Shown here piece by piece: positions 1-38,613 of a stretch of DNA of 38,613 bases. The DNA comes from Bacteroidales bacterium (GTDB lineage Bacteria > Bacteroidota > Bacteroidia > Bacteroidales > ML635J-15). The notes under the pieces were generated by a model. It ran no database searches, was not told where the DNA came from, and was given only the letters and a program-made list of their open reading frames with translations. How positions within the stretch are numbered: position 1 is the first letter of the stretch; each line of letters starts with the position of its first letter. The translations under genes and the position numbers were made by a program. Location: NCBI GenBank assembly GCA_027858835.1, contig JAQIBY010000081.1, forward strand, positions 1-38,613, read 5' to 3'.

Positions 1-1164
1 ATGCATAAGGATAAATACGTTTTTGCTCAATTAGTAGCCTTTCTGGATAGGAACAAGTTTAACTACATCGTTCGCAAGTACAATGGAGACAAATACGTGA
101 AGCATTTCACTTGTTGGAACCAACTGCTTTCTCTGATGTTCGGGCAATTGACAAATCGTGAAAGTCTTAGAGATTTGATTGTCGCACTTGACGCTCATCA
201 CTCCAAATCTTATCATTTGGGCTTGGGCAAGAATATTTCAAAATCATCTCTGGCCAGAGCCAACCAAGACAGAGACTATCACATCTTTGAAGAGTATGCT
301 TACTATCTGGTAAACGAAGCCAGACAGAAACGAGTTGCTGACATCTTCAAGCTTGAAGGCAATGTCTATGCTTTTGATTCAACGACGATTGACTTGTGCC
401 TTTCCGTATTCTGGTGGGCGAAGTTTCGTAAGAAAAAAGGTGGAATCAAAGTGCATACATTATATGATGTGGAGACACAGATACCAGCCTTTTTCCATAT
501 CACGGAAGCTTCTGTTCACGACTCTACAGCAATGAAAGAAATCCCTTATGAATCAGGCTCATATTACATATTTGACCGTGCATATAATCACTTCAAGATG
601 TTGTATAAGATTCATCAAATAGGAGCTTTCTTCGTTGTCAGAGCAAAGAAGAATCTTCAATACAAGATAATCAAATGGAAACGAAGATTACCAAAGAACG
701 TACTTTCAGACGTAACAATCGAATTGACAGGTTTTTATCCTAAACAATACTATCCAGAACATCTTAGATTGGTCAGATATTGGGATGAAGAACAAAAGCG
801 TGAGCTTGTATTCTTAACCAATGCGATGCACATTTCTGCACTTCAAGTTGCTGACCTTTACAAGAACCGCTGGCAAGTCGAGCTTTTCTTCAAGTGGCTA
901 AAGCAACATCTAAAAGTCAAGAAATTCTGGGGAACTACTGAAAATGCTGTTCGGATTCAAATCTACGCTGCGATGTGCACTTATTGCTTGGTGGCAATCG
1001 TCCAAAAAGACATGCAACTTGACAGAAGTACATATGAGGTTTTGCAGATATTGAGTATATCTTTAACAGATAAAACTCATCTTCGAGACCTATTTGAGAG
1101 AACTAAATTTCAAAATGACAAAGAACGTTTTAGGCTTAATGAGCCAAATTTGTTTAATTTTTAA
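1..1164 (+). CDS. IS4-family transposase (DDE, DUF4372 N-terminus)
   Basis: This is a 387-residue transposase catalysing cut-and-paste movement of its insertion sequence. The N-terminal 75 residues look like the DUF4372 DNA-binding region found ahead of DDE_Tnp_1 domains. The catalytic triad is visible: D126 in FDSTTID, D192 in YIFDRAY, and E294 inside the IS4-type Y-(2)-R-(3)-E-(6)-K signature (Y287, R290, E294, K301). The length is usual for the family and the frame is intact, so it may be active. The ATG is the first base of the window, so the left inverted repeat and any upstream sequence cannot be seen. The element sits downstream of the convergent foldase operon and breaks no visible gene. 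Family assignment is confident; the exact IS name is not. Confidence 0.93.
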   Translation: MHKDKYVFAQLVAFLDRNKFNYIVRKYNGDKYVKHFTCWNQLLSLMFGQLTNRESLRDLIVALDAHHSKSYHLGLGKNISKSSLARANQDRDYHIFEEYAYYLVNEARQKRVADIFKLEGNVYAFDSTTIDLCLSVFWWAKFRKKKGGIKVHTLYDVETQIPAFFHITEASVHDSTAMKEIPYESGSYYIFDRAYNHFKMLYKIHQIGAFFVVRAKKNLQYKIIKWKRRLPKNVLSDVTIELTGFYPKQYYPEHLRLVRYWDEEQKRELVFLTNAMHISALQVADLYKNRWQVELFFKWLKQHLKVKKFWGTTENAVRIQIYAAMCTYCLVAIVQKDMQLDRSTYEVLQILSISLTDKTHLRDLFERTKFQNDKERFRLNEPNLFNF

Positions 1165-1168
1165 TAAC

Positions 1169-1187
1169 GTCCCAATTTTAATGGGAC
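1169..1187. repeat. Hairpin at the IS right end
   Basis: Perfect 6-bp arms GTCCCA and TGGGAC enclose a 7-base AT loop, beginning five bases after the transposase stop codon. It may form part of the terminal inverted repeat or act as a transcription stop; there is no clear T-tract after it. Confidence 0.5.
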
Positions 1188-1298
1188 ACTAGTGGAATCT
1201 ATTACAAAAACAATTAATCAATACAAATTATCTGATTAAGCAAGCTTGACAATTCTCAATTGCATGAGCAATGCAAAAGAAAAAATGATCATGAATTA

Positions 1299-2633
1299 TT
1301 ATTTAGCCCATTCAGCGTATTCAAATTCACAATTCATGTAAGAAGAATCTATGCGAACATAAGTTGTTTCAAGGGTTTCTTTAATCCAGCTTTGAATTTT
1401 CTTCTGTTTTTTCTCAGCAACAGCAATTTCCTGGAAACGTTGGTAATCATCCTTTAGATTGGCTTGGTGCGCATCAATTTTGCGTTCAAGTTTAAAGAAC
1501 TTATACACCGTTTTGCCACGCATATCTCTTGTTTTAATCACTTTTGAATTTTGACCGGGTTTCAGTTGTTTCAACACATCACGGGCAAGTGGATCAAGTT
1601 GATCTTCTGTGAACCAAGTTTTTCCGGTTTGCATGTTTTGCATTGTACCGCCACTGTTTGCAGACATCTCATCTTCTGAATATTCTGCAGCTGCTTCTTC
1701 AAAAGTAATAGAATCTGCCAGCACTTTATCGCGCACAAGCTCTAAAGCAGCTTTTGCTTCATTTTCACTGCTGCGACCTGTACGTGGTGTCACCAAAATA
1801 TGGCGAACGTTTACCAGGTTTCCTCTACGCTCAATAAGTTGTAGAATATGATATCCGAATTCTGTTTCAACAATACGGGAAACATCGTCAGTAGATTTCA
1901 AATTAAAAGCAGCAGCAGCGAACTCAGGCACCAAATCTGTTCGTGAAACGAAACCTAATTCACCACCGGTCGGAGAAGAACCGGGATCATCGGAGTAAAG
2001 AACAGCCAAAGTTGAAAAATCGTCACCGTTTATTACCCTGTCACGATATTCATTAATCACTCGTTTACATCGCTCACGCTCTTCTTCAGCAACTTTAGGA
2101 TAAGCTGCAATTTGTTTAATCTGGTAAGTTGCCGGCAAAAAAGGAATACTGTCCTCCGGAATTTCATTGAAAAACTTCTTAACTTCTGAGGGTGTCACAC
2201 CGACATCAGCAGTTAATTGCTGCTGCATACGTTGTGTCAGTAATTGTTCCCGGATCATTTCACGGAACTCACTCTTAATATCACGGATAGATTTTCCGTA
2301 ATATTCTTCTAATTTTTGTTCAGAACCCAATTGATTAATAAACACGTTTAATCGACGGGATAATTCCCCATCAACTTCGGCAAGTGTCACTTCGACAGAG
2401 TCTCTTTCTGCTTGTAGTATCAATAATTTTTGAAACAACATCTCCTCGAGCACTTCGCAATTTACATCGCGTGTTCCCATGTACCCCTGACTGCGTAATT
2501 GAATTGCTTGTGCCTCAATTTCTGATTCAAGGATAATTTCATCTCCGACCACAGCGACAATCTGATCGATTAATTGTTGCGAAAATCCTTGTCCGACTAT
2601 AAAGACAAAGCACAACACCAATACTTTTTTCAT
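1299..2633 (-). CDS. SurA-like periplasmic peptidyl-prolyl isomerase/chaperone
   Basis: This 444-residue exported parvulin-type foldase is a SurA homologue, expected to help outer-membrane proteins fold in the periplasm. It begins MKKVLVLCFVF with a cleavable signal peptide ending near GFSQQ. A SurA N-terminal region follows (LIDQIVAVVGDEIILESEIE, then a helical part), then two PpiC/rotamase domains at roughly residues 150-255 (GGELGFV and FGYHILQ signatures) and 258-365. I chose the ATG at 2633; another in-frame ATG at 2642 adds only MQI. The longer reading frame to 2702 overlaps the previous gene and lacks a sensible signal peptide. It is the last gene of the guaB-foldase unit, 13 bases after its neighbour. 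SurA-like architecture is clear; orthology to E. coli surA is not proven, so no symbol is given. Confidence 0.9.
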   Translation of the reverse strand: MKKVLVLCFVFIVGQGFSQQLIDQIVAVVGDEIILESEIEAQAIQLRSQGYMGTRDVNCEVLEEMLFQKLLILQAERDSVEVTLAEVDGELSRRLNVFINQLGSEQKLEEYYGKSIRDIKSEFREMIREQLLTQRMQQQLTADVGVTPSEVKKFFNEIPEDSIPFLPATYQIKQIAAYPKVAEEERERCKRVINEYRDRVINGDDFSTLAVLYSDDPGSSPTGGELGFVSRTDLVPEFAAAAFNLKSTDDVSRIVETEFGYHILQLIERRGNLVNVRHILVTPRTGRSSENEAKAALELVRDKVLADSITFEEAAAEYSEDEMSANSGGTMQNMQTGKTWFTEDQLDPLARDVLKQLKPGQNSKVIKTRDMRGKTVYKFFKLERKIDAHQANLKDDYQRFQEIAVAEKKQKKIQSWIKETLETTYVRIDSSYMNCEFEYAEWAK

Positions 2634-2646
2634 TATTTGCATAAAA

Positions 2647-3504
2647 CTAATTTTCCTTATAAACGATGCTTTGCTTACTTTTAGCATCCTGATACAAATC
2701 ATTTACGAATTTATCCAACAATTCATTTTGGCGCTGATTCAACAAAACCTTCTCAATCTCACTATAAATCAACGACATGGGAATTGTATCACCGGACATT
2801 TTTTGCTCATTTATTTTTACGATATACCGATTTTCATCATCTTGGGTTGTAAAATATCCCAACTGCAAGCCGTACTCAAGCTCGGGAGTTAATGTGGCAT
2901 TAATTTCTTCCAATAAATCAGAAAAATAGATCCAATCGTTGTGCTCAAACACCTGAATATTTGAGCGTTTTTCGGCATCGTACAACAAATCCATATCTCC
3001 GGGGGATGAGCGTCGCACTTTATCAAGTTCATAATAATAACTTAAAACTTCGGCATCCATAATAATATAATGCGCTTTAACCGCCAGTTCCTCCAGTTTA
3101 TACTCGCCCAAATTAGACTCGTAATAATCTCGAATTTCATCAACCCTAAGGCTTGAATCGAGATTTGATTTCACGTATTCTGTTTCCATCTCATACCGAA
3201 AAAGCTCGCGGCGATAATCCTGAATTTTCCCATGAATTCTCATGGTGTCTCGCAATCTTTGCTTCGCATACTGATAGATTAATTCCTGATTTATCCAACT
3301 ACTGATATAATTATCAGCAACTTCAGCGGAATCCTCAGGAATAAAATATGATGGAATAACCGCATCCAAATCCGAATTATACAAACTTCTCTCATGCACT
3401 GTGACGATGACATTATCAGCTTGAGCTTCCGGTTTTGGATTGCATGAAAACAAAAACATAGATGCTATCAATACAATGAATATGCTATTTTTCAGAATTC
3501 TCAT
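2647..3504 (-). CDS. Lipoprotein related to SurA/PpiC foldases, no rotamase domain
   Basis: This is a 285-residue predicted lipoprotein: an N-terminal hydrophobic stretch ends in the lipobox LFSC (Cys near residue 21). The mature part starts with a short strand (VIVTVHERSLYNSDLD) like the first strand of SurA/PpiD chaperone domains and continues mostly as helices with many acidic and Tyr residues. I do not see the rotamase signatures (G-G-x-LG-F, FGYH) present in both neighbours. It probably belongs to the foldase superfamily as a chaperone-only member. Its ATG overlaps the upstream gene's TAA by one base (TAATG), which suggests translational coupling. The position between two clear parvulins supports an envelope-folding role. 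The function itself is inferred. Confidence 0.8.
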   Translation of the reverse strand: MRILKNSIFIVLIASMFLFSCNPKPEAQADNVIVTVHERSLYNSDLDAVIPSYFIPEDSAEVADNYISSWINQELIYQYAKQRLRDTMRIHGKIQDYRRELFRYEMETEYVKSNLDSSLRVDEIRDYYESNLGEYKLEELAVKAHYIIMDAEVLSYYYELDKVRRSSPGDMDLLYDAEKRSNIQVFEHNDWIYFSDLLEEINATLTPELEYGLQLGYFTTQDDENRYIVKINEQKMSGDTIPMSLIYSEIEKVLLNQRQNELLDKFVNDLYQDAKSKQSIVYKEN

Positions 3505-5474
3505 TATTGAGCCAGTTTTTTAAGCACATCCTCATGGATTTTTACTTCATATTTTTCATGCAGTGATTTAATCCATTGTTTTTCAAGATAGTTTTGATAG
3601 TCGGCGGTAATCACACCTCGAGCTTCATGCAAGGCTTTTAATGATGGTTTGCGTAAACGCATATCCAAGACTCGGGAATCGTCCATTAACGTAATTACTC
3701 GTCCTTTTTTCTCTAACTTTTTGGCATATTCTTCAGCAAGCTCATCTGCGAAATGATTATCTCCGGCTTCATAAACAGTCCAATGTTCTTTCACAACAGC
3801 TGAAGAGTCGCTTGCATTATAAATTGAATCAATCTCTGCCCAATCAGCTTTCGGATTTTTTTTGATATGCTTCAATACTTTTTTACGCAGCTTTTTGTCG
3901 TCTGCACTTAGGACATGAACATCATAACGGGTATCCCATTGGTAGTTTTCTTTATTTTTCTCGTAAAAGCCTTCAAGACCAACAGTATCTTTTACCGCTT
4001 TTGACCAAACTTTGCGATCTGTTACATCAAAAAGCAAAATGCCATCATGGTACTCTTTCATCAAGAAATTAAATTTTTTATATTTACTTTCCAAATTTTC
4101 TTCCTCATAAAGCAGAATCATTTTTTCTTGAAAATCATCAAATTTTTGATTGATAAAATGAGTTAACACTTTAGGTTCTGATTTACGATTAAATTTTGTC
4201 ATATATCGAGCAAAATCTTCCTGCGTATATTGTGCATCAGCAAAGCTAAATACAACATCATTCATTTTATAAGCCGCTTTCGCGTCCCATTTACCATAGA
4301 AAATTGAATCAGTAATCATATCAGAGACAGCCTTTATGGCTTCATCATGAACGACAGCATTATAATCATCCATTAAACGTTCAACGAGAACAGTTTTTGA
4401 GCGAGACGCTCTGGCAGAATTAGAAATACGATTTTTCAATTGTATTTTTTGTTCCTCAAAACTACCGATAGGTTCAACATCCACGAGTTTGATAAAATGA
4501 TATCCATAAGAAGTTCGCAGTGCATTACTCACTCCCCCGACTTCACTGAGCTGGAAAGCAGCATTTTCAAATTCAGGGATCATTTTTCCACCGACTCCAA
4601 ACCAAGGCAGTAATCCACCTTGTCTTCCGGATCGTCTGTCTTCAGAAAATTCTTTTGCAAGCTCTTCAAATGATTCGCCGGCATCTAATTTTTTCTGAAT
4701 CATTTCAACACGCTCCTGAGCCTGAGCTTGTTGCTCCTCGATTGCATCTTTAGGTAACAAAACCATGATATGTGCAACGCGAATTCTTCCTTTAGCAAGC
4801 CGTTTTTCTTCTATCTTAATAATATGGTATCCAAAACGAGTTCTTACGATGTCAGAGATTTCACCCACCTCCGTATTATAAGCAGCCGATTCAAAAGGAT
4901 ATACCATTCCAAAAACGGTAAAATATCCTAAACTTCCTTGGTTATAACGCACTGACTCATCGTCGGAATATTTTTTTGCAAGTGTTCCAAAATCCTCACC
5001 ATCAAGTAATTTCTGGCGCACCATTTTTGCTTTATTATATGCAGCAAGGGTGTCTTTGCCAGTAATTTCAGGGTCAATTTTTATTAAAATATGCGACGCT
5101 TTCACATCGTATTTTGAGCGCTCATAAGCCTCTCGAATCAATTCATCCTCAACTGATTTATCAGTTAAATAAGGCTGGGCTAATTGGGTACGATACCCAC
5201 TCAATTCGCTGCGAAAGCTTTTAAGTGTATCTAAACCCATTGTTTTAGCTTCCACAACTTTCAATTTGAAGTTCACAAACAAATCCATATAAGCGGATAA
5301 TGAATCCAACGCATAGGATAATTCTTGATGTCTGTTGTTTTTTGTATAGATATGTAAAAATTCGGCTGTCATAACCTGCTCATCTCCGACTTCAAGAATA
5401 ATATCAGAATTTTCCTGTGCCATTGCATTCATACCGAAAGCAATCATTAAAAGGCTAATAAAAATCTGTTTCAT
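3504..5474 (-). CDS. Periplasmic parvulin-type peptidyl-prolyl isomerase, two rotamase domains
   Basis: This is a 656-residue exported foldase. A signal peptide (MKQIFISLLMIAFG, cleavage after AMA) precedes an N-terminal SurA-like helical region. Two complete PpiC domains follow, at about residues 124-225 (ASHILIKID, YSDDESVRYNQGSLGYF, FGYHIIKIEE) and 231-335 (VAHIMVLLPK, FSEDRRSGRQGGLLPWF, YGYHFIKL). A long C-terminal helical region of about 300 residues is unlike any catalytic domain I know and may hold clients. It is encoded 24 bases after guaB and coupled to the next gene by a TAATG overlap. It should work in the periplasm on outer-membrane or T9SS-exported proteins. Catalytic domain calls are confident; client specificity is unknown. 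Confidence 0.9.
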   Translation of the reverse strand: MKQIFISLLMIAFGMNAMAQENSDIILEVGDEQVMTAEFLHIYTKNNRHQELSYALDSLSAYMDLFVNFKLKVVEAKTMGLDTLKSFRSELSGYRTQLAQPYLTDKSVEDELIREAYERSKYDVKASHILIKIDPEITGKDTLAAYNKAKMVRQKLLDGEDFGTLAKKYSDDESVRYNQGSLGYFTVFGMVYPFESAAYNTEVGEISDIVRTRFGYHIIKIEEKRLAKGRIRVAHIMVLLPKDAIEEQQAQAQERVEMIQKKLDAGESFEELAKEFSEDRRSGRQGGLLPWFGVGGKMIPEFENAAFQLSEVGGVSNALRTSYGYHFIKLVDVEPIGSFEEQKIQLKNRISNSARASRSKTVLVERLMDDYNAVVHDEAIKAVSDMITDSIFYGKWDAKAAYKMNDVVFSFADAQYTQEDFARYMTKFNRKSEPKVLTHFINQKFDDFQEKMILLYEEENLESKYKKFNFLMKEYHDGILLFDVTDRKVWSKAVKDTVGLEGFYEKNKENYQWDTRYDVHVLSADDKKLRKKVLKHIKKNPKADWAEIDSIYNASDSSAVVKEHWTVYEAGDNHFADELAEEYAKKLEKKGRVITLMDDSRVLDMRLRKPSLKALHEARGVITADYQNYLEKQWIKSLHEKYEVKIHEDVLKKLAQ

Positions 5475-5498
5475 AAATACTAAATTTAAAATTTTTAA

Positions 5499-6977
5499 TT
5501 AATATTCTCTGCTATAGTTTGGTGCCTCCCGGGTAATTGAAACATCATGCGGATGACTCTCAATCATTCCGGAATTTGTAATACGAACGAATTTTGCATC
5601 GTTTTGGTGTGCATCAATATCTTTTGATCCGCAATATCCCATTCCTGCTCTTAATCCTCCGACGAGCTGATAAATAACTTCAGTCAAAGTTCCTTTGTAA
5701 GGTACTCTGGCAGCAATACCTTCCGGGACAAGCTTTGCAACATCTGCTTCATCGCCTTGAAAATATCTGTCTTTCGAACCTTTTTGCATGGCCTCAATTG
5801 AGCCCATTCCGCGGTAAGATTTGAATTTACGACCATTATATATGATGGTTTCTCCGGGAGACTCTTCAGTTCCGGCAAATAAACTTCCGGCCATTACACT
5901 TGATGCCCCGGCAGCAATTGCTTTCACGATATCACCGGAATAACGCAAACCACCGTCTGCAATAACCGGAATATCCATCCCTTCCAAAGCATCTGCGACT
6001 TCAAACACGGCAGATAATTGCGGCATTCCCACACCTGCAATGACACGAGTTGTACAAATTGAACCGGGCCCAATTCCAACTTTCACAGCATCAGCACCAT
6101 GCTTAGCCAAGAATTTTGCAGCTTCAGCAGTTGCAATATTTCCCACCACAACATCAATTTGCGGATATTTTTCTTTAATAAATGTCAAAACACTAATTAC
6201 CGGCTTTGAATGTCCGTGAGCTGTATCAATCACAATCGCATCTGCTTCAGCTTCAGCAAGTGCTTTTATTCTGTCAAATGTATCGCCGGATGTTCCGACA
6301 GCAGCAGCAACACGCAAACGTCCTTTTTCATCTTTACAGGAATTCGGACGATCTTTTGCTTTGAAAATATCTTTATAAGTTAACAATCCAACTAATTCAT
6401 AATTCCCATTAACAACCGGGAGTTTTTCAATTTTATGTTTTTCCAGCAAACTGGTTGCGTTTTCAAGATTCTCATCCTGATTCATGGTAATCAGATTTTC
6501 ACTGGTCATTACCTCTTGTATCGGCATGTTAAAATCTTCCTGAAAACGTAAATCGCGGTTTGTAACAATCCCAACAAGTTTTCTTGAATTATCAACGACA
6601 GGGATTCCTCCGATCTTATTTTCACGCATTAAATCAAGGACTTCACCTACAGTTACATCATTTGTAATGGTAATCGGATCATAAATCATACCGTTATCTG
6701 CACGTTTTACGCGTTTAACATGTAGGGCCTGTTGCTCAACTGTCATGTTTTTATGAATAACCCCAATTCCCCCTTCACGAGCAATTGCAATTGCCATTTT
6801 CGATTCGGTGACAGTATCCATAGCAGCTGATACAATGGGAGTTTTCACAATAATATTACGAGAAAAACGGCTGGTAATATTTACCATTTTTGGCAATACC
6901 TCAGAATAAGCAGGAACCAATAAAACATCGTCAAATGTTAGTCCTTCAAAAATCACTTTGTTTGATGCTAATGACAT
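5499..6977 (-). CDS. guaB: Inosine-5'-monophosphate dehydrogenase
   Basis: This 492-residue enzyme oxidises IMP to XMP with NAD+, the committed step of GMP synthesis, in the cytoplasm. The N-terminal [13 protein letters not shown] and [10 protein letters not shown]-type motifs are typical of IMPDH. Two CBS domains occupy about residues 95-205 ([30 protein letters not shown]). The catalytic loop GPGSICTTR has the active-site Cys at position 308. The C-terminal flap RGMGSIEAM is present. The length is normal for the family. It is the first gene of a minus-strand unit with three envelope foldases and is divergent from recQ, with a possible -7 box 27 bases upstream. Purine synthesis also appears in this window as purA. 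Confidence 0.98.
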
Positions 6978-7004
6978 GAGAATTTTTGTTAAATTTATGA
7001 TGCA

Positions 7005-7012
7005 CGAAAATA
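7005..7012 (-). promoter_or_regulatory. Candidate -7 box for the guaB operon
   Basis: TATTTTCG matches the Bacteroidota -7 consensus TAnnTTTG at all but one fixed position and lies 27 bases before the guaB ATG in the guaB/recQ divergent gap. No convincing -33 TTG is seen at the usual spacing. Confidence 0.45.
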
Positions 7013-7070
7013 CAAAAATTTATTTGTCATCTAAATTTAATTATATTTAAAGCATAATTTCTGTATAAGC

Positions 7071-8975
7071 ATGAATGAATTTCAGAAAATACTGGTAAAA
7101 TACTGGGGTTTCAGCACATTTCGAGACTTGCAGGAGGAGATTATTCAATCTGTTTCTGAAGGCAAAGATACACTCGGATTGATGCCAACAGGTGGCGGAA
7201 AGTCAATAACCTTCCAAGTTTTTTCGCTTTCCCGCGACGGAATCTGCTTAGTCATCACTCCACTGATTGCTTTAATGAAAGATCAGGTTTTTAATTTACG
7301 CAAGCGTGAAATAAAAGCCACAGCAATTTATTCCGGTATGAGCAAAGCAGAAATGGACATGGTCTTGAACAATGCCATGAATGGAAATTACAAATTTCTT
7401 TATTTATCGCCTGAGAGACTGCAAACAGAGCTATTCCAAGAGCGACTAAAACAAATGAATGTCAATTTAATTGCAGTTGACGAATCGCATTGTATTTCAC
7501 AATGGGGTTATGATTTTCGTCCCTCCTATCTGGAAATTGCAAATATCCGCGAATTAATTCCGGATGTTCCCATTCTTGCACTTACAGCCACTGCTACACC
7601 AGAGGTTGTAGATGACATTCAGGATAAATTACAATTTAAGGCAAAAAATGTCCTGAAAAAAAGCTTTGAACGAAAAAATTTAGCCTATGTAGTTCGAGAA
7701 ACAGAAAATAAAGGCTATGAATTATTAAAAATTGCAAAAAATATTCCCGGGTCAGCTGTTGTTTATGTCCGAAGTCGAAATAAAACAAAACAAATTGCCG
7801 AGTATTTAAAAAAATATGGTCATTCTGCCGATTTTTATCATGCAGGATTGTCAAAAGAAAGCCGGGAGCAAAAACAAGAAGACTGGCAAAATGACAAAAT
7901 CCGCATCATGGTTTCAACCAATGCCTTTGGAATGGGAATTGACAAACCGAATGTACGCTGGGTTGTACATATTGACCTTCCCGATACGTTGGAAGCCTAT
8001 TTTCAGGAAGCAGGACGCGGCGGTCGTGATGAAAAGAAAGCATGGGCTGTTTTATTGTACAACAAAAGCGATGAAGCCAAATTAACAAGACGAATTGCCA
8101 TCAATTTTCCACCCGTGGATAAAATAAAGCGAACCTACGAAGCGCTCGGAAATTATTTTCAATTACCGGTTGGAGCAGGTGAAGGCATGGCTTACGATTT
8201 TGATATTTTCGATTTCTCAAAGAAATTCAAAATTGATATTAACACAACTTATCATAGCTTACAAGTCCTTAAAAGACAATCATATATTGAGTTAACCGAT
8301 GAATTAAACAATCCGAGCCGCATTCTCTTTAAAGTTAAACGAGATGATTTGTATAAATTCCAGGTGGCAAATCAAAGTTACGATGCATTTATCAAATTAG
8401 TACTCAGGTCATACACAGGTCTTTTCACCAGTTTCACTCCGATTTCTGAAGATTTATTGGCAAAACGGGCAAAAGTCAAGCAAGATGTGATTGTTGAATA
8501 CCTAAAACATTTGAACAAGCTTAATGTCATCGATTACATTCCCCGAAAAAACAAGCCCTTAATTATATATACCCAATCCCGTCTGGGTCAGGATTATTTG
8601 TTTATTGACGGAAAAGATTATCGCGAACGAAAAGCGCGCTTTGAAAAACGACTTTCAGCCGTATTACATTATGCCAACACAAGTGCAAAATGTCGCAGCC
8701 AAATTTTACTTGAATATTTCGGACAAAAAAATCCGAACCGCTGCGGTCAATGTGATATATGCCTTCGCCGAAATGAATTGGGATTAAGCAAATATGAATT
8801 TGATTTGATTCTTGATCAAACAAAAATTAAAATTAAAGAAAACCCACTGTTATTAAATGAAATCGTTGAACAGAGTAAGTATCCGCAAGAAAAACTTATC
8901 AAAGTAATTGAATGGTTATTCGACAATAAAAAAATTAAACGCGATGATGAAAACAAAATTTTCTGGAATGACTAA
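7071..8975 (+). CDS. recQ: ATP-dependent DNA helicase RecQ
   Basis: This 634-residue 3'-to-5' DNA helicase acts in recombinational repair and replication-fork processing. Walker A is PTGGGKS (residues 39-45), the Walker B box is DESH (137-140, a variant of DEAH), motif III is LTATATPEV, and motif VI is QEAGRGGRD. The RecQ zinc-binding site follows with C541, C558, C561 and C564. After the zinc site only about 70 residues remain, so a classic HRDC domain appears absent; the tail may be a short winged-helix piece. The ATG at 7071 gives the expected MNEFQKILVKYWGF start. It is transcribed away from guaB, and its gene is monocistronic or leads the next plus-strand genes. Confidence 0.96.
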   Translation: MNEFQKILVKYWGFSTFRDLQEEIIQSVSEGKDTLGLMPTGGGKSITFQVFSLSRDGICLVITPLIALMKDQVFNLRKREIKATAIYSGMSKAEMDMVLNNAMNGNYKFLYLSPERLQTELFQERLKQMNVNLIAVDESHCISQWGYDFRPSYLEIANIRELIPDVPILALTATATPEVVDDIQDKLQFKAKNVLKKSFERKNLAYVVRETENKGYELLKIAKNIPGSAVVYVRSRNKTKQIAEYLKKYGHSADFYHAGLSKESREQKQEDWQNDKIRIMVSTNAFGMGIDKPNVRWVVHIDLPDTLEAYFQEAGRGGRDEKKAWAVLLYNKSDEAKLTRRIAINFPPVDKIKRTYEALGNYFQLPVGAGEGMAYDFDIFDFSKKFKIDINTTYHSLQVLKRQSYIELTDELNNPSRILFKVKRDDLYKFQVANQSYDAFIKLVLRSYTGLFTSFTPISEDLLAKRAKVKQDVIVEYLKHLNKLNVIDYIPRKNKPLIIYTQSRLGQDYLFIDGKDYRERKARFEKRLSAVLHYANTSAKCRSQILLEYFGQKNPNRCGQCDICLRRNELGLSKYEFDLILDQTKIKIKENPLLLNEIVEQSKYPQEKLIKVIEWLFDNKKIKRDDENKIFWND

Positions 8976-9041
8976 ACTAAAAATGATATCTTGGCAAGGA
9001 TTTTGATAAAATGGAAAACATAAACCTAAATTAATACGATT

Positions 9042-10148
9042 ATGAAAAAATCTTTACTCACTATCATCATGTTTGCCTTCATTAGCAGCTTATTTGCACA
9101 AAACAGCAATCTAATCATTTTTAGTGACCAAGGCGAAGCGTTCACCATGTATTTAAATGGCATCCAGCAAAACCAAAAGCCAGTAGCTAATGTAAAAGCC
9201 ATTGATCTGAATGCTGATTTTTACAAAGTTCGTTTAGAATTTAACAACAAATCCATTCCGACCCTAGATAAAAGTGTTTGGTTTGAAACTCCCGGAATGG
9301 AATACACATTTAACATTACCCAAAAGAAAAATGGGAAGTATGCATTGAGACCGGTTAGCCAAACTGCAATTGCAGAAAGCACAGATAATTCTGGGATTAC
9401 CGAAAGCGATTACGAAACTCCGGGAACGACAACATCAAAGCAGAAAGAAAGTTGGGCAAGTGAACCAACAGGTGAAAAACCAAGTTCGGATAAGGCTAAA
9501 ATTAATGTTAACATGACCGGCACCTCAATGGATGTAAATGTTGATGATGAAAACGGCGAGCAAGTAGATGTCAATGTAAATTTTGACATGGATGAAAACA
9601 TGAGTACTCAAACAACCACGACAACAAGCACAAACGGAAATCCGGATAATATACATGTAAATATGGATGTTAACGAAACGGAAATGGATGAAAACATTGA
9701 AATTAATATGAGCATCCAGGGAAGTGGCACACAAACAAGTACTAGTACAACGACAACTACCACCACAACAAGCACAAGCACAAATGCAGGGAACACTGAT
9801 TACTATGAAAGCATGGTGAATGAAGAAAATGAAACCATTAGTCATAGTGGAAATTGCAATAGCCCCATGTCAAGTTTTGATTTTGACGATGCAAAAACTG
9901 CTATTGATGAAAAAACTTTCGATGACAGTAAAATAACACTGGCAAAACAAATTACACGGGCTAACTGCTTAAGCTCAGATCAGGTAAGAGACATTATGAA
10001 AGCCTTAGACTACGAAGATTCCCGCTTGGAATATGCAAAATTTGCTTATGATTATGTTTATGACCCAAACAATTATTATAAAGTGAATTCAGCATTTGAA
10101 TTTGAAATGACAATTGAAGAATTGGAGGAATTTCTCGAAAATAAATAG
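9042..10148 (+). CDS. Exported DUF4476 protein with Thr-rich internal repeats
   Basis: This 368-residue predicted secreted or periplasmic protein has a signal peptide (MKKSLLTIIMFAF, cleavage near LFAQ). A beta-rich N-terminal region to about residue 110 is followed by low-complexity sequence. The C-terminal ~95 residues fit DUF4476: a Cys-Asn-x-Pro-Met start, KITLAKQI, a second Cys in NCLSSDQV, then LEYAKFAYDYVYD and NYYKVNSAFEF. The middle (about 155-250) holds two copies of a module, each an acidic NVNMDVN/MDEN segment followed by a run of Thr and Ser. DUF4476 has no established biochemical role that I can name. The gene is followed by a strong intrinsic terminator, so it ends a transcript. 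Export and domain call are confident; the function is unknown. Confidence 0.85.
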   Translation: MKKSLLTIIMFAFISSLFAQNSNLIIFSDQGEAFTMYLNGIQQNQKPVANVKAIDLNADFYKVRLEFNNKSIPTLDKSVWFETPGMEYTFNITQKKNGKYALRPVSQTAIAESTDNSGITESDYETPGTTTSKQKESWASEPTGEKPSSDKAKINVNMTGTSMDVNVDDENGEQVDVNVNFDMDENMSTQTTTTTSTNGNPDNIHVNMDVNETEMDENIEINMSIQGSGTQTSTSTTTTTTTTSTSTNAGNTDYYESMVNEENETISHSGNCNSPMSSFDFDDAKTAIDEKTFDDSKITLAKQITRANCLSSDQVRDIMKALDYEDSRLEYAKFAYDYVYDPNNYYKVNSAFEFEMTIEELEEFLENK

Positions 10149-10188
10149 CAAATTTCAAATATTTGTAAAATAAATACTATCTTAATGC

Positions 10189-10218
10189 CGTGTAAGTTAT
10201 TGCTTACACGCTTTTTTT
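10189..10218 (+). terminator. Rho-independent terminator after the DUF4476 gene
   Basis: A perfect 8-bp stem CGTGTAAG/CTTACACG with a 6-base loop is followed by C and seven T residues, about 40 bases after the stop codon. This is a textbook intrinsic terminator for the plus strand. Confidence 0.9.
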
Positions 10219-10270
10219 ATAGGGAAAAATTTTAAATTGTGAGCAATAAACTCATAAAAATTTAGTATTT

Positions 10271-11485
10271 ATGGGGTATAAACACTGTGTAATTGGACTT
10301 TTATTATCTGTAATAAGTGCATTTGGTTACGCCCAAAGTAACATACAACTATTGGGGCAAGCAGAAATGCGGCTTGATACAAAAAACGGCAAATTACAAA
10401 TATCCATTGATTCAATTAAAAATTTGGATACTGTGGGAATTTCAGGCAAGCTTCGACTTCGCCTTTACTTCCTTCCTGAAAAATATAATGGCACAACGGT
10501 CAATGGATTTCTTACTGGGGAGTCTTACTTCAAACAAAAAATCCCCGCAAACTCAACAGCTATAAACTTCAAAACCGATATGCCTTTTTATGAAATCCCT
10601 AAAGGAAAATATTATAAAACAATCTGTCTTGAAGAAATGATAGATGGGGAATATCAGATTATAAATTTCCTTAACTTTGAGAATCAATCAGAAGTGAATT
10701 ATCCAAAGCTTAGTTTTCAAAGTTTTGAAAAAGCACTCGATCAAAAAGTAAAGCGCAGTGTCCATTCCATTTCAGGCAAATGCCTCGATGAAAACATCCA
10801 ACTAAAAACTTTTCCAAATTTAGCGATTTTACATATTAAATGTCGTGATGATAAACTTCATGAAAATATTTCAACATTCTCCACACTAAAACATTTGGAG
10901 TTAAATATGCCAAATATTGAAAACTTACCGAATGACATCAGCAATTTAAGTGCGCTGGAAAGGTTCTCTTGTACGATTAGCAGTTTAAAAGAATTGCCGG
11001 AAAGCGTATCGGCTTGGAAAAATCTAAAATCACTTGATATATCATATACCGCAATACAAGCATTACCACAAAGCATAGGTGATTTAAGAAATCTTGAGAC
11101 ACTAAAACTAAACGACAATGAAATAAACCAACTTCCGGCATCCTTTACACAGCTTGAAAATCTCAAACATCTTGAAATTAACAACACAAATATTCAAAGC
11201 CTACCCGAGAATCTCGGGGAACTATCTAATCTGCAACATCTTGAATGCAGACATTCTGAAATTTCAGAAATACCATCCTCTGCGGAGCAGCTTAAAAGCT
11301 TAAAGCATCTCGACATATCCGGCACGAATGTTAATAAAATACCAAGTAAGCTTATTAAATCGCTTGGCGCTTTGGAATACATCAATCTCAGCGGAACCTC
11401 CTTATCTGAACGACAAATGAAACGCATAAAAAAACATGTACCGGAGCATTGCAAGGTCATTACTGAAATTCAAATTGGAGAATAA
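10271..11485 (+). CDS. Exported leucine-rich-repeat protein
   Basis: This 404-residue protein has a signal peptide (MGYKHCVIGLLLSV, cleavage near GYAQ), a beta-rich N-terminal part to about residue 150, and then a leucine-rich-repeat solenoid to the C-terminus. At least eight repeats of about 23 residues follow the pattern LPxxIxxLxxLxxLxLxxNxI, for example LPQSIGDLRNLETLKL and LPENLGELSNLQHLEC. Repeats of this kind usually bind proteins. No T9SS sorting tail and no membrane anchor are visible, so the mature protein is probably periplasmic or secreted by another route. The gene lies after a strong terminator and before fur with about 140 bases of AT-rich sequence on that side. The binding partner cannot be inferred. 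Confidence 0.85.
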   Translation: MGYKHCVIGLLLSVISAFGYAQSNIQLLGQAEMRLDTKNGKLQISIDSIKNLDTVGISGKLRLRLYFLPEKYNGTTVNGFLTGESYFKQKIPANSTAINFKTDMPFYEIPKGKYYKTICLEEMIDGEYQIINFLNFENQSEVNYPKLSFQSFEKALDQKVKRSVHSISGKCLDENIQLKTFPNLAILHIKCRDDKLHENISTFSTLKHLELNMPNIENLPNDISNLSALERFSCTISSLKELPESVSAWKNLKSLDISYTAIQALPQSIGDLRNLETLKLNDNEINQLPASFTQLENLKHLEINNTNIQSLPENLGELSNLQHLECRHSEISEIPSSAEQLKSLKHLDISGTNVNKIPSKLIKSLGALEYINLSGTSLSERQMKRIKKHVPEHCKVITEIQIGE

Positions 11486-11552
11486 TCGGTTTCTTAGGGG
11501 AAATCGGGGATGTATTTGTCCTTAAAAATCGCACGAAAATTGCCTTAAAACC

Positions 11553-11560
11553 TATTTTTG
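11553..11560 (+). promoter_or_regulatory. Candidate -7 box upstream of fur
   Basis: TATTTTTG matches TAnnTTTG fully and lies 67 bases before the fur ATG in a 142-base intergenic gap. A second AT-rich stretch lies closer to the gene, and no -33 TTG is found at standard spacing, so this is moderate evidence. Confidence 0.4.
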
Positions 11561-11627
11561 TAAAAAAAATCACTTTTTTCATTGCCAGATTTCTATTTTT
11601 ATTTAATTTTATTCAAAATTAGAAATT

Positions 11628-12074
11628 ATGGCAGAAAGTCAAAGCCAACACGTAAAAAAGGTATTTACTGAATATCTTGAAAAAACAAAACATCGGAAAA
11701 CTCCCGAACGTTTTGCAATTTTAGAAGAGATTTACTCAAACTCCGGTCATTTTGATATTGAGACACTCTATATCAACATGAAAAACAAAAACTATCGTGT
11801 GAGTCGGGCAACCTTGTATAACACAATTGACTTACTATTGGAGTCAAGATTAGTCATCAAACATCAGTTTGGTCAAAACATCTCCACCTACGAAAAAGCC
11901 TACGACTGCAAGGAGCACGATCATTTAATATGTACAAAATGCGGAAAAGTGATAGAATTTTGTGATACTCGTGTAAATGAAGTTCAATCAGAAATTAGTT
12001 CGAAAAATGATTTTGACGTTTCGTATCATTCTTTGTATTTTTACGGGCTGTGCTCAAATTGTAAAAAGAAATAA
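11628..12074 (+). CDS. Fur-family metal-responsive transcription regulator
   Basis: This 148-residue DNA-binding regulator belongs to the Fur/PerR/Zur family. The N-terminal winged helix is at about residues 10-85, with [14 protein letters not shown] and the recognition helix [16 protein letters not shown]. The dimerisation and metal-binding half contains [17 protein letters not shown], and the C-terminal pair is CSNCKKK, so the four structural-zinc cysteines (CxxC twice) are present. I cannot tell from motifs alone whether it senses iron, peroxide or zinc, so no symbol is given. The gene is 32 bases upstream of purA on the same strand and the two are probably cotranscribed. Confidence 0.93.
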
Positions 12075-12106
12075 ACCGGAGCATTCCGGATAATGAATGA
12101 AACGAT

Positions 12107-13369
12107 ATGATAAAAACTGATGTATTACTGGGTCTTCAATGGGGCGACGAAGGCAAAGGGAAAATTGTAGATGTATTAACCCCAAATTATCATAATATTG
12201 CTCGTTTTCAAGGTGGTCCAAATGCAGGACACAGTCTTGAATTCAATGAAATAAAACATGTCTTGCATATTATTCCTAGCGGAATTTTTCATCCCGACAA
12301 AATGAACATCATTGGAAATGGTGTAGTTATCGATCCTATCATTTTAAGAAAAGAAATTAAGGATGCCGAAAAATTAGGAGTAAATCCAACAAAAAATTTG
12401 ATAATTTCTGATAAAGCTAGTTTAATACTACCGACTCACAGATTATTAGATGCCGCCTACGAAAATCGTAAAGGCGAAAGTAAAATTGGGAGTACGCTTA
12501 AAGGAATCGGGCCTTGCTATACTGACAAAACTGCACGTCTCGGATTACGCGTCGGAGATATCCTTTTGCCGGATTTTCATAATCGATACAAACAACTTGT
12601 TGAGCACCATACAATTCTACTGGAAAGTTTCAAAGGAGAATTGCCTACCGAAGCCATGGAAAATGAATGGATGGATGCCGTCAATTATCTTAGCAAATTA
12701 AAAGTTCTTAATACCGAATATTATATTCATAGCGAACTAAGTGCAGGGCGAACAGTGCTCGCAGAAGGTGCTCAAGGCTCAATGTTAGACATTGACTACG
12801 GCTCCTACCCATTTGTTACAAGCTCAAACACTGTCAGTGCAGGTGTTTCCACAGGGCTGGGTATTTCTCCACATAAAGTTGGTGAAGTTTATGGCATTTT
12901 TAAAGCCTATTGTACTCGCGTGGGGAGCGGTTCGTTTCCGACTGAATTATTTGATGATGATGGACAAAAATTAAGAGACCAAGGGCATGAATATGGATCA
13001 ACAACCGGACGCCCAAGACGATGCGGATGGTTAGATTTGGTTGCGCTGAAATACAGCATCATGCTTAACGGTGTCACAAAATTAATCATGACAAAAGCGG
13101 ATGTTTTGGACGGTTTTGACACCATAAAAATTGCAACTGCATATCAAGTCAAGAATATTGAAATCACAGAAATTCCATACAAACTTGAAGATGCAGAGCC
13201 TGTTTACACTGAATTGCAGGGGTGGAATTGTCCTTTAGATACAATGAAATCAAAAGATGAATTTCCAAAAGCACTTTGGGAATATATTGCTTTCATTGAA
13301 AAGGAAACCGGAGTACCGGTAAGCATTGTCTCTATTGGACCAAACAGAAATCAAACCATTCATATTTAA
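12107..13369 (+). CDS. purA: Adenylosuccinate synthetase
   Basis: This 420-residue cytoplasmic enzyme joins IMP and aspartate using GTP to give adenylosuccinate, the first committed step to AMP. The signature QWGDEGKGKIVD near the N-terminus (GDEGKGK about residues 12-18) includes the catalytic Asp. NAGH carries the catalytic His, and LAEGAQGSMLDIDYGSYPFVTSSN and TTGRPRRCGWLD are family motifs. The length is normal. It follows fur by 32 bases and competes with guaB, also in this window, for IMP. A weak inverted repeat CCGGA/TCCGG lies in the gap before it. Confidence 0.98.
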   Translation: MIKTDVLLGLQWGDEGKGKIVDVLTPNYHNIARFQGGPNAGHSLEFNEIKHVLHIIPSGIFHPDKMNIIGNGVVIDPIILRKEIKDAEKLGVNPTKNLIISDKASLILPTHRLLDAAYENRKGESKIGSTLKGIGPCYTDKTARLGLRVGDILLPDFHNRYKQLVEHHTILLESFKGELPTEAMENEWMDAVNYLSKLKVLNTEYYIHSELSAGRTVLAEGAQGSMLDIDYGSYPFVTSSNTVSAGVSTGLGISPHKVGEVYGIFKAYCTRVGSGSFPTELFDDDGQKLRDQGHEYGSTTGRPRRCGWLDLVALKYSIMLNGVTKLIMTKADVLDGFDTIKIATAYQVKNIEITEIPYKLEDAEPVYTELQGWNCPLDTMKSKDEFPKALWEYIAFIEKETGVPVSIVSIGPNRNQTIHI

Positions 13370-13411
13370 TCTTTGAGTGGCATTTGTGAATTTTTAAAGC
13401 ATTGCAAGAAA

Positions 13412-14314
13412 ATGATGAAGCATATAATTCGTATTTCACAACTTAGTTTATTAATAATCGCCATACTTTTCAGCAATACAGTAGCATCTCAAATTGAAGT
13501 GGGGCTCTTACATGCTGACGGAAATAAAGAAAACTTGTCGCAAACACATCTGATGCGCCTTAAAAACAGTCGTTGTGAAGTAATTGTACCACAAAGCATG
13601 AAAACTCCAGTTCAAGAGGCAATGGAAAACCACTGGATAATTACAGATTGGACGCTTTATACCGATTCCGAGCGCAACACACAGCCTAGTGATACTGTCA
13701 GTGTATTTACGCTTAGCGTCGAATCAGGACCAACTGCTCAAACTCCAAAAATCAGTCTTGAATTGCTAGTGAAAAATTTTAATGGAGAAACTATTCGGAT
13801 TGCAGAAATCATACTGTTCCCTGATGCTGAGCTTATTGCCAAAATACAAAGCATAAACAGTCCCGAAGCACAGCGTCATGAACTATTTCAGCAAGGCAAG
13901 TTTTACAATGCCGAAAACGAGTTTTTATCGCATAATATTCGAGCCATTAACGATCAACTCAATAAAGGAAAATCTATCTGGTTTGATGATGATTATAGTA
14001 GTCAGGCACATATTAAAATGTTAAAAAACAAGACGCTTGGTATTCCTGAATATTGTTTTCTGCGCCGTAATATGCTAAACGGAAAAGACGAAGCCTACGA
14101 AGAAGATAAACTCATGAAGCATTTTCCTTATAATTGGGAAAAAGCAGAAAATAGTGACACCCGATTCGTATTTCTGTATGCACAATCAGGAGCAGCAACT
14201 TTTATCAGCATTTTTGACACACTTAGTGGTCAAATTATTTATCAAACAAAATCATCAAACAAATACAAATTAAGTTCAAAAGATTTCAAAACCCTTGCTA
14301 AACAAATTGGTTAA
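13412..14314 (+). CDS. Exported protein of unknown function
   Basis: I do not recognise this 300-residue protein. It starts MMKHIIRISQLSLLIIAILF, a good signal peptide with likely cleavage near VASQ. I took the ATG at 13412 (13415 is equally possible) because the longer frame to 13373 begins with TTG and places charged residues ahead of the signal peptide. The mature part mixes strands and helices: an N-terminal beta-rich region about residues 25-145, then a charged helical region with NAENEFLSHNIRAINDQLNKG, then a strand-rich end with RFVFLYAQSGAATFISIFD. It contains no obvious catalytic motif, repeat or sorting tail. The gene begins 42 bases after purA and may be read through from it. Confidence 0.7.
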   Translation: MMKHIIRISQLSLLIIAILFSNTVASQIEVGLLHADGNKENLSQTHLMRLKNSRCEVIVPQSMKTPVQEAMENHWIITDWTLYTDSERNTQPSDTVSVFTLSVESGPTAQTPKISLELLVKNFNGETIRIAEIILFPDAELIAKIQSINSPEAQRHELFQQGKFYNAENEFLSHNIRAINDQLNKGKSIWFDDDYSSQAHIKMLKNKTLGIPEYCFLRRNMLNGKDEAYEEDKLMKHFPYNWEKAENSDTRFVFLYAQSGAATFISIFDTLSGQIIYQTKSSNKYKLSSKDFKTLAKQIG

Positions 14315-14320
14315 GGCAAG

Positions 14321-14351
14321 TTGCGATTTTAGTAAAAAAACATTATCTTAG
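14321..14351 (+). promoter_or_regulatory. Candidate promoter of the DUF3127 gene
   Basis: A TTG at 14321-14323 is followed after 20 bases by TATCTTAG at 14344-14351, one base off TAnnTTTG. This is the -33/-7 spacing expected for the main sigma factor of Bacteroidota. It lies 21 bases before the ATG. Confidence 0.5.
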
Positions 14352-14372
14352 AAAAATAAAAAAACAAAGACT

Positions 14373-14750
14373 ATGGAAATTACAGGCAAAGTAATACAAC
14401 TGAATGAGCCGTTGACGGGAAAATCTGCTCGCGGAGAATGGAAAAAACAGGAACTTATCATTGAAACAGAAGATCAATATCCAAAACAAGTATGTTTACT
14501 CAACTGGAATGATAAAGTGGATGTAAGCAACCTGAAACCGGGACAAAAAATCACTGCCGGCATTAATATTGAAAGTCGCGAATTTAATGATCGTTGGTTT
14601 ACGGATGTGAAAATTTGGAAACTCAATGTAGCAGACGATGAAACACCGGCAAGTTCATCTGCAGGAACAATGCCACCTCCAGGAGTACCAGATGAAAACG
14701 ACCCGTTCGGCGGTACGTCGAATGAAGAAGACGACGGGTTGCCATTCTAG
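14373..14750 (+). CDS. DUF3127 OB-fold-like protein with SSB-type acidic tail
   Basis: This is a 125-residue cytoplasmic protein. The first ~88 residues match DUF3127: MEITGKVIQLNEPLTGKSARGEW, then YPKQVCLLNWNDKVD, then FTDVKIWKLNV. The pattern of strands suggests an OB fold. The remainder is a flexible Pro, Gly and Ser linker that becomes acidic and ends in EEDDGLPF. That end closely resembles the conserved tip of single-stranded DNA-binding proteins (DDDIPF in E. coli), which docks RecQ, RecO and other repair proteins. I infer a nucleic-acid-binding role, possibly related to SSB; this has not been shown by the sequence. The gene is separated from its neighbours by gaps of 58 and 122 bases and has its own candidate promoter. 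Confidence 0.87.
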   Translation: MEITGKVIQLNEPLTGKSARGEWKKQELIIETEDQYPKQVCLLNWNDKVDVSNLKPGQKITAGINIESREFNDRWFTDVKIWKLNVADDETPASSSAGTMPPPGVPDENDPFGGTSNEEDDGLPF

Positions 14751-14872
14751 AGCGAACAACAGATTTTACTCTAAATTACAACCAATTTACAAGTAAGGGA
14801 ACTTCTAATAAATGAACATAAAACATATTCCTTATCCATGCGTTCCATTCGTGCACATAAAAATAAATTATT

Positions 14873-15448
14873 ATGAATACACTAATTTTATATGCCAATT
14901 ATAAATCGCCCAGTTTTAATTCCGCTATACGGGATATGCTTGGTGATACACTGAATAAAAACGGACACGAAGTTGTTATTCGGGATTTATACAATATCCG
15001 ATTTAACCCGGTACTCAGCCGTAAAGATTTAGAAAGCATTGATGAGAATATTTACCCCATTGAAATTACTGAAGAACAGAAATTTATCAAACGTGCTGAC
15101 ATAGTTTTTCTGGTTTACCCAATATGGTGGTCAGGAATGCCGGCTATTTTAAAAGGATATATTGAACGGGTTTTTCTTGAAGGCTTTGCATTTAAAACGC
15201 TTAACGGAAAAGCAACACCTTTGCTAAGCAATAAAAAAGTGATGATCTTCAACACACTAGGAACAAAAGGCTTTTTTAATACTTCCAAAAAAATTGATGC
15301 ATTGAATTTCATTACAGAACAATGTATTTTCGAATACTGCGGAATGGAAGTTGTTGAACACAAATATTTTGAAGGAGTTAAAACTGTTGATGAAACCACT
15401 AGACAAGGCTACCTCGAAACCGTCCGAAAAATTGCAGAACAATTATAA
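14873..15448 (+). CDS. NAD(P)H-dependent quinone reductase, flavodoxin fold
   Basis: This 191-residue cytoplasmic flavoprotein is of the NQO1/MdaB/KefF type. It opens with MNTLILYANYKSPSFN, the flavin phosphate-binding loop, and has VFLVYPIWWSGMPAILKGYIERVF, the family's conserved YPxWWxxxPAxLKG motif. FNTLGTKGFF is the second flavin-contact loop. The enzyme should use NAD(P)H to reduce quinones or related acceptors by two electrons, protecting against redox stress. It is a single gene with 122 bases upstream that hold no clear signal. The physiological substrate is unknown. Confidence 0.9.
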   Translation: MNTLILYANYKSPSFNSAIRDMLGDTLNKNGHEVVIRDLYNIRFNPVLSRKDLESIDENIYPIEITEEQKFIKRADIVFLVYPIWWSGMPAILKGYIERVFLEGFAFKTLNGKATPLLSNKKVMIFNTLGTKGFFNTSKKIDALNFITEQCIFEYCGMEVVEHKYFEGVKTVDETTRQGYLETVRKIAEQL

Positions 15449-15531
15449 ACTATCCACAGCCGTCTGTGAATAAATAATAATTTTACCATTGAAAAAGTAA
15501 GTATCTTTATACGGATAAAAGTAAAAACTAT

Positions 15532-15846
15532 ATGCGCCATTTTTTACATAATATTTGGAAACAGATTCGACCCTATGTAAGGAATAAATATATATTGAGC
15601 TTCTTAATTTTCACTATTTGGATTAGTTTTTTTGACACCTATCATTTGATTGACAGGGTTCGCAGTGTAAATGCTTTACATGAATTAGAAGCTGAACGAG
15701 ATTTTTTCAAGGAGGAAATAACAAAATATCGTCGCCAATTAAATGAATTGGATCACAACAAAGAAAGTCTGGAAAAATTTGCACGTGAACAGCATCTGAT
15801 GAAAAAAGAGAATGAAGATGTTTTCATTATCCTCGATGCAGAATAA
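15532..15846 (+). CDS. DivIC/FtsB-like septum formation protein
   Basis: This 104-residue bitopic membrane protein has a short basic cytoplasmic N-terminus, one transmembrane helix at about residues 22-38 (KYILSFLIFTIWISFF), and a coiled coil from about 48 to 80 rich in Glu and Leu. The end LEKFAREQHLMKKENEDVFII matches the FtsB/DivIC signature (ARE-x-hM-x-K-x-E). It should join FtsL and FtsQ-like proteins in the divisome. It is a single gene, and the next gene is convergent 21 bases away. Confidence 0.9.
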   Translation: MRHFLHNIWKQIRPYVRNKYILSFLIFTIWISFFDTYHLIDRVRSVNALHELEAERDFFKEEITKYRRQLNELDHNKESLEKFAREQHLMKKENEDVFIILDAE

Positions 15847-15867
15847 ACTCTTAATGTTTAAAAAAAA

Positions 15868-17658
15868 CTAAAAGTCCCCTATTCCGTAAATGCTACCATC
15901 AGGATTTTTTTCAGGTTGCCAGGTTCTAACATGAATGACAGGCTCCGTAGTATCATTCATATCAATTAAGAGAAACAAATATCCGCTATCACCGTAATTT
16001 GATGAAAAATAATCCTGCTGTATTTGAATTCCGTATACTTCGCCGCCTTTACCCGATTTGCGAATTTCATTATCATTAAATTTTATATTGATGTATTCCT
16101 TGCTCTTAAATGAATACGACAGATGTTTCAAATACTCGTTTTTATCGTAGCGATTATAATGCACAATGGGATTTTCGTAATAATTATGCTCCGGATTTTT
16201 CTTTGGTTTTGTCATCCACCCGGTGATAATCAGCGCATCGTCAGAGAAAACACTTTCAATATAATCTAATCGTTTCAGTGCGAAGGCCGTTTTGTAATGC
16301 TCCATAAAATCAATTAAATGTAAACGCACTGATTCCTCCCAAGTATCTTGTCCCAAAATATCTCCCAGTGCATTTTGACTCAATCCAAAGGTAATATCTT
16401 GAATTTTTTGCTCCGCATTAAATGTAAAAACCACATCTTCAACAAACGAACGCGAATTATTTGAAAATGCAAACTTCATTTTAACAGAGCGAGCCACCAC
16501 ATTATCACCAAATTGCATAAATTCCATATTGTCATTTGATAAAACCAAGGCATTTCCATACTGCAACAATTTTGTAAAAATCTCATATCCTTCATCGGAA
16601 AAGTACGATTTCACAGTCTCATATGCATTTTGATCAACCGCCTGACAGACAGCCTCCATCACGTTTACTAATGCTTCGGGATTTGATAAAACGGCATTCA
16701 TCACAATTTCCTCGTTCGGACTTTGCTTCGTTTCAAGCATCGCTTGATCCACTTCCGAATTAATCTTCAGATAGGCATCCCGAAAAGGAATGGGATCCAC
16801 TTCCTGCATAACATCCCGCAATTCGTTATCAATGGCTGCTTCTGCTTCAAAAAAGTACTCGGTTTTTATGTCAATGCTGCTGTTTTCATCAAAACTCGGG
16901 GGCAGCTCAATATATCCTAAACCGTCTTTTGCTCCAATGATATTTGACCAGTTTCGTCCATTAAAATAAGAATAATCGAGGTTAGACACCGGCTTCCCGT
17001 TCCATGTGATGTCCAAAATTGCAAGTTTGTAGGCTTCTCGATCTTCCAGTTTCATCAAATTCATTCTGACACCAGCCAAAACCTGCTTAATTTGAAAAGG
17101 TAACCAAGTGGAAAGCAAGTGTTCATTACCCTCAGCATCAGTCATTTTTATAGAATTTCCGTACGGATGAGATTGCAATAATGTCAATGCCCAATAATAA
17201 TAACGAATTGCATCGGCAATTTGGACTTGTTCCAGTGCTTTATTTCCATTGTACGAAAATCCAAGAATTTTCTGCTTTCTGGCTTCAAAAATTTTATGCA
17301 ACTCACTGCGCTTAATGTAACGAAACACATGGGCATCAGGCTCATTAGAAATAACAATTTGTTCTGTATTTCGCAAACTGGCATTACTGTATGTATTCAC
17401 AACCGATTTTACCTGCTCACTATAACTTTCAGCCGCTTCACTGTCTTCAGTTTTCAGCATGGTAAAATTACTTTCAACCTCGGTTGATATCTGAGAAATA
17501 ATCATTGACAATGCTCCATTATTGGCTTTTTTCAAAGTGCTTCCTTTCCCCTCACCCCAAATGTATGTATTCCGATTGGCTTTTATCTGATCAATTGTTT
17601 GACCAAATGCAGTAATTGTCAGCAATAAAAAAGCAATAATGAATTGTATTTTCCTCAT
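15868..17658 (-). CDS. Large exported protein of unknown function (LPP20-like start, NTF2-like end)
   Basis: This 596-residue protein has a signal peptide (MRKIQFIIAFLLLTIT, cleavage near AFGQ). The first ~110 mature residues (NTYIWGEGKGSTLKKANNGALSMI, then many Ser/Glu/Val) resemble LPP20/TolB-associated-type domains found at the start of other Bacteroidota envelope proteins. The part around residues 425-596 may be NTF2-like: LIDFMEHYKTAFALKRLDYIESVFSDDALI. A second helical-then-strand unit around 315-420 looks related (FSDEGYEIFTKLLQYGNALVL). No catalytic motif or T9SS tail is present. Its promoter probably uses the TATCTTTG box at 17724-17731. Domain suggestions are by eye and moderate. 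Confidence 0.75.
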   Translation of the reverse strand: MRKIQFIIAFLLLTITAFGQTIDQIKANRNTYIWGEGKGSTLKKANNGALSMIISQISTEVESNFTMLKTEDSEAAESYSEQVKSVVNTYSNASLRNTEQIVISNEPDAHVFRYIKRSELHKIFEARKQKILGFSYNGNKALEQVQIADAIRYYYWALTLLQSHPYGNSIKMTDAEGNEHLLSTWLPFQIKQVLAGVRMNLMKLEDREAYKLAILDITWNGKPVSNLDYSYFNGRNWSNIIGAKDGLGYIELPPSFDENSSIDIKTEYFFEAEAAIDNELRDVMQEVDPIPFRDAYLKINSEVDQAMLETKQSPNEEIVMNAVLSNPEALVNVMEAVCQAVDQNAYETVKSYFSDEGYEIFTKLLQYGNALVLSNDNMEFMQFGDNVVARSVKMKFAFSNNSRSFVEDVVFTFNAEQKIQDITFGLSQNALGDILGQDTWEESVRLHLIDFMEHYKTAFALKRLDYIESVFSDDALIITGWMTKPKKNPEHNYYENPIVHYNRYDKNEYLKHLSYSFKSKEYINIKFNDNEIRKSGKGGEVYGIQIQQDYFSSNYGDSGYLFLLIDMNDTTEPVIHVRTWQPEKNPDGSIYGIGDF

Positions 17659-17723
17659 AGTTTGAATTGATTAATTGGAATGCACAATTTAGAGCAATAA
17701 AAACCCAAAAATCATACCTAAAA

Positions 17724-17731
17724 CAAAGATA
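17724..17731 (-). promoter_or_regulatory. -7 box TATCTTTG for the 596-residue exported protein
   Basis: This is an exact TATCTTTG 65 bases before the ATG at 17658, in the 108-base gap to the RAYT gene. It is one of four identical copies in the window, each upstream of a start codon. Confidence 0.6.
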
Positions 17732-17766
17732 AAATTTTTCTCTGGAAAAGAAAATCTTGATGGTTC

Positions 17767-18264
17767 TCAACTGTTGTTGTTACTAGGATTGTTTATAATA
17801 TACTGTCTTATTCTGTTTAATTCCTTTTCATCTCGGATAATCCGGTCATGAAACAGTGTTTGCCATGCAAATTCATATCCGGCCTGGTGAATCTCATAAC
17901 TGACTCTCCCTTTGTACCATCTGATGACTCTGGATAGATTATCATAAAGCATAGGATTTTTCAATCCAGCAAAACCACCAATCTTTGTAGCATTAGCAAC
18001 ACTATTATTAGCTGCTGTACTAGTGGGGATGCGATTAATCGCATCCCCACTGTCAGCAGCATCCATGATGTTGGATTTATCAATCTCAATAATTCCATGC
18101 ACATGGTTTGGCATGACAATAAATTCATCCAGTTTTGCAAAAGGAAATTGTTCTGGTATCATTTCCCAATATTCATTGGCTAATTTTCCAAGAGCAGAAT
18201 ATTGCATTGCTTCTGCAATTACATCTCCAAAATAGTGCACATGATTTTTTGTCTTTATTGTCAC
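17767..18264 (-). CDS. REP-associated tyrosine transposase (RAYT, IS200-like), N-terminus cut
   Basis: This reading frame gives 165 residues of a single-strand HUH nuclease of the RAYT/TnpA-REP type. LDEFIVMPNHVHGIIEI holds the HUH pair, and LSRVIRWYKGRVSYE with RIIRDEKELNRIRQYIINNP is the conserved C-terminal half, with Tyr of RWYKGR a candidate nucleophile. This frame begins at a GTG within the first beta strand (FVTIKTKN), so it lacks the family's N-terminal ~28 residues. These are encoded just upstream in the same frame but separated by a TGA at 18274-18276. The central insert DSGDAINRIPTS is encoded by a perfect 30-bp palindrome. RAYTs are usually single-copy domesticated genes that manage REP palindromes. 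Activity of the shortened form is doubtful. Confidence 0.85.
   Translation of the reverse strand: MTIKTKNHVHYFGDVIAEAMQYSALGKLANEYWEMIPEQFPFAKLDEFIVMPNHVHGIIEIDKSNIMDAADSGDAINRIPTSTAANNSVANATKIGGFAGLKNPMLYDNLSRVIRWYKGRVSYEIHQAGYEFAWQTLFHDRIIRDEKELNRIRQYIINNPSNNNS
18011..18060. repeat. REP-like long palindrome inside the RAYT gene
   Basis: Bases 18022-18051 form a perfect 30-bp palindrome with half-site AGTGGGGATGCGATT. Outside it, GCTGCTG (18011-18017) and CAGCAGC (18054-18060) make a further 7-bp inverted pair, with 4 and 2 unpaired bases between. In the RAYT frame the palindrome encodes SGDAINRIPT. A foldback of this size is of the type that RAYT enzymes recognise. Confidence 0.9.
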
Positions 18265-18348
18265 AAAATAACTTCAATTCCAGCCATAATTCCATGATTG
18301 CAACCGGAGCCCTTTGTCACTGAATCTTTTTTTGTAATTTGATGACAT
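18265..18348 (-). pseudogene. 5' part of the RAYT gene beyond an in-frame TGA
   Basis: Upstream of the GTG the same frame reads from an ATG at 18348 through MSSNYKKRFSDKGLRLQ and SWNYGWN, then TGA at 18274-18276, then SYFVTIKTKN. Relatives normally have a small residue such as Gly or Ala where the stop is, and GGA to TGA is one base change. The upstream codons still read like a normal RAYT start, so the mutation looks recent, or the base may be a sequencing error. Confidence 0.7.
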
Positions 18349-18468
18349 ATTTGATGGCTTGATTTCCTTACAAAATAAGAATAATTGTAGAAACTTTAAA
18401 ATGAGCCTTTTAGTTTTTTTGTAAATAGTGGTAAAATAGTGGTATAGTTGTATAGTTGTTTGTTTGTA

Positions 18469-19242
18469 TTACTTACATCTGGGATCCCGAATTACGGCAT
18501 TTTCTTTATCGGCTGCCGGCATGTAATCTAAATAGATATTGGATAAGGCTTTATACATATTAACTTTTGCTTCGGGAAATTTCGTTTGGATATCATCCAA
18601 CAAATCCCGCATCTCAAAACGCCGGGTTAAGTTTTCGTGTGGGCACTTTTTTCGTTCAGACGGAAATTGATGAATATTCGCAAAGCGCTGAGTATCATCA
18701 CTACTAAGATCAAGCATAGGTCGGATAAGTTTGATAAGCCCTTCAAACATACTTAATTTTCCAGGCATTGATGATAATGTCCCGTAAGAAATCATGTTCA
18801 GCATCATGGTTTCCAAAGCATCATCACGATGATGTCCCAATGCCAGTTTATTCGCATCAAGTTGCCTTGTCATTTCAAACAAACGCTTTCTCCGATTCCA
18901 CGAGCAATAAAAACAGGTCGAATCTTTTGCGGTTTTATTGAAATCAACAGAAACTTTCTCGATAATCAAGGGCACTTTCAGCTCATCACAAAACTGCTGT
19001 AACCACTGACTATCAACCTTATAAGGAACTTCCTGCACATCGATATGTACAGCAATTAAATGATAATTGGATTTTGAAAATCTTCTTCGTCCTGCAAGGG
19101 TTTGTAACAAAGCCAAACTGTCTTTTCCACCAGATAAACCCACGCATACCTTATCACCATCCTGCAACATATCATGCGCATGAATGCAAGCACCAACCCG
19201 GGCATAAAACTTTTGAACAAAACGTTTTTCAAGTTTATTCAT
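18469..19242 (-). CDS. TtcA-like tRNA 2-thiolation ATPase
   Basis: This 257-residue cytoplasmic PP-loop ATPase has SGGKDS at residues 37-42, a CFYC pair at 110-113 and a third Cys at 200 (KKCPHE). That matches the three cysteines which hold the iron-sulfur cluster in TtcA, the enzyme that makes 2-thiocytidine at tRNA position 32. GHHRDDALETMMLN is the second conserved loop. It is shorter than E. coli TtcA (about 311 residues) but covers the whole core. It lies 30 bases after anmK and has its own -7 box ending four bases before the ATG. TtcA family membership is clear; the exact tRNA target is inferred. Confidence 0.9.
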   Translation of the reverse strand: MNKLEKRFVQKFYARVGACIHAHDMLQDGDKVCVGLSGGKDSLALLQTLAGRRRFSKSNYHLIAVHIDVQEVPYKVDSQWLQQFCDELKVPLIIEKVSVDFNKTAKDSTCFYCSWNRRKRLFEMTRQLDANKLALGHHRDDALETMMLNMISYGTLSSMPGKLSMFEGLIKLIRPMLDLSSDDTQRFANIHQFPSERKKCPHENLTRRFEMRDLLDDIQTKFPEAKVNMYKALSNIYLDYMPAADKENAVIRDPRCK

Positions 19243-19246
19243 TTTG

Positions 19247-19254
19247 CAAAGATA
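19247..19254 (-). promoter_or_regulatory. -7 box TATCTTTG, likely giving a leaderless ttcA-like mRNA
   Basis: The sequence reads TATCTTTG, then CAAA, then ATG. With a start site expected a few bases after the box, the mRNA would begin at or just before the start codon. The box lies in the 30-base gap between anmK and this gene, so the gene probably has its own transcript. Confidence 0.65.
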
Positions 19255-19272
19255 GGGATTATTAAAAAGAAT

Positions 19273-20337
19273 CTAAGGCTTAGATATGGTTCCGGCAGAA
19301 TGATCATTTGAAGCACCGGTAACTGATGCCAACACGTTTATTCGATTTTCAAAACGCAAAACACCAAGCAAAGCAAACACAAGTGCCTCCTTGTAATCCA
19401 CAATTTGTTCATCAGGAATTATCAATTCTGCATTTGATTTTTGATTCAATAGCTCAATCAAATATTTATTTTTCGCACCACCACCAGTAACTAATACTTT
19501 ACCAGATAATGGGGATGCAATCTGCTTTGTTATATGAATCATAAAAGTATGTAACAAATCAGGAACCGCATAATCATTTTCTTGCAACAAGGGAAAAATT
19601 GATTTTTCAACCCATTCCCTACCCAGTGATTTCGGAGGTTTTTGACGATAATAATCCAAAGCCTCCAAAGCCTCATATAACTCCGGCAAAAGTTTACCGC
19701 TACGTGCAATTTCGCCATCTCTATCATATTGATAATCGATAAGATCCGCAAGGTAATTCAACACGAAGTTTACCGGAGAAATATCGTATGCAATACGTTT
19801 TCCGCCTTTTTGGTAAGAAATATTTGAAAATCCGCCAAGGTTCAGGCATTGATTATATTCTGAAAACAATAAGTGATCACCGATGGGAACTAAAGGCGCT
19901 CCCTGTCCTCCCATTTCAACATCCTCAACACGAAAATCATAAACCACCGGGATGCCGGTTTCATCTGCAATTTCTTTTCCAGCACCAATTTGACGAGTTA
20001 TACCTTGCTCCGGATCATGAAATACGGTATGTCCGTGAGAGGCAATTAAATCAATCTGGCTGGGTGAAATCTGCCGATCAATTAAAAAACCCCGAACAAC
20101 TTTCCCGCAATACTTTCCAAATGCAATATCCAAGGTATTGATGGCATCCGGTTTTAATTTGTGCGCTGTATTCAGTCTATCCTGCCAATGCGAGGAGTAA
20201 GCGATAAAATCTGCGGCTTCAATTTGAAATGAATAGCCATCATCTTGCTTTATAAAGCTGCAAGCCACGATATCCAAGCCATCCAAAGACGTACCTGACA
20301 TCAGACCAATTGCATAATATTTTCTTTTCACTGACAA
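19273..20337 (-). CDS. anmK: Anhydro-N-acetylmuramic acid kinase
   Basis: This 354-residue cytoplasmic kinase converts 1,6-anhydro-MurNAc to MurNAc-6-phosphate in cell-wall recycling. It starts YYAIGLMSGTSLDGLDIV, the AnmK phosphate-binding signature. LIASHGHTVFHDPEQG, GQGAPLVPIGDHLLF and LNLGGFSNISY are further family motifs, and VLVTGGGAKNKYLIELL is the C-terminal ATPase motif. The length is normal. The start codon is unusual: the frame begins with TTG at 20337, with a GTG two codons on; no nearby ATG is in frame before the conserved core. It is divergent from the universal stress protein gene with 74 bases between. Confidence 0.95.
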   Translation of the reverse strand: MSVKRKYYAIGLMSGTSLDGLDIVACSFIKQDDGYSFQIEAADFIAYSSHWQDRLNTAHKLKPDAINTLDIAFGKYCGKVVRGFLIDRQISPSQIDLIASHGHTVFHDPEQGITRQIGAGKEIADETGIPVVYDFRVEDVEMGGQGAPLVPIGDHLLFSEYNQCLNLGGFSNISYQKGGKRIAYDISPVNFVLNYLADLIDYQYDRDGEIARSGKLLPELYEALEALDYYRQKPPKSLGREWVEKSIFPLLQENDYAVPDLLHTFMIHITKQIASPLSGKVLVTGGGAKNKYLIELLNQKSNAELIIPDEQIVDYKEALVFALLGVLRFENRINVLASVTGASNDHSAGTISKP

Positions 20338-20345
20338 TTTTTTGC

Positions 20346-20353
20346 TAAAGTTA
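20346..20353 (-). promoter_or_regulatory. Candidate -7 box for anmK
   Basis: TAACTTTA is one base off TAnnTTTG and lies eight bases before the proposed TTG start, so the leader would be very short. It supports starting anmK at 20337 or 20331. Confidence 0.4.
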
Positions 20354-20411
20354 GCAAAATTGAAACAAAATATGTATTTTAGTGCAAATTAATTTATAAA
20401 AAAACTAGCAC

Positions 20412-21272
20412 ATGAAAAAAATTATCGTACCTATTGATTTTTCCGAAGAGTCGCTTTATGCATTAGATTACGCAAGTATTTGGGCTAACAAATATAAATC
20501 AGATGTACAAATGGTGTATGTACAAACAAGAAAAGCGTCAAAACATTGGATTTCTGAGAAAAAAGAAAAGGAAAGTGTAGAAAAGCAATTCATAGAACTC
20601 CAAAAAAAATATGCTGACAAATTTCATAAAGCTTGTAAATTTAACTATATCATTAAAAAAGGCAGAGTATTTGAAGAAATTGCAGAACAAGCTGAAGCTT
20701 TTGATGATTCAATGGTAATTTGCACGACACATGGCGAATCAGGATGGAGTAATTTCTTTATCGGAAGTAATACATATAGAATTGTAGAGGGCACAATGCG
20801 TCCTGTGATTTCAATTGGTGTAAATCAGAAACACAAAAAACCGAAAACCATTGTGATGCCAATTGACATTACTAAAGAAACTCGGGAAAAAGTGCCTTTA
20901 GTCGCAAGTGTTGCCAAACATTTTGATGCAGAAGTTCACATTCTTAAAGTCACTTCATCAACCGGCGAAGGCATTCACAATACACTGAATTTGTACGCTA
21001 AACAAGTTGCTAAATATTTTGATGAGCGCGATGTGAAATATAAGAGCAGTCTGATTGTTGGTGACAATATTACCGATGTTACAATCGAATATGCAAAAAC
21101 CGTTGAAGCAAATTTGATTATAATTATGACAGAACAAATTAAAGCTTGGACAAATATGCTAATGGGCTCGTATGCGCAACAAATGCTTAACAATTCACCA
21201 ATTCCGGTACTAAGTGTTACACCATACGATGTTACCTTAAAAGGCTCATCATTCCGAACTATGGGGGGATAA
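20412..21272 (+). CDS. Tandem universal stress protein (two UspA domains)
   Basis: This 286-residue cytoplasmic protein consists of two UspA folds in one chain. The first spans about residues 1-140 (KKIIVPIDFSEESLYALDYA, then SMVICTTHGESGWSNFFIGS). The second spans about 145-278 (KTIVMPIDITKETREKVPL, then LIIIMTEQIKAWTNMLMGSYAQQML, then PIPVLSV). The nucleotide-binding G-x2-G-x9-G-S/T loop is only partly kept, with GESGWSNFFIGSNT in domain 1. Such proteins help cells under stress; ligands vary. It is a single gene ended by a strong hairpin. Confidence 0.93.
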   Translation: MKKIIVPIDFSEESLYALDYASIWANKYKSDVQMVYVQTRKASKHWISEKKEKESVEKQFIELQKKYADKFHKACKFNYIIKKGRVFEEIAEQAEAFDDSMVICTTHGESGWSNFFIGSNTYRIVEGTMRPVISIGVNQKHKKPKTIVMPIDITKETREKVPLVASVAKHFDAEVHILKVTSSTGEGIHNTLNLYAKQVAKYFDERDVKYKSSLIVGDNITDVTIEYAKTVEANLIIIMTEQIKAWTNMLMGSYAQQMLNNSPIPVLSVTPYDVTLKGSSFRTMGG

Positions 21273-21303
21273 TTTAATAGGAAAAATTAAGTATAATAAT
21301 TAC

Positions 21304-21342
21304 ACAGGCGATGAAAATAGAATTTTTTCATCGCCTGTTTTA
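21304..21342 (+). terminator. Terminator hairpin after the universal stress protein gene
   Basis: A perfect 14-bp stem ACAGGCGATGAAAA/TTTTCATCGCCTGT with a 7-base loop lies 32 bases after the stop and runs into TTAT. The T-tract is short, but the stem is long and placed correctly, and the A-run at the 5' side would make it work in both directions. Confidence 0.85.
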
Positions 21343-21454
21343 TATTAATTTATACGCTACATAAGCAATTAAAAAAATATTGCGAAGCAATTGAAATTTT
21401 CCTTTGAAATGCTCGATATTTTGTATTTTCATGCCCAAATAAAAACATTGCATT

Positions 21455-22822
21455 ATGAGTTTAAAAAGCACAAATCCATTTACCGGAAAGCTTATCAAGG
21501 AATACCCGAGTCACAGCGACCTAGAAATTGAGAAATTATTAAACAATTCCGTTGATGCCTACCAATCATGGAAACGTGTTTCAATAAAAGAACGTGCGTT
21601 ACTAATGAAGCAAGCTGCAGAAATCCTTCGTGATAATAAAATGAAATATGCTGAAATCATGTCCAATGAAATGGGAAAATGCATTACTGAAGCACAAGCA
21701 GAGGTAGAAAAATCGGCATGGGTATGTGATTATTATGCAGAAAAGGCTTCTGAATTCATGAATCCTAAAAATATAAAAACAGATTACCTCATTTCAAAAG
21801 TAATTTATCAGCCAATTGGTCCGATTTTAGCAATTATGCCGTGGAATTTCCCGCTTTGGCAGGTTTTTCGCTTTGCCGCTCCAAACTTAATGGCCGGAAA
21901 CACCGGAATTTTAAAACATGCTAGCAATGTCAGCGGCTGTTCCTTATCCATTCAAGAGGTATTTGAAAAGGCAGGATTTCCTACAGGCGTTTTTCAATCC
22001 GTTTTAATTCGGGGATCAGAAACATCTAAAGTCATTGAAGACAAACGAATTGCCGGAGTCACACTCACAGGAAGCACAGAAGCAGGAAAAAAAGTTGCAG
22101 AAGCTGCCGGAAAATCCTTAAAGAAGACCGTATTGGAACTGGGCGGAAGTGACCCCTATCTCATCTTAGCAGATGCAGACATTTCTCTCGCAGCAGAAAA
22201 ATGTGCTGCCGGGCGCTTACTCAATGCCGGACAATCCTGCATTGGAGCAAAACGCTTTCTGGTGCATGATGCAATATATGATGAATTTCTTTCGGCATTC
22301 AAGCAAGCGATGCAAGCAGTTAAACTTGGAAATCCCATGGATGCAAACACACAAATGGGACCGCTGGCAAACACAAGTTTCAGAGACGATTTACATTATC
22401 AGGTAGAAAAATCAATAGAAGCCGGTGCAACTTGTATTCTGGGTGGAGAAATTCCCGACATGCAAGCTGCATTTTATCCTTCGACAATACTTGCAGATGT
22501 AAAACCCGGGATGCCTGCCTATGATGATGAGCTGTTTGGACCAGTCGCATCTGTCATTCGGATTAAAAATGACGAAGAAGCCATCTGCATTGCAAATGAT
22601 ACAGTCTTTGGACTTGGTGCTGCTGTATTTTCAAAAAATCTAAAAAAGGCAGAAAAGATTGCAGAGGAAATTGAATCAGGAGCTGTTTTCATCAATGATT
22701 TTGTAAAATCTGACCCCCGCTTACCATTTGGTGGCGTTAAAGAAAGCGGATATGGAAGGGAATTATCTAAAGAAGGATTCCGTGAATTCTTAAACATTAA
22801 AACCATAGCAGGGAAACCATAA
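21455..22822 (+). CDS. NAD(P)-dependent aldehyde dehydrogenase, succinate-semialdehyde type (Sad/GabD-like)
   Basis: This 455-residue cytoplasmic enzyme oxidises an aldehyde, probably succinate semialdehyde, to the acid. Landmarks are IMPWNFPLWQVFRFAAPNLMAGNTGILKHASN (cofactor-binding region), TLTGSTEAGKKVA, LELGGSDPYLIL with the general-base Glu, and GQSCIGAKRFLVHD with the catalytic Cys. The IMPWNFPLWQ and GNTGILKHA wording is that of the Sad/YneI subgroup. The C-terminal LPFGGVKESGYGREL is also typical. It is preceded by a strong terminator, so it has its own promoter. The substrate is inferred from the subgroup. Confidence 0.92.
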   Translation: MSLKSTNPFTGKLIKEYPSHSDLEIEKLLNNSVDAYQSWKRVSIKERALLMKQAAEILRDNKMKYAEIMSNEMGKCITEAQAEVEKSAWVCDYYAEKASEFMNPKNIKTDYLISKVIYQPIGPILAIMPWNFPLWQVFRFAAPNLMAGNTGILKHASNVSGCSLSIQEVFEKAGFPTGVFQSVLIRGSETSKVIEDKRIAGVTLTGSTEAGKKVAEAAGKSLKKTVLELGGSDPYLILADADISLAAEKCAAGRLLNAGQSCIGAKRFLVHDAIYDEFLSAFKQAMQAVKLGNPMDANTQMGPLANTSFRDDLHYQVEKSIEAGATCILGGEIPDMQAAFYPSTILADVKPGMPAYDDELFGPVASVIRIKNDEEAICIANDTVFGLGAAVFSKNLKKAEKIAEEIESGAVFINDFVKSDPRLPFGGVKESGYGRELSKEGFREFLNIKTIAGKP

Positions 22823-22864
22823 AGACTTATATCAACAACACAAACATCAGACAATCAGGAATTT

Positions 22865-22954
22865 ATGCAAATTCAGAAAAATCGAATATTTAGTTCTGAC
22901 AAAAATGCCTTTTATACAATTATTATTTTGATTACATTTATCCTGATATTATAA
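22865..22954 (+). CDS. Possible 29-residue membrane peptide
   Basis: A short frame starting MQIQKNRIFSSDKNAFYT ends in a run of 11 mostly Ile and Leu residues, consistent with one short membrane segment. It lies in the 177-base gap between the dehydrogenase and the deformylase gene, with no clear ribosome-binding site. It is only a candidate; AT-rich sequence readily yields such frames. Confidence 0.2.
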   Translation: MQIQKNRIFSSDKNAFYTIIILITFILIL

Positions 22955-22999
22955 AAAGCCGTTCGGAATTTAAAAATCCCGAGATTAAATTCATGTATT

Positions 23000-24550
23000 A
23001 TGAAAAAACTAAGTGTTATCATCTTGATTAGTTTCCTCAGCATCAGCTTATTTGCTCAGGAAAGTATAGAAATTGATTTTGAGATTAACCAAAATAGCAA
23101 CCAATTGGTTTTGGATTCAGTGCTGATAGAAAACACGACAGCAACTTGTGACACAATGATTTATTATCCAAATACCACACTTAATCTAAATATGCTTTCC
23201 GGAATTGAGGAGCTCTACAGTCAAAATAAATTGCATGTAAGGGCAAACTACCCAAACCCTTTTGATGCATACAGTATCATTGAATTATATGTCCCGGAAC
23301 AGACTGTGCAATTTTCAATTTATGACATTCAGGGAAAATCAGTCTTAGAAAAAGAAATTATCTGCGGAAGCGGCTTACAACAATTTAAATTTCATGCCGG
23401 TGCAGAAGCGCAATACCTTATAAAAGTGAAATCCGGAAATCAAAACACCAGTTTGCAACTTATGCACAGTGGCGATACAGGAAGCAAAGCACAAATTGAG
23501 CATTTGGGAAAAATCAGTGAAGCAAAAAACACAACACAAAAAGCCAATGGATTCTCCTTCACTTCCGGCGATCAACTAAATTTCACAGCTTGGGTAATAG
23601 CTTGCGGCACTGTAGAATCAACGAATGCAAGTGCCCAACCGGAAGGAAGCGAGATAATCAGTTTTGATTTCACACACTTAAGCAATTTACAAGCCTCAAC
23701 ACCGGAAATTGATGAAATTATTCCCGGAGAAAATGAAATTACGTGGAAATGGTCGGATGTCTCTGATAGTGATGGCTATAAATATGCTTATGTAAATGAT
23801 TACGAAACAGCAACCGATATTGGCACAACAACTCAAATGACAACTGACGATTTAAGCGCCGGCACAAATTATAAATTATTCATTTGGGCATATAATGACT
23901 GCGGTGAGTCACATGCTTTGGAAATGTATCAAGCGACCTCAGCCATTCCGTTTACACAAGATGAAAACGATACCATTACAAATGCACCGTCAAACAGCAG
24001 CATGGCGGTTATGAATATTTTCGAACAACCAGACAGCATCATCCTGAGAACACCTTCAACCAATGTTTTATTTGATGAAGAGAATCTTGATTATCTCGTG
24101 GAGCGCATGCAAAGCACTGTTAGCGCAGAATCCGGCGTTGGAATAGCTGCACCACAAGTTGGAATTAACAGACTTGTTATCTGGGTACAACGGTATGATA
24201 TTGGAGCAATTATGCATCCTTGGGAAGTGTATTACAACCCAAGAATTGTTAATTATTCTGATACTGTAGTTTACAAAAATGATGGATGTTTATCTGTTCC
24301 TACGAGCGGTGATTATCCCGAAATCGAAGGATTTTCATACCGAGCAATTTGGGTAGATGTTGAGTATTACACTGAAACCGGAGAAAAAGTGGTTGAACGG
24401 ATTAATCATCAATATACAGCGCATATTTTCCAACATGAAATTGATCATCTGAATGCAGTTATGTTCTTTGACAGACAAGTTGAAGAGGGTAAAGACAGGT
24501 TCACAATTATTGAAGGCGATTCTTACGAAGGACTTCCAACTATTGATTAA
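23000..24550 (+). CDS. Exported peptide deformylase fused to sorting-like and FN3-like domains
   Basis: This is a 516-residue protein. A signal peptide (MKKLSVIILISFLSI, cleavage after LFAQ) is followed at about residues 82-157 by a T9SS-type sorting-like module (NYPNPFDAYSIIELYVPE, SIYDIQGKSVL, YLIKVKSG), here near the N-terminus rather than the C-terminus. An FN3-like domain (about 231-315) precedes a peptide deformylase domain (about 336-505). All three deformylase motifs are there: GVGIAAPQ (379-386), DGCLS (428-432, Asp instead of the usual Glu) and HEIDH (479-483). Metal ligands C430, H479 and H483 and catalytic E480 are kept. Ordinary Def works in the cytoplasm on new proteins; this one is predicted to be outside it. 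The target is unknown. It has 177 bases upstream and an unlinked GIN lipoprotein downstream. Confidence 0.9.
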   Translation: MKKLSVIILISFLSISLFAQESIEIDFEINQNSNQLVLDSVLIENTTATCDTMIYYPNTTLNLNMLSGIEELYSQNKLHVRANYPNPFDAYSIIELYVPEQTVQFSIYDIQGKSVLEKEIICGSGLQQFKFHAGAEAQYLIKVKSGNQNTSLQLMHSGDTGSKAQIEHLGKISEAKNTTQKANGFSFTSGDQLNFTAWVIACGTVESTNASAQPEGSEIISFDFTHLSNLQASTPEIDEIIPGENEITWKWSDVSDSDGYKYAYVNDYETATDIGTTTQMTTDDLSAGTNYKLFIWAYNDCGESHALEMYQATSAIPFTQDENDTITNAPSNSSMAVMNIFEQPDSIILRTPSTNVLFDEENLDYLVERMQSTVSAESGVGIAAPQVGINRLVIWVQRYDIGAIMHPWEVYYNPRIVNYSDTVVYKNDGCLSVPTSGDYPEIEGFSYRAIWVDVEYYTETGEKVVERINHQYTAHIFQHEIDHLNAVMFFDRQVEEGKDRFTIIEGDSYEGLPTID

Positions 24551-24700
24551 TAAGCCAATCTGTTAAAGAACAAAAAACAATCTGTTAAGGTACTTATAAA
24601 TCTACAAAAACCGTGTAACAATTTCTCGTTTCAGGCGTCATGAAGTTGAAATCGGCACATAATTTGTCGAAGGAAAATTTGATCTTAAACAAAATTTAAA

Positions 24701-25558
24701 ATGAAACTCATGAAACGAATCGGAATTATTATGACATTATCAATGTCACTACTTTTTATCATGCAATCTTGCATGTTTGATGCCCGCACAATTCGCGGAA
24801 CCGGTGATTTACAAAGCAAAATTATTACAACACGAGGCTTTGATGCAATCGAACTTAACAGCATTATCAATTTGGAAATCAGTCAATCTGAAACTCAGGA
24901 AATCAAAATTGAAGCACAAGAAAACCTCATGGAATTAATTGAAGTGTATGTTTATAACAACACCTTGTACATTGATGCAATCAAATCCTACAATCTGCGT
25001 CCGGAAAAACCAATCACAGTTTATATTGCTACACCGGAAATTCAATCATTGAGCGCAAAAGGCACCGGAAATATTTTAGGCACAGAACGATTTCAGCTTG
25101 ACTCGCCACTAAACCTGAGCATTGATGGTACCGGCGACATTGATTTTGCATGGGATTATACTGAGTTTGTAACACTTGAATCTGACGGAACCGGCGATAT
25201 GTTTGTCAGCGGAAATGCTTCAGACTTATATGTGGATATAGATGGCACAGGAAATCTACATCTGGATGGTGAATTCAACAATTCTGAATTTGATATTGAT
25301 GGCACGGGCTCTTGCTTTATCGATGGACAGACAAAATCCAACCACATCAAAATTGACGGAACCGGCGGTTTTTACGGACTAAATTTCATCTCCAAAAAAA
25401 GCAGTGTGAAAATTGATGGCACAGGAAATGCTGAAGTTTTTGCAATAGAATCGCTATCTGTAAGTATTAACGGCTCCGGAAATGTGTATTACTCCGGAAA
25501 TCCGAATGAGCTTTTTTACACTGGCAATGGATCAGGAAAGCTAATTGCGGCTCAATAA
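24701..25558 (+). CDS. GIN-domain (DUF2807) lipoprotein with repeated IDGTG turns
   Basis: This 285-residue predicted lipoprotein begins MKLMKRIGIIMTLSMS with lipobox MQSC (Cys at about 25). The mature part is the GIN/DUF2807 beta-helix: RGTGDLQSKIITTRGFDAIELNSI, then NLEISQSETQEIKIEAQENLME, then a run of seven or so turns with the motif IDGTGN/SDGTGD about every 18-24 residues. Such proteins are exported beta-helices of unknown function, often annotated as adhesin heads; that name is not evidence of adhesion. The ATG at 24701 is chosen; 24710 is equally possible. It is followed by a long inverted repeat. Confidence 0.9.
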   Translation: MKLMKRIGIIMTLSMSLLFIMQSCMFDARTIRGTGDLQSKIITTRGFDAIELNSIINLEISQSETQEIKIEAQENLMELIEVYVYNNTLYIDAIKSYNLRPEKPITVYIATPEIQSLSAKGTGNILGTERFQLDSPLNLSIDGTGDIDFAWDYTEFVTLESDGTGDMFVSGNASDLYVDIDGTGNLHLDGEFNNSEFDIDGTGSCFIDGQTKSNHIKIDGTGGFYGLNFISKKSSVKIDGTGNAEVFAIESLSVSINGSGNVYYSGNPNELFYTGNGSGKLIAAQ

Positions 25559-25583
25559 TAAGTTACAATATAGATTTAAATTC

Positions 25584-25660
25584 GCTGAGAATTTAGCTTA
25601 GAGCTACTAATTACTATTGCAGTAAAAACAATCAATCGCTCTCCTAAATTCTCAGCTTTT
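25584..25660 (+). terminator. Long stem inverted repeat followed by T-run
   Basis: A perfect 13-bp pair GCTGAGAATTTAG and CTAAATTCTCAGC flanks about 47 bases; inside, AGAGC and GCTCT can add five more pairs across a small internal loop. TTTT follows directly. It sits 26 bases after the GIN gene stop, so it may be a terminator with a large loop, or a small insertion-type repeat. Confidence 0.5.
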
Positions 25661-25711
25661 GTCTCTCTCTTTCCCTCAGCTTTTAAACAGCTGCAAGAAG
25701 GATGAAAATGA

Positions 25712-25882
25712 AAAGCAAATTCACTAAGTGTTGAAGCGCTTATCGGGAATAATACCGGTTTAGAAATCACTCAAAATCCATCAAGCATCGCACCCCTTAC
25801 TGCAATCGCAAGTTTTGAAAGCAACACGCAGGGGAGTTTAACGGATATCATTCATCGAATAGAAAACATAAGCCTATATTAA
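25712..25882 (+). pseudogene. Unrecognised coding remnant
   Basis: The plus strand between the hairpin and the SRPBCC gene holds an open frame of about 56 codons with no start codon, reading SVEALIGNNTGLEI, then TQNPSSIAPLTAIASFES, then SLTDIIHRIENISLY and TAA. The composition looks like real protein rather than random sequence, and the frame is closed upstream by TGA. In the same direction a second frame upstream reads AFKQLQEG before a stop. I infer a degraded 3' end of a lost gene but do not recognise the family. Confidence 0.35.
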
Positions 25883-26412
25883 TTTGATAATTCCAAATGA
25901 AACGGAATATCATCAAGCGCCTGTTGCATATTTTTTTCGCTCATTTTCCGAATAACAAAAGCCCGCACTCTGCCAAGCGGATAGGGATACTTCTCATCTT
26001 GTGAAATTGTCCAAGTAATTTCTGTGCCTCCGGTTTGCTTTTCAATCAGCCGAAAATTAGATTTCAGAACTTCACTGCTTTCATTAAATTGCAAATTCTG
26101 TTGGATTTTAGTCGGTTTTTCAATTGATAATATTTCAATATAACCACGCCCCTGTTCGGGATGAGTCCAGTATAATTTATGTCCGGGACTTGCTTTCGCA
26201 TTCACAATTTCAAATTCCATTCCCTCATCCATCCATGGAAACCAATCTGTCCATTCATGGAAATCAGACAATTCAGAAAATAAGGGATTAATATCAGATT
26301 GATAGGTTTTGCTTTGTTGCACATGCAAACTTGCCGGCAAACTCAAAGCCCACAAAAAGAAAAGCGCCACCGCGATAAGCAATCCGAAAAAAGTGTATTT
26401 TAATGAATGCAT
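25879..26412 (-). CDS. SRPBCC (START-like) family protein with membrane anchor
   Basis: This 177-residue protein has an N-terminal membrane segment (MHSLKYTFFGLLIAVALFFL) that acts as anchor or signal. The rest fits the polyketide-cyclase/SRPBCC fold: LFSELSDFHEWTDWFPWM, then a strand-rich half with GTEITWTISQDEKYPYPLGR and a C-terminal helix. Members carry hydrophobic ligands in a central cavity; the ligand is unknown here. I start at the ATG at 26412 because it follows the upstream gene's stop by four bases and begins the membrane segment; the longer frame overlaps that gene. The two genes form an operon. Confidence 0.8.
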   Translation of the reverse strand: MHSLKYTFFGLLIAVALFFLWALSLPASLHVQQSKTYQSDINPLFSELSDFHEWTDWFPWMDEGMEFEIVNAKASPGHKLYWTHPEQGRGYIEILSIEKPTKIQQNLQFNESSEVLKSNFRLIEKQTGGTEITWTISQDEKYPYPLGRVRAFVIRKMSEKNMQQALDDIPFHLELSN

Positions 26413-26416
26413 AGGC

Positions 26417-26920
26417 TTATTTGTTAAAATCCGTAAAACGCTCAATAACTGACTTATGTTGTGAATATTGTTTCATTAATTGGCTCGGGTCTGCTATTTC
26501 AAAATCTTCAAAACTAAATCCAGGACTCACGGTGCAACCTGACAAAACAAAGGCATTTTCCTTATCAGACAATTCTGCAGCAAACCAGGTTCCTGCATGC
26601 ACAATTTGACAAGGCAACGCATCGTCATCATATCCGAGCTTAAGCTTTGTATAGCTACCGTCAGGCTCAATGCAATGAATCAGCACAGATGAATTTCCAT
26701 CGTAAAAATGCCACAATTCATCAGATTTAATTCTGTGGAATGCCGATATGTTTTGATTTTCCAGAAGATAAACAATTCCCGTAGATGCAGCCCGTTTTTC
26801 AGCCCAAGGAACATTCAAATCTAGTTTGCTTCGATAGATTTCTTTATAAAAGCCACCTTCGGGATGAGGCTGCATGGCGTATCTTGTTTTCCAATATGAT
26901 GCAGAATGCACAGATTTCAT
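26417..26920 (-). CDS. DUF985 cupin-fold protein
   Basis: This is a 167-residue cytoplasmic protein of the DUF985 family, a double-stranded beta-helix cupin. Matches include YAMQPHPEGGFYKEIYRS, ISAFHRIKSDELWHFYDG (metal-binding His and Glu type motif), IVHAGTWFAAEL and GCTVSPGFSFEDFE. The biochemical role of the family is not established. It leads a two-gene minus-strand unit with the SRPBCC gene four bases downstream and is divergent from the UbiA gene, with which it shares a 17-base gap. Confidence 0.92.
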   Translation of the reverse strand: MKSVHSASYWKTRYAMQPHPEGGFYKEIYRSKLDLNVPWAEKRAASTGIVYLLENQNISAFHRIKSDELWHFYDGNSSVLIHCIEPDGSYTKLKLGYDDDALPCQIVHAGTWFAAELSDKENAFVLSGCTVSPGFSFEDFEIADPSQLMKQYSQHKSVIERFTDFNK

Positions 26921-26928
26921 TACTTTTG
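26921..26928 (+). promoter_or_regulatory. -7 box upstream of the UbiA gene
   Basis: TACTTTTG matches TAnnTTTG exactly and lies nine bases before the ATG at 26938, implying a very short leader. It sits directly beside the start codon of the divergent DUF985 gene, so the two genes' control regions must overlap. Confidence 0.55.
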
Positions 26929-26937
26929 CAATTAATT

Positions 26938-27810
26938 ATGATGAATAAACGAAAATCAAAGATAGTGAATTATGCGTCATTGGTGAAATTCAGCCATAGC
27001 ATATTCGCTCTGCCTTTTGCCGTCACCGGATTTTTCATGGCATCTCACTATTATGCATACGATTACCAATGGCATGAATTACTATATGTGGTTTTATGCA
27101 TGGTTTTGGCAAGAAATTCCGCCATGGGATTCAACCGATGGGCAGATGCAAGTATTGATGCAAAAAATCCACGAACAGCTCAACGAGAAATTCCTGCCGG
27201 AGTAATTAAACCCCGACATGCACTAATTTTTGTGATTATCAACACACTTGCATTTTTCGCCATTTGTTTTTTGATTAATCCACTGGTTTTTGCCTTATCT
27301 CCCGTTGCTATACTCATCGTACTAGGATATTCATACACAAAACGCTTTACCGGATTATCACATTATGTATTGGGATTAGGCTTGGCAATCGCTCCAACAG
27401 CTGCATTCCTGGTGGTGAGCGCCGAATTCAGGCTTTTACCGATACTGCTTTCCGGAATGGTTTTATTCTGGACAGCCGGTTTTGACATAATTTATTCCTT
27501 GCAAGACGAAGGATTTGATAAAGCAAAAAAACTCCATAGCATTCCGGCAAAAATCGGAAGAAAAAATGCACTGATATTGTCTGCTGCGACTCATTTCATC
27601 AGTCTTGTTTTTCTATTTTTCATTGGATGGTTTTACATCCCGAATTTAACATATTGGATTGGCGCAGCAGGATTTAGTTTGTTATTGATTTACCAACATT
27701 TAATTGTCACACCAAAAGACATTTCTCGTATCAACCTTGCTTTCGGAACACTCAACGGCATTGCAAGCATTGTATTTGCTATCTTTTGTATTTTAGCATT
27801 AACCAGGTAA
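26938..27810 (+). CDS. UbiA-family prenyltransferase, 4-hydroxybenzoate-polyprenyltransferase/MqnP-like
   Basis: This 290-residue integral membrane enzyme attaches a polyprenyl chain to an aromatic acceptor. Eight or nine hydrophobic helices are visible. The first Asp motif is NRWADASIDAKNPRTAQREIP and the second is FDIIYSLQDEGFDKAKKLHS, both binding the prenyl diphosphate through magnesium. IPARFG-like SIPAKIG follows. The second motif resembles MqnP of the futalosine menaquinone pathway more than MenA, but I cannot separate MqnP from UbiA by eye and the pathway's other genes are not in the window. Start: the MM pair at 26938/26941, nine bases after a -7 box; the longer frame to 26785 runs into the neighbour. 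Confidence 0.88.
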   Translation: MMNKRKSKIVNYASLVKFSHSIFALPFAVTGFFMASHYYAYDYQWHELLYVVLCMVLARNSAMGFNRWADASIDAKNPRTAQREIPAGVIKPRHALIFVIINTLAFFAICFLINPLVFALSPVAILIVLGYSYTKRFTGLSHYVLGLGLAIAPTAAFLVVSAEFRLLPILLSGMVLFWTAGFDIIYSLQDEGFDKAKKLHSIPAKIGRKNALILSAATHFISLVFLFFIGWFYIPNLTYWIGAAGFSLLLIYQHLIVTPKDISRINLAFGTLNGIASIVFAIFCILALTR

Positions 27811-28042
27811 CACTAGTTATGTTTATTCCGGCACTTCCATCAAGATCGTAAGTAGAAAAATCTACCGAACATACTCTGCTCATTGATTCTGTCGGGCCAT
27901 CAGGATTCTGAACAATACTGATACCAGCAATCTAAAGCACAGATTAGCTTAACTCTGATAAAAGTGCGAAAGCAGAAATTTCCGCTATTACACAGAAATT
28001 CCTGCCATCAAATATTAATAAATATTGAGTTTTAAAAGCCGG

Positions 28043-29770
28043 TTACAGATCGTGTTTTACACCATCCTGAGAAGCGAGTAAACGAACCACATGATTGGCC
28101 AAATCACCAATTCTCAATAACTCAGCATAGGTATCAGCATATATTACTCCCACTTTGGTTTTATAAACTCCATTTTTCAGATTTTTAAAATGTTCCTGCT
28201 GAAGCTTTTCATGTGTATTACGAACTTCCTTCATCATTGCCTTTACTTTATACAAATCAATTTTCAGCTCCGGATCCCTTATAACCTCAAGCATCAAATC
28301 AAATTGTTCAGCAACCACGTTGGAAAAGTTGACCAGATTATTAACTAATGTTTCATCAAATTTGGCCTTTGATGCTATTTTCCTGTCAATTGTTTTCGAA
28401 ATCGTATAGCATGCATCAGCAATACTTTCAATTTGGGTCGTAATCTGGAGCATTCTGTTAATACTTTCAACTGATGACTGGGAGAGTTCCTGTTTAGACA
28501 CTTCAGCAAGATAAGCAGTAATCTCTTCTTCAAATTGATCTGCCATACCTTCGGTTTTCTTAATTTTCTCCTGAGTTCTTAAAACTTTCTTTAAAGATTT
28601 TTCACTTAAGATCATTTGTGTGCGGGAAAACATTTTCTCCACTTTTTCAGTGAATACCATAAGTTCTTTCCGTGCCTGTAAAATCGACAAATCAATTGTT
28701 GAAAGCAAACCTGTGCTTATATATTGTAATTTAAATTCTTCGTCATCATCTTTCTGTTTAATGATACGAATAATAAGTCGTTCAATGGGTTTAACAAACC
28801 AAATCAGAAAAAAAGTATTCAAGACATTAAACACCGTATGAAAAATAGCTAGTGCCACCGGAATTGCTGCCGCAGTTTGTTCAGCAGTTTGTCCATCAAC
28901 ATTATACGGTGACGCCAATCCATTTCGTACAGCAATACCACTAATTAATTCAAGAAAGCCGAAAAAGACAGGCAGAATGAGTAAAACACCAAATAAATTA
29001 AAGAATAAATGCGCCATTGCAGTTCGCTTGGCGGAAGTATTGGCGATTAATGCAGCAAGGTTTGCTGTAATAGTGGTTCCGATGTTTTGTCCCAAGACCA
29101 TAGCCGCAGCCATTTCGTAGGATATCCATCCATTAAAACACATAACAAGTGTAAGTGCCATAGTAGCACTTGAGGATTGAATAATCATTGTAAGGATTGC
29201 ACCAATCAAGATAAAGATCAGGACTGAAAAGAATCCTTTATCAGAAAAATTGCTTAAGAATTGAAGAATTTCGGGATTATTGTTAATATCCGGCGTTGAG
29301 TGATTCAGAAAATCTAAACCGATAAAGATTAGTGCAAACCCCATAATAACCATTCCCCAGTTGTACCGACTTGCTTTTTTTGAAAACAACAAAGGGAAAG
29401 TTACTCCAACCAAAGGAAGAACAAGCATCCCGATATCAATTTTAAACCCAAGGGTAGAAATCAACCATGCAGTTACTGTCGTTCCAATATTTGAACCCAT
29501 AATGACACCAATTGATTCGGCAAAGGTAACGAGTCCTGCATTAACAAAACTGACGAGCATCACTGTTGTAGCAGAAGAAGATTGAATGATTGCGGTGATT
29601 AAAAACCCGGTAAATATTCCTTTAAACCGATTGGAAGTCATGGCAGACAAAATATTCCTCAACCTGTCCCCTGCCACTTTTTGAAGCGATTCACTCATCA
29701 ACTTCATCCCGAATAAAAACAAACCTAAAGCCCCAAATAGTTTTAATAGGTCGAAAAAGGAATATTCCAT
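28043..29770 (-). CDS. Na/Pi cotransporter-family protein with PhoU-like domain
   Basis: This is a 575-residue inner-membrane protein. The first ~320 residues hold two Na/Pi-cotransporter repeats, each with the QSSSAT signature (TAIIQSSSATTVMLVSF and TMIIQSSSATMALTLVM) and with GSNIGTT and GQNIGTT loops. From about 345 to the end the chain is cytoplasmic, helical and PhoU-like (TMILSEK-type acidic helices, then MLQITTQIESIADACY). It probably takes up phosphate with sodium, or exports it, with the PhoU part sensing or regulating; direction is not shown. It is a single gene on the minus strand with a likely -7 box 29 bases upstream. Confidence 0.92.
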   Translation of the reverse strand: MEYSFFDLLKLFGALGLFLFGMKLMSESLQKVAGDRLRNILSAMTSNRFKGIFTGFLITAIIQSSSATTVMLVSFVNAGLVTFAESIGVIMGSNIGTTVTAWLISTLGFKIDIGMLVLPLVGVTFPLLFSKKASRYNWGMVIMGFALIFIGLDFLNHSTPDINNNPEILQFLSNFSDKGFFSVLIFILIGAILTMIIQSSSATMALTLVMCFNGWISYEMAAAMVLGQNIGTTITANLAALIANTSAKRTAMAHLFFNLFGVLLILPVFFGFLELISGIAVRNGLASPYNVDGQTAEQTAAAIPVALAIFHTVFNVLNTFFLIWFVKPIERLIIRIIKQKDDDEEFKLQYISTGLLSTIDLSILQARKELMVFTEKVEKMFSRTQMILSEKSLKKVLRTQEKIKKTEGMADQFEEEITAYLAEVSKQELSQSSVESINRMLQITTQIESIADACYTISKTIDRKIASKAKFDETLVNNLVNFSNVVAEQFDLMLEVIRDPELKIDLYKVKAMMKEVRNTHEKLQQEHFKNLKNGVYKTKVGVIYADTYAELLRIGDLANHVVRLLASQDGVKHDL

Positions 29771-29799
29771 CTCTAATTACGAATTAATTTATTAAACGA

Positions 29800-29807
29800 C
29801 AAATTTA
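29800..29807 (-). promoter_or_regulatory. Candidate -7 box for the Na/Pi-PhoU gene
   Basis: TAAATTTG matches TAnnTTTG exactly and lies 29 bases before the ATG. No TTG is present at standard -33 spacing. Confidence 0.45.
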
Positions 29808-29828
29808 ACAATTACTTAATATTAGAAA

Positions 29829-29844
29829 AATGATTAGAATCATT
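29829..29844. repeat. Short palindrome between two minus-strand genes
   Basis: Arms AATGATT and AATCATT enclose a 2-base loop in the 102-base gap between the Na/Pi gene and the multidomain T9SS cargo. It could be an operator or part of a weak terminator; it lacks a T-run. Confidence 0.35.
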
Positions 29845-29872
29845 AAAATAGCTTGAAATGAAATCCTTCATT

Positions 29873-32728
29873 TTATTGTTTAGCAAGTTTTACAAACTGA
29901 GATTTCACAACATCATCTTCGGTTTCAATCAGAATAAAATACAAGCCGGCTGCAAAATCAGACACATTAATTTCACTGCAATGTGTATCAATTGAAAGCA
30001 TTAATTCTCCACTAGAATTATAAACCTGTAATTGTTTAAACGGAACATTAAGTGTTAGTTTCAAAACATCCTGTACAGGATTTGGATACAATTTAAATTT
30101 AAGATTTTCTTGAACATCAATTGCCGTTGGTCCGAAGACCGTAATCTCTGAAGCAATTTCGTAAAATGAATCCTCGCACCAAGGATTTGAAGCAGTTAAA
30201 CTCACTTGATAATTTCCTTCAGCAGCATAATAATGATATGGGTTGATTTCTTCGGAGCTATTACCATCGCCAAAATCCCAAAGATAGCTTTCTGCACTTA
30301 AAGAAGTATTATCAAACACAGCAAGTGCTTCCGGCAAAAACAATTCAAAAGTATTCACAGAAAAATATGCTGTTGGAGCTTCATGAATTGTAATAAAATC
30401 CTCAACTTCAAGCAAATCAGATTCCACAATTCCCTGCGCAGCTAAACTTAAAGAGAAAACACCCGGGGCATCATAAACAACCACCGGATTCATCTCAGAA
30501 CTTGATTCTACATTTGCCCCGGGAAAAGACCAGGTATATGAATCGGCATTTTCAGAAGTATTTGTAAAATGTATGGCTTCCCCGACGCAGAAATCCTGAG
30601 TTTCCAATTCAAAGGATGCAATCGGGTCCGGAATATATTCATATTTCACAGCATCATAAGCAATGCTTTGTCCATCAATTCCTGTTGAGTCGCCAAGATA
30701 GGTATAAAACTCTGCACCAGACAGATATTCAAAGCTACCAAGACTCACCCATTCATCAGAATACTCATTCTGATTAACAATTACCGTATGTTCTCCGTTG
30801 GCATCAAAAATCTTATACGGAACTCCTTCAGCATCCGCGCTACTTGAAGGTATATAAGCCGAGATTTCATAATATCCTTCCTCCTCAGGTGTCGGAATCC
30901 ATTTGACATAGCAAATATCTGATTCATCAGCCATTGTAAGTGTGTACCAGGAGTGATTATTATAACCTGCATTCACATCTCTGAAATATCGTTGCGTGCT
31001 ACCAGCTTCACTATTATTCATTTCAAACCCGTGATTGTAATGATTATTATCGATCACCAGATTACTGTATTCAACTTCACTTGCATGCGTTGTAATTGTC
31101 CAAGCAATTACGCCATACGCTCCACTGTGGTCAAGATTCTGATAACCGTTATTGTATCCCGGCCAATCGTAATATGCTTTCTGTCCATCATAACTCGGCC
31201 AGCTTGGCGTATTTTTATCCCCGTAAGGTTCACTAAAAATCAAAGTATGCTGATTTTCAATGTATCCCTTTGTCAGGATAAGATGTCCGGCATCAGATAG
31301 CATCGCACACATTGGTAATGGATAATCTGCATCAATTTCAGAAATAACACTTGTCCAAGTCACTGAACTATTCCAAAGTTGAGAAGATTCAAAATAATGG
31401 AGCTCAAGATAATTCAACATTTGTGAATTGGGAGAACCCAAGCTCCACATGTAGCCGTATCCGCCGTATGCAAGATCTCCTCCGGAAGTTGTTGTATTCT
31501 CTTCAAAATAATGTTCATTAAAACGATATCTATCAGACACATAAGAGCCATAATCACTATTATGCGGATAAAGCTTTGTGATTGCGGTGGGCCATTTCGG
31601 CAATAAATTATAATAAGAAATCGCCATAATTGCACAAGTGGGAGCACACGAACCATAACCATAATGTGCATCCGGTGTATCATAAACCTGATGCGTGTAT
31701 GGCACAATGCCCGGAATTAGCTGTTCCGATTTTGTCGTAGTCAAATCAAAAAACTCGATTTCAAGCTCATCAGCATATTTATAAATCAGGGTTTTCGATT
31801 GATTATCAAGGCTTAATTTATAGATGGCATTTTCAGCATAATCAGTAAAAAGCAATTCATTTTCGGAAATAGGAAATGGATGCTGCTCAAGAATATTCGG
31901 GGTATTTGTAATTTTCTGATGCCGTCCGTCAAGATAACTACACCGATACAACTCTGCCACAGTTAAGGTATAATCGGTTGTTTCTTGTTTGGAAAAAACA
32001 ATATGTTCAGAATCAGTAGCCCATTTAGGACTTAATCCATGCCCGAGATATTTCAATTTATTGCGTTCAATATCATACACAAACATTCCATCGGATTGGT
32101 ACAAAACTTTCTTGCTATCCGGTGAAAACTGCGGATATACACTCATTTTACCAGATTCAGACAATTGCTTTTTGCTTCCGTCAGACAAATTCATTAAAAT
32201 TAATTCATCATTGGGAGTAGAATACACCAAATACTGATGATTATCAGAGATTTTGACAATATTCGAATAATTCGGCAGAATAATTCGTTGCGATTTTGAC
32301 TCTGTTTGATTAATTATCAAATCATTACCGATCGTAAAGTAATGAGATTGTGAGGTAAATCCGACTTGTCCGCAGAGGGAAACCTCATCATGTAAAAACT
32401 GTATTGTTTCAGTTTCAAGATTAATAAGCGCCGGTCGTTGTCCGGTTTTCGTGATATACTTGAAACCAACTTGTTTTCCATCCGGAGATATCGTAAAATA
32501 TCTTCCACAGCCCGGTGCAGATAGTAGTTTTTTCAGCTGTCCCGACTGCAAATAGTATAATGTATTGCTATAATTATCTGTAAAAACACAACCATCCAAA
32601 ACGGGTTTTGCATTGATAAAATATCCTTGCTCCTCCATAAAATACGCATCATGTGGACGATTTTGAGCAAAGCTGGAAAGCACAAGCATGAAAATCACAA
32701 ACAGAAAAACAGTTTTTTTCATAGTCAT
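29873..32728 (-). CDS. T9SS cargo with C39-peptidase-like, golvesin-like and PKD domains
   Basis: This 951-residue exported protein has these domains in order: signal peptide (MTMKKTVFLFVIF, cleavage near FAQN); TolB/PD40-like propeller about 30-330 (FTISPDGKQVGFK, YPQFSPDSKKVLYQSDG, SPKWATDSEHIVFS); C39-type papain-like peptidase about 342-550 with Cys361 in GYGSCAPTCAIMAISYY and His482 in GHLILTKGY, then FSEPYGD; golvesin-like carbohydrate-binding-type domain about 553-700; two PKD domains about 701-783 and 785-865 (the second with YLWDFGDGNSSEEINPYHYY); and a type A T9SS sorting tail about 877-951 (KLYPNPVQDVLKL, AAGLYFILIE). It should be placed on the cell surface or released. Peptidase activity is predicted from motif placement. 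The MKK ATG at 32722 is an equal start. Confidence 0.9.
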   Translation of the reverse strand: MTMKKTVFLFVIFMLVLSSFAQNRPHDAYFMEEQGYFINAKPVLDGCVFTDNYSNTLYYLQSGQLKKLLSAPGCGRYFTISPDGKQVGFKYITKTGQRPALINLETETIQFLHDEVSLCGQVGFTSQSHYFTIGNDLIINQTESKSQRIILPNYSNIVKISDNHQYLVYSTPNDELILMNLSDGSKKQLSESGKMSVYPQFSPDSKKVLYQSDGMFVYDIERNKLKYLGHGLSPKWATDSEHIVFSKQETTDYTLTVAELYRCSYLDGRHQKITNTPNILEQHPFPISENELLFTDYAENAIYKLSLDNQSKTLIYKYADELEIEFFDLTTTKSEQLIPGIVPYTHQVYDTPDAHYGYGSCAPTCAIMAISYYNLLPKWPTAITKLYPHNSDYGSYVSDRYRFNEHYFEENTTTSGGDLAYGGYGYMWSLGSPNSQMLNYLELHYFESSQLWNSSVTWTSVISEIDADYPLPMCAMLSDAGHLILTKGYIENQHTLIFSEPYGDKNTPSWPSYDGQKAYYDWPGYNNGYQNLDHSGAYGVIAWTITTHASEVEYSNLVIDNNHYNHGFEMNNSEAGSTQRYFRDVNAGYNNHSWYTLTMADESDICYVKWIPTPEEEGYYEISAYIPSSSADAEGVPYKIFDANGEHTVIVNQNEYSDEWVSLGSFEYLSGAEFYTYLGDSTGIDGQSIAYDAVKYEYIPDPIASFELETQDFCVGEAIHFTNTSENADSYTWSFPGANVESSSEMNPVVVYDAPGVFSLSLAAQGIVESDLLEVEDFITIHEAPTAYFSVNTFELFLPEALAVFDNTSLSAESYLWDFGDGNSSEEINPYHYYAAEGNYQVSLTASNPWCEDSFYEIASEITVFGPTAIDVQENLKFKLYPNPVQDVLKLTLNVPFKQLQVYNSSGELMLSIDTHCSEINVSDFAAGLYFILIETEDDVVKSQFVKLAKQ

Positions 32729-32750
32729 ATTGGTTTATCAAGTTCAGTTT

Positions 32751-32888
32751 AAAAGTTTTAAAGTTGAAAGTTCATAAAGTTATACTGCAGAATAACAACC
32801 ACTTATAACAACACTTGGTACTATAATAAATTTATCATTATCAGCGTTCTACACTTTTAACTTTACTTACTTTATACTTTTTATACTC
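32751..32888. repeat. Inverted clusters of short AAAGTT-type repeats
   Basis: In the 232-base gap before the AHSA1 gene, AAAGTT units (32751-32783) are followed about 70 bases later by their complement AACTTT/ACTTTA units (32852-32888). The two clusters could pair over most of the gap. The origin is unclear; it may be simple AT-rich drift. Confidence 0.35.
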
Positions 32889-32960
32889 GTATCACAATAT
32901 GCTAAGATAATAAAATGCCGAAAGCAAATGAAATTTCAGACCAAAAAACGGCAAATTCCC

Positions 32961-33344
32961 CTACCCGACTTCCACAAAAGTTTTAATGGCACCAAGATAA
33001 TACTCTACCCAGCCTTCTGTAATGTTTTCAAACGCTTCGTCGGGAATGTTGGTATGACTAAGCTCCACTGTGACTTTATTTTTTTCATGAAAAAACTTTA
33101 GCGTAGCAACAGATTCAACATTCTCTCCCTCAAAATACCATTGTTCAACAAGTTTTTCTTGAGGAATTACTTCAAGCACTTTACCTGTGATATCGCCTTC
33201 CCAAAGAGAGAACTCACATCCCGGTTCCGGCTTAAATTCAGCATAATACCCTGTCCATAATTCCATTGAAGAAGCGGATGTAAAAGCCATCCAAATATCT
33301 TCCAATTCAGCTTTCATTTTCACTTTGTATTTAAAGTCTTTCAT
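32961..33344 (-). CDS. AHSA1-type SRPBCC protein
   Basis: This 127-residue cytoplasmic protein of the activator-of-Hsp90-ATPase/START-like family begins DFKYKVKMKAELEDIWMAFTSAS and has the typical LWTGYYAEFKPEPGCEFSLWEGDITGKVLEVIPQEKLVEQW, with a C-terminal amphipathic helix (WVEYYLGAIKTFVE). It binds small hydrophobic ligands; the ligand is unknown. It is a single gene with an exact TATCTTTG box 28 bases upstream. The family call is confident, the role is not. Confidence 0.9.
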   Translation of the reverse strand: MKDFKYKVKMKAELEDIWMAFTSASSMELWTGYYAEFKPEPGCEFSLWEGDITGKVLEVIPQEKLVEQWYFEGENVESVATLKFFHEKNKVTVELSHTNIPDEAFENITEGWVEYYLGAIKTFVEVG

Positions 33345-33372
33345 GGTATAATTTTTGATAGATGATATGCAT

Positions 33373-33380
33373 CAAAGATA
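33373..33380 (-). promoter_or_regulatory. -7 box TATCTTTG of the AHSA1 gene
   Basis: This exact TATCTTTG lies 28 bases before the ATG at 33344 in the divergent gap to the small T9SS cargo. The base composition before it gives no clear -33 TTG. Confidence 0.55.
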
Positions 33381-33433
33381 AGCAAGCTTTTTGAAAAACA
33401 CATGTTATTCTTCAAACATTTAAAATACTGACT

Positions 33434-34237
33434 ATGAAAATATTATACACAATAATTCTGTTATTATTAATGCTACCCTTTATATCATTTGCGCAAATAA
33501 CATCTGGACAAATTAATGAATTTACGGATGGCACTGACGGATGGCTCAGAGGAACAGCAATTGATGGAGAATTAGCACTTACTGCAGACGGAATTGGTTC
33601 CAGTGGAAAACTGGTTACATTTAATCAATCAAGTTGGTCCGGAAATTATCTGGAAGAAAACATTACACATATTCAACTTGATATTACTAACCTTTCCACA
33701 GAAGACTTACAAATGAGGGTTGCTCTTGGAAACGGCAGTGATGCAAATTCCGGAACATGGTATGCAAGCACCGAGGCAATAGCAGTAGCATCAGGTACGG
33801 AAAACCAAAGCATACTTTTCCCGATTGATGAAGAAAACTTAAGCCAAGTTGTTGGAAGCTCTTCTTATCAGGATGTTTTTGATCATATTGTCACTTTACG
33901 GATATTGCATGGTGAAAATCCCTCTGCGCAAGGCGATGCGATTGTCGCAGAAATCAGTTTAGACAATATTGAAGCAATCTCACAAACAGATAATATCCAA
34001 ACCTCTGATTACAATACATTTAAACTATTTCCAAATCCTGCTATTGATGAGCTGACCATTGAAGTTAATGCAGATGCAATTGTAGAAGTGTATGATTTAA
34101 CCGGAAAACGAGTAAAACGCATTAAAGTATATCACGGGCAAAACAAAATCGACATTTCCAATTGGTTTTCAGGGATTTATATTTTAAGAACTTCAGTAGA
34201 AAACGAAATCATCAGCAAACGAGTGATTGTTGAATAG
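33434..34237 (+). CDS. Small secreted protein with T9SS sorting tail
   Basis: This 267-residue protein has a signal peptide (MKILYTIILLLLMLPF, cleavage near SFAQ), a beta-rich middle domain at about residues 25-185 resembling a jelly-roll carbohydrate-binding module (NEFTDGTDGWLRGT, LQLDITN-type strand, TLRILHGENPSAQGD), and a type A sorting tail from about 192 (NTFKLFPNPAIDELTIEV, VYDLTGKRVKRIK, ISNWFSGIYILRT). It should be exported by the T9SS and left on the surface or released. The central domain has no catalytic motif; sugar or lipid binding is a guess from shape. Its neighbour ends four bases away on the other strand. Confidence 0.87.
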   Translation: MKILYTIILLLLMLPFISFAQITSGQINEFTDGTDGWLRGTAIDGELALTADGIGSSGKLVTFNQSSWSGNYLEENITHIQLDITNLSTEDLQMRVALGNGSDANSGTWYASTEAIAVASGTENQSILFPIDEENLSQVVGSSSYQDVFDHIVTLRILHGENPSAQGDAIVAEISLDNIEAISQTDNIQTSDYNTFKLFPNPAIDELTIEVNADAIVEVYDLTGKRVKRIKVYHGQNKIDISNWFSGIYILRTSVENEIISKRVIVE

Positions 34238-34241
34238 AATA

Positions 34242-34901
34242 CTATTCATGCACCAATTCGGCTTTATTCATTCTCGTGCCAAATAAAAATCGGGATTTCC
34301 AATAGGTGAAATCTTCATAATTATTTTCCACAACGCCCTGTGAAGTCGAAGCATGAATCATTTTAAATCCGGTTTCCGTTTTCCCTGTAACTATTGCAAT
34401 ATGCCCAATGCGATCAGAATTTACATTACGGCCTTTGAAATAAGCAAAATCACCGGATTGCAACTCATTTAGCTCCAACTTTTTGCGGCCTTTTGCGATA
34501 TCGGCAGGCATCCGGGGAATTGATATGTCAAAATGATGAAACACATAATAGACAAACCCACTGCAATCAAATCCGGCGGGCGTAGTTCCTGCCCACTTAT
34601 ACGGAGTTCCCAAATAAGTTCTGGCAAATCCAATTATGGAATCGACAATCGGCAAATCCCATAGATTTTCCTGTATGAGATCAACAGAATCAAGTGTTTC
34701 TTTTACAGGTGACTCCTCAATTTCCAAAGTCGTTTCCGAATAAGACTTAATCTCTGTATCAGAATCCTTTTCTGTTGTGATATTTCTTGATGCACGCAAT
34801 TCATGCGGATTAGTTTTTCGATACGAATCGGTAGGCTGACATGCGCAAATCAAAAAAACAAGAAAAGTAACAAATGCAAGAACTAAATTTTTCATTTTCA
34901 A
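34242..34901 (-). CDS. NlpC/P60-family peptidoglycan hydrolase lipoprotein
   Basis: This 219-residue predicted lipoprotein has an N-terminal hydrophobic stretch ending ICAC. After an acidic linker to about residue 85 comes an NlpC/P60 domain: YLGTPYKWAGTTPAGFDCSGFVYYVF with the catalytic Cys, SGDFAYFKGRNVNSDRIGHIAIVTG with the catalytic His, and MIHASTSQGVVENN. Such enzymes cut the peptide part of peptidoglycan, usually between D-gamma-Glu and diaminopimelate. It is encoded four bases after another lipoprotein, so the pair is cotranscribed. Start: ATG at 34901, with an alternative two codons on. It acts in the periplasm, and anmK in the same window fits cell-wall turnover, but they are not linked. 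Confidence 0.93.
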   Translation of the reverse strand: MKMKNLVLAFVTFLVFLICACQPTDSYRKTNPHELRASRNITTEKDSDTEIKSYSETTLEIEESPVKETLDSVDLIQENLWDLPIVDSIIGFARTYLGTPYKWAGTTPAGFDCSGFVYYVFHHFDISIPRMPADIAKGRKKLELNELQSGDFAYFKGRNVNSDRIGHIAIVTGKTETGFKMIHASTSQGVVENNYEDFTYWKSRFLFGTRMNKAELVHE

Positions 34902-34905
34902 ATGA

Positions 34906-35334
34906 TTATCTCATTAAAACAGAATCCTCGGGAATTCTCAGATAAAATATCGCTTTATCATTACCGTCCTCGTCAATTTCATCGCGTTCTTGCCATGCAT
35001 TAACACTTTGAAACGGATTTGGCTGGAAATAGCTTGAGGAATCGGCAGAAATGAATATCCGTAAAGAATCGACAATAAAAATCAGGGAATCATAACGCAA
35101 TCGATTTTCAACTTCAACTCCGCGCCACTCCCCTTCTTTTTGAAACATGAACTGAGATTGTTTCGGCATTACCGCAATCTCATGGCTCACCCCATTAGTC
35201 GCAAAATATTTTTCAACAAAAATCGTATCCTCTCTGTCATTCATAATGGATACACTAAAAATGTCAGCCGGTTTTTTACAGGAAACTAACAGGATGAGCA
35301 AAATAAAACTGATACCTAAAATTTGTCGAGTCAT
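34906..35334 (-). CDS. Small lipoprotein of unknown function
   Basis: This 142-residue predicted lipoprotein begins MTRQILGISFILLILLVSCKK, a clean signal with lipobox LVSC. The mature part is strand-rich (FSVSIMNDREDTIFVEKYF, MFQKEGEWRGVEV, IFISADSS, IFYLRIPED) with no motif I recognise. I chose the ATG at 35334 because the longer frame to 35364 adds ten residues ahead of the lipobox signal and overlaps the promoter. It leads a two-gene unit with the NlpC/P60 lipoprotein four bases away, suggesting a shared envelope role. A TATTTTTG box lies 17 bases upstream. Confidence 0.8.
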   Translation of the reverse strand: MTRQILGISFILLILLVSCKKPADIFSVSIMNDREDTIFVEKYFATNGVSHEIAVMPKQSQFMFQKEGEWRGVEVENRLRYDSLIFIVDSLRIFISADSSSYFQPNPFQSVNAWQERDEIDEDGNDKAIFYLRIPEDSVLMR

Positions 35335-35351
35335 AATTCTGTATTTGAATG

Positions 35352-35359
35352 CAAAAATA
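35352..35359 (-). promoter_or_regulatory. -7 box for the lipoprotein/NlpC operon
   Basis: TATTTTTG matches TAnnTTTG exactly and lies 17 bases before the lipoprotein ATG at 35334. A start downstream of this box also excludes the longer ATG at 35364. Confidence 0.5.
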
Positions 35360-35453
35360 CACATTCTCAGGAATTTATTGCAGATGTCCTTTTTAGATTT
35401 TTAAAATTGGCATGATAGACGGGGAATACTCATGTGATTATCAAGCAGATTTG

Positions 35454-35461
35454 TATCTTTG
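35454..35461 (+). promoter_or_regulatory. -7 box TATCTTTG, likely giving a leaderless mutS2 mRNA
   Basis: The sequence reads TATCTTTG, then CCGC, then ATG at 35466. It has the same box and the same four-base spacing as the ttcA-like gene at 19242. This fixes the mutS2 start and excludes an upstream ATG at 35412. Confidence 0.7.
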
Positions 35462-35465
35462 CCGC

Positions 35466-37916
35466 ATGATTTATCCGGAACAATTTGAAGCGAAACTCGG
35501 TTTTGACAAATTGCGAAAAAAACTCATCGCAAATTGCCTGAGTCCTGCTACTCATACGAAAGTACAGGACATGCACTTCATGACAAACAAAAAAGCCATT
35601 CAGTATTCAATCGATTTCACTGAAGAAATGAAACAAATATTAATGTTTCATGATAGTTTCCCGATTGGAGATTTCCCCGATTTAGTGCAGGCTTTACACA
35701 AACTCGAAGACAAAAATTCCGTTTTAACAGAACAAAATTTTAAGGATTTAATCGCATTTTTAGAAAACTTTCAAGCAGTACAACGCTATGGCAATAAATT
35801 ATCCGAAAAGAAATTTCCCATATTAAAAGCAGTTTTTGCAAACACAGAATATCCAAAATGGGTTAAAGACAGAATTCGGCAAATTTTTAACACCAAGGGT
35901 GAGATGAAGTCATCCGCCAGCAAAACCTTACAAAATCTTAGCGACGAACTTTCGCAATTGGAGCAAAAAATCCGTCGCAATATGGAGCAGATTATGCGTA
36001 AAGCCGCGGACAGCGGTTGGTCATCATCAGATACATCGGTGGCTATTATTGACGGACAGCGCGCAATTCCGATTGAAAATACGCACAAACGAAAAATTCC
36101 GGGATACATAATTGGCGAATCCGGCTCCGGAAAAACAGTTTATGTGGTTCCCGAAGCATTTTCAATTGTTAACAATCAAATTAGAAACACAGAAGCACTT
36201 ATTCATCAGGAAAAACTTCGAATTTTAGCAGAACTTAGCGATGACATCCGTGAATATCAAGCCGAATTACTGCATTGTTTTACACAATTGACAGAAATTG
36301 ATTTTCATCGGACAAAAGCGAAACTTTCCATTGCGCTGGAAGCGATTTCGCCTGCCATCGTTGATGATTTAAACATGAAATATCATAAGGCACGCCATCC
36401 GATTTTATTTTTAAATTTCAAAGGACAAAATCGTGAGGTTGTCCCCTTTACCATTGAATTTACATCATCTACACGCTTTTTCGTGATATCTGGACCGAAT
36501 GCCGGAGGAAAAAGCGTAAGTCTGCAAACTGTCGGATTATTGCAATATATGGTTCAATGTGGATTGCAGATTCCGGTTGGCGGAAACACAGAAATTGCAG
36601 TAATGTCAGACATTTTTATTGACCTGGGCGATGATCAAAGCATAGAAAACGACCTCAGTACATACAGCTCCCATTTAAAAAACATGAAATACATGTTGAA
36701 GCATGCAAAAGCCGGTTCGTTAATATTGATTGACGAATTTGGCGGAGGCACAGATCCCGAAATGGGTTCAGCAATTGCCGAAGCCATGTTGCAGCAACTG
36801 GTTGATCAGGAGTCATGTGGAATTATCACAACACATTATACAAATCTGAAGCATTTTGCAAGCAATTATCCCAGTGTTGAAAATGCCGCCATGCTGATTG
36901 ATGCAAACAACATGGAGCCTCTATTTCAGTTAGAAACAGGCATTCCGGGCTCATCACATAGCTTTGAAATTGCACACAGAAGTGGGATTCCACAAGAAAT
37001 CATCGAACTTGCACGCTCCAAAGTCGGGAAAGACCAATACAGTTTTGATAAGCACCTGAGGCAGGTTATCCGCGACAAGCGATATTGGGAAAATAAACGG
37101 AAAGAAATTCAGCTTGAGCAGAAAAAGATTGATGCCGAGATTAATCGGAATGCAGTTGCTTACGAGAGTTTTAAACGGAAAGAAAAACAAATCATTACCG
37201 AAGCACAGGGAATTGCACAAAAATTGATTAAAGATGCAAATCGGGAAATTGAAAATACCATTCGGAAAATTAAAGAAGCACAAGCAGATAAAGAAAAAAC
37301 ACGCGAAGCACGTAGAAAACTGGATGCTGAACAGCAAAAAATCAAAAAGACAAAATCAGTAGATGACAAGCTTCCAACGGAATTAAAAAACTTTGAAAAC
37401 ACCTTAAAAACGGAAAACCCGAAACCCAAACAGCAAGCAATAGCCACAAAATCTACAGAAACAATTGGCATCGGCTCCGGTGTTTTTATTCAGCATCTTG
37501 ACAAACAAGGTGAAGTGGTTGACATGAGTGATAAATCGTATGTTGTGCGATTGGGAAATTTATTAACTACTGTCCAAAAGTCAAAAGTTACATTAAGCAA
37601 GGAAAAACAATCGGACATTCAAAAAAGCAAACGAGCAAGTGGGACACAGTATTACGAGCGAATCTTAAATTTTAGGGATCACATTGATTTAAGAGGAAAA
37701 CGCGGTGACGAAGCACTGAATGAATTAATTGAATTTTGTGATAACGCCGTTGTCAACGGAGCCAAAGAAGTAAAAATACTACACGGAAAAGGAGGCGGAA
37801 TTTTACGAAATATCATCCGCGATTATTTATCAAAACGACAAGAAGTGCAATCTTTTCAGGATGAAGATGTGCGTTTCGGAGGCGATGGAATTACTGTTGT
37901 ACAGTTTAGAGTATAA
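35466..37916 (+). CDS. mutS2: MutS2-family DNA-binding ATPase with Smr nuclease domain
   Basis: This 816-residue cytoplasmic ATPase is of the MutS2 family, which limits homologous recombination or rescues stalled ribosomes in other bacteria. A helical lever and clamp region occupies residues 1-300; Walker A GPNAGGKS is at 343-350, Walker B LILIDEFGGGTDP at 419-431, then the helical signature GSAIAEAMLQQL. A charged coiled coil (about 510-660) leads to an Smr domain at the C-terminus (IDLRGKRGDEALNELIEFC, then VKILHGKGGGILRNIIRDYL). No mismatch-binding N-terminal domain is present, as expected. The start at 35466 follows the TATCTTTG box by four bases; the longer frame to 35412 would put the promoter inside the gene. 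Confidence 0.96.
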   Translation: MIYPEQFEAKLGFDKLRKKLIANCLSPATHTKVQDMHFMTNKKAIQYSIDFTEEMKQILMFHDSFPIGDFPDLVQALHKLEDKNSVLTEQNFKDLIAFLENFQAVQRYGNKLSEKKFPILKAVFANTEYPKWVKDRIRQIFNTKGEMKSSASKTLQNLSDELSQLEQKIRRNMEQIMRKAADSGWSSSDTSVAIIDGQRAIPIENTHKRKIPGYIIGESGSGKTVYVVPEAFSIVNNQIRNTEALIHQEKLRILAELSDDIREYQAELLHCFTQLTEIDFHRTKAKLSIALEAISPAIVDDLNMKYHKARHPILFLNFKGQNREVVPFTIEFTSSTRFFVISGPNAGGKSVSLQTVGLLQYMVQCGLQIPVGGNTEIAVMSDIFIDLGDDQSIENDLSTYSSHLKNMKYMLKHAKAGSLILIDEFGGGTDPEMGSAIAEAMLQQLVDQESCGIITTHYTNLKHFASNYPSVENAAMLIDANNMEPLFQLETGIPGSSHSFEIAHRSGIPQEIIELARSKVGKDQYSFDKHLRQVIRDKRYWENKRKEIQLEQKKIDAEINRNAVAYESFKRKEKQIITEAQGIAQKLIKDANREIENTIRKIKEAQADKEKTREARRKLDAEQQKIKKTKSVDDKLPTELKNFENTLKTENPKPKQQAIATKSTETIGIGSGVFIQHLDKQGEVVDMSDKSYVVRLGNLLTTVQKSKVTLSKEKQSDIQKSKRASGTQYYERILNFRDHIDLRGKRGDEALNELIEFCDNAVVNGAKEVKILHGKGGGILRNIIRDYLSKRQEVQSFQDEDVRFGGDGITVVQFRV

Positions 37917-37924
37917 GCATAGCT

Positions 37925-37960
37925 AATGAGCGTAAAATGAATATTGATTCTACGCTCATT
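37925..37960. terminator. Hairpin between mutS2 and the DoxX gene
   Basis: A perfect 10-bp pair AATGAGCGTA/TACGCTCATT has a 16-base loop, between two convergent genes. It lacks a T-run on either side, so it would be a weak or two-way stop. Confidence 0.5.
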
Positions 37961-37985
37961 ACTTAATAACTGCCACACTCCTATT

Positions 37986-38423
37986 TTATTTTTTAGAAAA
38001 TCGGGTAATTAAATAATCCACACTAATGCGTCCTGAGCCGAACACAGTCAATGTCAGCAACATTAACAGATAGTACAAAGGAATTTCAAAGCCGTTATTT
38101 GCAGCATCGAAACCGCCTGCCCAATGCACATTAAAAATCGCAACTGCCATTACAAACATAAGCGGCAAGCTGATAATGCGTGTTCCCAGGCCGAGAAGTA
38201 AAAGAATTACACCGAGAAATTCAGTGATTCCTGCCAAATAAGCACTGACCACAGGAAACGGGTAATTCATACTATCGAACCATTGGGCAATGCCGTTAAA
38301 ATCTTTCACTTTCATCATTGCGGGTTGAAAAAATCCATAAGCGAGTATCAATCGCAATAACAACAACGGAATGTCTCGTAATTTTACTAAACCGTTCAGG
38401 TATTTTTGATATAATGTTTTCAT
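37986..38423 (-). CDS. DoxX-family integral membrane protein
   Basis: This 145-residue membrane protein has four hydrophobic helices (LLLLRLILAYGFF; VSAYLAGITEFLGVILLLLGLG; IISLPLMFVMAVAIF; YYLLMLLTLTVFG). The first helix with GFFQPAMMKV and the LGLGTRIISLPL loop are family features. DoxX proteins are linked to redox or quinone processes in some species but have no general known role. It converges with mutS2, 69 bases apart. The ATG at 38423 gives the usual basic start before helix 1. Confidence 0.92.
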   Translation of the reverse strand: MKTLYQKYLNGLVKLRDIPLLLLRLILAYGFFQPAMMKVKDFNGIAQWFDSMNYPFPVVSAYLAGITEFLGVILLLLGLGTRIISLPLMFVMAVAIFNVHWAGGFDAANNGFEIPLYYLLMLLTLTVFGSGRISVDYLITRFSKK

Positions 38424-38552
38424 AATACACTTTTTTTTTTTAAAAGCATATTTGATAGGATATTGTTCAATCCTTTTGAAACTATTTTATAATTTGGTTC
38501 TACTGCAAATTTAGTGGAATACTTTATCAACTATAATCCATAAATGCATATC

Positions 38553-38566
38553 AGGGCTAAAGCCCT
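38553..38566. repeat. Short REP-like palindrome AGGGCT-AA-AGCCCT
   Basis: Perfect 6-bp arms with a 2-base loop lie in the tail of the window, upstream of the DoxX gene. Palindromes of this kind recur around Bacteroidota genes, often next to a second one. Confidence 0.6.
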
Positions 38567-38586
38567 ATTCTATTTTTTCGATTCAG

Positions 38587-38610
38587 AACCCCGACATAAA
38601 TGCCGGGGTT
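38587..38610. repeat. Second REP-like hairpin, arms AACCCCG/CGGGGTT
   Basis: The outer 7-bp arms AACCCCG and CGGGGTT are perfect; inside, CAT and ATG also pair around a 2-base loop, with one A/C mismatch between. It follows the first palindrome by 20 bases and runs to within three bases of the window end, so the element may continue. Confidence 0.6.
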
Positions 38611-38613
38611 AAT

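Follow-up and report, generated by a model that had tools for sequence, protein, structure and literature searches.

A conserved branch of predicted exported peptide deformylases in Bacteroidota

A gene for a peptide deformylase (PDF) preceded by an N-terminal signal sequence was found in a contig of a Bacteroidales bacterium, within the window, the whole stretch of 38,613 nucleotides that was analysed. Sequence comparison indicates that the encoded protein belongs to a known enzyme family, within which it falls in a real and conserved exported branch whose function we infer. The branch is apparently undescribed; among the open PMC matches listed, preprints aside, no title or opening of an abstract describes a bacterial PDF that is exported, periplasmic, secreted or a lipoprotein. 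Our main reading, to which we give a probability of about 0.5, is that the branch is an extracytoplasmic deformylase that would unblock N-formyl peptides for digestion. Work on PDF has treated it as a drug target and as a cytoplasmic enzyme linked to the ribosome, and a conserved exported branch would imply N-formyl peptide substrates outside the cytoplasm.

Domain layout of the window protein

An open reading frame of 516 residues at 23000..24550 on the + strand encodes the PDF-domain protein, as established by an ORF check and translation. The N-terminus, MKKLSVIILISFLSISLFA followed by QE, resembles a type I signal peptide by eye and by hydropathy (residues 1-19, 23000..23056, + strand; hydropathy 2.75; PDF domain 333 residues downstream), and we infer both the type I class and a cleavage before QE, directly after SLFA. 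No lipobox Cys follows the signal sequence in this protein. With an N-terminal signal sequence ahead of the mature domain, the protein has the layout predicted for Sec export.

Three further parts follow on the + strand. A Por_Secre_tail-like domain, resembling the type A sorting domain of T9SS substrates, occupies residues 84-151 on the N-terminal side (23249..23452; PF18962, 29.5 bits, cut-off 27; TIGR04183, 31 bits, cut-off 23). Residues 246-305 (23735..23914) match PF00041 at 20.9 bits, below the cut-off of 25, and this domain is therefore called FN3-like. The deformylase domain spans residues 338-495 (24011..24484; PF01327, 101.1 bits, cut-off 22.8) and contains motif I GVGIAAPQ (residues 379-386, 24134..24157), motif II DGCLS (residues 428-432, 24281..24295) and motif III QHEIDHL (residues 478-484, 24431..24451). 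The metal ligands C430, H479 and H483, the catalytic E480 and Q386 of motif I are all in place. The preliminary description of this DNA had proposed the same succession of signal peptide, sorting-like domain, FN3-like domain and full deformylase domain with its metal ligands and catalytic Glu, together with the Asp in motif II, and all of these parts were borne out.

For the PDF domain alone, AF2 gave a mean pLDDT of 90.5 from an 80-row alignment of the window and locus sequences, and the best matches of this predicted model among solved structures were PDFs, with Z up to 22.5 (VIA Z 22.5 to 6jf3, the class I type b enzyme of A. baumannii, rmsd 1.4 over 143 residues). The window protein resembles cytoplasmic def (PF01327) in its predicted fold, and also in motifs I and III, the Cys/His/His ligands and the catalytic Glu, but differs from it in the export signal, the extra N-terminal domains, the motif II Asp, an altered position 86, an R398-x-D400 signature, its placement on a separate branch and its score below the cut-off of TIGR00079. 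Against this pept_deformyl equivalog the window protein scored 91.8 bits, under the curated cut-off of 103.95, as did four of the five exported relatives scanned (88.8-100.6 bits); the fifth, a fusion protein from genome G500, scored above it (105.8 bits), and the ordinary def of the window genome scored 147.7 bits. An AF2 model of the full-length protein from an 18-row alignment reached a pLDDT of 66.9, insufficient for the PDF part, and Foldseek searches with this low-confidence model returned mostly FN3 chains at low TM-scores, lending weak support to the FN3-like part.

The signal of T9SS type A proteins acts at the C-terminus. The window protein shares with these proteins (PF18962/TIGR04183) a related domain, and its genome has a T9SS, as seen from SprA (2714 bits), but the domain is C-terminal in T9SS type A proteins, whereas the only match in the window protein lies at residues 84-151 of 516. 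Because the type A signal works C-terminally and the window protein has none there, T9SS export was not inferred. The N-terminal domain does not in itself show T9SS secretion, and from the sequence a periplasmic and a surface location are both possible.

Judging from its recurrence, the N-terminal module is swappable and occurs with different cargo in other proteins of the lineage. A related module of signal and sorting-like domain, in some cases with an FN3-like part, precedes Fib_succ_major (PF09603) in five proteins from this family and order (L178, L179, L180, L182 and L185) and DUF285 in a sixth protein (L177); these differ from the window protein in that Fib_succ_major or DUF285 takes the place of the deformylase. 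We would accordingly not count the sorting-like/FN3-like module as part of the catalytic machinery and regard it as a likely spacer or surface module. L177 (window genome, contig C133, 1587-3290, + strand) shares 27% identity with residues 1-199 of the window protein and has no Por_Secre_tail match of its own. In L177-L180, L182 and L185, too, the sorting-like domain is at the opposite end from that of a type A signal. Elsewhere in the window, a 951-residue protein (29873-32728, - strand) with Golvesin_C, PKD and Peptidase_C39_2-like domains and a C-terminal Por_Secre_tail looks like an ordinary T9SS substrate. Directly downstream of the PDF gene and on the same strand lies a gene for a DUF2807 (head GIN) protein (24701-25558, + strand); no functional link between these two genes was found.

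A separate branch beside the ordinary deformylase

A protein search of 61 genomes recovered relatives over nearly the full length, with 40-53% identity, in the same family, and 62 loci with relatives were found in a public genome collection. Among the 31 sampled genomes of the family (G000-G030), 28 have an exported-type PDF, full-length or short, and three (G001, G020 and G024) have ordinary def alone; G024 additionally has a fragment matching residues 1-141 of the window protein, and G001 (83% complete) is the one genome sampled from the window's genus besides the window genome itself. The full-length and the short form (~200-250 residues) occur together within ~3.1 kb at one locus (L040). 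Beyond the order, exported PDFs stand alone, are apparent lipoproteins, follow a DUF1684 domain (G431) or precede an M1 peptidase domain (G500). When the class was sampled evenly, 12 of 395 genomes gave a match of at least 143 bits, and a sample of the phylum gave matches in 2 of 198, both within the class; at E 1e-38 or better, matches were present in 6 of 13 genomes of the family of G500 and in 8 of 42 genomes of the order of G501. The preliminary description had suggested a search for the order signal, sorting, FN3 and deformylase in other Bacteroidota; exported-type PDFs occur in many genomes and in several architectures.

Thirty-one of the 33 strongest loci (L023-L055, of 62 in total) were translated and aligned, two with broken frames being excluded. 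Neither the alignments nor the tree include L037 (frameshifted, 15 stops), L041 (in-frame stops) or L170, a copy of L041. Also removed, as duplicates, were L002-L022, L115 and L130, with identical PDF domains confirmed for L003-L017 and L019-L022; the PDF domain of L004 is identical to that of the broken L170, and L018 (G011, exported-type, 217.8 bits), a non-duplicate, is missing from the tree and the counts. Alignments A1 and A2 and the tree contain near-identical rows, such as L030 and L039. The gene copy with in-frame stops (L041/L170) comes from a Marinilabiliales MAG (G029) and may be a decaying gene or an assembly error.

Exported and ordinary rows were split at an HMM score of 140 bits with a profile built on exported rows, so distant exported PDFs could be missed. 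A signal-sequence rule independent of this split, based on hydropathy and distance to the domain and allowing ATG, GTG and TTG starts in both groups, was positive in 49/49 exported-type and 0/75 ordinary rows; with ATG starts alone, the values were 47/49 and 0/75. A tree of 124 PDF domains separated all 49 exported-type domains from the 75 ordinary ones at a single branch (SH-aLRT 96), with one change. Since it came from a quick search, with 57 of its 120 inner branches open for weak support, and has no fixed root, this tree is to be read as a separation and not as a rooted clade.

A canonical lipobox is present in 13 of the 49 exported rows, 11 found by script and two (L046 and L047) scored by eye where the script had picked a later Met. 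These rows bear on one alternative, in which the enzyme acts in the periplasm and deformylates membrane or exported proteins of its own cell. Cleavage by signal peptidase takes the formylated N-terminus away along with the signal peptide, which would leave N-out membrane proteins as the only targets of such maturation. We consider this alternative improbable: the lipoboxes and the statement that exported proteins escape cytoplasmic deformylation (PMC12690207) speak for it, but the branch is not general in the class, as the count of 12 in 395 indicates.

Selection on the gene was assessed in pairs of relatives. The PDF part had dN/dS of 0.04-0.15 in 11 of 13 pairs, namely those with a computable dS, which exceeded 1 in three of the 11; two further pairs were not computable. 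The N-terminal part had dN/dS of 0.10-0.34 and lay above the PDF part in 9/9 pairs with both values. On these ratios, the catalytic domain is kept by selection. A sequencing or annotation artefact was rejected in view of this purifying selection and of the full-length relatives in many MAGs.

In the window genome (3.6 Mb, 99% complete), PF01327 matches twice, at the exported PDF and at an ordinary def, the latter a 185-residue open frame on contig C64. Ordinary def is also found in 42 of the 43 genomes carrying an exported-type PDF, where G029 is counted as a carrier despite its copy with in-frame stops; the exception is G056, with a single match, and the ordinary match of G027 is cut by a contig end. 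The idea that the window protein is the sole deformylase of its genome, raised as a possible objection in the preliminary description, was therefore rejected. More than one PDF has been reported in 48% of bacterial species across 5,042 reference genomes (PMC12690207), and such tallies of accessory PDFs may lump exported enzymes together with cytoplasmic ones.

Active site and P1' pocket

The active site is retained almost throughout the branch: Q386, both His ligands (H479 and H483) and the catalytic Glu are present in 49/49 exported rows and the Cys ligand in 48/49. A mutated metal site, another possible objection to the earlier interpretation, was found neither in the window protein nor in these 48 rows; a cytoplasmic location, the third such objection, was examined through the signal sequence, which the window protein has. 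The single exception to the intact metal site is an exported PDF of genome G201 (L139/L160), in which Asp stands in for the ligand Cys of motif II (EGDLS) and HExxH is kept. Branch-diagnostic residues include R369, R398, D400 and T473; at R398-x-D400 (24191..24199, + strand), R occurs in 48/49 and D in 49/49 exported rows, whereas among cytoplasmic rows D occurs in 5/75 and R is outside the six commonest residues.

Motif II of PDF is given as EGCXS, or as EGCLS plus a hydrophobic residue, and exact conservation of the motifs is described as inessential for activity, unless the exceptions are sequencing errors (PMC12690207). The window protein has DGCLS instead of an EGCXS-type motif with Glu, and the Asp is invariant across 32 aligned exported PDF domains (alignment A1). 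At this position (88 in the E. coli numbering used below, assigned by motif offset), Asp is found in 36/49 exported rows (34/34 of the window clade and 2/15 other exported rows), and Glu in 75/75 ordinary rows. Because all 34 window-clade rows share the Asp, it was taken as a trait of the branch, and a defective site was rejected.

Positions 86, 88 and 125 are among those of the P1' pocket (PMC12690207). Position 86 is hydrophobic (M, F, Y, L, V or I) in 60/75 ordinary rows; among exported rows, 32/34 of the window clade have R or K there, and 13/15 others have G or C, with G in ten of these 15. Position 125 is Y in 31/34 window-clade rows and F in 13/15 other exported rows. From these altered positions, the substrate pocket of the exported branch has probably been re-tuned, and fMet may not be its preferred residue. 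A polar P1' pocket formed by a D88-H128 pair was also considered and dropped, since a His four residues before H132 is present in 28/75 cytoplasmic rows too.

The same P1' differences are the reason for retaining a second alternative, in which the PDF fold and metal site serve an altered hydrolase with a changed pocket, acting on another N-formyl or N-acyl compound or on formyl-peptides that do not begin with Met. Residues R/K or G/C at 86, Asp at 88 and Y/F at 125 would fit it, but the near-complete retention of Q386, the ligands and the catalytic Glu argues against it, as does Def2 of V. cholerae, which has G86 and F125 and can nevertheless sustain growth when the canonical PDF is absent (PMC12690207). 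We regard an altered hydrolase as rather unlikely. Def2 resembles the exported branch in being a second PDF beside an ordinary def and in its changes at 86 and 125, which match the G (10/15) and F (13/15) of exported rows outside the window clade; it differs in that it replaces the canonical PDF for growth and lowers actinonin susceptibility (PMC12690207), whereas the exported branch carries export signals. A word search of the main text of PMC12690207 did not find 'lipoprotein', 'extracellular', 'Bacteroid' or 'Flavobacter'.

A non-catalytic role, as a decoy soaking up PDF inhibitors such as actinonin or as a binder of formyl-peptides, appears very improbable. PDF inhibitors are present in the environment (PMC12690207) and L139 has lost its ligand Cys, but the branch retains its active site, and purifying selection acts on the PDF part. 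Arg97 binds actinonin in V. cholerae Def1 (PMC12690207), and it is present at the anchored position in 0/34 window-clade and 4/15 other exported rows, a weak argument against a decoy because only 24/75 ordinary rows have Arg97 and the length of the loop varies.

Gene associations and proposed function

One exported PDF among those examined is fused to a peptidase: L123 of G500 (4923-7412, + strand) encodes an exported 830-residue PDF-Peptidase_M1 protein, whose M1 domain has HExxH-18-E, as counted on the sequence. M1 aminopeptidases require a free N-terminus. In G263, 8 bases separate the PDF gene, read from an ATG start, from the preceding gene on that strand, which encodes an exported protein of Peptidase_C1_2, a family that includes aminopeptidases. 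Neighbours encoding Peptidase_C25 and PAD_porph proteins are found at four related rumen loci (L029, L030, L037 and L039, of which L030 and L039 are nearly identical). No neighbour family common to all loci of the branch was found, and an FTCD gene beside the PDF gene in some rumen loci was taken as chance. Overall, the gene associations point to peptide breakdown.

We therefore return to the deblocking of N-formyl peptides as the preferred reading. The PDF would cross the inner membrane by Sec and act as a periplasmic or surface enzyme, as a lipoprotein in some relatives, where it would hydrolyse the formyl group off N-formylated peptides; the freed N-terminus would then let exported aminopeptidases digest the peptide. 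Candidate substrates are remnants of the cell's own formylated signal peptides and peptides of lysed cells or organelles. According to PMC12690207, deformylation generally bypasses exported proteins that carry a signal peptide, and a possible substrate would therefore exist outside the cytoplasm. Counted against the deblocking reading are the restriction of the M1 fusion and of the C1_2 neighbour to one genome each, that of the C25 and PAD_porph neighbours to the four related rumen loci, the lack of a neighbour family common to the branch, the pocket changes, the Cys loss in L139, the stops in G029 and the lack of an exported PDF in G001.

More tentatively, some Bacteroidota may have a second, extracytoplasmic deformylation step, in which a re-tuned exported PDF uncaps own or foreign N-formyl peptides and feeds aminopeptidases, to one of which it is fused. 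If so, a deformylase would have a role independent of the ribosome. With the exported branch, it becomes possible to test what happens to formylated signal peptides, and natural exported deformylases are possible tools for removing formyl-peptide signals.

The last of these points touches a further alternative, in which the enzyme deformylates formyl-peptides sensed by hosts or microbes and dulls chemotaxis or immune detection. A deformylase has been proposed as an agent to destroy N-formyl peptides, and deformylation as a way to inactivate their signalling, in a review (PMC6563851) that calls its own treatment data unpublished; the proposal lends plausibility to the signal idea without being evidence for such behaviour in these bacteria. 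The gene of the rumen lineage adjoins gingipain-type and PAD genes, which would fit such a role. Against it, the carriers include a groundwater MAG (L049) and others whose record titles suggest free-living sites (an apparent spring, cave, lake and digester) besides the rumen, so host contact does not seem needed, and no host-specific marker was found. We hold signal quenching to be quite unlikely. The preliminary description had offered the blunting of host or microbial peptide signals as speculation; it gained no direct support here, and the earlier interpretation as a whole is partly supported.

At the rumen locus L039, the C25 and PAD_porph domains were confirmed, and both proteins have C-terminal sorting domains. 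Genes for a gingipain-like C25 protease, a PAD_porph deiminase, the exported PDF and a MORN-repeat protein stand there in a row on one strand (445-9135, + strand).
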